A stretch of DNA of 51,639 nt from Candidatus Omnitrophota bacterium (GTDB lineage Bacteria; Omnitrophota; Gorgyraeia; Zapsychrales; JAHFFX01). Position numbers and translations under genes: made by a program. Positions within the stretch are counted from its first letter, which is position 1; the number at the start of each line of letters is the position of its first letter. Of this stretch, positions 1 through 51,639 are shown piece by piece. Under the pieces are notes generated by a model, which made no database searches, had not been told where the DNA came from, and saw only the letters and a program-made list of their open reading frames with translations. The stretch covers positions 1 to 51,639 of the forward strand of contig JAHFFW010000017.1 of assembly GCA_023247725.1 (NCBI GenBank), in the 5' to 3' direction.

Positions 1-102
1 TCGGCAAAACGTAATCGTCTTAAGACCAAAATTACCTGGCATTTTACAAAGAGCAAGGCCCGAGACAAATTCGACAAAGCTTACGAAACTATTAAAAAAT
101 AG
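1..102 (+). CDS. C-terminal tail of a probable transposase (partial)
   Basis: Reading frame 1 is open from the window edge to a TAG at 100-102 and encodes the last 33 residues of a protein. The tail is basic and contains WHFT followed by KARDKFDKAY. It resembles the extreme C-terminus of IS630-type DDE transposases, which commonly end in a W-x-FT ... AR-x-KL ... Y pattern. The body of the gene lies outside the window, so the family call is an inference from this short motif. The stop falls immediately before a kinase gene that lacks its beginning, which suits an insertion sequence next to a broken gene. Confidence 0.45.
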   Translation, partial: SAKRNRLKTKITWHFTKSKARDKFDKAYETIKK

Positions 103-1730
103 GTTAACAGTGTACTAGTGCTTGCGTTCGGGCACACCAACGCGTCTCCAGTCTGGCCGCCCTCGGGATTCGCCTTTGCCGCGATGATTCTTCTCGGGTA
201 CCGGATTTTCCCGGTATCTTTTTAGGTGCATTTCTGGCCAATCTCACCGTCTTTCTTTTTAATCGACCCTCGGATGTCCCTTGGCTTATTCTTGCGTCTT
301 TGTGCATTGCCGTCGGGAACACCCTCGAGGCCGTCACTGGAGTTTTTCTTTTACGCAATTTCATTGGTGATGGTGAAATTTTTCGCCGGGTCAACAACAT
401 CATCAAATTTGCGGTGATCACCTTATGTATGTGCTTGGTGAGTAGCGGTGTGGGGGCTTTGAGCCTTTTCCTCTTCCGCATTGTCTCCGGGGAAATGTTG
501 GGCCAGGTTTGGTTCACCTGGTGGCTGGGGGATGTTTCCGGAATTTTGGTTTTAACGCCGTTGCTCATGGGATGGACTTTCCGGGGTCCATGGAATCTGT
601 CTTGGAGGCGTTGGATTGAGTTGATTGGTTTAATGATCGCTATTCCGTTCATGAGCCGGGTTATCTTTGGAGACTGGCGTTTGTACACGATCCTAGGGAG
701 TCAGCGGTATCTGCTCATTCCGATTTTACTTTGGATCGCCTTGCGATTTGACCAGCGCGTCGTGGTCACCGCCGTCGGACTTTTATCCTTGTCGGTCGTT
801 TGGAATACCGTCCAGACGCCTCTGATGGGTCGAACCCTCAATGAATCTTTGCTATTATTGCAGCTATTCGTGTGTGTCATGGCGATCACCCTGTTGCTCC
901 TTTCCGCGGCCTTGGCCGAGCGCAAACGAATTGAGGAACTCATCTTGCAAAAAAATCGCGAACTGGAGCGATCCAACATTGAACTAGAGCGCTTTGCCTA
1001 TATCGCCTCGCATGATTTGAAAGAACCACTGCAAACGGCCTTGGTCTACACACAATTTTTGCAAGAACGCTATCGCGCTAAACTTGACGAACGGGGGCAG
1101 GAATGCATCCATTTTATTATCGACAGTGTCAGACGAATGAACCGGCTCATCGAGGATCTTTTGTCCTATTCGAAGGTCAGAAAAGAGGACACGAAATTCG
1201 CCAGCGTCAATATCGCGAGTGTCTGCGACCAGGCCATTGCCAATTTGAAGGTCGCCATTGATCAAAACGGTGCGCTCGTTTCCAGCGATCCTCTGCCCGT
1301 TGTTTTTGGGCATGAAGCCCAATTGCTGCAGGTTTTTCAAAATTTGATTGCCAATGCCGTCAAATTCCATCGGGAAGAAATTCCCCGGGTGCATATCGGG
1401 TGCCAACACCAGGGCCATTTTTTTACGTTTGCGATCCGCGATAACGGCATTGGCATCAAACCCGAACATACTCAGTTCATCTTTGAAATTTTCAAACGCT
1501 TGCACAGCCAGGCCCAATATCCCGGCACGGGGATTGGTCTGGCCTTATGCAAAAAAATCATTGAGCAGCATGGCGGCAAGATTTGGGTGGTATCGGAATA
1601 TGGCAGGGGTTCGACGTTTTACTTTTCCTTGCCCGCCGGGCCTGCGGCCCGTTTAGTTCATTCCGACTCTCGGGTCACTTTAAAAATGAAACGGCCTTTC
1701 TGGAGGCGACATGCGAGTTCTTCTTATTGA
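103..1730 (+). pseudogene. MASE1-domain sensor histidine kinase, 5'-truncated and frameshifted
   Basis: This is a membrane sensor kinase whose N-terminal MASE1 domain is split over two frames. Frame 1 (103-213) reads NASPVWPPSGF ... LLGYRIFP. Frame 3 (from 213) continues with GIFLGAFLANL. One G appears to be missing in the CCGG at 211-214, so two halves of the MASE1 signature are out of frame. The first transmembrane part before NASPVWPP is also missing, and the sequence runs directly into the transposase tail. Downstream are more membrane segments (to about 905), a coiled linker, a HisKA box with phospho-acceptor His (SHDLKEPL; codon 1011-1013) and an HATPase domain with N (NLIANAVKFH), DNGIGI and GTGIGLAL boxes. 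The ATP-binding half is intact and could be expressed from an internal start such as TTG 300. The frameshift could be a sequencing or assembly error. Confidence 0.75.
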
Positions 1731-2100
1731 CGATAATGACGCGGATCATCGTTTTTTCCAGTTGTTGTTTAACGAAAATTTTCCTCAAGGGGAACTGTTA
1801 CGGGCCAAGGACAGCGACTCGCTCGATGACATCATGAAGAATTCTGTGCATCTGCCGGAGGTCATTTTGGTCGATTTGAATCTTCCCGGAAAGGATGGTC
1901 GCCAAATCCTCGGTGAGCTCCAGAAGCATCCCACTTACGGCGGGATTCCCAAATTTGTTTGGACCAGCTCCAGCTCACCGCAGGACAAAAAGGTTGCCCT
2001 GGACCATGGGGTAGGATTTCAAAGTAAACCCCTTGAAATCTCGGAATACATCAAGTTTATCCAGTCGTTGGAAGTTTTGGCCAATCCTAAAAAAGTCTAG
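1711..2100 (+). CDS. Single-domain response regulator (Rcp1-like receiver)
   Basis: This 129-residue protein is a stand-alone receiver domain with no output domain. The acidic pocket is Asp7/Asp8, the phospho-acceptor is Asp55 in LVDLNLPG, the switch Thr is in WTSSS (Thr85), and the conserved Lys is in FQSKP (Lys106). It starts inside the last 20 bases of the kinase gene, so the two are translationally coupled and are almost certainly a cognate pair. Kinases with this HisKA type paired with short receivers are known from phytochrome/Rcp1 systems. The partner kinase here looks damaged at its N-terminus, so the pathway may have lost its signal input. Confidence 0.9.
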   Translation: MRVLLIDDNDADHRFFQLLFNENFPQGELLRAKDSDSLDDIMKNSVHLPEVILVDLNLPGKDGRQILGELQKHPTYGGIPKFVWTSSSSPQDKKVALDHGVGFQSKPLEISEYIKFIQSLEVLANPKKV

Positions 2101-2103
2101 ACG

Positions 2104-2805
2104 ATGTCATTGCGGCAGAGATTTTGGGTGATTCTTTTTTATGGATGGCTTCTATTGTTGCCGGCCTTCGCCTGGGGCCAACCAGCCGAAGTGCTTTCGC
2201 GCACTCTTGCCCATCAGCCTCACCAGCGTTACTATCTTTACCTGCCAGAAGATTTCGATTCAACGAAACTGTATCCTTTATTTGTAGCCGTTCACTGGTA
2301 CACTGGGTCCGGCCAGCAACAAATTGAGATGTGGCACAACTTTACCAGTCGTGATCAGTATATCCTTTTGGCACCCGAATTTCATGATGGTTATCAGTGG
2401 CTAAAGAATGAGGATGACCGGATTTTGATTCAAATTTTCAACCAAGTGGCCAGGGAATTTCCTTTTGACTGGCAGAAAGTTTATCTGGTGGGCTGTTCGG
2501 GAGGGGCGCAATTCGTTCACCGTTTCGCCTTTCGGCATCCGGAATTTGTGCGGGCAGCCGCCGTCATCGCTGCTGGAGGCTATTCCATTCCACCTATGGG
2601 ACTGACGCCTGCCCCCAAATTTTTTGTGGCCGTCGGAGAAAAAGATGAACGCCGGCTTATCACGGAACAATTTGCCCAGCAATTGCAGCAACAAGGGTAT
2701 GATGTCGAATTTAAAATTTATCCTGGGATCGGACATGCCTGCAATATTGATGTGCAAGAGTCCGTCACGGAATATCTTCAGGCCTTGGAAAAAAAACTCA
2801 AATAG
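2104..2805 (+). CDS. Secreted alpha/beta-hydrolase (esterase / polyhydroxybutyrate-depolymerase-like)
   Basis: A signal peptide spans about residues 1-25 (hydrophobic core, cleavage near AWG-Q). The mature protein has an alpha/beta-hydrolase fold: nucleophile elbow GCSGGA (Ser132), an acid in GEKDERR (Asp181) and a catalytic His in GIGHACN (His211). An HWYTGSG segment lies where the oxyanion-hole strand is expected. The arrangement fits the feruloyl-esterase/PHB-depolymerase/LpqC group, which acts on ester substrates outside the cytoplasm. The substrate cannot be read from sequence. The gene starts four bases after the response regulator stop, so it may share that transcript. Confidence 0.75.
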   Translation: MSLRQRFWVILFYGWLLLLPAFAWGQPAEVLSRTLAHQPHQRYYLYLPEDFDSTKLYPLFVAVHWYTGSGQQQIEMWHNFTSRDQYILLAPEFHDGYQWLKNEDDRILIQIFNQVAREFPFDWQKVYLVGCSGGAQFVHRFAFRHPEFVRAAAVIAAGGYSIPPMGLTPAPKFFVAVGEKDERRLITEQFAQQLQQQGYDVEFKIYPGIGHACNIDVQESVTEYLQALEKKLK

Positions 2806-2898
2806 CGCCCAGAGCCAGCACGAGCCAAAACCTTTCTTGTCATTTCATCATTTTGGTTTTACAATTGAGGCGCTTTCAACCCATGCGTAAGGCTTTCG

Positions 2899-5268
2899 AT
2901 GAAACCGCTTAGATCCCATTTCTTTTCTTGCCTCAAGACGCGATCGCTAAAGCCCATCTTTTTAGGGGCAAGTCTTTTTCTTCTCTTCCTGCCAGTCGAT
3001 TCGGCAAAGGCCGATCCCATACAGCTCAAGTCCGGAAAAGTCTTGGAAGGTCAGATGATAGAGAAGACGGATCAATATATCAAAATCCGGACCGGCCAGG
3101 GCGTCGTCCATGTCCCGCTGAATCTCGTCAGCGATTCTTCTTTGCATGATTTAAAACAGATCCAAAATTTTGGTCCGCTCGCGGTGGAGAAAGCCACCCC
3201 TCCGAACCCCACGCCGACACAGAAGATGGTCACGATCACCGAAGAACAGATGGCAGATCAGTTCGACGAAGAAACCCGCCAGGCTCTCGAGGGCGACCCC
3301 ACCTCCGCCCGGAATTATAATGACCGCGGAGTGGCTTTGCGGATGAAAGGCGACCAGCGTCAGGCCATTGAACATTTTAGCAAGGCGATTTCTCTCGATC
3401 CCCATTATGCGGAAGCCTACCGCAACCGTTCCTATTCTTACGCCAGTAGTGAGGTTGGATTTTTCGAACCGGCCCTTGCCGATCTTCAAAAAGCGATTGA
3501 ACTAAAACCGGATGATTCCGAACTTTACTTTGATCGGGCCGTACTTTTTTATCAGATGAAGAACGCGGATGCGGCCTGGGAGGATGTCCGTAAAATTCAG
3601 TCGATGGGTTACGAAGTTCCGGCGGATTTCCTGGCCGCATTGCAGGAATTAAAGGCTCTTGGAGCAGGGTCGATGGTTCAAGGTAGCCGCTCCATGGATT
3701 CCCCGGGAGTAACTATTTCTCATGAAGGCATGAAACACTATGAAAATGAAGAGTACAAAATCTCCTTTTGGTACCCTCAAGAGTGGGTTCTTTATGATGA
3801 TGACCGGTCGGCGGATTTCCAGCAACTCAAAAAGAAGATGAATAATTTGATTTGCGTCTTTGGTCCGCCGCCGACGATGCTGGGCTTTGTCAATACCACC
3901 ACGGAGTTTCAGAATCAAATCCCGGAAGTTATTTTACGGAATCTTCAGCGAAACATAGACTGGAAAAAGGATCTGCCGGATCGCACGATCCTGGTTGAGC
4001 CGAAGATGATCACGTTGGGCAGTAAAAAAGTTGTTTATTATCAGACGAGCCGGGAATCCCAAGGCCAGCCGATCACCGAAGGCTTTTATCAGTTGATGGT
4101 CGGGCCTTTGATGTATCTTTTTTATGTGGGCGATTTCCCCGCTCACTTTGAAAACAGTCAAAACATCGTTCAATCCATGATTGAAACGGTTGAAACCGGA
4201 GACCTTTCATCCTTTTATTCAAAGAATGCCCCGGTTCCTGTCAGTGTAGATTTTAAAGATTGGTTAAAAGTAGGGATGATGATTGTTCTTTTGATTTCGG
4301 GAATCGGCCGTGCCTTTCGAAAGAAAACAAAGGATCCTGGATCTCCATCTTTGGCCTCGACTCCAATCTGGTCCTCTATCGATGTGCGTTGCCGGTGTGG
4401 AGCGCACTACAGTTTCCGTCCAGAGTATGCGGGGAAACTGGTTAAATGCCCTGCATGCAATGCCGAATTCCGGATTCCCCTGGCGTCGTCACCTCCCGCA
4501 TTCGAATCCGGAAGTGCGGATGAAATTTTTCATCGTGACAAATTTTTCATCAACCAGAAGGTTGCCCTTTCGGAGAAATATTTTATCTATGACGAACAGG
4601 GTCGAAAACTTCTATTCGTTGAACGGCCCATGTTGGGCCGGAATTTTTTGGCCGGATTCGCAGGCATTTTTGCCGCCATCGTGATTTTTATTGGGACCTT
4701 TGTGGTCGCCGCTATGTTTATGGACACTCATCCCATGATTTTTGTCGGTGTGTTGGTCATCGGTATTCTTCTGGCAATCACCGGCGGAATCCTCGTAGCG
4801 ATTGCCATGGAACGCAAACGCCACATTGCTTTTTACCGGGATGAAAGCAAAATGGAAAAAATCATGGAAGTGCGCCAGGAAAGCAAAACCGAATTTCCTT
4901 TTGCCATCTACACCGTGAGGGAGAATGGAACCGTCCTTGCGCAATTGAAAAAAAATCGGCTTTTTGATCTGTTGCGCATCCGCTGGGATTGTTTGAAACC
5001 GGATGGGTCGCTTCTTTGCCGGGCGAAGGAGGATTCCTTTATTCTGGCCCTGGTGCGCCGGTTTATTCCCATCGAAATTTTTGACTGGATCAGATCCAAT
5101 TTTGTATTCTGTGTCGGCCATGATGACGAGGTCATAGGAGAATTCAATCGCAAATTTACGATCGTTGACAAATATGTCCTTGATTTAACCGCGGACCGGC
5201 TGCGCTTTTTGGATCGGCGTATTGCTTTGGCCTTGGCGGTGATCCTGGATACGGTGGAAAGGCGTTGA
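2899..5268 (+). CDS. Composite membrane protein: secreted beta module, TPR, zinc ribbon, scramblase-like domain
   Basis: The protein has 789 residues. It begins with a signal or anchor (about 19-39) and a short beta module with LKSGKVLEG (residues 43-51). TPR-like repeats follow at about 138-235, then a PsbP/DcrB-like stretch at 280-435 (ISFWYPQEWVLY). A membrane helix lies at about 457-470, and a zinc ribbon has Cys498/Cys500 and Cys517/Cys520. The C-terminal part (545-785) resembles LURP-one/phospholipid-scramblase folds (FFINQKVALSEKYFIYDE) and is interrupted by two transmembrane segments at about 580-605 and 612-636. The zinc ribbon should be cytoplasmic and the TPR part extracytoplasmic. 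The domain calls are by pattern. The function is unknown, though a role in envelope stress or lipid handling is possible. The start ATG at 2899 is the first in frame. Confidence 0.6.
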   Translation: MKPLRSHFFSCLKTRSLKPIFLGASLFLLFLPVDSAKADPIQLKSGKVLEGQMIEKTDQYIKIRTGQGVVHVPLNLVSDSSLHDLKQIQNFGPLAVEKATPPNPTPTQKMVTITEEQMADQFDEETRQALEGDPTSARNYNDRGVALRMKGDQRQAIEHFSKAISLDPHYAEAYRNRSYSYASSEVGFFEPALADLQKAIELKPDDSELYFDRAVLFYQMKNADAAWEDVRKIQSMGYEVPADFLAALQELKALGAGSMVQGSRSMDSPGVTISHEGMKHYENEEYKISFWYPQEWVLYDDDRSADFQQLKKKMNNLICVFGPPPTMLGFVNTTTEFQNQIPEVILRNLQRNIDWKKDLPDRTILVEPKMITLGSKKVVYYQTSRESQGQPITEGFYQLMVGPLMYLFYVGDFPAHFENSQNIVQSMIETVETGDLSSFYSKNAPVPVSVDFKDWLKVGMMIVLLISGIGRAFRKKTKDPGSPSLASTPIWSSIDVRCRCGAHYSFRPEYAGKLVKCPACNAEFRIPLASSPPAFESGSADEIFHRDKFFINQKVALSEKYFIYDEQGRKLLFVERPMLGRNFLAGFAGIFAAIVIFIGTFVVAAMFMDTHPMIFVGVLVIGILLAITGGILVAIAMERKRHIAFYRDESKMEKIMEVRQESKTEFPFAIYTVRENGTVLAQLKKNRLFDLLRIRWDCLKPDGSLLCRAKEDSFILALVRRFIPIEIFDWIRSNFVFCVGHDDEVIGEFNRKFTIVDKYVLDLTADRLRFLDRRIALALAVILDTVERR

Positions 5269-5269
5269 T

Positions 5270-5995
5270 ATGACAGACCCCTCTTCGCAGGACTCAAAGG
5301 GTGAAGAAAAGGCGGTTCTCATCACCGCAGATATGCTCGCTCCGGAGTCACCCAATTCCCGGATCGATCTGGAACGCGGCATGCCGCGCTTTCCGCCTTT
5401 TACCTGCGGGATGATTGGAATTTTGTTTCTCATTTATTTTTGGGAATTGTCGTCGGGAGCCTTGAACAGCGCGCAGGCCCTCATCAACGCCGGGGCTTTG
5501 TATCATGACGCCATCGTTCATGGGCAAATTTGGAGGCTTTTAACGGCGATTTTCTTGCATGCAAGTTTCGATCACGTGTTCGGCAATTGTTTGGCTTTAT
5601 ATATTGCCGGAATCGCCTGCGAACATATCTATGGCACCCGACAAGTCCTCGGGGCTTATCTTTTGGCGGGGTTGTGCGGATCGATCCTGAGCACGGCATT
5701 TCATCCCGGCCCGGGCGTGGGGGCATCCGGCGCAATTTTTGGATTGGTTGGGTTGTTGGTGCATTTCCTCTGGGTGCACGAAGAATATTTTGCGGCGCGC
5801 AATAAGCAAATTTATGTCATGCTGGGAATCTGGGCCGCCTACATGATCTGGGTTGGATTCATGAATCCGGTCGTCGACAACCTTGCGCACATCGGCGGCG
5901 CAGTGGGAGGCATCATTGGCGTTTATATTTGGCGTCCCCGGATTCTCGATCGTATGAAAGATCCTATCCATTACTTTAATCAAAGAAGCGGGTGA
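5270..5995 (+). CDS. Rhomboid-family intramembrane serine protease
   Basis: This 241-residue polytopic protein has the rhomboid signature. The catalytic Ser is in GASGAIFG (Ser153), the catalytic His is in LAHIGGAVGG (His207), and the conserved HASFDHVFGN segment forms the second membrane segment (His97/His102). Rhomboids cleave membrane-anchored substrates within the bilayer. About 40 soluble residues precede the first helix. The gene starts one base after the stop of the preceding composite membrane protein and should be in the same operon, so that protein is a candidate substrate or partner (inference only). Confidence 0.92.
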   Translation: MTDPSSQDSKGEEKAVLITADMLAPESPNSRIDLERGMPRFPPFTCGMIGILFLIYFWELSSGALNSAQALINAGALYHDAIVHGQIWRLLTAIFLHASFDHVFGNCLALYIAGIACEHIYGTRQVLGAYLLAGLCGSILSTAFHPGPGVGASGAIFGLVGLLVHFLWVHEEYFAARNKQIYVMLGIWAAYMIWVGFMNPVVDNLAHIGGAVGGIIGVYIWRPRILDRMKDPIHYFNQRSG

Positions 5996-6020
5996 ATATT
6001 GGCGAAAAGGAGGCAGAACG

Positions 6021-6269
6021 ATGCGAGGCGGACTCATACTCAGTGGAATTGTTTCGGTCATCATTCTTTTGTCGATAGGGCTGGCTACGAAGAACGGGAT
6101 CGTGGAAATGATGGCCGGCAATCAATATTCGCTCACGATCAACGGCAAGAAGGAAAGTTTTGATCTCTCTCAGGCCACGGAAAAAGAACGCTTAAAGCAA
6201 TTCCTTGCCGAGCATCAAAGCGAATTGGGTGACAAAAAGGATTTTCTCTTTAATTCTCTTTGGGTATAA
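6021..6269 (+). CDS. Small membrane-anchored protein, function unknown
   Basis: This 82-residue protein has one N-terminal transmembrane helix (about residues 5-22) and a charged tail rich in Lys and Glu. The segment YSLTINGKKESFDLSQATEKERLKQFLAEHQSE is probably a small beta hairpin followed by a helix (described here, not a known family). An AAAGGAGG-like ribosome binding site (about 6005-6012) supports the ATG at 6021. It lies 25 bases after the rhomboid gene and may be in the same operon. Confidence 0.6.
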   Translation: MRGGLILSGIVSVIILLSIGLATKNGIVEMMAGNQYSLTINGKKESFDLSQATEKERLKQFLAEHQSELGDKKDFLFNSLWV

Positions 6270-6271
6270 TT

Positions 6272-6336
6272 CCCCGCAGCTTGCTGCGCTTCCTTTTGGC
6301 AGTTTGCTGTGGATACCCCGTCAGCTTGCTGCGGGG
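6272..6336 (+). repeat. Two copies of a short hairpin-forming repeat
   Basis: The 12-base word CAGCTTGCTGCG occurs at 6277-6288 and again at 6322-6333. The second copy sits in a near-perfect hairpin, CCCCG ... CAGC TT GCTG CGGGG (6316-6336, one bulged T). It could act as a terminator after 6269 or be a REP-like intergenic repeat. There is no T-run after the stem. Confidence 0.45.
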
Positions 6337-6488
6337 TGGTTCATTAAGTCAGCGGATCAATCCGAGGTTAGTGTCAGTAGCCCGCTCGACAAAGAAGACA
6401 AAAATGATGTGGCCGCTCGGATGCAGGATCATTGGAACCGCGCGAAGAGTTTTTGAAACTTGTCATTATAATTTTAGGGAAGAGGACG

Positions 6489-6881
6489 ATGTTTTTTCGT
6501 ATTGGCCTGGTAGGCTGTGTTCTTACTTGTCTGATGTTATCCCGTTCAGGAGTGCTGTGTGCACAGCCTTCGATTCCCAGGGGAAATCTGGAACAAACCC
6601 TCCAGGACTTCCATCAAATGGGAGATCAAGAAAAAAAACAGCTATTGAATTCCGTCGGCATTGACGTCGGCCAGGGTTTCCCCTGGGCCAAGGTTGTCGC
6701 GTGGTTTTTGTTTGGCAGCGTTGGTTTTGTTGTTTTTATGTATGGAAAAAATATCAAGAGTTTTAAGCCTTTGCTTCTTGGATTAGCCCTCATGGCATAT
6801 CCTTATTTTTTCAATGATACGGTTTGGCTCTATGGAATTGGCATTGCTCTGTGTTTGGGATTATTTTTATGGCGAGATTGA
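6489..6881 (+). CDS. Small secreted/membrane protein, function unknown
   Basis: From the ATG at 6489 the product has 130 residues: a signal peptide (about 1-25, ending near LCAQP), a short helical stretch with DFHQMGDQEKKQLL, and three hydrophobic helices (about 60-76, 86-102, 108-126). This start was chosen over an upstream in-frame ATG (6432) because AGGGAAGAGG lies directly before it and it gives a clean signal sequence. No family is recognised. Confidence 0.6.
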   Translation: MFFRIGLVGCVLTCLMLSRSGVLCAQPSIPRGNLEQTLQDFHQMGDQEKKQLLNSVGIDVGQGFPWAKVVAWFLFGSVGFVVFMYGKNIKSFKPLLLGLALMAYPYFFNDTVWLYGIGIALCLGLFLWRD

Positions 6882-6904
6882 GGGTTTTGGGAAAAATGAA
6901 AAAA

Positions 6905-6935
6905 TTGGTTTATAATTCTCGGGTTTTTGTATAAT
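6905..6935 (+). promoter_or_regulatory. Candidate sigma-70 promoter
   Basis: TATAAT at 6930-6935 with TTGGTT at 6905-6910 (19-base spacer) lies upstream of the TIGR04073-like gene. A second TATAAT occurs at 6911-6916. The -35 is weak, so the call rests mainly on the perfect -10. Confidence 0.4.
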
Positions 6936-7043
6936 AAGGCTGCCCCAATGGGGGGGGTGGATAAAGACTTAGTCCAAAGGCTGCCATCAATTTGGCTGAC
7001 CTCGTTAACCTACAATAAGGGACGAAAAAGACGGGAGGCTCAT

Positions 7044-7439
7044 ATGCAAGGCAGAGCAATGGTACTTTCTCTCACGGTGTTGACATGCATTTTGATCGCG
7101 GGCAGACCCGCTTTGGCCGCTACACCGGTCAAGAAGACCACCACGACCACAGAGGCCGCAACCTATCCCTGGCACGACAAAATGGCCCGGGGTGTTGTCA
7201 ATGCCGTGACCAGCCCCGTGGAGATTGTTCGGGGCATTGACCTGACGTCGAAGAGCGATGGTGTCCTAAAAGGCTGGACGATTGGTTTTGTGAAAGGTTT
7301 GGCCGGCGGACTGATCCGGCTTGGAGCAGGAGTTGTTGATTTTGTAACCTGCCCTTTTAATTTTCCTGATAAGAATAAGGCTCCTATTGTGCATCCGACT
7401 TACGTCTGGCAGGATTGGAGCGGGGAGTATATGAAGTAA
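7044..7439 (+). CDS. Exosortase-system-associated protein, TIGR04073-like
   Basis: From the ATG at 7044 the product has 131 residues. It has a signal peptide (about 1-24, ALAA-T), a Thr-rich linker, then KMARGVVNAVTSPVEIVRG, GWTIGFVKGLAGGLIRLGAGVVDFVTCPF and a C-terminal HPTYVWQDW. This layout matches TIGR04073, a short secreted protein often found in genomes with an exosortase system. Its molecular role is unknown. GGGAGG at 7033-7038 supports the start over an upstream in-frame codon at 6927. No exosortase or PEP-CTERM substrate lies in this window. Confidence 0.65.
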   Translation: MQGRAMVLSLTVLTCILIAGRPALAATPVKKTTTTTEAATYPWHDKMARGVVNAVTSPVEIVRGIDLTSKSDGVLKGWTIGFVKGLAGGLIRLGAGVVDFVTCPFNFPDKNKAPIVHPTYVWQDWSGEYMK

Positions 7440-7451
7440 TTTTGAATTTTA

Positions 7452-7509
7452 AAAAAGACAGGGGCCGGGTGCCCCGCCGTTGGGCGGGGCACCCGGCCCC
7501 TGTCTTTTT
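7452..7509. terminator. 27-bp perfect hairpin terminator between convergent genes
   Basis: A perfect inverted repeat has arms 7452-7478 and 7483-7509 and a 4-base loop. It is GC-rich in the middle with A5 and T5 at the outer ends, so it works as an intrinsic terminator in both directions. It separates the plus-strand gene ending at 7439 from the minus-strand gene ending at 7517. Confidence 0.9.
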
Positions 7510-7516
7510 CCGAATC

Positions 7517-7918
7517 TTAAGGCTTATAGAGACCCGCCACAATAGCCCCGGCAAGTCCCATTTCCGCGAGGGTCCCTAAGATCCAAGCCGCGACGAGCCC
7601 TGCAGAAACGGGTGTGACCGCATAGTGCACTAAAATTCCTGCTGACAACAGAAGCGCAATCCAAAATCCATACCGGAACCCTTCGGGGATTCCTTTGTTT
7701 TCATAACCTAGTACGAAGATATAGGAAAAAATGAAAGCAAAGAGAAGCTGACCAAAAAACAACCACCGCATATAATGCACCATTTCGGTTTTAGGGCGCC
7801 ATAAAGCGGGAGTTTGCGCATAAACATCCTCGAGCAAGACCCCATGGAAGACCCACTCAAAAGCGAAAATAAAGATGAAGACGGCAAGACTAGCGAGAAG
7901 ATAACGTTTGCGGTTCAT
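7517..7918 (-). CDS. Four-helix membrane protein, function unknown
   Basis: This 133-residue protein has four predicted transmembrane helices. It opens with MNRKRYLLASLAVFIFIFAF, then EWVFHGVLL at the end of helix 1 and a periplasmic loop with LWRPKTEM. The E-W-x-x-H-G motif with a following LWR recurs in small uncharacterised bacterial membrane proteins. No catalytic function can be assigned. GGAGG at 7922-7926 (reverse strand) precedes the ATG. It is convergent with the TIGR04073-like gene. Confidence 0.7.
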   Translation of the reverse strand: MNRKRYLLASLAVFIFIFAFEWVFHGVLLEDVYAQTPALWRPKTEMVHYMRWLFFGQLLFAFIFSYIFVLGYENKGIPEGFRYGFWIALLLSAGILVHYAVTPVSAGLVAAWILGTLAEMGLAGAIVAGLYKP

Positions 7919-8274
7919 GTTGCCTCCTTTGACTTAGGTTTTTTCACCTTTTGTGTCGTCACCGCGACACCAAATCTTTAAAAGGCTCTCTTCGGACCAG
8001 CGAATCAATCTTGCGCCAGATTCAGACATATTATAGTATCGAAATTTTATTTTTCGAAACTCTTCTCCAATCTCTTGGGGAAGGGATTTTGCTCAACCGA
8101 AGGCTGATGGTAAAATAATCCCAAAATTGGCTCTCAGAATCAAGGATATAGCCTCATGATACTTTGGGTTTCTTCTTATCCCTTGCAACGATCTAGACTA
8201 AGAGTATTTTAAAATTTTTCCAGGATAAAAAAAGAAAATTGCTTAAAAGGTGATATATTTAAAATGGAGGACTG
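7919..8274. other. Intergenic stretch without a recognisable gene
   Basis: These 356 bases separate the divergent gene at 7517-7918 from the nuo operon. They are AT-rich. I see no convincing ORF, hairpin or close -35/-10 pair, although the nuo promoter must lie here. GGAGG at 8266-8270 is the nuoA ribosome binding site. Confidence 0.6.
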
Positions 8275-8631
8275 ATGCCGGATTTTATCTATGTTATTTT
8301 TTTTCTAATCCTTGGGTTTGTGTTTGTTGGCAGTGCCTTTGTCGTTTCTTGGCTGCTTCGCCCCAAACCGCCGGAGAATTCAGTCAAGAATGCACCCTAT
8401 GAATGCGGAGAAGAAGTGATTGGGACATCCCGGGTCCAGTTCAACGTTCGATATTATTTGTTTGCCCTTATTTTTGTGATCTTTGATGTGGAAGTTCTGT
8501 TTGTTGTTCCTTGGGCGGTTTCTTTCCGTCAAATGGGGAGTTTTGCTTATCTGGAAATGCTGATCTTTATTGGTATTCTGACTCTTGGGCTGGTCTATGC
8601 ATGGAAGAAAGGGGCTCTCGAATGGCAATAA
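8275..8631 (+). CDS. nuoA: NADH-quinone oxidoreductase subunit A
   Basis: This 118-residue membrane subunit of complex I has three helices. It carries the conserved NAPYECGEE segment with the quinone-pocket Cys loop and the FDVEVLF motif in helix 2. It helps form the junction between the quinone site and the proton-pumping arm. It is the first gene of an eleven-gene operon. Its last ten bases overlap the start of nuoB. Confidence 0.97.
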
Positions 8632-9155
8632 ATGAGAAAATCCCCGGTGAACGATTCGTTACTCAGTTTCCCGGCGGTGAAATCATTATGGCCAAAGGCG
8701 AGGATATCTTGAAGTGGGCCAAGGGATCCTCCTTGTGGCCAATGACATTCGGACTTTCCTGTTGCGCCATTGAAATGATGGCCACGGGAGCTTCGAGGTT
8801 TGATATCGACCGTCTCGGTTCGGGCGTGTTTCGCGCCAGTCCCCGACAATGCGATGTGATGATTGTGGCGGGAACGATTTGCATCAAAATGGGCGAATGC
8901 ATGAAAAAGCTTTATGCCCAGATGCCTGAACCCAAATATGTGATCGCCATGGGCAATTGCGCCATTGGCGGCGGGATTTTTTTCTATGATACATATTCGG
9001 TAGTCCCGGGAACGGAAAAGCTGGGAATCCCGGTTGATGTCTATGTGGTGGGCTGTCCGCCTCGCCCGGAGAATCTCCTTCATGCCTTTGTGAAGCTCAA
9101 GGAAAAAATCCAAAAGACCAAAGATGGACCTACCCCATCTGGTACAAAAACTTAA
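8622..9155 (+). CDS. nuoB: NADH-quinone oxidoreductase subunit B (cluster N2 subunit)
   Basis: From the ATG at 8622 the product has 177 residues. It binds the terminal 4Fe-4S cluster N2, which passes electrons to quinone. The expected ligands are present: adjacent Cys47-Cys48 (GLSCCAIE), Cys113 (MGNCAIGGG) and Cys145 (VVGCPPRPE). An upstream in-frame ATG at 8511 would extend through nuoA and was rejected. The 10-base overlap with nuoA suggests translational coupling. Confidence 0.97.
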
Positions 9156-9597
9156 CGAGCGCATTCCCGGCGCAGTTGTCGAGCAACAACCTTCCGCAGT
9201 CGTCATCAAGAGGGAATCCCTTCTGCCCGTTGCTGCCTTTTTGAAAGACACCGAGCTTTCCTTCGCGAATCTTCACTGTGTAACCGCTGTTGACCGGAAA
9301 GATAAGATTGAGATGGTTTATCATCTGTATTCCTTCCTGCACCGATGGATGTTGACGCTCAAAGTCTTTTTACCTAACGACGATTTGACTATTGAAAGCC
9401 TTTGCGGTTTATGGAGGTCAGCCGACTGGCTGGAACGAGAAACCTTTGATCTTTTTGGAGTCAAATTCCTTCACCATCCGGATCTTCGCCGGATCATGAA
9501 TCCGGATGAATGGACCGATTACCCTTTGCGGAAAAATTTTGATCGACCCGATTTTATTCGCTTGCCGCAATCCGAGGGCTTAAAGGCCGGGGGTTAA
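9124..9597 (+). CDS. nuoC: NADH-quinone oxidoreductase subunit C
   Basis: This 157-residue hydrophilic subunit carries the 30-kDa signature: [14 protein letters not shown] followed by HPDLRRIM and YPLRKNF. It packs against NuoD in the peripheral arm. It overlaps the end of nuoB by 32 bases. NuoC and NuoD are separate proteins here, unlike the fused NuoCD of enterobacteria. Confidence 0.96.
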
Positions 9598-9601
9598 AAT
9601 C

Positions 9602-10732
9602 ATGGAACAGGTTGAACAAAATAAAAGTCCTGAATTAAGGTCCGAAGAACTCGTCGTGAATATGGGGCCTCAGCATCCCTCGACCCACGGCGTTTTGTAT
9701 TTGGAATTACGCCTTGATGGAGAGATTGTCGTCGACTGCCGGCCGCATTTAGGATATCTGCATCGAAGTATCGAAAAGATTGCCGAAAACCGTACCTACA
9801 TCCAGTTTGTTCCCTTCACCGACCGCCTCGATTATTTGGCTTCCATGAATAATAATCTGGGATATGTGTTGGCGGTGGAGAAGCTTTTGGGCCTACCGGT
9901 CAATGAGCGCGTGCAGTACATCCGGACGATCATTGTTGAACTCAATCGGGTGGGCAGCCATTTGGTATCGATCGGAACCTTTGCCCAGGACCTGGGCGCT
10001 TACGCCACGCCGTTGTTTTATTGTTTCCGGGATCGCGAAAAGATCGTCGAGCTTTTTGATGAACTCTGTGGAAGCCGGTTGACGTATAATTACATGCGCA
10101 TCGGCGGGGTCCAAAACGATCTGCCGCCGGGTGTGGACAAGATCATTAAAGATTTTATCCAGTATGAGCGCAAAAAGCTGGACGAATACAATGAGCTCTT
10201 GACCTACAATGCCATCTTTTTGTCCCGAACCAAGAAGGTTGGAATTCTTTCCAAAGAAACGGCCATCAATTATGGGGTCACGGGTCCCTGCCTGCGGGCC
10301 ACGGGATTCAAGTGGGATCTGCGCAAGGAAGAACCCTATCTTATTTATGACCGGTTCAAATTCGATATTCCCGTTGGGACCATGGGCGACTCATGGGACC
10401 GTTATAAGGTTCGCTTAGAGGAGATTCAAGAAAGCTTAAAGATCATCGAACAGGCGATCGGGGCTGTGCCTGAAGGTAATCCCGTAGCCAAGGTCAATAA
10501 AGTTTACAAACCCGCTGCGGGCGAGGTTTATTTACGCACGGAAAATCCTCGCGGGGAATTGGGGTTTTATATCGTGAGTGATGGAACGACCAAACCTTAC
10601 CGCAACAAGATCCGTTCACCATCGTTTTCCAACCTGAGTGTTCTTCCGGAATTGATTCGAGGCTTAAACGTTTCCGACGCGGTCTGCGTCCTGGGCAGCA
10701 TTGATATTGTGATGGGGGAGATCGACCGCTAA
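9602..10732 (+). CDS. nuoD: NADH-quinone oxidoreductase subunit D (quinone-site subunit)
   Basis: This 376-residue 49-kDa subunit has the quinone-binding HPSTHGV loop near the N-terminus (MGPQHPSTHG). The conserved C-terminal PRGELGFY and RSPSFSNL segments follow, ending in DIVMGEIDR, the typical family end. It is homologous to the large subunit of NiFe hydrogenases but lacks the Ni-binding CxxC pairs. It lies four bases after nuoC. Confidence 0.97.
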   Translation: MEQVEQNKSPELRSEELVVNMGPQHPSTHGVLYLELRLDGEIVVDCRPHLGYLHRSIEKIAENRTYIQFVPFTDRLDYLASMNNNLGYVLAVEKLLGLPVNERVQYIRTIIVELNRVGSHLVSIGTFAQDLGAYATPLFYCFRDREKIVELFDELCGSRLTYNYMRIGGVQNDLPPGVDKIIKDFIQYERKKLDEYNELLTYNAIFLSRTKKVGILSKETAINYGVTGPCLRATGFKWDLRKEEPYLIYDRFKFDIPVGTMGDSWDRYKVRLEEIQESLKIIEQAIGAVPEGNPVAKVNKVYKPAAGEVYLRTENPRGELGFYIVSDGTTKPYRNKIRSPSFSNLSVLPELIRGLNVSDAVCVLGSIDIVMGEIDR

Positions 10733-11685
10733 TGCCGGGCATGGGATTGTTATTGTTGAAAGGAATGGCCGTCCTTGGATTTATTTCTACTTCGGCGATG
10801 TTCCTCATTTGGTGGGAGCGCAAGGTTTCTGCCCTCATCCAAAATCGGATGGGGCCCATGGCCACCGGCTGGCATGGAAGCCTGCAATCCGTTGCGGATT
10901 CCATCAAACTCCTATTAAAAGAGAACATCGTTCCTGCCGGCGCGGACAAATTGATCTGGTGGCTGGCGCCTTTCTTTGTTGTCTTTCCGTCGGTTTCTGC
11001 GTTCGTAACGATTCCTTTCAGCGAAAAGCTGGTTCCCCGGGATTTGAATGTCGGGATTTTATTTGTGACTTCCATCACTTCGGTTTGCGTGTTGGGAATT
11101 TTTATGGCGGGGTGGGGCTCCAACAACAAGTATTCTTTGTTGGGGGGAATGCGCTCGGCGGCGCAGATCATCAGCTACGAAGTTCCTTTGTTATTGTCGA
11201 TTGTCCTTGTGGTCATGCAAACCGGAACCTTGTCGATGGTCGAAATTGTTCGCGCCCAGGCGCATGGCTGGTTTCTCTTAAGACCCCATTTGGCCTTAGC
11301 CTTTGTGATTTATCTTATTTCGGCGACGGCGGAAGTCAACCGTGTTCCCTTTGATATCCCAGAGGCCGAATCAGAATTGGGGGCTGGTTATCATACGGAA
11401 TATTCAGGAATGAAATTTGCGATGTTTTTTGTGGCGGAGTATACGAATCTTTTCATTATCTCAGCGGTCGCTGCGACCCTTTTCCTAGGAGGGTGGCAAG
11501 GGCCTTTGTTGCCGCCGGTCGTCTGGTTTTTGCTTAAGGCGTATGGCATCATCTTTCTTCTGATGTGGGTTCGCTGGACACTCCCGCGAGTGCGGATGGA
11601 TCAGATGATGGCCTTTGCCTGGAAGGTGTTAACGCCCGTTTCGCTGGCCAATTTGCTTTTGAGCGGCTGGCTGATGCTTCGCTAA
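10732..11685 (+). CDS. nuoH: NADH-quinone oxidoreductase subunit H
   Basis: This 317-residue polytopic subunit (about eight helices) holds the conserved quinone-chamber segment TAEVNRVPFDIPEAESELGAGYHTEY and WWERKVSALIQNRMGP at the N-terminus. It couples quinone chemistry to the antiporter-like subunits. The start codon overlaps the nuoD stop by one base (TAATG). Confidence 0.97.
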   Translation: MPGMGLLLLKGMAVLGFISTSAMFLIWWERKVSALIQNRMGPMATGWHGSLQSVADSIKLLLKENIVPAGADKLIWWLAPFFVVFPSVSAFVTIPFSEKLVPRDLNVGILFVTSITSVCVLGIFMAGWGSNNKYSLLGGMRSAAQIISYEVPLLLSIVLVVMQTGTLSMVEIVRAQAHGWFLLRPHLALAFVIYLISATAEVNRVPFDIPEAESELGAGYHTEYSGMKFAMFFVAEYTNLFIISAVAATLFLGGWQGPLLPPVVWFLLKAYGIIFLLMWVRWTLPRVRMDQMMAFAWKVLTPVSLANLLLSGWLMLR

Positions 11686-11745
11686 AGATCATGCCGCGCA
11701 ACGCGAATAAAACTCGCTGGTGATAAAAATAGAAAGCAGCATCAA

Positions 11746-12219
11746 ATGTTTAGACCGATCAAAGTTTTTTTCTTAAGCGCCTTAAGCCTTTTGATCGGCA
11801 TGAAAGTGACGATCAAAAATCTCTTCAGCCCGCCGGTCACGTTGGATTATCCCAACAAGAAGCAGCCCATGAAGAAAAACTTCCGGGGGATGGTGGATCT
11901 CAAACCGCCGGCGTGTGTCATTTGTTACCAGTGCATCAAGATTTGCCCGACGGCCGCGCTCTTTTTGAGTCACAAGACCGTGGAACAGGACGCCAAGAAG
12001 AAAAACGAGATCACGAAATTCACCTTCAATGCGGAATTGTGTTGCTTTTGCGGTCTGTGCGAGGAGGTCTGTCCGACGGATGCCATTTATCTGAATCAAA
12101 TGTACGAAGTTTCGGTCTTCTCGCATGATGATCTGTTGTCGATCGATTTGATGGATCCGAAAAAATATAAGCACCTCGACGATCGGACCGTCAATCAACC
12201 CGAACCCAATCCCCAATAA
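11746..12219 (+). CDS. nuoI: NADH-quinone oxidoreductase subunit I (two 4Fe-4S clusters)
   Basis: This 157-residue ferredoxin-like subunit carries two complete C-x2-C-x2-C-x3-C-P motifs: Cys57/60/63/67 and Cys99/102/105/109. These bind clusters N6a and N6b, which carry electrons to NuoB. In this operon NuoI is the outermost Fe-S subunit encoded, so it may be the docking point for an alternative electron donor. A 60-base gap separates it from nuoH. Confidence 0.96.
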   Translation: MFRPIKVFFLSALSLLIGMKVTIKNLFSPPVTLDYPNKKQPMKKNFRGMVDLKPPACVICYQCIKICPTAALFLSHKTVEQDAKKKNEITKFTFNAELCCFCGLCEEVCPTDAIYLNQMYEVSVFSHDDLLSIDLMDPKKYKHLDDRTVNQPEPNPQ

Positions 12220-12230
12220 GCCTAAAACCT

Positions 12231-12716
12231 GTGGTGGAATTTGCTATCTACTCGATCGGTATCGGCGCCTGCGTCTTTGCGATTCTATCGGTTGCTGTCC
12301 GGGACATCTTTCATAGCGCCGTTTGGTTGTCCTTGACCCTCTTATGCGTGTCAGGACTTTATTTTTCCCTCAACGCTCCTTTCCTAGGCGTCATTCAGGT
12401 CCTCGTTTATATCGGCGGCATCATCACCCTTTTCATTTTTGCCATCAAACTCACCGCCAGGATCGGTGACAAAACCATTGCCCAAACCAATAATCAGGTC
12501 CTCATATCCCTGCTTGCGTCCGTGGTGTTTTTTGTTTTCCTCCTGTCAGCCATTCTCCGTCACCCCTGGGGGCGCCTCGCAACGGTGAAAGAACTTCCTT
12601 TAAAAGAGCTGGGTCAATCTCTTCTCACGAATTATATGTTGCCATTTGAATTCCTGTCGCTCATTTTACTCGCGGTCATGGTCGGGGCGATTGTCATTGG
12701 AAAGGTGAAGAAATGA
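12231..12716 (+). CDS. nuoJ: NADH-quinone oxidoreductase subunit J
   Basis: This 161-residue membrane subunit has five helices and the conserved VLVYIGGIITLFIFAI segment, which contains the pi-bulge helix of NuoJ. Two consecutive GTG codons (12231 and 12234) are the possible starts. No strong ribosome binding site is visible, so expression may depend on nuoI translation. The gene ends in an ATGA overlap with nuoK. Confidence 0.95.
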   Translation: MVEFAIYSIGIGACVFAILSVAVRDIFHSAVWLSLTLLCVSGLYFSLNAPFLGVIQVLVYIGGIITLFIFAIKLTARIGDKTIAQTNNQVLISLLASVVFFVFLLSAILRHPWGRLATVKELPLKELGQSLLTNYMLPFEFLSLILLAVMVGAIVIGKVKK

Positions 12717-13021
12717 TCCCGGTGCATTTTCTTTTGGAAGTCAGCGCCGTATTATTTTGCGCGGGGATCTACGGCGTCCTCACCCGGCGTAACGTCATAG
12801 GAATCCTCATTTCGATTGAACTGATCCTCAATGCCGCGAATTTGAATCTCGTCCTTTTTGACCGGTATTGGGGCTCGACCGACGGACTGGGACAGATTTT
12901 TGCCTTGTTTATCGTGGCCATTGCTGCAGCAGGAAGTGTGGTCGGGCTGGTTTTGGTCATCGCCATTTATCGAAACGGCAAATCCATCTTTACCGACAAA
13001 TTCAATCTGCTCAAATGGTGA
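12713..13021 (+). CDS. nuoK: NADH-quinone oxidoreductase subunit K
   Basis: This 102-residue, three-helix Mrp-like subunit has the conserved buried Glu in GILISIELILNAANLN (helix 2) and one in FLLEVSAVLF (helix 1). These acidic residues are part of the proton path. It overlaps nuoJ by four bases (ATGA). Confidence 0.96.
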   Translation: MIPVHFLLEVSAVLFCAGIYGVLTRRNVIGILISIELILNAANLNLVLFDRYWGSTDGLGQIFALFIVAIAAAGSVVGLVLVIAIYRNGKSIFTDKFNLLKW

Positions 13022-14862
13022 ACGTCGCCCATCTCATTCCGTTATTTCCATTTCTTGCCTTCTGGGTGAATATCCTGTTGGGAAAAACCCTTCACCGGGC
13101 CAGCGCCTGGATTTCCATCATTGCTTCCCTGATATCGATGGTTTTGTCCATCTCCACAGCCCAAGGGTTTTTGGCGGGAGCCGGATCTTATCCTTTAGGA
13201 ACCTGGTTAACATTCTTTGGTCAACCCATTGCTTTTGGCGTCATCGTTGATCCTTTAACCGTCATGATGCTGCTTGTTGTGACCGTGGTCGCGACCCTCA
13301 TCATGATTTACTCCGTCGGATATATGGGAGGGGATCCCCATTTTAGCCGCTATTTCGCCTACATGTCTTTATTCACCGCCTCGATGCTGGGACTGGTCCT
13401 CGCCGATAATTTGCTCATGCTTTATATCTTTTGGGAAGGGGTAGGATTGTGTTCATATTTATTAATCGCCTTCTGGTTTGAACGGCCCGCGGCGGCCCGC
13501 GCCGGGCTAAAGGCATTCCTCACGACTCGGATCGGAGATACGGGATTACTTTTAGGAATTTTTCTTTTATTTGCCGCAACGGGTTCTTTGTCTTTTACGG
13601 ATTTGAGTAAGGCGAATGGGCCTGAATGGATGCTCATGGCTGCGGCCTTGTTGATATTCTCGGGAGCCGTCGGTAAATCAGCCCAATTTCCTCTGCACGT
13701 TTGGCTACCCGATGCCATGGAAGGCCCCACCGCGGTTTCTGCCTTGATCCATGCCGCGACCATGGTCGCGGCGGGAGTGTATCTGGTCGCGCGTTGCTTT
13801 GTGCTGTTTGCCGCCCATCCGGTTTGCCTTGAGGTCGTCGCCGTAATGGGAGGTATCTCGGCGCTCATGGCCGCTTCGATTGCGAGCGTCAATAATGATA
13901 TCAAAAAGGTCTTGGCCTACTCCACGATCAGTCAATTGGGTTTGATGATGCTGGGTTTGGGGGTGGGAGGCTATAGCGCCGGAACCTTTCATCTGATGAC
14001 GCATGCGTTTTTTAAAGCGCTCCTCTTTTTGTGTGCCGGAAGCATTATCCACGGCGTGCATACTCAAGATATTCGTCTCATGGGCGGACTTTTTTACCGG
14101 ATGAAAACAACGGGGATCACATTTGTGATTGGAACGCTCGCGATCGCCGGGGTTCCGCCTCTGTCGGGATTTTGGTCCAAAGATGAAATCCTTGCGCAGG
14201 CCTTTGGGCCCCACCCCGTTTTATTCATCACAGCTTTACTCACGAGCTTTCTGACTGCATTTTACATGGCCCGGCTCATGCTTTTGGTTTTATTCGGCAA
14301 GTCTCGTTCAGAATTGCAAACCCACGAATCGCCCGTGACCATGAGGTTTCCTTTGGTGGTACTGTCCTTTTTTGCGCTTTTTGCCGGTCTTTTGGGCTCT
14401 CCCTGGATGCACCATGCCTTTCAAAAATTTCTTGCCTTCCAAGTCCCATATCCGTCGGAAGAAGCCCCTTCCAAGTTCGTTATGGGGCTTTCTATCGGCG
14501 TGAGTTTGTTGGGGATCGGTTTAGCTTATTCCATTTATATTCTTCATCGAAGGTTTCTCCCGGAAGGCATTCGTGCCCAATTCGGTTGGCTTTACCGGCT
14601 GTTAATGAATAAATATTACATCGATGAAATCTATGAAGCAGTTTTCGTCCAGCCGTTTTTAAGGCTTTGCCGCCTTTCGTTCCGTTTTGATATGGCGGCC
14701 ATTGACGGGGTGGTCAACGGTATTGCCAATCTCGTCCGTCGTGCCGGAGGAATCCTTCGCCGGCTTCAATCTGGATTCGTGCAGAATTATTTGTTGATTC
14801 AAACGATCGGCGTCTTGATTGTCATCATGACGCTCTTAGGAAAACTATGTTTCCAATTTTGA
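13015..14862 (+). CDS. nuoL: NADH-quinone oxidoreductase subunit L (antiporter-like)
   Basis: From the ATG at 13015 the product has 615 residues. It is the distal proton-pumping subunit, with the Glu of FWEGVGLCSYLL, the HVWLPDAMEGPTAVSALIHAATMV helix pair and a C-terminal lateral helix region. The reading frame is open far upstream (12868) but that overlaps nuoK, so the ATG or the GTG at 13018 next to the nuoK stop is the likely start. Length and motifs are those of a normal NuoL. Confidence 0.95.
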   Translation: MVNVAHLIPLFPFLAFWVNILLGKTLHRASAWISIIASLISMVLSISTAQGFLAGAGSYPLGTWLTFFGQPIAFGVIVDPLTVMMLLVVTVVATLIMIYSVGYMGGDPHFSRYFAYMSLFTASMLGLVLADNLLMLYIFWEGVGLCSYLLIAFWFERPAAARAGLKAFLTTRIGDTGLLLGIFLLFAATGSLSFTDLSKANGPEWMLMAAALLIFSGAVGKSAQFPLHVWLPDAMEGPTAVSALIHAATMVAAGVYLVARCFVLFAAHPVCLEVVAVMGGISALMAASIASVNNDIKKVLAYSTISQLGLMMLGLGVGGYSAGTFHLMTHAFFKALLFLCAGSIIHGVHTQDIRLMGGLFYRMKTTGITFVIGTLAIAGVPPLSGFWSKDEILAQAFGPHPVLFITALLTSFLTAFYMARLMLLVLFGKSRSELQTHESPVTMRFPLVVLSFFALFAGLLGSPWMHHAFQKFLAFQVPYPSEEAPSKFVMGLSIGVSLLGIGLAYSIYILHRRFLPEGIRAQFGWLYRLLMNKYYIDEIYEAVFVQPFLRLCRLSFRFDMAAIDGVVNGIANLVRRAGGILRRLQSGFVQNYLLIQTIGVLIVIMTLLGKLCFQF

Positions 14863-16310
14863 GCTGGTTGGTTTTTTTGCCCTTAGGCGGTGCCCTCGTC
14901 GTTTTTTTATTACCCAAAAAAGAAGTAGGGTTGATGCGCGGCGTGGCTTTGGTGTCGAGCCTGGCGGTGCTCATTCTGTCCTTGCGCCTATGTTTGGGTT
15001 TTGCGCAAGGGAAAACGGAAATGCAATTTGTGGAGGTGTCACCCTGGATTCCCCAGATGAATGTGATGTATTTTTTGGGGGTGGATGGTCTGAGCGTCAG
15101 TCTGGTTTTTTTAACGGCGTTGTTGGGATTTCTGGCCTGCGCGGCTTCGGGGTGCATTCTTCATCGTCAAAAAGAATATTTCATCCTTTATCAATTGCTC
15201 ATGACTGGTATGATGGGAACCTTTGTGGCTTTGGATTTTTTTCTCTTTTATATTTTTTGGGAATTGGTGTTGATCCCTATGTACTTTCTAATTGGAATCT
15301 GGGGAGGACCCCGACGGGAATATGCCGCAATGAAATTTTTTCTCTATACGCTGGCCGGCTCGGTCTTGATGTTGGTCGCCATTATTACAGTCTACTTTTC
15401 TGCGACGCCGCATAGCTTCAACATGCTGGAATTAAGGAACGTGACTTCCACTTTGGATTTTCCGTTGCAGATTTTTTTATTTCTAGCCTTTTTTGCGGCC
15501 TTTGCGATTAAGGTTCCGATTTTTCCATTTCACACCTGGCTTCCGGATGCGCATGTCGAGGCACCGACCCCCATCAGCGTTATTCTGGCCGGTGTGCTTT
15601 TAAAGCTGGGCGCCTACGGTTTTTTTCGGATCGGTTTTCCTTTGTTTCCGGCGGCAGCGCATTACTTTTCATTCGCCTTGGCGATTTTGGGATTGTTGAA
15701 TGTCCTTTACGGTGCTTGCGTGGCCATGGCCCAGACGGATTTTAAAAAAATGATTGCCTATTCTTCCGTCAGCCACATGGGGTTTGTTCTCTTGGGATTA
15801 GCGGCCATGAATGCGACCGGATTTAATGGAGCGCTTTTAGAGATGTTTAATCATGGCATCATCACCGGGGCGATGTTTCTTCTGGTGGGAATGCTTTACG
15901 ACCGCGCCCATACAAGAGACTTGAATCAGTTCGGAGGACTCTCTGGTCCAATGCCGGTCTATGCGTTTTATTTGACCTTCTGCTCGTTGGCGTCGTTGGG
16001 ATTGCCGGGATTAAACGGATTCGTCGGAGAATTCTTATCATTGGCCGGATCTTTTGCCTCCTACCGGATCTTGACGGCGATCTCCGCTTTGGGACTTATT
16101 ATTACAGCCGGATATTTTTTATATATGTTGCAACGAGTCTTGTTCGGACCGATTGCGACAAATCCCCGCCAATATAGCGATCTTCAGGCAACTGAAATCT
16201 TAACGCTGACTCCCTTGACGATCATCATGATCGTGGTTGGGTTTTTTCCCATAGTCATTTTGCAATTTCAGGAAACCGCGGTGCAAGGGCTATTGAAGTG
16301 GCTATTTTAG
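14847..16310 (+). CDS. nuoM: NADH-quinone oxidoreductase subunit M (antiporter-like)
   Basis: This 487-residue polytopic subunit has the conserved Glu in FWELVLIPMYFLIG, the FHTWLPDAHVEAPTPISV helix and a discontinuous helix with the Lys in KMIAYSSVSHMGFV. It forms one of three proton channels. It overlaps the end of nuoL by 16 bases. Confidence 0.96.
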   Translation: MFPILSWLVFLPLGGALVVFLLPKKEVGLMRGVALVSSLAVLILSLRLCLGFAQGKTEMQFVEVSPWIPQMNVMYFLGVDGLSVSLVFLTALLGFLACAASGCILHRQKEYFILYQLLMTGMMGTFVALDFFLFYIFWELVLIPMYFLIGIWGGPRREYAAMKFFLYTLAGSVLMLVAIITVYFSATPHSFNMLELRNVTSTLDFPLQIFLFLAFFAAFAIKVPIFPFHTWLPDAHVEAPTPISVILAGVLLKLGAYGFFRIGFPLFPAAAHYFSFALAILGLLNVLYGACVAMAQTDFKKMIAYSSVSHMGFVLLGLAAMNATGFNGALLEMFNHGIITGAMFLLVGMLYDRAHTRDLNQFGGLSGPMPVYAFYLTFCSLASLGLPGLNGFVGEFLSLAGSFASYRILTAISALGLIITAGYFLYMLQRVLFGPIATNPRQYSDLQATEILTLTPLTIIMIVVGFFPIVILQFQETAVQGLLKWLF

Positions 16311-16326
16311 AGAGGAAAAAATTTTG

Positions 16327-17760
16327 ATGACGAATCAAATCCAAGGTCTGTCATTTCTTTTCCCAGAGGCCATTTTGGTTTTTTTTGCCATTGGCTGCTG
16401 CTTATGGGGAGTCTTCACCAATCGCAGCGCACTGATTGGAACCTATGCTCTTTTGGGAGTGGCCATGAGCGCCTTATCCCTGCCGGCCAGTTTCGGAGCC
16501 GGAAAGAATTTATTTTTCGGGATGCTGACGAATGACCCCTTCTCTGCCTTTTTTCGACAAGTCATTTTGATCGTCGCCGGACTAGCGATTATGATTTCCT
16601 TAGATTATAAGGATTTGGACCGCGCCGATCTGGGAGAGTACTATTTTTTTCTTTTAACGATCGCGGTTTCTCTCATGCTCGCGGCCTCGGCGAATAATCT
16701 TCTTATGATTTACATCAGCCTGGAATCGATTTCGCTTGTTTCTTATATCATGGCCGGATATTCGAAAAGAGATATTTTTTCCTCGGAGGCGGGGATGAAA
16801 TATTTCCTTTTTGGGGCTGTTTCAACCGGAATGACCCTCTATGGAATTTCTCTGATTTATGGTTTACTAGGTACTTTGAGTTTGCCAGCGATTGTCGGTC
16901 AATGCTCAACGATCATGAGCGAACCGGCCGCAGGCTTAGCCTTGCTGCTTATCTTGGTTGGTTTTGGGTTCAAATGCTCCTTGGTTCCCTTTCATATGTG
17001 GACGCCCGATGTTTATCAGGGCGCTCCCACGCCCATGGCGGCGCTATTTTCGGTGGGGTCAAAGACTGTCGGTTTTGCTTTCCTCTTGCGGGTTTTTGTT
17101 TTAACGTTTGGGAAAAATTTTGAATCTTGGCCATTGCTGGCATCCATGCTGGCCATTGTAACGATGACTCTGGGAAATTTGACGGCCCTGGAGCAAACGA
17201 ATCTCAAGCGTCTTCTCGCGTATTCCACGATTGCTCAAGCCGGATATATCTTTTTGGGTCTGGCCATCGCCACCCCAATGGGAATCAAGGCATTTTTATT
17301 CTATCTTTTTGTTTATGCCTTGATGAATATGGGGGCCTTTGGCGCCGTCATCATAATCAATAATTCTTTAAAGAGTGAACAACTTGAGGATTACAGTGGC
17401 TTTTATCGTCGTGATCCTTTGACCGCGGTGACATTCGCCATCCTCTTGTTGTCCTTGGCAGGGCTTCCGCCTTTAGCCGGTTTCCTGGCGAAATTTTTTA
17501 TTATTGCTGCAGCGGTTGAAGCCAAACTCACGGTGTTGGCTGGGATCGTGGTCATCAATAGCGTGGTCGCCGTGTATTATTATGTCCGGATCATCAAATT
17601 TATGTTTTTGCACGAACCTTCCGGACAGGCGGCTCCCCCGGGTCCTTGCCGTTTACATTTACATCTGGTCTTAGTCATTACGGCAGCGGCGAATCTGATC
17701 CTGGGATTGTGGCCCCATGCCATCCTGGGCTGGATCACAAATCTCCTGAGGATGGGATAA
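16327..17760 (+). CDS. nuoN: NADH-quinone oxidoreductase subunit N (antiporter-like)
   Basis: From the ATG at 16327 the product has 477 residues; a TTG directly before it is a less likely start. Family features are SLESISLVSYIMAG, the FHMWTPDVYQGAPTPMAALFSV helix and LKRLLAYSTIAQAGYIFLG. AGAGGAAAA precedes the start. It is the last gene of the operon. No nuoE, nuoF or nuoG follows, so the NADH-binding module is not encoded here. Confidence 0.96.
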   Translation: MTNQIQGLSFLFPEAILVFFAIGCCLWGVFTNRSALIGTYALLGVAMSALSLPASFGAGKNLFFGMLTNDPFSAFFRQVILIVAGLAIMISLDYKDLDRADLGEYYFFLLTIAVSLMLAASANNLLMIYISLESISLVSYIMAGYSKRDIFSSEAGMKYFLFGAVSTGMTLYGISLIYGLLGTLSLPAIVGQCSTIMSEPAAGLALLLILVGFGFKCSLVPFHMWTPDVYQGAPTPMAALFSVGSKTVGFAFLLRVFVLTFGKNFESWPLLASMLAIVTMTLGNLTALEQTNLKRLLAYSTIAQAGYIFLGLAIATPMGIKAFLFYLFVYALMNMGAFGAVIIINNSLKSEQLEDYSGFYRRDPLTAVTFAILLLSLAGLPPLAGFLAKFFIIAAAVEAKLTVLAGIVVINSVVAVYYYVRIIKFMFLHEPSGQAAPPGPCRLHLHLVLVITAAANLILGLWPHAILGWITNLLRMG

Positions 17761-17825
17761 AAAAGATTTTCTGGCGATTTTTATAAATTTTTTCGGTTCC
17801 AACGAAGTAAACTTTTGGGCAGTCC

Positions 17826-18482
17826 ATGAGTTCCTCAATTTTGGATATTAAGATTCGCAAATTCGTTCCTGCCGATCGGCCTGCTATTCGTCGGATCAGT
17901 TTTAAAACTTCTTTTTTAGGTTCTCCGGAGTTCTTTATTAATCACGAGGAAGCCGTTGCGGATGCCCTGACCTTGTATTTTACCGATTATGAACCGGAAT
18001 CAAGTTTTGTGGCCATCCAGGGAGAAAAGGTCATTGGTTATTTGACCGGAACCAAGAACGCGGCCCGGATGAATGCGATGGTTAACTCAAGAATTTTTCC
18101 CCAGCTTTGGCGCCATGCCTTTGGGCAGGGATTAATTTTTCAAAAGAAAATTTTGACTCTTTTGTGGTATATGGGTGGTAGCGCCTTGAAATGGGAATTT
18201 TCTCTGCCGGATGTGACCGACCGTTATCCGGCGCTCTTGCATATCAATATCGATGAATCGTTTCGCGGGCGGGGGGTGGGAAGGGCCCTCATGGATTACT
18301 TTTTGGATTATTTGAAATCCGAGCGAATTCCCGGCGTGCATTGTGCCACCTTGTCGGATGATGCTTACCGGTTTTTTACGAGCGCGGGATTTTATCTGCT
18401 GTTAAAAAAGCCGCGCACGTATTTGCGTTATCATTTCAAAAAAGAAATGTTTTATTACCTTTTGGGAAAGACGCTGAGGTGA
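17826..18482 (+). CDS. GNAT-family N-acetyltransferase
   Basis: This 218-residue single-domain acyltransferase has the acetyl-CoA pyrophosphate-binding loop FRGRGVGRALM (about residues 146-156) and the following HCATLSDDAYRFFTSAGF segment typical of motif B. An insertion of about 40 residues rich in aromatic residues (MNAMVNSR ... LLWYMGG) separates the N-terminal strands from the core. The substrate is unknown. It stands alone, 65 bases after nuoN and ahead of a strong hairpin terminator. Confidence 0.85.
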   Translation: MSSSILDIKIRKFVPADRPAIRRISFKTSFLGSPEFFINHEEAVADALTLYFTDYEPESSFVAIQGEKVIGYLTGTKNAARMNAMVNSRIFPQLWRHAFGQGLIFQKKILTLLWYMGGSALKWEFSLPDVTDRYPALLHINIDESFRGRGVGRALMDYFLDYLKSERIPGVHCATLSDDAYRFFTSAGFYLLLKKPRTYLRYHFKKEMFYYLLGKTLR

Positions 18483-18539
18483 TCGGTGAAATTTTTTTCA
18501 AAACAATTTATTATCCCTCCCAATTTTCGTCCCAACCCC

Positions 18540-18600
18540 AACGGCGCCCCAAGTCCTTCGCAGTGTCCTTAAGCGAGGTCGAAGGACTTGGGGCGCCGTT
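18540..18600. terminator. 21-bp perfect hairpin between convergent genes
   Basis: Arms 18540-18560 and 18580-18600 are perfectly complementary, with a 19-base loop. The stem is GC-rich. It lies between the acetyltransferase and a minus-strand gene and probably terminates both. There is no clear T-run. Confidence 0.75.
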
Positions 18601-18670
18601 CGTCGTCGACGCCACATCCAGGGCGATGCTTTTTCCTCAACGCTAAACCGCTATAGACTATTCGCTGAAA

Positions 18671-19258
18671 TTATTGGACGCCCAATTTCTGGCTGGCCTT
18701 GAGCAGGATGGCTTGCATCTTGGGATTTTGCATGAGCTCTTGGGCTTTGGGGTTGTCGCGCAGCTTTTCCACATCATGATGGATGATGGCATCCATTAAT
18801 TCCGGATCTTGAAGCAATTCCATAAATGCAGGATCTTGACCGAGGGCCTGGATATCGCTCATGAGATCCTGATCGGTCATGAGGGTCTTTTGCATATTGG
18901 CAATTTCTTCCGGGGAAAAACTATCCGAAGAAGGCCTTGCACCGGCCCCCGACGATGAAAGGGCCTTGAATTTTCTGGGACTCACGGCATTGGCCGAGGA
19001 TTCATTGACAATGGAGATCACATTCTCGGCGTGAATGGACACATTCCCCATGGACACGGATTCAACCAGATAACGGTCGCCGTCGACACCCACCAGACGC
19101 CCTTTGATCTGGGATCCATCTTGAAGCTGGAAGATCTGGTAGGGAGTTTTGGCAAAGGACCCGGCTCCTTCGGAAAACACAGGAGAAGCTAAGCAAAATC
19201 CAGCGAGCAGGAGGACCAAAAAATTTAAGAAGGGGAGAATTTGAATTGGGATGCGCAT
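18671..19258 (-). CDS. Secreted protein with LQDGSxxxG module and STI1-like C-terminus
   Basis: The product has 195 residues with a signal peptide (about 1-29). The N-terminal module QLQDGSQIKGRLVGVDGDRYLV is a short beta unit also seen in the proteins at 2899 and 50738. A Ser-rich linker (about 95-115) follows. The C-terminal part is helical, with repeated DP/NP turns (GQDPAFMELLQDPELMDAI ... DNPKAQELMQNPKMQAIL). This resembles the DP/STI1 fold of co-chaperones. That likeness is by pattern only. The function is unknown; it is probably periplasmic. Confidence 0.6.
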   Translation of the reverse strand: MRIPIQILPFLNFLVLLLAGFCLASPVFSEGAGSFAKTPYQIFQLQDGSQIKGRLVGVDGDRYLVESVSMGNVSIHAENVISIVNESSANAVSPRKFKALSSSGAGARPSSDSFSPEEIANMQKTLMTDQDLMSDIQALGQDPAFMELLQDPELMDAIIHHDVEKLRDNPKAQELMQNPKMQAILLKASQKLGVQ

Positions 19259-19307
19259 TTGTTTAATACCATTTGCTTTTAACTTTGGTTCAAGTGTACC
19301 ACGCGAT

Positions 19308-20912
19308 TTAAGGAGGAGTCAAACGGGCCTTTAGACGCCGATAATCATTAATCCGTGGATCGGGCCCGACGCGGAAAAGCCAATAAGGATACAGGCCTTG
19401 ATGGATGCAGCCCTCGTACCATTCTTCCGCTAAACGCACGCCAATAACTCGCAGACCATAGTGCTTGAGAAAAAATTGGGAGAATTCCTTTTTGGGATCG
19501 TAGGCTAGAAATCCGGTTGCCGTGATGTAAACGGGAACGCCTTGGGCCAGCAGCATATCCAGTTGTCGACGGAATTCCAGCAGCGATTGATCACCGAGAT
19601 GGAATTCGGAGGCCGGTCGCAAGAGCGTTTGGCGGTGACCGTAATATTCAATGAAAGGATTGATATCAATGGCGATCACCCTGGCATCGGGTTCGGTTTT
19701 ACTGGCGACCCAACCGGCGAATTCGGCTAAGAGTGAACGCTCATGACGAAACAAGAGGATGGGGTAGATATAATTAAAGGTCAGATCAATAATGACACAA
19801 AAGGCGATCACCCCGGTTTGCCAATAAGGGGTTTTTAAACGAATGATTCTTGCCAGGATAAACCCCATGGCCAGACACAAAGAAGGAACGACAATAACGA
19901 AGAAACGCGAAACCGAGGAAAATAAATTACCATAGAATAACGTCGGCACCAAGAACCAGAGAAACAAAAAAAAGAAAACGCGCGGACGTTCCAAGGCCAA
20001 GCAAAGATATCCCAGAAGGGCAACCAATAATCCCAAAATCGAAAAGCTCAATTCAAAATCCTTAAGAACGGCCCATAAAGAAGGAGAAAAAATCCCCCGA
20101 AAATTTTCTTTTAAGCCAACCTGAAAGAACAGGGCCAGCTGCTGCGTGTAATCGTGTGATTTTACCTGCAGCCAAATGGGCAGATGCAAAAACAGGGCGA
20201 CCCCGACGGCCAAGAGCGCCGCCAAAAGAAACCGGCGAAGGCGGCGCCAGCCATTTTGTTTTCTTGATTCCCAGGCCGCTTCCGGTATTTTCGTTCCCGC
20301 AAAATACAAAAAGGAAACAGGCAGGGATAAAAGGATCATATCCTGCAAACGCGTCGCTCCCAGCAATCCAAAACATACGCCGGAGAGGTAAAGATTCTGA
20401 ATTTTGGCGGTCTCTTGATATCTCAGAAGATAAAGCACCGAACTTAAGAAAAAGAATAAGGCAATGGGGTGGCTGATGCCATAAACCGAGACGCCCATGA
20501 AGATCGGATTAACCGATAAGAATAAGGCGGCGCACAACGCGGCCAAGCGGGAAAATAATCGACAGCCAATGAAGTAAAAAATAAGGACGGACAATGAACT
20601 AAAGACGACGCTCATGTAGTTCACGGCCATGACCGGATCATGGAAGGAGAACATCCGGGCAATCCCTTGAAATAAGGCGCTCAAGATAAGGGCCAACGGA
20701 TAACCAAAACCAAATAAGGGGTTAAACTGGCCGCTTTCGAGCAAAGACCTTCCCCGCACGGCCAGCTCAAGGCAGTCTAAATGGTAAGGTCCGACGCTGA
20801 TGAGGGATAGACGGATAAGAAAACTAAAAATGAATAAGGCCAAGGGCAAAACAAGCGGGTGTTTCAGAAGATTGGATAAACCGGCAGGCCAATAAGATAA
20901 GCGAGGACCCAA
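19308..20912 (-). CDS. GT-C-type membrane glycosyltransferase (ArnT/PMT-like)
   Basis: This 534-residue protein has about 11-12 transmembrane helices and a hydrophilic C-terminal domain of about 150 residues. An acidic HLDCLELAVRGRSL loop lies after the first helix, where GT-C enzymes carry the catalytic Asp/Glu. A second loop, ATRLQDMILL, is also typical. Such enzymes move sugars from polyprenyl-phosphate donors onto lipid or protein acceptors at the outer face of the inner membrane. Donor and acceptor cannot be predicted. It lies 49 bases upstream of the 18671 gene on the same strand and may share its transcript. Confidence 0.7.
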   Translation of the reverse strand: MGPRLSYWPAGLSNLLKHPLVLPLALFIFSFLIRLSLISVGPYHLDCLELAVRGRSLLESGQFNPLFGFGYPLALILSALFQGIARMFSFHDPVMAVNYMSVVFSSLSVLIFYFIGCRLFSRLAALCAALFLSVNPIFMGVSVYGISHPIALFFFLSSVLYLLRYQETAKIQNLYLSGVCFGLLGATRLQDMILLSLPVSFLYFAGTKIPEAAWESRKQNGWRRLRRFLLAALLAVGVALFLHLPIWLQVKSHDYTQQLALFFQVGLKENFRGIFSPSLWAVLKDFELSFSILGLLVALLGYLCLALERPRVFFFLFLWFLVPTLFYGNLFSSVSRFFVIVVPSLCLAMGFILARIIRLKTPYWQTGVIAFCVIIDLTFNYIYPILLFRHERSLLAEFAGWVASKTEPDARVIAIDINPFIEYYGHRQTLLRPASEFHLGDQSLLEFRRQLDMLLAQGVPVYITATGFLAYDPKKEFSQFFLKHYGLRVIGVRLAEEWYEGCIHQGLYPYWLFRVGPDPRINDYRRLKARLTPP

Positions 20913-20971
20913 AGCGATTTAAGTCATAGCATTCTCTCACCCCCGGGGTGAGAGGGACCGATTCCAAAAAG

Positions 20972-21025
20972 TGCCGCGGGAGAGAATCGAACTCTCACGC
21001 GGTTTCCCTCATCGGTTTTTGCCTG
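20972..21025 (-). pseudogene. 3' half of a tRNA-Leu gene (remnant)
   Basis: The reverse strand shows a CCGCGGC acceptor 3' strand plus A73, a complete T arm (GAGAG TTCGATT CTCTC) and a long type-II variable region preceded by CAAAAACCG, as in the 3' side of an anticodon loop. No matching GCCGCGG 5' acceptor or D arm lies upstream towards 21057. It differs from the adjacent complete tRNA-Leu, so it is the tail of a different isoacceptor. Confidence 0.6.
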
Positions 21026-21057
21026 CCCTGGCAAGAAATTTACAAAATCAAACTTTG

Positions 21058-21141
21058 TGCCGAGAGAGGGAATCGAACCCTCACGATCTTGCGATCACTG
21101 GTTTTTGAGACCAGCGCGTATACCAGTTCCGCCATCTCGGC
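21058..21141 (-). tRNA. tRNA-Leu (CAA)
   Basis: 84 bases on the minus strand. The acceptor stem pairs GCCGAGA with TCTCGGC. The anticodon arm is CTGGT CTCAAAA ACCAG with anticodon CAA. A long variable arm (TGATCGCAAGATCGT) and the T loop TTCGATT mark it as a type-II leucine tRNA. CCA is not encoded. Confidence 0.93.
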
Positions 21142-21176
21142 ATCATGAGCAATTTTTTTGAGAAATCTTCCTGCGG

Positions 21177-21611
21177 CTAATCAACAAATTTGCGTTTTAC
21201 TTCACTGAGATTGAGATAAAAAATAATCCACCCATGGTAAAAAATTGAAATCCAGCTTTTCAAAGGGGAAGGGATCACGGTTCCCAGGGCGCCATTCAGT
21301 TGAATAAGATCAGCGAGGATGAGCACCTTGCTCAGGATAATCACCGACGAGAAATACAACACAAGTTCATAGGCCAGGCGATTGAATTTGAGGAGTCCAA
21401 TGCCGATGAGGGTGGATATGGTTCCCGTCAGCGCCACAAAAACAAAGACGTTGTTGGTTTGGGTGCTTAGGCCGAAGGCACACGTCACAAGCAAGATTAA
21501 AAGCGAGAGACCGCCGATGAGGATTTCCAAAAAACCCAGCCCTTTAAGGATATTCTCATCTTTGAGAAAGTCACGGATTTCAAAAATTTTTATGTGGGGG
21601 AGACTTTTCAC
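21177..21611 (-). CDS. Small polytopic membrane protein, function unknown
   Basis: About 144 residues from a GTG at 21611-21609, with a short N-terminal cytoplasmic part (KIFEIRDFLKDENILKGLGF) and four hydrophobic helices. The open frame continues upstream to 21674 but that part is the tRNA-Ala gene, so an internal start must be used. No ribosome binding site is clear. It lies between tRNA-Leu and tRNA-Ala on the same strand. No family is recognised. Confidence 0.5.
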   Translation of the reverse strand: MKSLPHIKIFEIRDFLKDENILKGLGFLEILIGGLSLLILLVTCAFGLSTQTNNVFVFVALTGTISTLIGIGLLKFNRLAYELVLYFSSVIILSKVLILADLIQLNGALGTVIPSPLKSWISIFYHGWIIFYLNLSEVKRKFVD

Positions 21612-21632
21612 ATGCCAGAATATTTTACAATA

Positions 21633-21705
21633 TGGAGCTGACGAGGATCGAACTCGTGACCTCCTGCATGCCATGCAGGCGCTCTCCCAGCTGAGCTACA
21701 GCCCC
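21633..21705 (-). tRNA. tRNA-Ala (GGC)
   Basis: 73 bases on the minus strand including the discriminator A. The anticodon arm is CCTGC ATGGCAT GCAGG with anticodon GGC. The acceptor GGGGCTG/CAGCTCC contains the G3-U70 wobble pair that is the alanine identity element. T loop TTCGATC. CCA is not encoded. Confidence 0.95.
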
Positions 21706-21845
21706 TTTTTTATTTGAAACGTCGGGACCCAGGCGCCCTCTCCCGACATTTTAAAAAATACAATTGAATCAAAGATGTGTCAATATATCATCGGTGTTTG
21801 GCTTTGTCAATCAGGCCAGGACAAGAAGGCTTGCCATTAGCTCTA

Positions 21846-21877
21846 TTGTCAATGCGGATTCGGTTACCGGTTGACAA
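21846..21877 (+). promoter_or_regulatory. BirA operator (biotin repressor box)
   Basis: TTGTCAATG (21846-21854), a 14-base spacer, then GGTTGACAA (21869-21877). The reverse complement of the right half is TTGTCAACC, so the left half matches in seven of nine positions. Half-site sequence and 14-base spacing are those of the conserved bacterial BirA operator. It overlaps the -35 of the promoter of an operon that itself encodes an HTH-containing BirA and biotin genes. Confidence 0.8.
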
Positions 21878-21899
21878 TGCTGCTAAAAAAAGTTAGGAT
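21871..21899 (+). promoter_or_regulatory. Promoter of the cysteine desulfurase-bio operon
   Basis: TTGACA (21871-21876), a 17-base spacer and TAGGAT (21894-21899): a perfect -35 with a four-of-six -10, 17 bases upstream of the ATG at 21917. The -35 lies inside the right BirA half-site, so repressor binding would block polymerase. Confidence 0.65.
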
Positions 21900-21916
21900 G
21901 AGGCCAATTAAAGATT

Positions 21917-23068
21917 ATGGAAAAATATTATTTTGATTACGCTTCCACGACTCCCGCCGATCCACAGGTCATTCGGGCCATGGAGCCGTATTTTTTCGAG
22001 CGGTTTGGAAATCCTTCGAGCCCGCACACGATTGGCCAAGAGGCCAAAAAGGCTTTGGAGGATGCCCGGCAAACCGTCGCCGATTTTCTGAATGCCCAGC
22101 CCCAGGAAATTCTTTTCACCTCGGGAGGAACGGAATCCAATAACCATGCCACAATTGGGCAGGGCCGGGCAAGAAAATCCCAAGGGCAGCATATCATTGT
22201 TTCTGCCATAGAACATCACTCCGCCTTGCGTCCGGTAGAATCCCTTCAAAAGGAAGGTTTTCAGGTGAGTTTTCTTCCGGTCGACCGCTATGGATGGCTT
22301 GATCCCGAGCAGGTTATATGCGCTGTTCATGATAAGACCATTCTCATTATCCTTCTGCACGCCAGCAATGAAATTGGAACTCTCCAGGATATCGAAGCAA
22401 TCGGACGATTTGCCACCGAGCGCAAGATGGCCTTCCATGTGGATGCGGTTCAGACCGTAGGGCATCTGCCCGTCGATGTACAAAAGATTGGGTGTTCGAC
22501 GCTGTCCTTGTCCGGGCATAAGCTTTATGGACCCAAAGGAATCGGGGCTCTTTATCTAAGGAAGGGAACGCCGCTTACGAGTTTTCTTCTGGGCGGCGAT
22601 CAGGAACAAGGACGACGCGCTTCGACCCAAAATGTCGCCGGCGCCGTTGGCCTGGCCAAGGCGGTCGAAATTTGCCAGTCACAAATGCTCGAAGAAGCAA
22701 AACTGCAGCGCGAGCTGCGCGATCGGTTGATTCAAAAGATTTCGACCCAAATCCCCGACGCCATTCTCAATGGCCACCCCACCCGACGGCTGCCCAACAA
22801 TGCGCATTTTTCTTTTCCCGGGATTGACAGCGAATCGTTGTTGATGAGTTTGGATCTGGCGGGAATTTGTGCGTCGATGGGGTCCGCGTGCACGTCGGGG
22901 GTGCTCAAAGCCTCCCATGTCTTGACGGCCATCGGATTGAGCGAAGAATTGGCCTTCGGTTCCCTGCGTTTATCCGTCGGACGTTGGACAAGGCCTGACC
23001 ACATTGATTATCTTTCCTCCATCCTCCCTGACACGATCAGGCGCCTGCGAAAGACGGCTTCGATTTAA
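21917..23068 (+). CDS. Cysteine desulfurase (NifS/IscS type)
   Basis: This 383-residue PLP enzyme takes sulfur from cysteine for Fe-S clusters and thiolated cofactors. The PLP Lys is in LSGHKLYGPKG (Lys202), the catalytic Cys loop is GSACTSG (Cys325), and the PLP-anchoring TSGGTESNN is present. It belongs to the NifS/IscS class rather than SufS, by the loop form. It is the first gene behind the BirA-controlled promoter and is followed by birA after five bases. Co-regulation with biotin genes makes sense because biotin synthase consumes Fe-S sulfur (inference). It could also feed MnmA, encoded about 9 kb downstream. Confidence 0.9.
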   Translation: MEKYYFDYASTTPADPQVIRAMEPYFFERFGNPSSPHTIGQEAKKALEDARQTVADFLNAQPQEILFTSGGTESNNHATIGQGRARKSQGQHIIVSAIEHHSALRPVESLQKEGFQVSFLPVDRYGWLDPEQVICAVHDKTILIILLHASNEIGTLQDIEAIGRFATERKMAFHVDAVQTVGHLPVDVQKIGCSTLSLSGHKLYGPKGIGALYLRKGTPLTSFLLGGDQEQGRRASTQNVAGAVGLAKAVEICQSQMLEEAKLQRELRDRLIQKISTQIPDAILNGHPTRRLPNNAHFSFPGIDSESLLMSLDLAGICASMGSACTSGVLKASHVLTAIGLSEELAFGSLRLSVGRWTRPDHIDYLSSILPDTIRRLRKTASI

Positions 23069-23073
23069 CGATC

Positions 23074-24030
23074 ATGCAAGAACAAATCCTCCAATTTCTC
23101 AAAGAACATGACGGTTACCTTTCTGGTGAAGAGATCAGCCATTCTCTCAAGATGAGCCGTACCGCTATCTGGAAGTACATGCAAGAATTAAGAAAAGTCG
23201 GATATGAAATCGTGGCGGTGCCGCATTTGGGTTATAAGATTGTTTCCGTTCCGGATAAATTGTTCCCCTGGGAAATCCAATTTGGTCTGGGAACCAAGGT
23301 CATGGGACAAAAGATCGTGTACGAGGAAACCTTGACCTCGACGATGGATACGGCCTTCGAGCTGGCGGTTGCGGGATCCCCGGAAGGCACTCTCGTGTGT
23401 TCGGAAAGCCAAACCCATGGCCGCGGACGAATGGGAAGGACCTGGATTTCACCAAAATCCAAGGGAATTTACCTGTCGTTGATTTTACGACCGAAGCTGC
23501 CGCCCATGGAAACCGCCAAATTGACATTGTTGACCGCGGTTGTTGTCAGTGAAGCCATCCAAAAGATTTGCGGTTTCGAAGTTCAAATCAAATGGCCCAA
23601 TGATCTTTTGGTGGGGAGGAAAAAATTGGCCGGCATCCTGACCGAGTTGCACGCTGATCCTGACCGGGTCAAATTTGTGGTGGTGGGAATTGGATTGAAC
23701 GTCAATACCCAGAGCCATCAATTGCCGCCGGGATCAACCTCGCTAAAACTTGAAACCGGACAGACATGGTCACGGGTTAGCCTCATCCAGGAAATGCTTA
23801 AGGAATGGGAACAATGGTATAGCCAATTCACTCGCCGGGGATTTGAACCGATTCTAAAACGTTGGAAAGAATTGTCAGTCACTTTAGGGAGGCGCGTGCG
23901 CGTCAGCGACCCGTCAGGAGTGATCGAAGGGGAGGCCAAAGACATTGACACCGACGGAGGTTTGCTCATCCGTTTGGATTCCGGCCTTATCCTCAAGCGC
24001 ATGGCCGGTGATGTCATGTGGGCGCAGTAG
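23074..24030 (+). CDS. birA: Bifunctional biotin ligase / biotin operon repressor
   Basis: This 318-residue class II BirA has an N-terminal winged helix (about 1-60; EEISHSLKMSRTAIWKYMQELR) and a ligase core with HGRGRMGRTW (biotinyl-AMP loop) and KWPNDLLVGRKKLAGIL. A C-terminal SH3-like cap (LGRRVRVSDPSGVIEGEAKDID) completes the enzyme. It biotinylates carboxylase carrier domains and, loaded with biotinyl-AMP, represses biotin genes. A matching operator lies in front of its own operon. Confidence 0.95.
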   Translation: MQEQILQFLKEHDGYLSGEEISHSLKMSRTAIWKYMQELRKVGYEIVAVPHLGYKIVSVPDKLFPWEIQFGLGTKVMGQKIVYEETLTSTMDTAFELAVAGSPEGTLVCSESQTHGRGRMGRTWISPKSKGIYLSLILRPKLPPMETAKLTLLTAVVVSEAIQKICGFEVQIKWPNDLLVGRKKLAGILTELHADPDRVKFVVVGIGLNVNTQSHQLPPGSTSLKLETGQTWSRVSLIQEMLKEWEQWYSQFTRRGFEPILKRWKELSVTLGRRVRVSDPSGVIEGEAKDIDTDGGLLIRLDSGLILKRMAGDVMWAQ

Positions 24031-24034
24031 ATCA

Positions 24035-25207
24035 ATGAATGATCTTGAATTACAGGAATCTCTTCGAGAGATCGAACGTCAGGGCCTCTGCCGGAATTTA
24101 CGGCTAACCGAAGGACCGCAAAGTCGTGAAATCACGATGAACGGCCAAAAGGTCTTGAACTTTTGTTCCAATAATTATTTGGGGCTCGCGGATCATCCGC
24201 AATTGCGTTTGGCGGCCATCCGTGCGATTGAAGCGGAAGGGGTTGGCTCGGGGGCTTCCCGGTTAGTTTGCGGCCATATGAGGGCTCATCAAAAATTGGA
24301 AGCGCGCCTGGCCGGGTTCAAAGGCACGCCGAGCGCGTTGGTTTTCAGTACCGGATATATGGCGAATGTGGGAATCCTCGCGAGTATTTGTGAACGCGGT
24401 GACATCATTTTTTCTGACCGGCTGAACCACGCCTCCATCGTGGATGGAAGCTTGCTCAGTCAGGCTGTGTTCAAACGATATCCTCATAAGGACATGGCGA
24501 CTCTCGAAGAATGGTTGAAATCCGCCGGCGGATTTCGTCGACGGCTTATTGTGACTGACAGTGTCTTCAGCATGGATGGAGACATCGCTCCGTTAGACCA
24601 AATCGTTGAACTTGCGCAAAGATATGATGCCATGGTGATGGTGGATGAGGCGCATGCCTTTGGCGTTTTGGGTCAGCATGGCAAAGGGGCGGTTGAACAT
24701 TTTCATTTGGAAGGAAAGGTTGACATCCAAATGGGAACGCTCAGCAAGGCCGCCGGCGTTTTTGGGGCTTATTGTTGTGGATCATCCGAATTGATCCAAT
24801 TCCTGGTCAACCGGGCGCGGAGTTTTATTTACACGACTGCCATGCCACCGGCGATCGCGGCGGCGGCAACGGCGGCGATTGATCTCTTGGAACGCGAACC
24901 CCAGCGTCGAGAAAATCTCTGGAAAAATTCCGTGTATGTTCGAACCGAATTGCAGCGGATGGGATTTTCCACCCTCGAATCGCAAACGCCCATCATCCCT
25001 TTGATTGTCAAGGATTCGCAAAAGGCCGTAGAATTCTCTCAAAGGCTATTGGAATCAGGAATTTTTGTCCAGGCCATCCGGCCTCCGACGGTCCCAAACA
25101 ATACCGCCCGTCTGAGGGTCACGGTGATGGCGACCCACACCAAGGAAGATTTGGATTGCCTGCTGGGCGCTATTCGCACCGTGGGAAAACACTTATGCCT
25201 TATCTGA
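24035..25207 (+). CDS. bioF: 8-amino-7-oxononanoate synthase
   Basis: From the ATG at 24035 the product has 390 residues. It is an alpha-oxoamine synthase that condenses pimeloyl-thioester with alanine. PLP Lys238 is in GTLSKAAGVFGAY, VDEAHAFGVLG binds the PLP ring, and NFCSNNYLGLADHP is the family N-terminus. 2-Amino-3-ketobutyrate CoA ligase (Kbl) is a close relative, but the position between birA and bioH/bioC supports BioF. An in-frame start at 23945 would run inside birA and was rejected. It begins four bases after birA. Confidence 0.9.
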   Translation: MNDLELQESLREIERQGLCRNLRLTEGPQSREITMNGQKVLNFCSNNYLGLADHPQLRLAAIRAIEAEGVGSGASRLVCGHMRAHQKLEARLAGFKGTPSALVFSTGYMANVGILASICERGDIIFSDRLNHASIVDGSLLSQAVFKRYPHKDMATLEEWLKSAGGFRRRLIVTDSVFSMDGDIAPLDQIVELAQRYDAMVMVDEAHAFGVLGQHGKGAVEHFHLEGKVDIQMGTLSKAAGVFGAYCCGSSELIQFLVNRARSFIYTTAMPPAIAAAATAAIDLLEREPQRRENLWKNSVYVRTELQRMGFSTLESQTPIIPLIVKDSQKAVEFSQRLLESGIFVQAIRPPTVPNNTARLRVTVMATHTKEDLDCLLGAIRTVGKHLCLI

Positions 25208-26016
25208 ACGGCCCGTCGGGCATTGTTTGGCATTATGAGGAGGTCGGAAAAGGACAAACGATTATTTTCTTACACGGTTGGGGCGTTAGCAGCCAGATTT
25301 GGACTCAGCAGTTGGGATTCTTTTCTCGGACTCATCGCGTCCTGGCCTTAGATTTGCCTGGGCATGGCTTAAGCAACCGGAAAAAAATCACCTTTGATTC
25401 CATGGTCAACGATATCGATTTTTTCGTCAAGGCAAAAGAAGAAAAATCATTGCACCTGGTGGCAAGCTCCTTCGGAGGCTTAATCGCGATCCTGATTGCG
25501 TTTTTGCCGCAGGTCAAAAGCCTCACCTTGGTTGGCGCACTGCCGAAATTTCTTCAATCATCCGATTATCCTTATGGCCTGGCCCCGGAACGCGTGGCCA
25601 AGCTCAGAGCCCAGCTCGTCAAGGATTACCCCTCGATCGTGCAGATTTTTTTTCGTTCTCTTTTTACATCGAAAGAACGTCAAGGCGAATGGTTCCGTTG
25701 GCTAGAATCATTCCGTGCCCAACAAAAGGTTCCACAAAAAAGGGCTTTGGAACGATTGCTGGATATGATCGAAAAGGAGGATCGGCGCAAGGAATTTCTT
25801 CAGCTTCAGCTTCCTCTATTATTGGTGAATGGAACCGAAGATGCCATTTGTCCTTTGCCCGGGGCGGTTTATTTGAAAAAGCAAAAGCCGCACGCCCGGC
25901 TGGAATTGTTTGAAGATTGTGGGCATTTCCCGTTTCTTTCGCATCCAGAGAAGTTTAATAAACTCTTGGAAGATTTTCTCAAGGAAGTAAAACCTTCGCT
26001 CTCCGCCAGGAGATAG
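25195..26016 (+). CDS. bioH: Alpha/beta hydrolase, probable pimeloyl-ACP methyl ester esterase
   Basis: From the ATG at 25195 the product has 273 residues, overlapping bioF by 13 bases. Nucleophile Ser92 is in ASSFGG, the acid is in NGTEDAICP, the His is in CGHFPFLSHPEKF, and the oxyanion loop is FLHGWGVSSQIW. In the pathway BioH removes the methyl group from pimeloyl-ACP methyl ester before BioF acts. The assignment rests on the fold and the position between bioF and bioC; alternative esterases (BioG, BioK, BioJ) fill this role elsewhere. Confidence 0.75.
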   Translation: MPYLNGPSGIVWHYEEVGKGQTIIFLHGWGVSSQIWTQQLGFFSRTHRVLALDLPGHGLSNRKKITFDSMVNDIDFFVKAKEEKSLHLVASSFGGLIAILIAFLPQVKSLTLVGALPKFLQSSDYPYGLAPERVAKLRAQLVKDYPSIVQIFFRSLFTSKERQGEWFRWLESFRAQQKVPQKRALERLLDMIEKEDRRKEFLQLQLPLLLVNGTEDAICPLPGAVYLKKQKPHARLELFEDCGHFPFLSHPEKFNKLLEDFLKEVKPSLSARR

Positions 26017-26028
26017 GCGCGATCAACC

Positions 26029-26814
26029 ATGCCTATCAAAATTATCAATCAAAAAGTTTGTAAGGCATTCTCCGACGCTGCCGGCCAATATGAGCAGTTA
26101 ACCAGCTTGCATAAAGACATTGGACGCGAGCTTATCAAGCGCATCCGAGCCCCGAACGATGCTCCCTCGATTTTGGATGTGGGAATGGGGACCGGGTGGT
26201 TGACGGGTCAGTTGTGCTCTTTTTTTCCTCAGTCACTTGTTGTGGGAGTGGATTTTGCGCCAGGGATGATTGAGGTGGCTTCTCGGCTCAATGAGGAAGA
26301 GTTTACCATCATCGGAGCCGACGCCAGGTGTCTTCCTTTCAGAAGTGAAACGTTCGATGTCATTGTTTCCAATCTGGCCTACCATTGGCTGGAGGATTTG
26401 CCGTCGGCGTTTGCGCAATGTCATCGTACACTAAAAAAAGGCGGAATATTGGGATTGACGATGTGCGGCCGGCAAACCTTCGATGAATTGTTCCTCGCCC
26501 TGGAAAAAACACAAGGCCCGGGAGAAATATTCGCCATCCGCCGCCTGCCACCCGAAGAATTGATTGCCGAATCTTTGCAAAAGGCAGGCTTCAAAAACGC
26601 GGAGATCAAGCAAGAGCAAAAGCGACTCCGGTTCTCCGAGATGATGGGATTGATTCAATGGATCAAGGATATCGGGGCTAATGCGCTCGCCCAGGACATA
26701 TATATAGGGAAGGCATGGCTCAAGAGGGCCAGCGAGTACTACAACCAACATTGCAAAGATCGCCTCGGGATTTATGCGACCTTTGAGGTGGTTTGGGTTG
26801 TGGCGAAAAAATAA
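26029..26814 (+). CDS. bioC: Malonyl-ACP O-methyltransferase
   Basis: This 261-residue class I SAM methyltransferase has motif I at ILDVGMGTGWLTG, a post-I acidic strand VVGVDFAPGMI, and NLAYHWLEDLP typical of BioC. The N-terminal helix KAFSDAAGQYEQ is the family start. BioC methylates malonyl-ACP to begin pimelate synthesis. Together with the neighbouring BioH it implies the BioC-BioH route to pimeloyl-ACP. Confidence 0.88.
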   Translation: MPIKIINQKVCKAFSDAAGQYEQLTSLHKDIGRELIKRIRAPNDAPSILDVGMGTGWLTGQLCSFFPQSLVVGVDFAPGMIEVASRLNEEEFTIIGADARCLPFRSETFDVIVSNLAYHWLEDLPSAFAQCHRTLKKGGILGLTMCGRQTFDELFLALEKTQGPGEIFAIRRLPPEELIAESLQKAGFKNAEIKQEQKRLRFSEMMGLIQWIKDIGANALAQDIYIGKAWLKRASEYYNQHCKDRLGIYATFEVVWVVAKK

Positions 26815-26821
26815 ACTGAAG

Positions 26822-26896
26822 TGTGACTCGTGACCCGTGATCCGTTAACCTGCCTGCGGTAGCAGGCGAGTTACTGGTCACGAGCGACGGGTTACC
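26822..26896. repeat. Imperfect palindrome between bioC and bioDA
   Basis: CTCGTGACC (26827-26835) pairs with GGTCACGAG (26877-26885), and CCTGC/GCAGG form an inner stem. CGTGA-type words recur across the element. It could be a REP-like intergenic repeat or weak terminator. It interrupts the otherwise tight bio gene spacing. Confidence 0.4.
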
Positions 26897-26905
26897 CATA
26901 GACTA

Positions 26906-28948
26906 ATGAAGAAATCATATTTTATAACCGGCACCGACACCGACATTGGGAAAACCGTCGTGACGATGGTGCTCGCCATGCTTCTTCAAGAAAGAGGCAT
27001 CAAGGTCGGTGTTATGAAGCCAGTGCAGTGCGGTGGCACCGATGCTTTATTTTTGCAGAAATCTCTGCAGTTGCCTCAACCTCTTTCGGTCATCAACCCA
27101 TGTTTTGCGCCAGAGCCATTGAGTCCGCATCTGGCCTTTCGCCGGGCAGGAAAGAAAATCAACCTGAAAAAGATTCAGGCCGCACTTTGGTCCTTGCAAA
27201 AGTCTCACGATGTGATTTTGTTGGAAGGGGCTGGCGGGTTGCTCGTGCCTCTGCGGCAAGATTACCTCGTCGCGGATTTGGCCCGGGATTTGCAAAGCGA
27301 ATTAGTGATCGTATCGGCCTTGCGGCTGGGAACGATCAATCACACGCTTTTAACGATCAAGATGGCGCAGGCCTACGGCTTAAAAGTCAAGGGAGTCATC
27401 TTTAATACCATTTCTTCCGGGCCTGCCGGGATTCCAGAAAAGACCAACCCAGAAGTGATCCAGCGTCTGGGAAGAGTTCCAATTTTGGGGATCGTTCCTT
27501 TTTTAGAACAAAAAGGTCGAGTTTCTATCGTCAAAAAATGTCAAAAAAAGATTCAACTGGAAGAATTCCTTAAGCCCAAGAAACCGGATGAGCATTGGAT
27601 GACCTGGGACAAACAGTATCTTTGGCATCCTTTCACGCCGATGAAAGATTGGCTTTTAAGCGAACCTTTAGTGATCGAATCCGGTCAAGGGAATTTGCTT
27701 GAGGACACGGAGGGAAGGCGATACATCGATGGAGTTTCCAGTTTGTGGGCGAATCTCCACGGCCATCGGCATCCCCGAATTAATCAGGCGATTTCAACTC
27801 AGTTGAATCGCATCGCGCACTCGACGCTTTTGGGGCTGACTCATCCGCCGGCCGTAGAATTAGCCAAGCGGCTTTGTGAAATCGCGCCGAAAGGATTGAC
27901 GAAGGTTTTTTATTCGGACAATGGCTCAACGGCGGTCGAGGCCGCAATCAAGATGGCCTATCAATACTGGCAGAATACCGGCGGGCGCAAAAAGACAACG
28001 ATCGCGCATCTTTCCAATTCTTATCATGGCGACACGCTGGGCAGCGTTAGCGTCGGAGGAATCGATCTGTTCCATCGGGTTTACCGGAATCTCATGTTCA
28101 AAACGATTGCCGTGGAATTTCCCGATTTCTATCGTTGTCCGCTGGGGAAAAAATATCCCGACTACACTCATGAGTGCCTGGACAAACTCGAAAGCCTCTT
28201 CAAAAGACGGCATGACACGATGGCCGCGCTCGTCATCGAACCGCTGGTGCAAGGGGCTGCCGGCATGATTGTCTGGCCCGACGGGATTTTGAGACGGATA
28301 GTGGGGGGCTGTAAAAAATACGACATTCTTTTCATTGCGGATGAAGTGGCCACCGGTTTCGGCCGGACCGGCAAAATGTTTGCTTGCAACCATGAAGGGG
28401 TTGTTCCGGATTTTTTGTGTCTTGCGAAAGGTCTAACCGGCGGCTATCTTCCTCTGGCCGCAACACTGACAACTCAAAGAATTTTTGAAGGATTTCTGTT
28501 TGATTATGAGGACCAAAAGACTTTTTTTCATGGCCATACCTATACCGGAAACCCTTTAGCCTGCGCCGCCGCCTTGGCCAATCTGGAAATTTTTCAAAAA
28601 GAAAAAACGCTGAAAAAAATTCAGCCCAAAATAAAATATTTGGCGAAAAAATTGCGAACGTTTTATAATCTAGCCTCTGTCGGCGATATCCGGCAAAAGG
28701 GTTGGATGGTCGGCATTGAACTCGTCAAGGATCTGAAGACCAAAGAGCCATTTGCGTGGGAAGAAAGGATTGGAGTGAAAGTTTGCATGGAGGCCCGCAA
28801 GCACGGCGTTATCCTTCGGCCGTTGGGGAACGTGATCGTCCTGATGCCGCCGCTGGCGATCAACGAGGAAGGGATCGATAAACTTTTGGATGTGGCTTAC
28901 AAAGCTATTGAGAGAGTAACCAGTAATCAGGAGGGCAAAAATGATTAA
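26906..28948 (+). CDS. bioDA: Fused dethiobiotin synthetase - DAPA aminotransferase
   Basis: The 680 residues join two biotin enzymes. Residues 1 to about 225 are BioD: P-loop GTDTDIGKT, the KPVQCGG loop and LEGAGGLLVPL. Residues from about 230 are BioA: WHPFTPMKDW, SDNGSTAVEAAIKMAYQYW, FIADEVATGFGRTG and PLP Lys508 in LAKGLTGG. BioA makes diaminopelargonate and BioD closes its ureido ring, so the fusion links consecutive steps in BioD-BioA order, as in the plant BIO3-BIO1 protein. No frame break is present at the joint. The last eight bases overlap a tiny downstream ORF. Confidence 0.93.
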   Translation: MKKSYFITGTDTDIGKTVVTMVLAMLLQERGIKVGVMKPVQCGGTDALFLQKSLQLPQPLSVINPCFAPEPLSPHLAFRRAGKKINLKKIQAALWSLQKSHDVILLEGAGGLLVPLRQDYLVADLARDLQSELVIVSALRLGTINHTLLTIKMAQAYGLKVKGVIFNTISSGPAGIPEKTNPEVIQRLGRVPILGIVPFLEQKGRVSIVKKCQKKIQLEEFLKPKKPDEHWMTWDKQYLWHPFTPMKDWLLSEPLVIESGQGNLLEDTEGRRYIDGVSSLWANLHGHRHPRINQAISTQLNRIAHSTLLGLTHPPAVELAKRLCEIAPKGLTKVFYSDNGSTAVEAAIKMAYQYWQNTGGRKKTTIAHLSNSYHGDTLGSVSVGGIDLFHRVYRNLMFKTIAVEFPDFYRCPLGKKYPDYTHECLDKLESLFKRRHDTMAALVIEPLVQGAAGMIVWPDGILRRIVGGCKKYDILFIADEVATGFGRTGKMFACNHEGVVPDFLCLAKGLTGGYLPLAATLTTQRIFEGFLFDYEDQKTFFHGHTYTGNPLACAAALANLEIFQKEKTLKKIQPKIKYLAKKLRTFYNLASVGDIRQKGWMVGIELVKDLKTKEPFAWEERIGVKVCMEARKHGVILRPLGNVIVLMPPLAINEEGIDKLLDVAYKAIERVTSNQEGKND

Positions 28949-29018
28949 AATTAAGGAAAAATTCTTTCGGGACAAAAAGGGCAAACCGGTGAGCGTTGTA
29001 TTAGATATTATGAATTAG
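28941..29018 (+). pseudogene. Remnant of a small antitoxin-like gene
   Basis: A 25-codon ORF has a strong AGGAGGG site (28929-28935), translationally coupled to the bioDA stop. The peptide reads MIKIKEKFFRDKKGKPVSVV then LDIMN. It matches the start of small Phd/RelB-like antitoxins (K-E-K-F-x-x-D-x-x-G-K-x-x-x-V-V-L-D-I). Two bases out of frame, YYELDLLLK continues where intact members have a Tyr-Glu-Leu-Leu segment, suggesting a frameshift near 29010. Confidence 0.4.
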
Positions 29019-29083
29019 ATTTATTGCTCAAGACCACACTTATAGCGACATCGAGAAAATAATCCTCAATTTTGGGGAAACTT

Positions 29084-30040
29084 ATGAATAAAAAATTCTG
29101 GCTAGCATTATGCATGATTAGTGTCCTCCTTCCAGCAAACCATTTAGTTTTTGGTGAGGAGGATTTTATCAATCTGGGCCGTTTATCTATTGCGCGGGTT
29201 TCGGCGAGCAGCGTGAACGGCCATCGCAGTCTTTCGGATGAATTTTATGGCGTCAGAAATCTATTTGATTTAGGAGAGCATGTGATCTCTAATCCGACAC
29301 CGATCAATTATGATTATTGGATGAGTGACGTAGGATCAAGCCCTTGGGTAAAAGTCCGATTCCTAAAACCAGTGGAAGTGGAGAAAATTATTCTGGAAAT
29401 TCCGGGTATTTGGGAAACACAGTCCACGACGAAGGATAACCCACCTCTTGAAGAGGGTAAACCAGTTCATATTGCGTCGACAAAGATAACAGTGTATGAA
29501 ACCGTGCGCAGTTCATCTGTCCCCGCAGAGTTTGCGGTGGAAATAGGATATGAAAAAAACGGCACCATGCATGATGAAACGCTTGATTCAATACCCATTA
29601 AGGGCAGCATCACAACGTATCCGTTGCCCAAGCCGATTTCGGATGTGAATTTTGTCAAGATTGTTTTCCCGACGAACAGCAGCATTTTGGTGAATGAACT
29701 CAAGATTATGGGGCGGGCTCCCCAAGGGACGGATTTGACCGCGGGCGTCCCCAGCGTTGATATGAATCAAGAAGAAGCAGTTCGCTTTGGACGGGAGATT
29801 GCCGATGAGTACATCAAGCTCAAGTACAGTGAAGGAAAGGTAATCGAGGAAAAGGGTGGCTGGGATTATGAGGTTGTTCAGCATGGAAATACCATTCTAA
29901 GGATTAATTTCAATAATGAAGGAGAGCCGCAATCGTTGTATGATGGGGATTTAGAAAAAATAATCGATTTAACCGGCCCTGATTTAGATAAAGCTTTGCA
30001 GGAAGGGTGGAAAAAAGAAGAGACGATTCCTGTCAAATAA
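29084..30040 (+). CDS. Secreted protein with galactose-binding-like (F5/8 type C-like) domain
   Basis: From the ATG at 29084 (GGGGA upstream) the product has 318 residues with a signal peptide (about 1-24). Residues about 30-215 form a beta-rich region with YDYWMSDVGSSPWVKVRFLKPVEVEKIILEIPG and FVKIVFPTNSSILVNELKIMG. This is the strand pattern of F5/8 type C/discoidin domains, which bind carbohydrate or other surfaces. The C-terminal 90 residues are acidic and carry DLTGPDLDKALQEGWKK. The gene is AT-rich relative to bioDA and opens the accessory island. Confidence 0.55.
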   Translation: MNKKFWLALCMISVLLPANHLVFGEEDFINLGRLSIARVSASSVNGHRSLSDEFYGVRNLFDLGEHVISNPTPINYDYWMSDVGSSPWVKVRFLKPVEVEKIILEIPGIWETQSTTKDNPPLEEGKPVHIASTKITVYETVRSSSVPAEFAVEIGYEKNGTMHDETLDSIPIKGSITTYPLPKPISDVNFVKIVFPTNSSILVNELKIMGRAPQGTDLTAGVPSVDMNQEEAVRFGREIADEYIKLKYSEGKVIEEKGGWDYEVVQHGNTILRINFNNEGEPQSLYDGDLEKIIDLTGPDLDKALQEGWKKEETIPVK

Positions 30041-30079
30041 GATTTCCGTCATTGCATATTCAAGGGAAGATTTTTAGAA

Positions 30080-30169
30080 ATGAGAGTACAGAATAACAAC
30101 AAAAGAATCTTCGTCTCCATGTCGGGCGAAGTGGATTCATCGAAGGCTATCGCAGAGATCACATTTTAG
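30080..30169 (+). pseudogene. Decayed copy of the mnmA 5' end (copy 1)
   Basis: A 29-codon ORF contains KRIFVSMSGEVDSSKA, aligning with KKTVFVAMSGGVDSSVV of the intact MnmA at 32111. The PP-loop SGGVDSS is altered to SGEVDSS and similarity fades afterwards. It lies 39 bases after the secreted protein gene and just before the YcxB-like gene. Confidence 0.65.
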
Positions 30170-30178
30170 GTCTGAATC

Positions 30179-30664
30179 ATGACAACAATTTCTTTAACGT
30201 TTCAGGTTCGGTTCAAAGAATATTTAGAAGCCTGTTTTTTTCATTTCGTGCTACGATTTAGAAAATTTTTTGAAGTTTTAAAATATGTTCTCATTGTTAT
30301 CATTGGAATCATAGGATGGGTTTTCTTTGGGTATCGTCCTTTCTGGTTGGTCATGATCACATTTCCTCTATGGATTATGATCTTGCTCCTGTACGCCTCC
30401 GCGCTCGCGTTTAAACGGGAGCCCAAATATAAGGAAACACTCCGTTGGATATTTACTGATGAAGGCATTTTATTGAAAACCAAAAGCATCGATTCAAAAT
30501 TGGAATGGTCCGTTTATAACACTTTTCTTGAAACAAAAAATATTTTCATGCTTTACTACGGCAGAGAACTCTTTAGTTTGATTCCAAAGAGATCTTTTCT
30601 TAATGCGAATGAAATCGAGGAATTTAAAAAATTAGCGCGGAGTAAAATTCCAGCTGGGAGCTAG
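30179..30664 (+). CDS. YcxB-like membrane protein
   Basis: This 161-residue protein has two adjacent transmembrane helices (about residues 35-52 and 55-75) and a cytoplasmic C-terminal domain. That domain has FTDEGILLKTKSIDSKLEWSVY ... FSLIPKRSFLNANEIEEFKKL, the layout of the YcxB-like family (D-G-I, W at the strand end, IPKR-x-F). The biochemical role is unknown. It is AT-rich and part of the accessory island. The start ATG at 30179 lies ten bases after mnmA copy 1. Confidence 0.65.
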   Translation: MTTISLTFQVRFKEYLEACFFHFVLRFRKFFEVLKYVLIVIIGIIGWVFFGYRPFWLVMITFPLWIMILLLYASALAFKREPKYKETLRWIFTDEGILLKTKSIDSKLEWSVYNTFLETKNIFMLYYGRELFSLIPKRSFLNANEIEEFKKLARSKIPAGS

Positions 30665-30745
30665 ACGCTCAGGGTTGAGGGCCAGCGCATATAAATTTAA
30701 ACGATGAACATAATCCGAAAGCAAGCCTTCGTTGCTTATAACACC

Positions 30746-30774
30746 TTGACGTTTAATGCTGACTATGCTATTGT
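30746..30774 (+). promoter_or_regulatory. Candidate promoter of the Phd/VapC module
   Basis: TTGACG (30746-30751), 17 bases, TATTGT (30769-30774). Direct repeats of ATGGTCA at 30779-30785 and 30793-30799 lie between promoter and start codon and could be an autoregulatory operator. Confidence 0.45.
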
Positions 30775-30819
30775 TACTATGGTCACATTAGAATGGTCAT
30801 TTCAGGAAGAGGTGCGACG

Positions 30820-31050
30820 ATGAATATTCCCGCCGGCGAATTCAAGGCCAAATGTTTAAAGCTGATGGATGATGTCCAAAAATCTCAGCGGGAGATTGTA
30901 ATTACCAAATACGGAAAACCGGTGGCGAAGCTTGTGCCGGTGAAAGATAGAAAGAGATCCTCGTCCATCATCGGGATGCTGAAAGGGACAAGCAGAATTC
31001 ATGGAGATTTAATTGAACCAACCGGAGAGCGCTGGGAGGCCGATGATTAA
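30820..31050 (+). CDS. Phd/YefM-family antitoxin
   Basis: From the ATG at 30820 (AGGAAGAGGT upstream) the product has 76 residues. MNIPAGEFKAKCLKLMDDV and IVITKYGKPVAKLVPV form the Phd DNA-binding fold. The tail GDLIEPTGERWEADD is the disordered toxin-neutralising segment seen with PIN toxins. It overlaps the toxin start by eight bases, the usual antitoxin-first order. The complex normally represses its own promoter. Confidence 0.9.
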   Translation: MNIPAGEFKAKCLKLMDDVQKSQREIVITKYGKPVAKLVPVKDRKRSSSIIGMLKGTSRIHGDLIEPTGERWEADD

Positions 31051-31480
31051 GGAATCCGCCCACCGGTTAGCTTTGCTCGATACGCATATCTGGATTTGGC
31101 TGGTCACTGATAATCCCCGCGTTCAATCTTCCCCATTTATCAAAAAGATTAAAGAATTTGAGGCCCAGCATGGCTTAAGGGTTTCGGTTATTTCCATCTG
31201 GGAAATTGGGATGCTTCATGCCAAGGGCCGATTAGAACTTCCTTTTAGTCCTCATGAGTGGATTCAGAAAGCTTTGGCTGCTCCTGGAATCCGGATTGCG
31301 GAACTGACACCCGAAATTGCCTTGGACAGTGCGCATTTTTTAAAGGGATACCCCGGCGGCGACCCCGCCGATCGGATGATTTTGACAACGGCGAAAAGCC
31401 TTGGAGCAACCCTCGTGACCGCTGACCAGAAAATGCTGAAATGTGCCAAGGAACATCATTGGGAAAGCTTGTCTCCCTAA
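31043..31480 (+). CDS. vapC: VapC-type PIN-domain toxin (ribonuclease)
   Basis: From the ATG at 31043 (GGGAGG at 31034-31039) the product has 145 residues. The PIN acidic residues are present: Asp13 (LLDTHIW), Glu54 (SIWEIGM), Asp110 (DPADRMI) and Asp128 (VTADQKML). Such toxins cleave tRNA or rRNA in a Mg-dependent way and are held by the Phd-like partner. The module appears intact. Confidence 0.9.
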   Translation: MIKESAHRLALLDTHIWIWLVTDNPRVQSSPFIKKIKEFEAQHGLRVSVISIWEIGMLHAKGRLELPFSPHEWIQKALAAPGIRIAELTPEIALDSAHFLKGYPGGDPADRMILTTAKSLGATLVTADQKMLKCAKEHHWESLSP

Positions 31481-31498
31481 AAACATGGTTGTCGAAAT

Positions 31499-31580
31499 AT
31501 GTTGAATCGTAAAAAAGTCTTCGTCGCCATGAGCGGCGGTGTGGACTCCTCCGTCGTGGCCTGACTTATCAGGGATGAAA
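31499..31580 (+). pseudogene. Truncated copy of the mnmA 5' end (copy 2)
   Basis: ATG at 31499 opens a 21-residue reading frame, MLNRKKVFVAMSGGVDSSVV then A and TGA. Bases 31517-31561 are identical to 32138-32182 in intact mnmA. After the stop the protein similarity continues weakly (LIRDE versus LMKDQ) before ending. It starts 18 bases after vapC. The stop replaces the Gly codon GGC of the intact gene. Confidence 0.9.
31517..31561 (+). repeat. 45-bp exact direct repeat, copy A (mnmA PP-loop region)
   Basis: Identical over 45 bases to 32138-32182. It encodes VFVAMSGGVDSSVVA in the same frame as MnmA. Confidence 0.97.
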
Positions 31581-31690
31581 ACGCGTTCCGAGCCGATCGG
31601 ATTATTTATCAACGGCCGATGACGGCAACGTTATTCTCATCACTGCGATTTAATCGAGCCGGTGGAAGGATCTGCAAAGTAATAAGTTAA
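31580..31690 (+). pseudogene. Possible decayed toxin/antitoxin fragments
   Basis: One frame reads FRADRIIYQRP and, one base shifted, another reads DDGNVILITAI and stops at 31651-31653. Joined, these resemble the C-terminus of a RelE-type toxin. A third stretch, CDLIEPVEGSAK (about 31645-31680), resembles the GDLIEPTGE tail of the intact antitoxin at 30820. The pieces are short and out of frame with one another, so this is a tentative reading of degraded DNA. Confidence 0.25.
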
Positions 31691-31705
31691 GGAGGAGGTG
31701 TTAAT

Positions 31706-31918
31706 ATGGCTAATACTTTTACGGCCGTCGTCAAGCACGAAGGTGATTGGTGGATTGGATGGATTGAAGAAGTCTCGGGAGTGAATGCTCAGGAAAAGAC
31801 GCATACAGAATTAGTAAAGAGTCTTAAGATCGCGCTTAAAGAAGCGTTAGAATTTAACCGAGAAGAGGCCATACGGGCGGCTGAGTCTAATTATTCGGAA
31901 GAAATCTTGAACGTATGA
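31706..31918 (+). CDS. hicB: HicB-family antitoxin
   Basis: The product has 70 residues. It has the HicB beta fold start (FTAVVKHEGDWWIGWIEEVSGVNAQEKTHTEL) and an amphipathic helix VKSLKIALKEALEF. It is the short, DNA-binding-domain-less form common in HicBA pairs. AAGGAGGAGG at 31689-31698 is a very strong ribosome binding site. It overlaps the next ORF by ATGA. Confidence 0.85.
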   Translation: MANTFTAVVKHEGDWWIGWIEEVSGVNAQEKTHTELVKSLKIALKEALEFNREEAIRAAESNYSEEILNV

Positions 31919-32104
31919 AACGCAGAGAATTATTGCGTTACCTTCAGCAACATGGTTGTATTCTGCTTCGGGAAGGGGCCAGGCATTCCTGGTGGTCTAA
32001 TCCTACCTTAAATAAGCGCTCAGCTATTCCACGGCATAATGAAATTTCATGATTTGTTGGCAAAAAAGATCTGTAAAGATCTAGGTGTTTCTCCAATAAA
32101 ATAA
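31915..32104 (+). pseudogene. hicA: HicA toxin gene with a one-base frameshift
   Basis: The frame from ATG 31915 encodes MKRRELLRYLQQHGCILLRE, the HicA active-site region GARHSWWSNP and KRSAIPRHNEIS, then TGA. Dropping one T from ATTTCATG near 32045 restores HDLLAKKICKDLGVSPIK up to the TAA at 32102-32104, the normal HicA end. The double-stranded-RNA-binding-like fold would lose its last helix. It may be a real inactivation or an indel error. The catalytic His is still present. Confidence 0.8.
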
Positions 32105-32110
32105 TTTGAA

Positions 32111-33208
32111 ATGATTCATCAAACTAATAAGAAGACTGTCTTCGTCGCCATGAGCGGCGGTGTGGACTCCTCCGTCGTGGCCGGCCTCATGAAGGACCAG
32201 GGTCATGAGGTGGTGGGGGTCACGATGTGTTTTAACATCTCCCACCCGAATTCCAGCCGTCCGTCGTGTTGCGGAGTGGAGGGGATCCAGGATGCACAAA
32301 GGGCGGCGCAGATCCTCGGCATCCCGCATTATGTCTTTAACTTTGCCAAGGAGATTAATGAAAAGATCATCGATAACTTTACCAGCGAATATCTGAACGG
32401 CCGAACGCCGAACCCGTGCGTTCAGTGCAATCAGCATTTGAAGTTTGGTTCACTCTATCGGAAGGTAATGGCCTTGGGGGCAGACGTGATCGCGACCGGC
32501 CATTACGCCAGGGCTGAACAAAATCCCCAGACGCAGAGATTTGAACTAAAGAAAGGAAAGGACCAGCATAAGGATCAGTCCTATTTCCTCTACAGTATGA
32601 GCCAGGAGACCTTGCCCCGGGTTTGGATGCCGTTGGGCGGTTTAACGAAATTGGAGGTGCGGCAATTGGCGCGCCGCTATCAGCTCAATACCGCCGAAAA
32701 GCCGGAGAGTCAAGACATCTGTTTTGTTCCATCGACGGGATATAAGAAGTTTATCGAAGAGCGCGTGGGTGAGGAGGCCGTGCAGCCTGGGGCATTTTTA
32801 GATGAATCCGGCCAAGTGATCGGCCAGCATAAGGGCATCATCCATTACACGATCGGCCAGCGCGATGGACTGGGATTGGCTTTAGGATATCCGGCTTATG
32901 TTTATCGAATTGATCGCGACACTCAGACCGTCCATGTGGGTCGGATGGAGAAATTGTATTCGCGCGGGCTTATAGCCGCTCAAATGAATTATCTGAGCAT
33001 TGATTCGCCCGTCAACAATCTTAAAGTCAAGGCTCGCATTCGATACAATAGTCAGGAAGTGGACGCTGTATTGACTTCGCTCTCGGAGGGCATGGCTCGG
33101 ATTGATTTTGGCGAGCCGATGAAATCAGTGACGCCCGGTCAATCCGTTGTTCTTTATCGCGATGATGTGGTATTAGCCGGTGGAATTATTGAGCAGAAGA
33201 TCGGTTAA
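32111..33208 (+). CDS. mnmA: tRNA-specific 2-thiouridylase
   Basis: This 365-residue enzyme inserts sulfur at U34 (s2U) of tRNA-Lys, -Glu and -Gln. The PP-loop is AMSGGVDSS (residues 13-21), the catalytic Cys pair is Cys103 (NPCVQCN) and Cys204 (SQDICFVP), and GHYAR and IGQRDGLGLALG are family motifs. Sulfur normally comes from a cysteine desulfurase, and one lies 9 kb upstream. The start has almost no ribosome binding site and begins six bases after the hicA remnant. Its first 70 bases are duplicated upstream twice, so its native leader appears to have been replaced. Confidence 0.95.
   Translation: MIHQTNKKTVFVAMSGGVDSSVVAGLMKDQGHEVVGVTMCFNISHPNSSRPSCCGVEGIQDAQRAAQILGIPHYVFNFAKEINEKIIDNFTSEYLNGRTPNPCVQCNQHLKFGSLYRKVMALGADVIATGHYARAEQNPQTQRFELKKGKDQHKDQSYFLYSMSQETLPRVWMPLGGLTKLEVRQLARRYQLNTAEKPESQDICFVPSTGYKKFIEERVGEEAVQPGAFLDESGQVIGQHKGIIHYTIGQRDGLGLALGYPAYVYRIDRDTQTVHVGRMEKLYSRGLIAAQMNYLSIDSPVNNLKVKARIRYNSQEVDAVLTSLSEGMARIDFGEPMKSVTPGQSVVLYRDDVVLAGGIIEQKIG
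32138..32182 (+). repeat. 45-bp exact direct repeat, copy B (inside mnmA)
   Basis: Identical to 31517-31561. This copy lies at codons 10-24 of intact mnmA. Confidence 0.97.
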
Positions 33209-33373
33209 AACAATTTTTAATCCAGCCGCTGTTTGCATAACTTCCCCGAAATCGTTCACTGCAAATTTTCTGCGGTAAGTCGGAGCAATTTTTTTCCATC
33301 GTTTATTTACACGCCTTCGGCGAAATGTTATTGTGATAGGGATTCCCCTCTTCTTTCAATAAAGGATGACACG

Positions 33374-34030
33374 ATGGTGCGAAGAATTTCTTGGGTCTTG
33401 TTAATTTTTTGGATCATGGTTTTATCTTCGATTCCCAGCGCCGAGGCAGCCAGACGAAAACCTATCGAAGAAATCCCGACGGCTTCCCAGAATCAAGAAT
33501 TTAATGGCGAAGATTTATTTCTGGTTGTCAAAGAAGGCCGCTATGGTTTTATGGATCGCACCGGTCGAGTCGTGATTCCCTGTCAGTATGAACTGGCCAA
33601 TCCATTCGTCGAGGGAATGGCCGCGGTCATGGCCGTCAGTCATTGGGGCTTTATCGATCCCAAAGGTAAAATGGTGATCCGCCCGCTCTATTTCCAGGTG
33701 GGCGATTTCTCCGATGGTTATGCGTCCGTCGAGGTCAATGGGAAATACGGTTATGTCAACAAAAAGGGATTTATGGTGATCAAGCCGCAATTTGACAAGG
33801 CGGAAAAATTCTCCGAAGGTTTGGCCGCGGTCATGGTGGGGGACAAGTGGGGCTACATTGACAAACTGGGTCATCTTGCCATCAAGCCGCAATTTTTCCG
33901 GGCATCGGATTTTTCCAATGGCCTGGCGGTGGTCATGGTTTTCGATGAAGGCGAACTCCCCAATCCCAGCCAGGCTTCCCTGGGATACATTGACAAAAAA
34001 GGCAATTATGTCTGGAAGCCGTCGAAGTGA
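33374..34030 (+). CDS. Secreted WG-repeat protein
   Basis: From the ATG at 33374 (AAAGGA upstream) the product has 218 residues with a signal peptide (about 1-25). At least five WG-type repeats follow, each of the form G-x-(W/Y)-G-(F/Y)-(M/I/V)-(D/N)-x-x-G-x-x-V-I-x-P-x-(Y/F). Examples are GRYGFMDRTGRVVIPCQY, HWGFIDPKGKMVIRPLYF and KWGYIDKLGHLAIKPQFF. The repeats probably form a small beta-propeller or solenoid. A binding role is likely but the ligand is unknown. An upstream in-frame start (33233) lacks support. The end overlaps the next gene. Confidence 0.85.
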   Translation: MVRRISWVLLIFWIMVLSSIPSAEAARRKPIEEIPTASQNQEFNGEDLFLVVKEGRYGFMDRTGRVVIPCQYELANPFVEGMAAVMAVSHWGFIDPKGKMVIRPLYFQVGDFSDGYASVEVNGKYGYVNKKGFMVIKPQFDKAEKFSEGLAAVMVGDKWGYIDKLGHLAIKPQFFRASDFSNGLAVVMVFDEGELPNPSQASLGYIDKKGNYVWKPSK

Positions 34031-35795
34031 TGTCCTTTTCCTCGTTTTGATCCTCCTGATTGTTGTTCGAATTTTCCTTCCTTGCCTTTCCGCCGAATTC
34101 CTCGTTTGGGACGATGAACAACACGTCTGGGGCAACCCCCTCATCCAAACCCTCTCCCCCCTTTCTTTAAAAATGATTTTTTCCACGCCCGTCTTGAAAA
34201 CCTACATCCCTTTGACGATTCTTTCCTTTGCCCTGGAGTATCACTTTTTTCATCTGAATCCATTCTTTTATCACCTGGATAATGTTTTATTACATCTGGT
34301 CGTCGTGGCGCTGATCTATATCCTGGCCCGGCGATTGAATTTCAATTCCTTGACCGCCGGTTTGACCGCGATTTTTTTTGGGATTCATCCCATGCATGTG
34401 GAATCGGTCGCCTGGGTGACCGAACGAAAGGATGTTCTTTATTCTGTCTTTTATCTGGCCTCGATTTTATTTTATCTGTCCTACATTCAAACCAAATCCT
34501 GGGCCAAATTTTCTTTGAGCCTTCTGATGGGATTGTTGAGCATTCTGGCCAAACCCATGGCCCTGAGTTTACCGGTGGTTTTATTTTTATTTGATTGGCT
34601 TTATGATCGGGGGCTGCCGCGACGAGTTTTGCTTGAGAAGATCCCTTTCGTGTTGATCCTTGCCCCCATGGCCTGGATCACCTATTCGCTCAATGCCCGC
34701 GTCCCCGAGATTCATTTTCCTCAATCTCTCACCTTATGGATCTGGACCTGCACCTTTTACCTTTGGAAATTTTTCTTTCCCACGGATTTGTCCCCGGCTT
34801 ACAATTTGCCCCATCCCATCACCTGGAGCCATGGTCCTTTTTTGTGGTCCGGGCTTGCGTTCGTTTTCTTCCTTGGCGCTGCCTGGTATTTTCGGCGCCA
34901 GCGCTGGTTTATCTTTGCGTTAGCGTATTATTTTTTATCCATTTTTTTCCTCTTACGTCTCGACGAAGGCAAAGACGCCAATCTGGTGGCCGACCGGTTC
35001 ATGTATTTGCCAAGCCTGGGCCTTTGTCTTCTGATTGGCTTGTCCCTGGCAAGATTATGGGATCGAGTGGACAAACACAGAATCGGTCAGGTTGCAGGGA
35101 TTTTAGTTTTAGCCTTTATTGTGGCCGGCTTGGGGCTGACAACTTGGAGGCAATGCCATTACTGGAAGGATGATCTCACGTTATGGACTTACGCGCTTCA
35201 TTCATTCCCGACGGCAAGAATGGCCTACAATAACCTGGGAGGTTACTATTCCCGAAAAGACGATTATGAGCGGGCCTTATTTTTTTATCACGAGAGTCTA
35301 AGACTGAACGCTTATGATTACCAAACGCTCAATGATATGGGTTTGGTTTATTTTAACCAGGGCCGGTATGAGGAAGCCCTGCAGGCGTTTGATCGTTCGA
35401 CAGCGCTTAATCCGGGATTCGGGCTGGCCTATATCAATCGTGGGGCAGTTTACATCCAGCAAAACCACTACGACTGGGCGATCGCGGAATTCACCCGTTG
35501 CATGGAGGCTATGCCGGACTTTTATGCGGCGTATGTGAATCGGGGAAATCTTTACGCGGTCATGGGAAAGTACACGGAGGCACTTCAGGATTTGAATAAG
35601 GCCGTCGAATTAAGGTCCAATGACCCTTTGATCTATTTGCAGCGGGCCAGGGTTTATACGATTATCAAGGATTTTGAGAAGGCAAAGACGGATTATGCTA
35701 AAATTCTTCAGCTCGACCCTAAGAACAAGGCTGTCCGCAATTTTTACAATCAGATCGAAGCCTTACTCAGAAAAAAAAAGGCATTATCGCCTTAG
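34008..35795 (+). CDS. TMTC-like membrane glycosyltransferase with TPR tail
   Basis: From the ATG at 34008 the product has 595 residues, overlapping the WG-repeat gene by 23 bases. The N-terminal 400 residues hold about ten transmembrane helices with the acidic FLVWDDEQHVWGNPL loop after helix 1 and GIHPMHVESVAWVTERKDVLY. This is the DUF1736/O-mannosyltransferase-like core of TMTC proteins. The C-terminal part (about 405-590) is five TPRs (NNLGGYYSRKDDYERALFFY onward). Such proteins are proposed to mannosylate exported proteins. The acceptor is unknown. A second paralogue lies at 46991. Confidence 0.8.
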   Translation: MSGSRRSDVLFLVLILLIVVRIFLPCLSAEFLVWDDEQHVWGNPLIQTLSPLSLKMIFSTPVLKTYIPLTILSFALEYHFFHLNPFFYHLDNVLLHLVVVALIYILARRLNFNSLTAGLTAIFFGIHPMHVESVAWVTERKDVLYSVFYLASILFYLSYIQTKSWAKFSLSLLMGLLSILAKPMALSLPVVLFLFDWLYDRGLPRRVLLEKIPFVLILAPMAWITYSLNARVPEIHFPQSLTLWIWTCTFYLWKFFFPTDLSPAYNLPHPITWSHGPFLWSGLAFVFFLGAAWYFRRQRWFIFALAYYFLSIFFLLRLDEGKDANLVADRFMYLPSLGLCLLIGLSLARLWDRVDKHRIGQVAGILVLAFIVAGLGLTTWRQCHYWKDDLTLWTYALHSFPTARMAYNNLGGYYSRKDDYERALFFYHESLRLNAYDYQTLNDMGLVYFNQGRYEEALQAFDRSTALNPGFGLAYINRGAVYIQQNHYDWAIAEFTRCMEAMPDFYAAYVNRGNLYAVMGKYTEALQDLNKAVELRSNDPLIYLQRARVYTIIKDFEKAKTDYAKILQLDPKNKAVRNFYNQIEALLRKKKALSP

Positions 35796-35807
35796 TTAAG
35801 AAAGGAC

Positions 35808-37085
35808 ATGATGAGCATTCAATTGAACCGGGATAACCTGCGCGGATTTGTGACACCCGCTGATCTAAAGAAAATTCTCCCTCGAATTCATAAGGCCCAT
35901 GACGACTTGCATCAGAAAAAAGGCAAAGGTCAGGATTGCCTGGGATGGCTGGATCTGCCTTCCAAGGTTCCGGAGGCCCTGGTCGAAGAAATTGAAGAGT
36001 TGGGGCAAAAGGTCAGACGCGGCTCCGATTGCTTAATTAGTTTGGGAATTGGCGGATCGTATTTGGGGATCCGTTCGACGGAGGAATTTTTGCCTGAGCA
36101 AGTGCTTTTGCCCATCCGCTATGCCGGTCATCATATGAGTTCTGATGATCTGGCGGGGTTATTGAAGTATCTGGAAGGAAAGAAACCAACGGTGGTCGTG
36201 ATCTCTAAATCCGGAACGACGACCGAGCCAGCCCTGGCCTTTCGGGTGATCAAAGAATTTCTGGCAAAAAGATTTTCGCCTGCCGAGTTGAAAGAGCGGA
36301 TCATCTGCGTCACCGACGAGAAGAAAGGGGCCTTGAAAAAATTTGCCGAGACTGCCGGGTATCGCACGTTTGTTATTCCGGATGACGTGGGCGGCCGGTT
36401 TTCGGTCTTGACACCGGTGGGTTTAGTGCCACTGAGCTTAATCGGGATTGATATTCAAGCGCTTATTGAAGGAGCCCGTCAGGGGCAGAAAGAGTATGGG
36501 GATCCGGACCTGGAAAAAAATCTCGCTTACCAATACGCAGCCAGTCGCTACCTTTTGTACCAGAAAGGCAAACTGATTGAGGTTCTGGCCTCTTTTTATC
36601 CGAATATGTTTTATATTGCGGAATGGTGGAAACAGATGTTTGGAGAAAGCGATGGAAAAAATGGTCAGGGGATCTTTCCGGCGTCGGTCATTTATTCCAC
36701 GGACTTGCACTCGATGGGACAATTGCTGCAAGACGGAATGCGAGTGATCTTTGAAACCTTTTTATTAATAGAGAAGGTGAATAATGATATTGTGATTCCG
36801 CGGTATTCCAATGATATTGATGGTTTCAATTGTGTCGCGGGAAAGGGACTCGACTACGTGAACAAACAGGCTTACGAGGCTGCCGCTGCAGCGCATTATG
36901 AAGGTGACGTGCCGAATATGACCATCACCCTGGAGAGGGCCGATGCCTTTCACATTGGGCAATTGTATTATTTTTTTGAAAAGGCCGTCGGGATTTCGGG
37001 ATATTTGTTAGGAGTCAATCCTTTTGATCAGCCCGGCGTAGAGGCGTATAAGGAGAAGATGTTCAAATTGTTGGGGAAAAGTTAA
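35808..37085 (+). CDS. pgi: Glucose-6-phosphate isomerase
   Basis: This 425-residue enzyme interconverts glucose-6-phosphate and fructose-6-phosphate. It is the shorter bacterial form (as in Bacillus/Thermotoga) with GIGGSYLGIRS, the phosphate loop SKSGTTTEPALAFR and GGRFSVLTPVGLVPLSLIG. AAAGGA precedes ATGATG at 35808. It lies 12 bases after the TMTC-like gene and is followed by strong hairpins. Confidence 0.95.
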   Translation: MMSIQLNRDNLRGFVTPADLKKILPRIHKAHDDLHQKKGKGQDCLGWLDLPSKVPEALVEEIEELGQKVRRGSDCLISLGIGGSYLGIRSTEEFLPEQVLLPIRYAGHHMSSDDLAGLLKYLEGKKPTVVVISKSGTTTEPALAFRVIKEFLAKRFSPAELKERIICVTDEKKGALKKFAETAGYRTFVIPDDVGGRFSVLTPVGLVPLSLIGIDIQALIEGARQGQKEYGDPDLEKNLAYQYAASRYLLYQKGKLIEVLASFYPNMFYIAEWWKQMFGESDGKNGQGIFPASVIYSTDLHSMGQLLQDGMRVIFETFLLIEKVNNDIVIPRYSNDIDGFNCVAGKGLDYVNKQAYEAAAAAHYEGDVPNMTITLERADAFHIGQLYYFFEKAVGISGYLLGVNPFDQPGVEAYKEKMFKLLGKS

Positions 37086-37128
37086 CGCGCATAGAAAACT
37101 GAATTCCAAAAATGAGAGATCATAGAGA

Positions 37129-37166
37129 GGGGCGCTCGCCTAAGTCAAAATCAAGGCGAGCGCCCC
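37129..37166 (+). terminator. Terminator-like hairpin after pgi
   Basis: Arms GGGGCGCTCGCC (37129-37140) and GGCGAGCGCCCC (37155-37166) are perfectly complementary, with a 14-base loop. AAAGTTTTG follows. Confidence 0.7.
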
Positions 37167-37194
37167 AAAGTTTTGTTCGCCCTGCAGGCTTTGC

Positions 37195-37247
37195 GGGGCG
37201 TTTCTATTTGGGCGCGGAAGAAATTTTGGCCCAAATAGAAACGCCCC
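37195..37247. terminator. 19-bp perfect hairpin in the pgi-feo interval
   Basis: Arms 37195-37213 and 37229-37247 are perfect complements, with a 15-base loop. It follows the pgi hairpin by 28 bases. The rest of the 471-base interval 37086-37556 contains no gene; the feo promoter lies at its distal end. Confidence 0.7.
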
Positions 37248-37435
37248 CCAGAGTTGCTCACTGCAGGGAGGCGTTCCTATAAGGTGATAGGCCTTATATT
37301 TCCCGTGAGGGTATCATCCTACCTCCTAAGACTGTATTAACTATGACATGCGCCTTGAATGAAAGCAAGAGGGGAAAATTTTTAATCTTATTTTCATCGG
37401 ATTTTAATTAAGTCAAAAAATGACATAGATATTCA

Positions 37436-37464
37436 TTGACAGATTTTGGACTTTCCTGTATCCT
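37436..37464 (+). promoter_or_regulatory. Candidate promoter of the feo operon
   Basis: TTGACA (37436-37441), 17 bases, TATCCT (37459-37464), about 92 bases before the first feoA. The flanking ATAGATATTCATTGAC has AT-rich dyad character but is not a convincing Fur box. Confidence 0.55.
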
Positions 37465-37556
37465 TATGGCGTCTTAATCGGTTCTTGACCCCTTTCCACT
37501 CACTCAAAGCCCAAGATCAACAAATTTTATTTCAAGTCACAGGAAATTAGCAGACG

Positions 37557-37820
37557 ATGAGCATCAGTAATTTGTATGACTTGAACGTGAATCAGACGGC
37601 CTTTGTCAAGGCGCTCAATGGCGAACCAGCCCTCTGTCAGCGTTTAAGGGAAATGGGTTTCTGTGAATTTGCCGAAATCAAAAAAGTCATGCATGGCACC
37701 TGCCTCGTTTGTCATGTCTGTGGAGTCAACGTGGCCTTGAACAAACACATCGCCCAAAATATTGTTGTGGAAACAATCCCGCCTGCCGATTATTTCACTG
37801 GCCATCCCTCTTCACGATAA
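37557..37820 (+). CDS. feoA: FeoA-domain protein with a CxxCxxC cluster
   Basis: The product has 87 residues. The SH3-like FeoA core is present (QRLREMGFCEFAEIKKV then VNVALNKHIAQNIVVETI). The usual central loop is replaced by HGTCLVCHVCG, giving Cys-x2-Cys-x2-Cys plus an extra Cys in MGFC. FeoA proteins act as cytoplasmic partners of FeoB. The cysteines could bind iron or an Fe-S cluster and give redox or iron sensing (inference). It is first of three feo genes. Confidence 0.85.
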   Translation: MSISNLYDLNVNQTAFVKALNGEPALCQRLREMGFCEFAEIKKVMHGTCLVCHVCGVNVALNKHIAQNIVVETIPPADYFTGHPSSR

Positions 37821-37838
37821 TTCGAAAAAAGCCATCCC

Positions 37839-38069
37839 ATGGTTCAAGTACGGCTAAGTCAGATGCTGGCGGGACAATCAGGTCAGGTCGCAGAACTCAA
37901 AGGACAGGCGGACATCTGCCAGCGGCTTTTGGAAATGGGAATCACGCGGGGGATTACCCTCGAGGTTGTTCGTTTCGCTCCCTTGGGTGATCCCATCGAC
38001 ATCAAATTGCGCGGCTATCATTTATCTCTCCGGCGCAAGGAAGCAGAAGCCATTCTGATTCAAACATAA
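37839..38069 (+). CDS. feoA: Ferrous iron transport protein A
   Basis: This 76-residue canonical FeoA has an SH3-like fold: GQSGQVAELKGQADICQRLLEMGITRGITLEVVRFAPLGDPIDI, with LRGYHLSLRRKEAEAILI as its last strands. It lies 18 bases after the first FeoA and three before feoB. Tandem FeoA genes before FeoB are known in other bacteria. Confidence 0.92.
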   Translation: MVQVRLSQMLAGQSGQVAELKGQADICQRLLEMGITRGITLEVVRFAPLGDPIDIKLRGYHLSLRRKEAEAILIQT

Positions 38070-38072
38070 ATC

Positions 38073-40199
38073 GTGATCAATCTCATGGAGCATCCTTCCA
38101 CTTTAATCTCTTCCAGATCCAAAACATCGCCTAAACAACTGCTCGTCGCTTTAGCTGGCAATCCCAATTGCGGCAAGACCAGCCTTTTTAACGCCTTGAC
38201 CAAATTAAAGCAGAAGGTGGGGAATTATCCGGGCGTCACCGTTGAGAAAAAAATCGGCCGGATGATGGGATCCACTCCCGATCGGTCCGTAGACATTTTG
38301 GATTTGCCGGGAACTTACAGTTTGGCGGTTCGTTCTCCCGACGAGCAAGTAGCCCGGGATGTCCTTCTGGGCCAGATGCCGGATACCCCGCGACCCGATG
38401 TGGTGGTTTGTGTGGTCGATGCTGGCAACCTCGAACGCAATTTGTATTTGGTCAGTCAGATAAAGGATTTGGGGCTGCCCATCATCGTCGTTTTGAACAT
38501 GATGGATGCGGTCAAACGAGAGGGCAAGGTCATCGATCTGGTCCGATTGTCCCAAAGACTGGATGCACCGATTGTTCCCACGGTCGCGATGAAAGAGATA
38601 GGGATTGAAGAATTGAAAAAGGAAATCCTGCAGGGAACCAGAAGGGTGAGCACCCAGCGTTTGCAACTGCCCGAAAATCTGCAGCATCCCATTGAGAGGC
38701 TGGTACAGGTTTTGAAAGAGGAACATGGGCTGAATCCTTCGTTAGCCTATAGCGAAGCCCTCATCATTTTGAGTAAAGAAGATTTAAAGAATGAGCCTCT
38801 GGTCATTCATTCTCCGGCCGTTAAAGAAGTCATTATGGATATCCGCCAAAGTTTGGATCAACAAGAGATCAACTGGCGCTCGGCGGCCATTGAAGCGCGT
38901 TATGCCGGGATTCAAAATATTCTTAAAGATGTGGTTCAGCAGAATTCTCCTCGCCGGATTTCTTGGAGCGAACGGATTGATCGGATCCTCATGGACAAAT
39001 TTTTTGGCTGGGTCTTTTTTTGGGGCATTATGGGAATGATGTTTTTCATGATTTTTTCCGTGGCAACGATCCCCATGAATTGGATCGACGGATCCTTTGC
39101 CAGACTCTCGGATGGCCTCAAGACATTTTTGCCGCCTAGCGAGCTGCGGGATTTATTGACCGACGGGGTCATTGCCGGCGTGGGAGGGGTGGTCATTTTT
39201 TTACCGCAGATCCTCATCCTTTTTTTCTTCATCGGTCTTTTGCAGGACACCGGCTACATGGCCCGCGCCGCCTTCATTATGGATCGGGTGATGAGTAAGG
39301 CGGGTCTGCATGGTAAATCCTTCATTCCGCTTTTGAGTTCTTTTGCCTGTGCCATTCCCGGGATCATGGCCACCCGGGCCATCGAAAATCCCAAAGACCG
39401 TCTGGTCACGATCCTTGTCGCGCCGTGGATGAGTTGTTCCGCCCGGCTGCCGGTTTACACGATTTTGATCGCGACCATCTTGCCGGCCGCATCCGCCTGG
39501 CAAAAGGCGGGGATTATGCTCTTCTTGTATCTTTTAGGAATTCTGGGCGCCTTTGCCGCCGCGGTGATTTTAAAGCGAACCATTCTGAAAGGCTCGACTC
39601 CTTTTTTTATCATGGAGATGCCGCCGTATCGCTGGCCATCCTTGCGGTCGGTCATTTTGCAGATGTGGGAGCGCAGTTGCTTATTTTTAAAAAAGGCCGG
39701 GACCATTATCTTCAGCCTTTCCATTCTTCTTTGGGTTCTCATGAGTTATCCGAAATCTCCCTCTGCCGATATCAGCGCTCAGTTGAATCACAGTTTTGCC
39801 GGTCGTGCCGGTCATTTGCTGGAGCCTTTGATCAAACCGCTCGGCTTTGATTGGCGCATCGGGATCGGTCTTATTGGTTCCTTTGCGGCGCGCGAGGTTT
39901 TTGTGAGCACCATGAATATTGTTTTTAATATCGGAAATGCCGACAATCATACCGAGCCATTGCGGGCCGCCTTTGCGCAGGCCACATGGCCGGATGGTTC
40001 GCCATTATTTACTCCGCTGACCTGCATGAGCCTTTTGGTGTTCTATATTTATGCGATGCAATGCCTGAGTACCGTGGCGGTTGTCCGTCGAGAGACCAAT
40101 GGCTGGAAATGGCCGGTCTTTCAATTGGTGTACATGACCGGCTTTGCTTACCTTGCCTCGCTGTCCGTGTATCAGTTTGGAAAACTGCTCAATTTTTAG
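38073..40199 (+). CDS. feoB: Ferrous iron transporter B (GTPase-gated)
   Basis: The product has 708 residues (GTG start at 38073; ATG 38085 is an alternative). The N-terminal G domain has GNPNCGKTS (G1), DLPGTYSL (G3) and NMMD (G4). The membrane part has two Gate regions, SSFACAIPGIMATRAI and WMSCSARLPVYTI, with the conserved Cys residues, and ends in LSTVAVVRRETNGWKWP. It imports Fe(II) across the inner membrane. Length is typical. Confidence 0.96.
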   Translation: MINLMEHPSTLISSRSKTSPKQLLVALAGNPNCGKTSLFNALTKLKQKVGNYPGVTVEKKIGRMMGSTPDRSVDILDLPGTYSLAVRSPDEQVARDVLLGQMPDTPRPDVVVCVVDAGNLERNLYLVSQIKDLGLPIIVVLNMMDAVKREGKVIDLVRLSQRLDAPIVPTVAMKEIGIEELKKEILQGTRRVSTQRLQLPENLQHPIERLVQVLKEEHGLNPSLAYSEALIILSKEDLKNEPLVIHSPAVKEVIMDIRQSLDQQEINWRSAAIEARYAGIQNILKDVVQQNSPRRISWSERIDRILMDKFFGWVFFWGIMGMMFFMIFSVATIPMNWIDGSFARLSDGLKTFLPPSELRDLLTDGVIAGVGGVVIFLPQILILFFFIGLLQDTGYMARAAFIMDRVMSKAGLHGKSFIPLLSSFACAIPGIMATRAIENPKDRLVTILVAPWMSCSARLPVYTILIATILPAASAWQKAGIMLFLYLLGILGAFAAAVILKRTILKGSTPFFIMEMPPYRWPSLRSVILQMWERSCLFLKKAGTIIFSLSILLWVLMSYPKSPSADISAQLNHSFAGRAGHLLEPLIKPLGFDWRIGIGLIGSFAAREVFVSTMNIVFNIGNADNHTEPLRAAFAQATWPDGSPLFTPLTCMSLLVFYIYAMQCLSTVAVVRRETNGWKWPVFQLVYMTGFAYLASLSVYQFGKLLNF

Positions 40200-40212
40200 C
40201 CGCAGGCTAAAA
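40194..40212 (+). terminator. Small hairpin overlapping the feoB stop
   Basis: TTTTAGCC (40194-40201), GCA loop, GGCTAAAA (40205-40212). An 8-base stem directly at the stop codon; it may end the feo transcript or protect its 3' end. Confidence 0.4.
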
Positions 40213-40241
40213 TACCTTCAGCGTATTCCCCATAAAACCAT

Positions 40242-40269
40242 TTGAACCTAAGAAGCACCGCGTTATAAT
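40242..40269 (+). promoter_or_regulatory. Promoter of the KimA-like transporter gene
   Basis: TTGAAC (40242-40247), 16 bases, TATAAT (40264-40269): a perfect -10 and five-of-six -35. Transcription would start near 40276, giving a 90-base leader. Confidence 0.65.
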
Positions 40270-40308
40270 ATCCCCCATACGCTTAAGTCCCCGAAATCCA
40301 AGTTTCCG

Positions 40309-40338
40309 ACCAAAGACAGCGGTTCTTTGGTTTTTTTT
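40309..40338 (+). promoter_or_regulatory. Intrinsic terminator inside the transporter leader (attenuator candidate)
   Basis: ACCAAAG (40309-40315), a 9-base loop, CTTTGGT (40325-40331), then a run of eight T (40331-40338). It lies between the promoter at 40242-40269 and the start codon at 40367, so it should reduce or condition transcription of the gene. The upstream leader (40276-40308) contains CGCTTAAGTCCCCG and AAATCCAAG, which could form an alternative structure. Confidence 0.65.
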
Positions 40339-40366
40339 CGCTAATGATTTTTAAAGGCTCGATGCG

Positions 40367-42331
40367 ATGAATCTGAAACGATTCCTGAAAAATTTTGTTA
40401 TCGGACAGGCCAAAGACCCGGAAGACCGGACGGTTTTTCACCGGTTGTCCCTGATTGCCTTTTTTGCTTGGGTGGGATTGGGAGCCGACGGATTGTCTTC
40501 TTCTTGTTATGGCCCAGAACAGGCGTATCTCGCTCTAGGGCAACATACCTATCTAAGCCTTTTTGTCGCCCTCGCCGCCGCCTTGACCGTTTTGATCATC
40601 AGCGCCAGCTATTCGCAAATCATTGAGCTATTTCCGACGGGAGGTGGCGGTTATGTCGTAGCCAGCAAACTCCTTAACCCGACAGTCGGTATGATTTCGG
40701 GATGTGCGCTTTTAATTGATTATGTCCTCACGATCGCCATTTCCATCGCCAGCGGTGCGGATGCCCTCTTCAGTTTCTTTCCTTTAACCTGGAATGCTTA
40801 TAAACTTTTTTTTATTTTGATGACAGTTTTGTGTTTGACCCTTTTGAATATGCGCGGGGTTAAGGAATCGGTGATTCCCTTAACCCCGATTTTTTTAATT
40901 TTTGTAGGCACGCACTTTTTTGTTATCGTCTATTCCGTTTTCATCCATGTGAATGATTTTCCTCAAATGTACCAATCCACCCAACTGGATATTCAATCGG
41001 CCTATTCGGAATTGGGAATGATGGGACTCCTCTTCGTTATGATGAAGGCCTACAGCCTCGGCGCGGGAACCTACACGGGTATAGAGGCGGTCAGTAATGG
41101 TCTTCCCATTCTCCGGGAACCCCGCGTGGAAACGGGAAAAAAAACCATGCAGTATATGTCTTATTCTTTGGCTCTTACGGTCATGGGTTTGATGATTGCT
41201 TATTTGCTTTTCCATGTCATGAGCCTACCAGGAAAAACACTCAATGCAGTCCTTTTTGAAAACCTGAGCGCTCACTGGGGGGCCTGGGGACATCTTTTTG
41301 TTTTGGTTACGCTGGTGTCAGAATCCCTGCTTCTTTTCGTGGCGGCTCAGGCCGGCTTCTTGGGAGGGCCTTCTGTATTAGCCAATATGGCGGTGGATCG
41401 GTGGTTCCCGTCGAAGTTTTCCAGTTTGAGCGATCGGTTGGTCACCCAAAATGGAGTGATGCTCATGGGAACCGCGGCCATCGTGACTTTGTTGCTCACG
41501 CGCGGTTCGGTTAACCTTCTCGTGGTTTTGTATAGCATCAATGTGTTCATCACTTTTTGTTCATCACAATTGGGTATGGTCCGCCATTGGTGGTCCGCTC
41601 GAGAGACGGAAAAAAAATGGGTTAAAAGAATCTCCATCAATGGAATCGGACTTCTCTTAACGACCTTTATTTTGATTTCCGTCATTATTCTCAAATTCGA
41701 TCAGGGAGGCTGGGCGACCTTGGCCACGACCGCTTCCCTGGTCATCGTCGCTAGCATTATCAAACGGCATTATTTGCATACGACAAAGCTTTTGCATCGC
41801 CTCAATAGTCTTGTGGAAACAGCGGCTCTGACCAGCAATGGTCAACTTGCTGTGAAGAAAATCCCTTTCGATCCCGAGGCCAAGACCGCAATCATCTTAG
41901 TTAATGGCTTTAATGGATTGGGATTGCATACTCTGTTTAACGTCATCCGTTTCTTTGGCAAGGAATTCAAAAATTTTGTCTTCATTCAGATTGGTGTTAT
42001 TGATGCCGGAAATTTTAAGGGACTAGAAGAGGTGGACCGACTGAAAGAAAAGGTTAAAAGAGATATCGATCGCTACCTGGCCTACATGAATCAAAATGGC
42101 TTTTTTGCCGAAGGCTATTGGGATGTGGGCATCGATCATATGGAGGAGATTGAAAAAATCTGCGCCCAGGTTATTCGAGCCTATCCGGGCGCGGTTGTCT
42201 TCGCCGGGCAATTGGTGTTTCCCGAGGATACCTTTATGACTCGCTGGCTGCATAACTATACGGTTTTTTCCATGCAGCGAAGATTTTATCGGCAGGGGAT
42301 TCCGTTTGTGATTTTACCGATTCGAGTTTAA
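40367..42331 (+). CDS. APC-superfamily permease, KimA-like (probable K+ uptake)
   Basis: This 654-residue protein has 12 membrane helices (about 25-470). The N-terminal FFAWVGLGADGLSSSCYGPEQAY and ELFPTGGGGYVVASKLL are characteristic of KimA/YdaO-type permeases. A cytoplasmic C-terminal domain (about 505-654; IILVNGFNGLGLHTLFNVIRFF) follows. In Bacillus, KimA is a high-affinity potassium-proton symporter controlled by c-di-AMP. Potassium is therefore the best guess here, but amino-acid transport is possible for the wider family. A terminator-bearing leader precedes it. AAAGG at 40353 is the ribosome binding site. Confidence 0.75.
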   Translation: MNLKRFLKNFVIGQAKDPEDRTVFHRLSLIAFFAWVGLGADGLSSSCYGPEQAYLALGQHTYLSLFVALAAALTVLIISASYSQIIELFPTGGGGYVVASKLLNPTVGMISGCALLIDYVLTIAISIASGADALFSFFPLTWNAYKLFFILMTVLCLTLLNMRGVKESVIPLTPIFLIFVGTHFFVIVYSVFIHVNDFPQMYQSTQLDIQSAYSELGMMGLLFVMMKAYSLGAGTYTGIEAVSNGLPILREPRVETGKKTMQYMSYSLALTVMGLMIAYLLFHVMSLPGKTLNAVLFENLSAHWGAWGHLFVLVTLVSESLLLFVAAQAGFLGGPSVLANMAVDRWFPSKFSSLSDRLVTQNGVMLMGTAAIVTLLLTRGSVNLLVVLYSINVFITFCSSQLGMVRHWWSARETEKKWVKRISINGIGLLLTTFILISVIILKFDQGGWATLATTASLVIVASIIKRHYLHTTKLLHRLNSLVETAALTSNGQLAVKKIPFDPEAKTAIILVNGFNGLGLHTLFNVIRFFGKEFKNFVFIQIGVIDAGNFKGLEEVDRLKEKVKRDIDRYLAYMNQNGFFAEGYWDVGIDHMEEIEKICAQVIRAYPGAVVFAGQLVFPEDTFMTRWLHNYTVFSMQRRFYRQGIPFVILPIRV

Positions 42332-42337
42332 TCATAA

Positions 42338-42405
42338 GGGCTCCCAGCACCTCGCTCCAAGCGTCCAGCATTAGGCTTGGAGCTTGGCCCTAAGAGCTGG
42401 GGCCC
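42338..42405 (+). terminator. Imperfect long hairpin after the permease gene
   Basis: Inner stem GCTCCAAGC (42354-42362) / GCTTGGAGC (42375-42383); outer arms GGGCTCCCAGC and GCTGGGGCCC pair with a bulge. TTTAT follows. Confidence 0.6.
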
Positions 42406-42422
42406 TTTATAGCTGAACAATC

Positions 42423-43733
42423 ATGCCAAATCGTCTCGCCCTATTACCTTTAGTCCAAGGCTACATTGAACGCGATCCGGTTACTGCGGCGTACATCCTG
42501 CAGACGATGGATGAAGCCCAGGCGATCGCGATCATGAAGGCCCTGCCGGCAAAAACTTTTGCCCAGGTGTTTCCTTATTTGCAGGTTCATCATGCCACGG
42601 CCATGCTCAAAGAAGTTCCCCCGGCGACTTTTACTGAAATCATCGAGCGCTTGCAGCCCGAACAAGCCGCAACGATCCTTCTTACTCTAAAAGATGAGGA
42701 ACGTGCCTTATTTTTGGAGCGTCTCTCGGAGAAGGCCAAAAAACAGATTCAAGAGATTCTCAAATATCCCGAAAACAGCGCTGGCCGGATTATGTCGACG
42801 GATTATCTGGCCTTTAATCAAAATATCCGGGCCAAAGAAGCGGTCACTCGCTTACGCGCCTTGGCCAATCGCCAGGCCCCCGTATCGTATGCTTATGTCG
42901 TAGACGAAGGATTGCACCTGGTTGGAATTCTCAATATGCGGGATTTGTTATTAGCCCATGGCGATGAGCAATTGCAATCGATTATGAAAAAAGATGTTTT
43001 TGCCGTGGATGGATTCACGGACCGAGAGGCGGTCGCGCACGAATTATCCAAACGTCGTTATTTTGCCGCACCGGTTGTGGATGCAGAACGCCGCCTCATC
43101 GGGATTGTCACCGCAGATCAATTGTTTGGCGATGTGCAGGAGGAAGCCACCGAAGACATTCTGCGGATGGTGGGGGCGGGCGAGGACGAGCGCACTTTTT
43201 CTCCGGTTCTGTATTCTTTGCGGATGCGGACTCCCTGGCTTTTATTCAATTTGGCCACGGCCTTTTTGGCGGCGTGGGTGGTTTCGCTTTTTCAGGATGT
43301 GATTGCTAAAATCACCATCCTGGCCGTTTTTCTTCCGGTCGTGGCTGGGCAGGGAGGCAATGCCGGCATGCAATCTTTGGCGGTCGTGATGCGAGGACTG
43401 GTTTTGCGGGAAATTCATGGATCAAATGCGCTGCGTCTGGTGATCAAAGAGGTCTTGGTGGGCACACTCAACGGCCTCATCATCGGCACCGTGACGGGAT
43501 TGATTGCCTGGAGCTGGCATGGCAATCCGTTTTTGGGGGTCGTGATTGGTTTGGGAATGCTGGTTAATCTCGTCGCCGCCGGATTATCCGGGGCGGCCAT
43601 TCCGCTCGTCCTTAAACGGCTGGGTCTGGATCCGGCGCAATCATCGAGTATTTTTTTGACGACGGTGACGGATTGTGTGGGATTTTTCGCTTTTCTGGGA
43701 TTTGCGGTTGTCTTTAAAGATTTTTTGATCTGA
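42423..43733 (+). CDS. mgtE: Magnesium transporter MgtE
   Basis: The product has 436 residues. An N-terminal superhelical N domain (about 1-115) is followed by two CBS domains (about 120-240; IMSTDYLAFNQNIRAKEAV and APVVDAERRLIGIVTADQLFGD). Five membrane helices carry the selectivity motif PVVAGQGGNAGMQ. The N and CBS domains sense Mg2+ and close the pore. No M-box riboswitch is visible in the 91-base upstream gap, which instead holds the terminator of the previous gene. Confidence 0.96.
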   Translation: MPNRLALLPLVQGYIERDPVTAAYILQTMDEAQAIAIMKALPAKTFAQVFPYLQVHHATAMLKEVPPATFTEIIERLQPEQAATILLTLKDEERALFLERLSEKAKKQIQEILKYPENSAGRIMSTDYLAFNQNIRAKEAVTRLRALANRQAPVSYAYVVDEGLHLVGILNMRDLLLAHGDEQLQSIMKKDVFAVDGFTDREAVAHELSKRRYFAAPVVDAERRLIGIVTADQLFGDVQEEATEDILRMVGAGEDERTFSPVLYSLRMRTPWLLFNLATAFLAAWVVSLFQDVIAKITILAVFLPVVAGQGGNAGMQSLAVVMRGLVLREIHGSNALRLVIKEVLVGTLNGLIIGTVTGLIAWSWHGNPFLGVVIGLGMLVNLVAAGLSGAAIPLVLKRLGLDPAQSSSIFLTTVTDCVGFFAFLGFAVVFKDFLI

Positions 43734-43838
43734 GTTTTGGCACAAATGGCCACCAAACCATTGACACCCGACTTCCTGCGTGTTAAAAGAGAACGAGATC
43801 CCGCGGAATTTTAACTAAGAATATCAAAGAAAATTCCT

Positions 43839-44351
43839 ATGGCATTACCCAATAAGACTAAACTGATGATCGGAATTTTTTGTGTCGTTACGGCCTTTGT
43901 CTGCATTGGCGCGATTTTTTCCATCATGGGGAATGCGAATCTGCAGGACCAAAAAAAGATCGCCTCGCTGGAAGTTCAATTAACCAATCTGATCGCCGAG
44001 CGGGCATCCGGTCGCATGTCAGCGGCGGAGGCTTCTCGGGCCAAGGGCAGGACGCTGACGGTTCAGGACCTGGTGGAAAAGGCCAGCGGATTATATTCTG
44101 AAGAAGAGAAGAAAAAGAAGGAAGGCTTTCTTTGGATTGACCGAGAAGGCAAGACCCTGCTCGTGACCCTTGGTGCGCTCAATGGAATTTCTCCTGGATC
44201 CAAATTAAGCGTCTATGATGGCGATAAAAAGGTCGAAACCCTCACCGTGGAGTCAATCTTTGATGTCGTCTCCTATGTCAAACCTTCCAAACGCTCCGTT
44301 GATGATTTTAAAGACAATTATTACCGTGTGGTCTTAGAAAACACGGACTGA
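43839..44351 (+). CDS. Membrane-anchored coiled-coil protein with small beta domain
   Basis: The product has 170 residues. One N-terminal transmembrane helix (about 9-28) is followed by a coiled coil (ANLQDQKKIASLEVQLTNLI), a charged helix (about 70-98) and a beta domain with FLWIDREGKTLLVTLGALNGISPGSKLSVYD. The G-x-x-N-G-I-S-P-G-S-x-L-x-V-Y turn is seen in several extracytoplasmic beta domains that follow coiled coils. No specific function is recognised. It lies between mgtE and tatA. Confidence 0.6.
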   Translation: MALPNKTKLMIGIFCVVTAFVCIGAIFSIMGNANLQDQKKIASLEVQLTNLIAERASGRMSAAEASRAKGRTLTVQDLVEKASGLYSEEEKKKKEGFLWIDREGKTLLVTLGALNGISPGSKLSVYDGDKKVETLTVESIFDVVSYVKPSKRSVDDFKDNYYRVVLENTD

Positions 44352-44460
44352 TCTCGCCGGATTTTATCTTAAATGAGAATCGTTAAAGAATGGTCGCCTT
44401 TAGCTTTGAAAAGCAAAGCCTTAACTTATTCATTATCGAAAGAAAAAACTGGAGGAACGT

Positions 44461-44652
44461 ATGGGTAGAATCGGTATGGGCGAGTTACTGGTTATTTTTT
44501 TGGTTGTTTTGATTTTGTTTGGAGCCAAACGTTTGCCCGAGATAGGTCAAGCGATTGGCAAGGCGCTCAAGGAGTTCAAGAGGGCCAGCCAGGATGTCGT
44601 CGAAGAAGTTCAAAACGAATCCATCAAGAAGAAAGATGACCAGAAGTCCTAA
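44461..44652 (+). CDS. tatA: Twin-arginine translocase subunit TatA/E
   Basis: This 63-residue protein has one helix (GELLVIFLVVLILFG), the FG-x-x-LPEIG hinge, an amphipathic helix (QAIGKALKEFKRAS) and a charged tail. It polymerises to let folded Tat substrates cross the inner membrane. GGAGG precedes the ATG. No TatB is encoded here, so this may be a minimal TatAC system. Confidence 0.95.
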   Translation: MGRIGMGELLVIFLVVLILFGAKRLPEIGQAIGKALKEFKRASQDVVEEVQNESIKKKDDQKS

Positions 44653-45370
44653 GCGACTGTCCTTTTGGGATCATTTGGAAGAGTTAAGGATAAGGCTCAT
44701 TCGCTCTCTGATCGCGTGGGTCGTGATGGGTTTTGTGGTGTATCCCTGGACGAATAAACTCCTCGAGTGGTTCATCCGCCCGGTCGGCAGACTGGTATTC
44801 ACCTCCCCCGCCGAAGGATTTATCGCCTATTTTACTGTCCTTATGGTGACGGCTTTTTTGTTGGCCTTCCCCTTTATTCTTTTTGAGCTATGGTCGTTTG
44901 TTTCTTGTGCGCTTTCCGTTGAAGAGAAAAAATATGTCCTGTGGTATGCTCCCGTATCGGCGGTTTTATTTTTGGTCGGTGTGGCCTTTTCTTACATCGT
45001 GATTATTCCCATTTCGATCAGTTTTTTCCTGAGCTTTCAATCGCCGTCGATGGTTCCCATGATTACAGTGGGAAAATATATTCAGTATCTTGCCGGTTTT
45101 TGCCTTTCTTTCGGAGTGGTTTTTGAAATGCCGTTGGTTTTTGTCTTTCTTACCAAAGTGGGAATGATCACTCCCAGTTATCTCATCCAGAAACGCCGGC
45201 ACGCGATTGTGGCCATTTTTATTGTCAGCGCCATTTTAACCCCGCCGGATTATGTGTCCCAGATCCTCATGGCCCTGCCCTTGATCGGTTTGTATGAATT
45301 GGGAATCCTTTTTTCTAAGTGGGCCTTCAAATCCCGTTGGATCGAAAATGATGGGTGGCTGAGCGCTTAA
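44636..45370 (+). CDS. tatC: Twin-arginine translocase subunit TatC
   Basis: From the ATG at 44636 the product has 244 residues. It has six helices and the N-terminal FWDHLEELRIRLI signal-peptide-binding motif, with FELWSFVSCALSVEEKKY and TPPDYVSQILMALPLIGLYE. It recognises twin-arginine signal peptides. It overlaps tatA by 17 bases. An upstream in-frame start (44555) lies within tatA and was rejected. Confidence 0.95.
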   Translation: MTRSPKRLSFWDHLEELRIRLIRSLIAWVVMGFVVYPWTNKLLEWFIRPVGRLVFTSPAEGFIAYFTVLMVTAFLLAFPFILFELWSFVSCALSVEEKKYVLWYAPVSAVLFLVGVAFSYIVIIPISISFFLSFQSPSMVPMITVGKYIQYLAGFCLSFGVVFEMPLVFVFLTKVGMITPSYLIQKRRHAIVAIFIVSAILTPPDYVSQILMALPLIGLYELGILFSKWAFKSRWIENDGWLSA

Positions 45371-45480
45371 AACGGATAAACCGACAAATTTCTTTTGCAT
45401 TTGGTTTTTTTCGGGTTATAATCCTTCCAATTTGGTGAGCCTTTAGAAAGGTTTGGGAATAGGCGAGGAGGGAAAAACAG

Positions 45481-45696
45481 ATGCGAATTACGGATGTCCG
45501 TGAATTGTTGAAAGACAAACGGGTTATCGAGGAAATCAACCGGCATCTTTGGATCGAAAGCCAAAAAGCCGGTTATAACATTGGCATTGAGCGGGCGACG
45601 GATGAATGGCTGACTTTGTATTCCGAAGGTTGGATGAGGTATCACCTGCCCGATAAATACAGAGAAATTCTGGCAAAAAAGAAAAAAAAACAATAA
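45481..45696 (+). CDS. Small conserved-looking protein, function unknown
   Basis: This 71-residue protein is helical and charged. IEEINRHLWIESQKAGYNIG and ATDEWLTLYSEGWMRYHLP carry a regular W/E/Y pattern, and the C-terminus is a Lys run. GGCGAGGAGGG at 45461-45471 is a strong ribosome binding site. It has its own terminator and stands alone between tatC and hemW. Regular composition and good start signals argue that it is a real gene; I do not know its family. Confidence 0.7.
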   Translation: MRITDVRELLKDKRVIEEINRHLWIESQKAGYNIGIERATDEWLTLYSEGWMRYHLPDKYREILAKKKKKQ

Positions 45697-45703
45697 AAGT
45701 TTA

Positions 45704-45753
45704 GGCGGGGGGCGGCGGCCCCCAAAAAACGCGAGGGGCCGCCGCCCCCCGCC
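45704..45753. terminator. 19-bp perfect GC-rich hairpin
   Basis: Arms 45704-45722 and 45735-45753 are perfect complements made almost only of G and C, with a 12-base loop containing A6. It follows the small gene ending at 45696. Confidence 0.75.
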
Positions 45754-45895
45754 TTCTGCAAATCTCCCCAAATTCTCTTCCCATCACACATCAGACGGAC
45801 AATTCTCTTTTTTAAGAAAACATAAAGTTTGCGCCAAACAAAACTTTTGCGTTACAATACTCAGTAATCTTCTTGGATGTTTCGATCCTTAAGTT

Positions 45896-46990
45896 ATGCC
45901 CTCCTTGTACGTCCATATTCCTTTCTGCCAGAAGCGATGCCTTTTTTGCTCCTTTGTCGTCGTCATCGGCCAGGGGCACCGAGTGCAGGATTACCTCTTG
46001 CGCTTGGCAAAGGAGGCCCAGACCTACGCCGGGTTCCGGTTCGATACCGTTTATATCGGTGGAGGGACTCCGACATTTTTGAGTCGAGGTCAATTGGTTG
46101 ATTTTGTTGGTATGTTGAAAAAAAATTTTTCCTTTTCGTCCGATGTTGAGTTTACCATCGAAGCCAACCCCGAAGGGATCGACCGCGCTAAGCTCGAAAC
46201 CCTGCTCGACTTGGGAGTCAACCGCATCAGTCTCGGAATCCAATCGTTCAATGACGGCTATTTAAAATTTTTAGGTCGAAACCATGACGCCCAAACGGCT
46301 CGATCGTCCTTTGAATTATTAAGAACGGTTGGGTTTCGCAATATTAATTTGGATCTTATGGTTGCCTTTCCTCAACAAACCGATCCTCAAATCAAAGAAG
46401 ACCTCACCGCGATGGCACAACTGGGCAGCGAACATATTTCCGTGTATGCTTTAAGCGTGGAAGAACCCAGCCGTTTTTTTGCTCGAAACCTGCGTCTGGA
46501 AAACGAAGAAGTTCGAGCCCGACAATATAGTTTGGTGGTGGATCAGTTAAATTCCCTGGGTTTGTCCCAATATGAAATCAGTAATTTTTGCCGGTCAGGA
46601 AAAGAATCCTGCCACAATCTGAATTATTGGCAGGGAGGAGACTACATCGGTCTAGGAGTAGGCGCCCATTCTTACCTTAACGGTGAACGATTTTGGAATC
46701 ATTCCCGGTTGGCCCAGTATTTGAATGCGGAAATCAATCCTGTGCAAGGGCGGGAAAAATTTACTCCCACCCAGCATTTATTGGAAATGTTCCTGATTGG
46801 CTTACGGATGAACCGTGGTGTGGATTTGGTTCGTCTTGAACAGCAATTGGGTTGCAAGTTCCCCCCAGAAAAACAAGCCATGCTCAATGCACTCTTTAAG
46901 GCCAAGCTCGTTGAAGCCCAAGCCAACCGCGTCTGCGTCACGGATGCCGGGCGTTTGGTCCTTGATGAGATTTCGGCCCGTTTGATTTAA
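45896..46990 (+). CDS. hemW: HemW-like radical SAM protein
   Basis: The product has 364 residues. The radical SAM cluster motif is Cys11-x3-Cys15-x2-Cys18 followed by Phe20 (FCQKRCLFCSF). Family features are YIGGGTPTFL, EANPEGI, RISLGIQSFND and the C-terminal winged HemN domain with GVGAHSY. HemW binds heme and delivers it to respiratory enzymes rather than oxidising coproporphyrinogen. The short N-terminus without the HemN extension and the CxxxCxxC-x-F form favour HemW. The next gene starts at the base after its stop. Confidence 0.88.
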   Translation: MPSLYVHIPFCQKRCLFCSFVVVIGQGHRVQDYLLRLAKEAQTYAGFRFDTVYIGGGTPTFLSRGQLVDFVGMLKKNFSFSSDVEFTIEANPEGIDRAKLETLLDLGVNRISLGIQSFNDGYLKFLGRNHDAQTARSSFELLRTVGFRNINLDLMVAFPQQTDPQIKEDLTAMAQLGSEHISVYALSVEEPSRFFARNLRLENEEVRARQYSLVVDQLNSLGLSQYEISNFCRSGKESCHNLNYWQGGDYIGLGVGAHSYLNGERFWNHSRLAQYLNAEINPVQGREKFTPTQHLLEMFLIGLRMNRGVDLVRLEQQLGCKFPPEKQAMLNALFKAKLVEAQANRVCVTDAGRLVLDEISARLI

Positions 46991-49540
46991 ATGCAAACCA
47001 GACAACTGGAAAATCGATCATCTCTGCATCCCCAATGCCGCTGGCGAATTCATGCCGCGGCTATTCTTGCGCTTTTTTTGATTTGCATTGGTACCTACCA
47101 TAATAGTCTGCGCAACGAGTTTATGATGGATGACTATGGACTTATTCTCCGGGATACGAAAGCCCATACGTGGTCATCGGTATTTGTTCATTTTGCTCCT
47201 GACCCCAGCCAGATCCTTAAGATCGAGGATGATCCGCATTTCATTTACTATCGGCCCTTGGTTCATATCCTCATTGGAATCGCCTATCTGTGTTTTGGAA
47301 ACAATCCCGTCGGTTACCATATGGTGAATATGTTTTTATACTTTCTCTGTGCGCTGGCCTTTTATGGCTTATTGAATGTTCTGGAAGCCCCGATTTTGCT
47401 ATCCTTTTTATCGGCCTCGCTTTTTTTGGTCCATCCCATTAATGGCTTTCAGGTGAATTACATAACCGCCGGAGTTTATTCGCTCCAGTTATTTTTAATG
47501 CTTTTAAGTCTGATTTTGGCAATCGGGCCCTCTGAAGGAAAAAGAATCCCGTGGTCTGGTTTTGCCAGCCTTTTGTTACTGGCCTTGGCCTTGTTGATTC
47601 ACGAGCTGGCCATCATGCTGCCATTTTTTATCGCCGCGTGTTTGTATTTGCTCAGAAAAAAATCGACTAAAGCGACGTTCTGGTTGATTGTTCCTTACCT
47701 GGTGGTTGTCGCTGGTTACCTGATATTGCGGTGTTTTTGTGTCAGCTTAAAAATCCATCTCTGGGACAAGCTGACTCAATTTGATATGAATGTATTCGAA
47801 TACTGGGCCACCTGGACGAGACTCATCACCTGGTATGGAAAGAAATTGTTATTGCCCGATGGGATTGTCCTCATGTGGGCCACCCCGGTTATTCGAGACC
47901 ATGTGGGGTTTTGGATCATGGGTTTTTTTAGCCTGATCATCCCTTTTATTTATGCCATCACAGTGTGCTGGAAAAAAGACCTTCGTTCTCTGGCTATGGT
48001 TTGGGTAATCCTGAGTTCTATTCCGGTCACGCTCGGGTGCCTGATCGAGCCAGGTTCTGGCTTTATTATTGAAACTCACTGGCTTCTGTTCGGCTCCCTG
48101 GGATTTTTTATTTTGGTTTCCTCACTGCTGGTCAAGCTTAAGGCCAGGGTCAATCGACGATTATGGTTAGGATTGGTCGTTGTATTGATGGCGGCGCTGG
48201 CGGTTTTGAGCCATTGGCATAACGAGATGTGGAGAAACGAAATCAGTTATTGCCGATACTGGCTGGAGAATATTCCGGAATTGAAAATTGCCCAGTTTTA
48301 TCTCGGGCGTGCCTACATGAACAATGGCCAGTACGCCCTGGCAAGAAATTATTTCGCCAAGGCCATGGTCGGCAATTCCTCCGACTACGACATCTATAAT
48401 AATCTGGGTCTTTTGGAACTAAACCAAGGAGAATTTAAAAAGGCCAAAGAACAATTCGAGACCGCACTGCGACTTTTTCCGAAATCCTCCGTCGTGCATA
48501 CCAATTTGGGAACGGTCTATTTACGGATCGGCAAAAACACCGAGGCCCAAGAAGAATTTCTTAAGGCGCTCAGTGCTAATCCTTATCAAATGGAGGCGAG
48601 ACTCAATCTCGCCGGCCTTTATAAACGTCAGGGAAAAATCGACGAGGCTTTAAAACTCTACGAAGAAAGCTGCCGGATCGATCCTCAGGACGCACGGGCT
48701 CTTTATGCCTTGGCAGAAATGTACTGGGCCATGGGATTTAAACAAAAGGCCGTTGCCTTAAGCAAAATATTTCTTCACTATGGCCGTGACGCCCAAAAGC
48801 TTACCAATTTGGGAAGTCTGGCCGCCCAGCACCGCTTTATTCACTTGGCATTGGCTCTTTACAATAAAGCGATGGCCATAAACTCAAGTTATCCTGAGAC
48901 TTATCTGGAAGTAGGCAAGCTTTATGGGAATTTAAACCATTTTGATCAGGCGCTTTTTTTTTGGCGAGAGGGACTAAAGAAAAATCCTTTGGACCGACGA
49001 TTTCAATCCTTAATTCTCCAAGCCGTGATTTTTAAAGAGAAAGAGGCGGCTCCGCCGGAAAAGCCTCTCAACAGTGCCAATACTCTTTTAGCGCAGGGGA
49101 AATTCTCGCAAGCCATTGAATTGTTAAAAGGAAATCTGAAAATCAATTCCGAAGACCCGTCGTTATTGATGGCGTTAATGAACGCCTATTTTACGAGCGG
49201 AGATAATGCCAGCGCGGTTGCTCTGGGAAACGAAATCTTAAAAAGCCGCAATATCGATTTATTGGTCAATGTGGGAAGTTTTTTTGCTTTCCATTCTTTC
49301 CCGAAAGCTGCGGAGACATTTTATGTTCGGGCGCTGGCCCTTAATCCTGACCATGCCAATGCCCACTTGGAATACGGAAAATTGCGCGGCAATCAAGGGC
49401 GTTTGCGTCAGGCGATCAGCCTATGGCAGGAAGGATGGAAGGCCAATCCCGAGGATGGCCGTTTTCGGGAATTGATCCTTGAGGCCGAGCAGATGCTGAA
49501 AGAACAGGCCCCGCCTAAAAATGTTGACGAGGGTAGGTGA
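46991..49540 (+). CDS. TMTC-like membrane glycosyltransferase with long TPR tail
   Basis: This 849-residue protein has about ten transmembrane helices in residues 15-410, with the acidic NEFMMDDYGLILRD loop after helix 1 and FLVHPINGFQVNY. TPRs follow from about 425 to 835 (IAQFYLGRAYMNNGQYALARNYFAKAM and about ten further units). The layout matches the gene at 34008 but with a longer repeat region. It probably transfers sugar to exported proteins, with the TPRs positioning the substrate (inference). It starts one base after the hemW stop. Confidence 0.75.
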   Translation: MQTRQLENRSSLHPQCRWRIHAAAILALFLICIGTYHNSLRNEFMMDDYGLILRDTKAHTWSSVFVHFAPDPSQILKIEDDPHFIYYRPLVHILIGIAYLCFGNNPVGYHMVNMFLYFLCALAFYGLLNVLEAPILLSFLSASLFLVHPINGFQVNYITAGVYSLQLFLMLLSLILAIGPSEGKRIPWSGFASLLLLALALLIHELAIMLPFFIAACLYLLRKKSTKATFWLIVPYLVVVAGYLILRCFCVSLKIHLWDKLTQFDMNVFEYWATWTRLITWYGKKLLLPDGIVLMWATPVIRDHVGFWIMGFFSLIIPFIYAITVCWKKDLRSLAMVWVILSSIPVTLGCLIEPGSGFIIETHWLLFGSLGFFILVSSLLVKLKARVNRRLWLGLVVVLMAALAVLSHWHNEMWRNEISYCRYWLENIPELKIAQFYLGRAYMNNGQYALARNYFAKAMVGNSSDYDIYNNLGLLELNQGEFKKAKEQFETALRLFPKSSVVHTNLGTVYLRIGKNTEAQEEFLKALSANPYQMEARLNLAGLYKRQGKIDEALKLYEESCRIDPQDARALYALAEMYWAMGFKQKAVALSKIFLHYGRDAQKLTNLGSLAAQHRFIHLALALYNKAMAINSSYPETYLEVGKLYGNLNHFDQALFFWREGLKKNPLDRRFQSLILQAVIFKEKEAAPPEKPLNSANTLLAQGKFSQAIELLKGNLKINSEDPSLLMALMNAYFTSGDNASAVALGNEILKSRNIDLLVNVGSFFAFHSFPKAAETFYVRALALNPDHANAHLEYGKLRGNQGRLRQAISLWQEGWKANPEDGRFRELILEAEQMLKEQAPPKNVDEGR

Positions 49541-49576
49541 GGTCTAGGGAGATAGATATTCTAGGGAAGGCGGCGA

Positions 49577-50665
49577 TCAAGCCGGAAGATTCACGCCATT
49601 ATTTTGGCCGATTTTGTCACTGGGCTGGAACAGTTTGAGCAAGATGTCCCTGATCGTGTCGATCAGTCCCGGGCGCATCTTCAATTCGGTTAAAATCTTC
49701 TGGGCGTTATTTAATCGGCTCTGAATTTCTTTTAAGCTGTAGCTCAGGCTCCCGGCCTGGATAAAAATTTTGCGGATCACTAAAAGGTCCTTGTAAGACT
49801 TCTTCGCCTTGGTGAAATATTTTAAAAACGTTCGGTCTTTTTTCTTGGTCAGCTTTTCGTGGGCATGACAGACCAAAATGGTTTTTTTAGATTCAGAAAG
49901 GTCGCTCAGGATCGACTTGCCGATATTTTTTTGAGAATCGAAGATTCCCAGGATATCATCTTGGATCTGGAATGCCTGACCGATGAGGATACCCAATTCG
50001 GAAAGTTTTTTGATGTCATCATGATCGGCCCCAGCCAGGATCGCTCCGACGACCAAAGGGCATTCAAAGGTATAGCGCGCGGTTTTTAAAGTGTAATTGA
50101 GAAAGACATCCCGTTCCTTGATCCGGTTGATGTCGGTCACTCCGTGCAGGATGTCAATGAATTCCCCCATGGCCGTGAAGGCGGCGGTTTGAATAAAATA
50201 TTTCAGCGCCTGTTCCTTCCGTTCCGCCGGGGCCTGGATCGATAAGAAGGCGTCAATGGCCAGAGCATAAACAATATCCCCGGCAATAATGGATAAATCA
50301 AAACCAAGTTTTTCCTGTTCTTTGGTGCGCGCGGCTTTTTTGAGGAGTTTATGCAAGGTCGGCTTGCCTCGGCGCAGATCTGACCGGTCAATGATATCAT
50401 CATGGATGAGCATGAAGTTATGCAATAACTCGATACAGGTCGAAGCATTGTAGATGTCAGGGGTGAGCTTTTTGGTTTCGTTGCTATAGCCCTGATAACT
50501 GAGGATTAACAACAGAGGCCGAATACGTTTGCCTTCCCGGAGGGTGAATTCTTTGATGCTTTCAAAGAGGATGGGATCGACCAGATGCAGCTTGTATTCC
50601 TTGCGGATTCTTTCTAAAAAAGATTCCAGGCTGGCATTAATATTTTTTTTAATCTCTTCAATCAT
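49577..50665 (-). CDS. Polyprenyl diphosphate synthase
   Basis: From the ATG at 50665 the product has 362 residues. It is a trans-prenyltransferase that extends isoprenoid chains with isopentenyl diphosphate. The first Asp-rich motif is DDIIDRSD (Asp89/90/93) and the second is FQIQDDILGIFD (Asp236/237). GKRIRP is the N-terminal IPP-binding motif. The bulky residues near position -5 of the first motif (NFMLIHDD) do not settle chain length. The family is usually near 300-330 residues, so the C-terminal 60 residues are extra. A TTG at 50731 is a weaker alternative start. It is divergent from the next gene. Confidence 0.9.
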   Translation of the reverse strand: MIEEIKKNINASLESFLERIRKEYKLHLVDPILFESIKEFTLREGKRIRPLLLILSYQGYSNETKKLTPDIYNASTCIELLHNFMLIHDDIIDRSDLRRGKPTLHKLLKKAARTKEQEKLGFDLSIIAGDIVYALAIDAFLSIQAPAERKEQALKYFIQTAAFTAMGEFIDILHGVTDINRIKERDVFLNYTLKTARYTFECPLVVGAILAGADHDDIKKLSELGILIGQAFQIQDDILGIFDSQKNIGKSILSDLSESKKTILVCHAHEKLTKKKDRTFLKYFTKAKKSYKDLLVIRKIFIQAGSLSYSLKEIQSRLNNAQKILTELKMRPGLIDTIRDILLKLFQPSDKIGQNNGVNLPA

Positions 50666-50737
50666 TAGGGGCTTATGGTAGCATACTCGCCAGACGGGTT
50701 CAATGCCTGATTCCTTGATAAGAAGGGACAATAAAAA

Positions 50738-51520
50738 ATGAGGACCATGATGATGGAAAAACGACCAATAGGTTTTGGTTTAGTGATGATCAGTCTTTGG
50801 CTTGGGCTGGTTGCGCCGATCGCGTGGGCGGAGATCATTTATTTGAAGAATGGAAAAAAAGTGCAGGGAAAAATCGTTGAGCATAATGAAAAATTGACAA
50901 AGATCAATATCAGCGGGATCACGCTCACTTATTATGCGAATGAGATTGATCGGATTGATACTAGCGTACCCGTCGGGGAAAGTCCGGTCGCTATTGAAAC
51001 TCCACCGACAGTGACACCGCAAGCTGTCCCAAAAGTCAGTAAGCCCCCAGAAAGTCCAACGCCTCGCATTGCTCAACCCGCTGAACCGATTATATCAAGT
51101 CCTTCGCGAGCGCCTGCTCTTCGGGCTGGTCAACCTAATCCGCCCGTTAATCCTACGGTTTTTGCTGCCCCCTTGCCGCAAGGAGAAAAAAAACAACTCA
51201 TCCTTCAATTGATTGATGCGATGGGAACCAAGTTGGCCATGCAAACCACGTTTGAACAAATTATTAAGGAAGCGCCGGCCCAAGACGCGGAACAGTTAAA
51301 AAAAGCTCTTAACCTTGATGACGTGATATCGCGGCTTGTCCCGGTCTACGATAAATATTTTTCAGAAGAAGAAATTAAAGTTCTATTGTCATTTTATCAA
51401 AGCCCGGTTGGCCGGAAACTGATCAAGGTCACTCCGCTATTGATGGATGAGAGCATGAAAGCGAATATGAACTACTTTCAAGAAGTTTTTCCAAAGCCAG
51501 AAGCCGAAACTCCAAAATAA
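50738..51520 (+). CDS. Secreted protein: LKNGKxxxG module plus DUF2059
   Basis: The product has 260 residues with a signal peptide (about 1-31, AWA-E). The N-terminal beta module is IIYLKNGKKVQGKIVEHNEKLTKINI, related to those at 2899 and 18671. A Pro-rich linker (about 88-145) follows. The C-terminal domain (about 150-245) has YDKYFSEEEIKVLLSFYQSPVGRKLI, the signature of DUF2059. DUF2059 proteins are periplasmic and helical with unknown function. It is divergent from the prenyl synthase with about 70 bases between starts. Confidence 0.75.
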   Translation: MRTMMMEKRPIGFGLVMISLWLGLVAPIAWAEIIYLKNGKKVQGKIVEHNEKLTKINISGITLTYYANEIDRIDTSVPVGESPVAIETPPTVTPQAVPKVSKPPESPTPRIAQPAEPIISSPSRAPALRAGQPNPPVNPTVFAAPLPQGEKKQLILQLIDAMGTKLAMQTTFEQIIKEAPAQDAEQLKKALNLDDVISRLVPVYDKYFSEEEIKVLLSFYQSPVGRKLIKVTPLLMDESMKANMNYFQEVFPKPEAETPK

Positions 51521-51639
51521 GGTTCCTGTAAGTTTTAAATGGGTAAGTAATGGTTATTGAGCTGAGCGAAATCCAGTCGTCCTGTTATCAAGAACACAAC
51601 AGTTCTAAAGTATCGAAACGTGCTGAAGCCCCGGGCCTT

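Follow-up and report, generated by a model that had tools for sequence, protein, structure and literature searches.

The window, meaning the whole stretch of 51,639 nt that was analysed, carries a biotin operon whose first gene encodes a cysteine desulfurase. This gene, nifS (21917-23068), belongs to the group I desulfurases of the NifS/IscS type (TIGR03402, 480 bits with a cut-off of 530.75; PF00266, 275 bits). It is followed by birA (23074-24030), encoding a biotin-protein ligase of the group II or repressor type (TIGR00121, 219 bits) in which a domain search detected an N-terminal HTH_11 domain (E 3e-16) together with BPL_LplA_LipB and BPL_C. Next come bioF (24035-25207), encoding 8-amino-7-oxononanoate synthase (TIGR00858, 505 bits, over the cut-off), a gene for a bioH-like alpha/beta hydrolase (25195-26016; TIGR01738, 146 bits, under the cut-off of 207) whose place between bioF and bioC is conserved, and a gene for a bioC-like malonyl-ACP methyltransferase (26029-26814; TIGR02072, 155 bits, under the cut-off of 185). 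The original prediction had named these genes, and profile and domain matches supported the assignments. It did not list the last gene of the operon, a bioD-bioA fusion (26906-28948) of 680 aa that combines dethiobiotin synthetase (AAA_26, residues 4-202) with DAPA aminotransferase (TIGR00508, 565 bits, residues 239-668). The gaps measure 5 nt between nifS and birA, 4 nt between birA and bioF, and 91 nt between bioC and bioDA; bioH overlaps bioF. The tRNA 2-thiouridine synthase gene mnmA (32111-33208) lies 3.2 kb downstream of bioDA, with three unrelated ORFs in between, and is only an unproven candidate member of the same transcript. After mnmA, in a cluster of conserved order, stands a gene of the phosphoglucose isomerase (PGI) family (35808-37085; PF00342). 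All of these genes are on the forward strand.

A BirA-type operator is predicted upstream of nifS on the same strand (21846-21877). It reads TTGTCAATG-N14-GGTTGACAA, with the left half TTGTCAATG, taken directly from the sequence, at 21846-21854 and the right half GGTTGACAA, N14 from the left, at 21869-21877. A sigma-70-type promoter, TTGACA-N17-TAGGAT (21871-21899, forward strand), overlaps it: the -35 hexamer TTGACA (21871-21876) falls within the right half-site, and a 17-bp spacer separates it from the -10 hexamer TAGGAT (21894-21899), downstream of which the nifS ATG is found at 21917. Both the half-sites with their N14 spacing and the -35 hexamer inside the right half had been predicted, and the sequence is exactly as stated; the consensus, a position weight matrix (PWM), and the relatives agree with the assignment to the BirA box.

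Within the window, this box was the sole match to TTGTAAACC-N14-GGTTGACAA at up to three mismatches (chance expectation 0.07), fitting TTGTAAACC and GGTTGACAA at 15 of 18 positions. The PWM, trained on the boxes of relatives alone with the window copy left out, scored it at 23.0 bits versus 12.3 for the runner-up site in the 51.6 kb scanned. Genome-wide searches used exact and 3-mismatch patterns rather than the PWM: the exact box sequence occurred once in the 2.19-Mb genome, and the 3-mismatch search returned one further, chance-like site. By these searches, the window box is the sole strong predicted BirA site found in the genome.

The published BirA consensus is TTGTAAACC-[N14/15]-GGTTTACAA (PMC545781), and the regulon has been described in delta-proteobacteria and Firmicutes (PMC545781, PMC4016012). 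The half-sites in the window match this palindrome. Geobacter sites such as TTGTcAACC-N14-aGTTgACAA have been listed (PMC545781), and the right half in the window likewise contains a GTTgACAA-type sequence. Unlike in most delta-proteobacteria of that study (PMC545781), where birA is apart and unregulated, birA in the window lies within the controlled operon. The window further resembles the delta-proteobacterial and Firmicutes regulon in spacing, in its biotin-gene targets, in encoding an HTH-bearing BirA, and in having one or two sites per genome; it differs in that the operon starts with a cysteine desulfurase and in that bioB is outside the regulon by motif.

In E. coli, the BirA repressor acts at bioO in a divergent operon, and birA is located elsewhere. 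The window shares with this system a ligase-repressor predicted to act at an operator that overlaps promoter elements, and differs from it in operator sequence and spacing, in the divergent arrangement of the E. coli operon, and in the position of birA. The operators of E. coli and B. subtilis are also unlike each other in sequence and spacing (PMC4016012).

Conservation of the operator

The box was present at the same place in 31 of 31 genomes whose operon starts with nifS-birA, i.e., the window genome and 30 relatives drawn from several families of the order. The original prediction had named loss of the dyad in relatives with this gene order as its refutation; every such relative examined kept it, so the operator claim stands. 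Half-site spacing was 14 in the window and 14 or 15 across all 31 nifS promoters. TTGACA was found inside the right half in all 31, and the -10 hexamer was placed at 17 bp in 29. In the 30 relatives, the cores GTNAAC (left) and GTTGACA (right) were near-invariant. Across the 31 promoters, the middle base of the left half was A or C and that of the right half was G without exception, a pattern to be expected of a right half that also serves as the -35 hexamer. The left half in the window ranks among the weakest of the set when compared with the consensus.

Another 20 genomes, which lack this nifS and were found through the box itself (i.e., chosen for having it), have the same box-promoter arrangement immediately before birA. 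There, birA is followed by bioF, bioH, bioC, and bioDA, with mnmA and the PGI-family gene present in most regions that were long enough. Across 73 genomes, the core pattern gave 62 matches versus 12 for a reversed-pattern control, and by our own count about 49 of the 62 sit at birA-operon or bioB promoters. A search with BirA against genome contigs returned four Omnitrophota loci.

The dyad might instead be an accidental look-alike around a strong -35 hexamer, with no regulatory role. Such a reading would account for the TTGACA in the right half, which any strong promoter would contain, and would fit the imperfect left half in the window. Against it, 30 of 30 nifS relatives retain the GTNAAC core of the left half, a part of the dyad that plays no role in the promoter; moreover, the spacing is strict, and the box is also found at bioB promoters in two lineages, where some right halves lack TTGACA. 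We regard a look-alike as highly improbable. The window box precedes biotin genes and overlaps a promoter, and on these comparisons the dyad is a predicted BirA operator overlying the promoter of nifS-birA-bioFHC-bioDA. A chance origin of the dyad was rejected on the PWM margin, the reversed-pattern control, and the expected count of 0.07.

Biotin synthase and the clients of the desulfurase

The bioB gene of this genome is unlinked to the nifS operon and lies on a separate contig (G000:C36). The original prediction had proposed looking for the same box at bioB; exact and 3-mismatch patterns, the PWM, and a core count revealed none at the genome's own bioB, where the best core matched at 7 of 12 positions, and bioB and the desulfurase do not appear to be co-regulated in this genome. 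A full-core box was detected at bioB in five relatives, three of one genus (G011, G042, and G055) and two of another (G037 and G062), and partial remnants were seen in G024 and G059. Judged by motif, BirA control of bioB in the order exists, is sporadic, and is absent from the window genome. The bioB of the order differs from the operon-linked type of class relatives (33-38% identical). As a side observation, the BioB at L069:10088-11197 keeps Cys positions resembling those of classic BioB (CMVF, VCVS, ICSG, AAGRE), and two of three operon-linked BioB proteins of class relatives (L234, L238, and L242) have Asp at the first of these positions; two BioB subtypes are thus found within one class.

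Other families of the class show the order larE-nifS-birA-box-bioB-bioF-bioH-bioC-bioD-bioA-(mnmA-nadA), in which the box promoter begins downstream of birA. In the five cases that were folded (L237, L239, L240, L244, and L245), a terminator-like hairpin lies directly 3' of birA, its loop holding the -10 hexamer TATAAT. Given the promoter position and the hairpin, nifS-birA in these relatives would be a separate unit beyond control of the box. In the same five loci, the BirA-box promoter is superposed on the terminator-like hairpin of the upstream unit. Genes for nfu, HcyBio, and NIL-ferredoxin are found near nifS-birA in many class relatives.

NifS is not restricted to genomes with BioB: 22 of 42 NifS-bearing relatives outside the order had no BioB over the family cut-off, and while a missing bioB in a draft genome could be an assembly gap, this is hardly so for 22 genomes that are ~90-96% complete. 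In several NifS genomes of this kind, the box stands before a gene for a TonB-dependent receptor, followed by mnmA. Among Omnitrophota without BioB over the cut-off, the box was seen before a gene of ~600 aa (L233:9220-11105, L236:8567-10423, L239, L240:10134-12016, and L245). No literature match was found for BirA combined with TonB-dependent biotin transport; the product was a TonB-dependent receptor in the two cases tested and is a candidate BirA-controlled outer-membrane biotin importer.

Within the order, mnmA closes the same cluster, overlapping bioA or lying at most 110 bp away in most genomes showing both, and the desulfurase gene thus shares a genomic region with mnmA. In most genomes of one family (f15), this NifS was the sole desulfurase match and is presumably the housekeeping enzyme there. 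A second desulfurase type, 40-45% identical to this NifS, never co-occurs with it (31 versus 19 of 73 genomes; hypergeometric 3e-6, with kinship not corrected for), which, with the same reservation about kinship, suggests interchangeable enzymes. The nifS gene has been gained or lost repeatedly in the order, nine times when mapped onto the BirA tree, where well-supported branches force three or more of these changes; the box, birA, the bio genes, and mnmA persist where it is absent. A full SUF operon with its own SufS and SufU is encoded on a different contig of the window genome, and NifS as a SUF partner was set aside for this reason. This SUF system could feed BioB or MnmA, which counts against NifS as a general donor.

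The original prediction had read biotin control of the desulfurase as a sign that it supplies Fe-S clusters to biotin synthase. If NifS were dedicated to this enzyme, BirA control would ensure that the sacrificial cluster of BioB receives sulfur only during biotin synthesis. NifS/IscS can feed BioB cluster formation in vitro (PMC8300815), nifS lies just upstream where bioB is linked (nifS-birA-bioB in the class order; nifS directly before bioB in G170), and four of the five relatives with a full-core bioB box also carry the box at nifS. Against this stand the boxless bioB on another contig, the class relatives in which the box does not control nifS, the 22 relatives that keep NifS without a BioB over the cut-off, and the many genomes that have BioB without this nifS or the second type. 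The 20 genomes that keep box, birA, and bio genes without nifS, and the position of mnmA at the end of the cluster, also undercut the proposal. A dedicated BioB supplier is therefore unlikely, and comparison has weakened this part of the original prediction.

A better candidate, still tentative, is that NifS is chiefly the sulfur donor of MnmA, the two forming a pair of the YrvO-MnmA kind split by biotin genes; tRNA thiolation would then be partly biotin-responsive, by chance or design. In Bacillus, the gene for the desulfurase YrvO adjoins mnmA, and YrvO is the direct sulfur donor of MnmA (PMC5372745). The window is like B. subtilis in having a stand-alone IscS-type desulfurase near mnmA and unlike it in that biotin genes part the two, nifS may be absent while mnmA is kept, and the partner activity is putative. 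The pairing is favoured by mnmA closing the cluster whether or not nifS is present, with an overlap with bioA in many genomes, and by relatives with nifS-birA-mnmA (G200) or with nifS and mnmA close together and no bio genes between them (G125 and G144). It is disfavoured by the retention of mnmA in the operon after nifS loss, so that the pair is not obligatory, and by the class relatives, whose nifS beside larE, nfu, and HcyBio suggests several clients. One weak, partial TusA-domain match in the window genome leaves room for a Tus relay. Taken together, NifS is most likely a group I desulfurase that acts as a general sulfur donor or serves MnmA rather than a dedicated BioB supplier, with BioB possibly among its clients, and it would be under BirA control because nifS is an old neighbour of birA.

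Proposed regulation and origin of the operon

The reading we prefer, with a probability of roughly three in four, joins a BirA operator over the nifS-birA-bioFHC-bioDA promoter, a general, non-dedicated NifS donor (serving MnmA, other acceptors, and possibly BioB), and an inherited nifS-birA pairing. Binding of BirA in B. subtilis requires biotin and ATP (PMC4016012). At high biotin levels, BirA loaded with biotinyl-AMP would dimerise on both half-sites and cover the -35 hexamer, switching off the whole operon, with nifS, birA, and the bio genes silenced together; scarcity of biotin would open it. Repression of birA by its own product, as originally proposed, would follow from the place of birA inside the controlled operon.

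The nifS-birA pair may be an old one, residing in a sulfur-handling neighbourhood that also held mnmA. Ancestrally, this pair and a bio-mnmA block would have been neighbours with the operator between them. In the taxonomic order to which the window belongs, the operator-promoter would have ended up ahead of nifS, or ahead of birA where nifS was lost; the linked bioB would have been lost, and a different bioB is found elsewhere in the genome. With the operator ahead of the pair and no longer separating birA from bioB, nifS falls under predicted biotin control. An upstream move of the operator would be the simplest order of events, though the change may have run in the reverse direction. A broader proposal seems to us rather improbable: that BirA couples both sulfur mobilisation and tRNA 2-thiolation to the biotin supply, with one operator repressing the biotin pathway together with the desulfurase and, in genomes whose operon includes mnmA, also the s2U34 thiolase.

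The locus adds an uncultured phylum, Omnitrophota, to the range of the BirA regulon, with the operator neatly overlying the promoter, and places a cysteine desulfurase inside that regulon; a limited open-access literature search found no prior report of a desulfurase in a BirA regulon. As predicted from sequence, this is a familiar type of switch, and the first gene of the operon is unusual but explicable. Comparison across the class also calls for caution: a gene in one operon with biotin genes does not necessarily work for biotin synthase, since nifS-birA is likewise found beyond the common control and in genomes that lack BioB.

Some minor features of the boxes and promoters were also recorded. 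In one relative, a second near-identical BirA box lies 1.8 kb upstream of the nifS promoter (G024:C42:8231 and 10058, locus L056), possibly a promoter duplication. A perfect TGTCAACC-N14-GGTTGACA box at G014:C60:10634-10663 is situated away from the birA operon and the listed bioB. On the minus strand of the window, a divergent promoter-like TTGACA-N17-TATATT (11/12; 21755-21810) faces a tRNA-Ala gene (21633-21705), and TTTGTCAAT, the complement of its -35, reappears upstream of the box in some relatives. In about half of the genomes of the order (L045, L048, L049, L051-L053, L056, and L059-L068), the nifS ATG is located 6-9 nt past the -10 hexamer, so the mRNA is probably leaderless there; the nifS leader in the window would be about 10 nt.

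Follow-up and report, generated by a model that had tools for sequence, protein, structure and literature searches.

Why does the start of a housekeeping gene occur three times in succession, each time behind different small genes? The question arises in a 51,639-nucleotide stretch of a Candidatus Omnitrophota genome (the window), where an operon runs in the order bioC-bioDA-accessory genes-mnmA and three + strand mnmA 5' ends fall within its final 3.2 kb. The nearest named matches of the window are 'Candidatus Omnitrophota bacterium nzgw302' and Ca. Zapsychrus exili. The original prediction read the arrangement as serial insertion of cassettes at the mnmA start codon, each regenerating the 5' end of the gene. 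This reading is supported by units that end in an mnmA 5' end, by old 5' ends left upstream and by empty sites in relatives.

The three mnmA 5' ends of the window

The left flank of the putative hotspot is a bioDA fusion (26906..28948; NCBIfam TIGR00508 bioA, 565 bits; its gap to mnmA is counted with those of its relatives below), on the + strand like all features that follow. Its stop is overlapped by a 25-codon open reading frame, MIKIKEKFFRDKKGKPVSVVLDIMN (28941..29018), which in our reading resembles an antitoxin N-terminus and is a probable antitoxin remnant. The cargo of the first unit is a gene for a probable secreted protein of 322 aa (29072..30040), for which no Pfam, NCBIfam or PADLOC family was found and which is present in the window genome only, among 81 genomes of the order. 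It is followed by the first displaced mnmA 5' copy (30067..30141, with an open reading frame at 30080-30169), a degraded stub aligning with the intact gene over 75 bp at about 67% identity. The second unit carries a YcxB-like membrane protein (30179..30664; PF14317, E 1.3e-14), a Phd/YefM antitoxin (30793..31050; PF02604, E 5.8e-9; TIGR01552) and a VapC-like PIN toxin (31046..31480; PF01850, E 4.2e-13). Behind these lies the second displaced copy (31499..31575), in which 45 of 45 bases match the intact gene (31517-31561 versus 32138-32182) before an in-frame TGA is reached; the whole alignment spans 59 bp at 92% identity, and the sequence differs on both flanks. The third unit consists of a HicB/UPF0150-like antitoxin gene (31706..31918; a weak PF21748 match, E 0.009, adjoining HicA) and a hicA toxin gene (31915..32104) with a frameshift near 32047, whose N-terminal part matches PF07927 (E 5.7e-6) and whose C-terminal part is readable in another frame. 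The right flank is the intact mnmA, encoding tRNA 2-thiouridine(34) synthase (32111..33208; NF001138, 418 bits; TIGR00420, 352 bits). The accessory genes are thus those that had been named from the sequence, with Pfam confirming YcxB, Phd/YefM, PIN (VapC) and HicA, and HicB matching weakly.

Both displaced copies were recognized independently at the protein and DNA levels. An MnmA N-terminal profile scored copy 1 at 17.5, copy 2 at 36.8 and the intact gene at 91.8 bits, the best unrelated score in the loci of the order being 7.5 bits. A DNA profile of mnmA 5' ends gave E = 1e-6 for copy 1 and E = 1e-16 for copy 2 (best E among reversed sequences, 0.72). All three copies follow the orientation of the bioDA-mnmA operon. 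A gradient of decay with distance from the live gene had been proposed, and copy 1 is indeed degraded while copy 2 is nearly identical to the gene; part of the difference, however, reflects divergence between mnmA alleles. The stubs differ by more than decay because they derive from other mnmA alleles, as is clear in the genome G077 described below, and in the window the N-terminal codons of stub and gene also differ.

We read the window as a stack of three units, namely antitoxin remnant plus secreted gene, YcxB plus Phd/VapC, and HicB/HicA, which records at least two insertions and probably a third. The first bases of the intact mnmA would then have been supplied by the third unit. A fault of assembly is unlikely, since MAGs of other families show the same arrangement. 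No duplicate of the mnmA core was found in the window's genome beyond the window itself, and an exact pattern search of viral contigs for the mnmA 5' core gave no match. The mnmA of the window had no relative near enough for a mosaic analysis.

Displaced mnmA starts and empty sites in the order

We scanned the mnmA loci of the order with the MnmA N-terminal protein profile and the mnmA 5' DNA profile. Beyond the window, displaced mnmA 5' ends were found in G077, G004 and, as a borderline case, G079, so that three families are represented including that of the window. In G077 (locus L031) a 172-bp stub at 6986-7192 is followed by a SNF2 helicase gene, a secreted gene and mnmA. In G004 (L040) a stub at 13622-13669 precedes a gene for a 101-aa membrane protein and mnmA, the unit measuring about 360 bp. 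In G079 (L036) a 24-nt stub with a marginal DNA-profile E of 0.007 sits immediately 5' of mnmA, and its 13-codon frame terminates within an ATGA shared with the start of mnmA. All stubs, those of the window included, lie on the same strand as mnmA, upstream of it and anchored at the gene start. Cassettes of other content that end in a copy of the mnmA 5' end, as the original prediction led one to expect elsewhere, therefore occur in G077, G004 and, marginally, G079. The secreted cassette gene of G077 was present in 2 of the 81 genomes of the order, G077 and G001, which belong to different families (48% identity); in both it overlaps the mnmA start, and evidently it either travelled with that start or settled there repeatedly. 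A possible decayed stub directly 3' of bioA in G002 was noticed by eye and set aside, as it had no profile support. Outside the order, genomes with two or more profile matches were mostly cases of long PP-loop open reading frames or of truncation at contig edges (for example G208).

The stub of G077 is xenologous. The differences between stub and gene number 2, 1 and 24 in codon positions 1, 2 and 3 respectively, and since 24 of 27 differences fall in third positions, both were functional mnmA sequences, separately evolved alleles, before they met. Up to about nt 70 the congeners of G077 are closer to its stub, and beyond that point to its intact gene. A breakpoint at about nt 64-77 (p 0.002-0.027 by permutation, varying with the reference set; 15-26 informative sites) suggests, on modest evidence, a reciprocal exchange or crossover between two mnmA 5' segments.

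Empty sites were found, the bioA stop overlapping or almost meeting the mnmA start in most relatives. Gaps of more than 500 bp occur in 9 of 49 bioDA|mnmA junctions, as against 2 of 44 for bioC|bioDA and 0 of 42 for bioH|bioC. No two genomes were near enough to display one insertion before and after the event, and the closest approximation is G009 and G004, an empty and an occupied site from different genera of the same family. The promoter-like region of mnmA in G009 aligns with the sequence before the G004 stub at a score of 53, but with that before the intact G004 mnmA at only 15 (99th percentile of the null, 24). The G004 stub thus seems to retain a promoter that G009, which is without the G004 cassette, still uses for mnmA.

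The contents of the bioA-mnmA intervals are rich in toxin-antitoxin (TA) genes but mixed. They include HicBA, RelB-YafQ, pairs that we take to be HigBA-like and BrnT-like, UDG, a presumed GIY-YIG-like protein, a DUF4143 ATPase, a presumed methyltransferase and SNF2; these presumed names, like that of a carbonic anhydrase, reflect our own reading of the sequences. The description of the units as toxin-antitoxin cassettes therefore holds for much of the cargo and is too narrow for the SNF2 helicase, UDG, GIY-YIG-like, methyltransferase, secreted and membrane proteins. Within one genus, the SNF2 and RelB-YafQ modules occupy shuffled positions.

The process appears to be specific to mnmA. A control scan of 920 open reading frames (1.09 Mb, made up of the mnmA loci of the order and some 340 kb from the genome of the window) yielded clear upstream partial copies of the N-terminus for mnmA only, the few other matches being judged repeats or a shared pilin-type signal. 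No stubs were found among 40 genomes of the sister order, where the three second matches that we read through proved to be LarE.

Possible routes of entry

We lean towards the view that the bioA|mnmA junction in this Omnitrophota order is a gene-acquisition hotspot filled by homology-driven exchange at the mnmA 5' end. Foreign DNA would recombine into the conserved stretch that encodes VAMSGGVDSS, bringing accessory genes and, behind them, an mnmA 5' end of its own. This 5' end would become the new working start, and the old start would remain upstream as a stub. A rare illegitimate join may first create an occupied site; its two mnmA 5' repeats could from then on serve as homology arms, so that the cassette moves to other genomes or stacks. 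Exchange of the RecA type would suffice without a dedicated recombinase, and DNA uptake is a possible route, ComEC having been found in 5 of 6 genomes. The genome G078 offers a further clue: a displaced bioA 3' end of 94 aa lies inside its array and is closest to the bioA of G079. It is the mirror image of the mnmA stubs and shows displacement at either flank of the site. Exchange through homology in the flanking genes is favored because the stub ends vary (five positions, about 24, 27, 39, 45-59 and 172 nt from a shared anchor), because of this bioA stub and the shuffled modules, because no tyrosine recombinase lies nearby, and because of ComEC. Homology-driven exchange would, however, predict that other conserved genes are affected as well, and the control scan, covering about 340 kb of genome and the mnmA neighborhoods, was without such cases.

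The strongest competitor is site-specific integration by a tyrosine or serine recombinase acting in trans, with the mnmA 5' end as attB and integrase-less cassettes held between attL (the stub) and attR (the gene). We consider it possible but doubtful, and entertain it chiefly on account of the 45-bp core in the window, which is sharply bounded and whose perfect identity between differing flanks also fits an att core. A conserved coding target that is restored on insertion, as at dusA (PMC4482086), the specificity for mnmA in the control scan and the reciprocal exchange pattern of G077 would all be accommodated. The five different stub ends speak against it, as does the lack of any shared motif flanking them, the adjoining sequences being unrelated. 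Wobble differences run across the shared block in G077 and likewise in G079 and G004, so that no identical core is visible in these genomes. The piece displaced in G078 is, moreover, a bioA 3' end. None of the open reading frames in the occupied bioA-mnmA intervals that we read encodes a recombinase, and the expectation of integrase elements ending at mnmA failed, since the tyrosine recombinase (PF00589) matches of the 15 genomes with filled or enlarged intervals sit elsewhere. The proposed role of mnmA as a site-specific attachment site was accordingly not upheld.

Less probable still is a dedicated integrase-less system, in which cassettes would circularize and return to the genome by way of the repeated mnmA 5' end, with a palindromic element helping in some lineages. 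Such an element, built around CACTCCGGGAGTGTCCGGCGGCACGTAC, stands behind several cargo genes in the genus g12 and directly behind the G077 stub. In nine whole genomes it has four matches, all in the bioA-mnmA intervals of G077, G078 and G011 and always on the bioA/mnmA strand. A second hairpin, GGTACGYGTCCCCGG, is dispersed in the genomes of G077, G078 and G011, and the plain reading is therefore that the palindrome is a REP-like element. It is absent from the window.

Local duplication, by which the resident mnmA 5' end was copied upstream through slippage or tandem duplication and then decayed while accessory genes arrived independently, seems improbable to us. It would explain why the copies are close together in the same orientation and why the core of copy 2 is nearly identical to the gene. 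It is already contradicted for G077, where the third-position differences indicate that both sequences evolved as functional genes, and for G004, where the stub and not the gene retains the promoter region seen before the G009 mnmA; the differing N-terminal codons of stub and gene also count against it. We give very little credence to the idea that the stubs are short leader reading frames under selection, coupling translation to mnmA or to the cassette genes: the ATGA overlap of the 13-codon G079 stub would suit such a role and three stubs reach a TGA almost immediately, but stubs lie up to 3.6 kb from mnmA, most relatives are without them and copy 1 is degraded. Finally, chance similarity through the conserved PP-loop motif, or an artefact of assembly, is hardly tenable, for although the PP-loop paralogues GuaA, LarE and NadE match weakly at the protein level and the genomes are MAGs, the DNA matches (E 1e-6 to 1e-43, far below the reversed null) are anchored at the start codon, on the same strand and upstream only, and they recur in independent MAGs.

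Relation to known insertion systems

We found no report of mnmA as such an insertion site in the literature searched; a broader search returned dusA and trmE as precedents. Genomic islands and prophages at dusA bring a new 5' end and promoter with them and displace the original 5' end (Farrugia et al. 2015, PMC4482086). The mnmA units resemble them in that a tRNA-modification gene is entered at its 5' end, the previous 5' end is displaced and imperfect direct repeats lie at the flanks; the regenerated 5' end was seen as stubs together with an intact gene in 4 genomes. The dusA islands, in contrast, come with an integrase gene, recombine at a semi-conserved 21-bp att pair whose position is fixed, and can reach tens of kb, whereas the mnmA units measure 0.4-3.6 kb, lack an integrase, form stacks of up to three, leave stubs whose ends vary and occupy a different gene in a different phylum. 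In the mnmA intervals read, we found neither an integrase of the dusA type beside the target nor, given five stub ends, a fixed att core or constant junction.

Islands in tRNA and tmRNA genes (Islander, PMC4383910) similarly split and regenerate their target, with a displaced fragment marking the far endpoint; in the mnmA case the target is a protein-coding 5' end, there is no integrase and the length of the fragment varies. Homology-facilitated illegitimate recombination (for example PMC3240628) also joins one end by homology and the other illegitimately and can leave partial copies of the anchor gene, but it is normally rare and, unlike the mnmA case, tied to no single gene; crossovers in both mnmA repeats better explain the pattern of G077. 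Integron cassette arrays resemble the stack in their small, TA-rich accessory genes beside a fixed gene. They differ in that each mnmA unit ends in an mnmA 5' end, with no IntI in the interval and no recognized attC, the palindromic element of g12 included.

The mnmA hotspot is a variant of the dusA-type islands and is not specific to toxin-antitoxin genes. It lies in a poorly known phylum, where the start of a housekeeping gene has repeatedly been replaced by foreign DNA while the gene itself was retained. The stubs record the order of acquisition, so that gene gain can be read like strata. The locus bears on how small TA and defence genes that encode no integrase can spread, and on whether plain homology to a conserved coding stretch is sufficient for it.

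Displaced gene ends and cargo between bioA and mnmA

Locus L191 of genome G078 (G078:C7:6000-13983) carries a displaced bioA 3' end of 94 aa (6476-6766) within its accessory array; at the DNA level it is 81% identical to the resident bioA of G078 and 84% to that of G079. GGTACGTGTCCCCGG lies immediately before this piece and a gene pair that we read as HigBA-like comes after it. In G079, a 13-codon mnmA stub (MPSFKVFVAMSGR, L036 684-722) ends in a TGA overlapping the mnmA ATG, an arrangement in which the two may possibly be translationally coupled. In G020, the interval holds a DUF4143/AAA_14 ATPase (L058 6814-8013) strongly matched by the PADLOC candidate PDC-S01.

The palindromic element was located in G077 (L031 6407 and 7197), in L191 (2859 and 5460) and in locus L192 (4117), sited after cargo ORFs and also after the G077 mnmA stub. 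Across 9 whole genomes searched, its stricter form was confined to the bioA-mnmA interval and invariably on the bioA/mnmA strand.

Flanks of the interval in the window

A 25-codon ORF (28941-29018), presumably antitoxin-like, overlaps the bioA stop and is apparently the leftover of an earlier toxin-antitoxin unit. Directly downstream of mnmA, tandem DNA repeats arise from a WG-repeat protein gene (33233-34030; PF14903, four stretches); these could mislead repeat searches.

Contig ends

Among bioA-side and mnmA-side contigs from G078, G079, G011, G024, G023, G071, G070 and G074, ends frequently fall in or near the interval; mnmA was not found in the G011 assembly (93% complete). Such breaks are as expected if the interval varies within populations.
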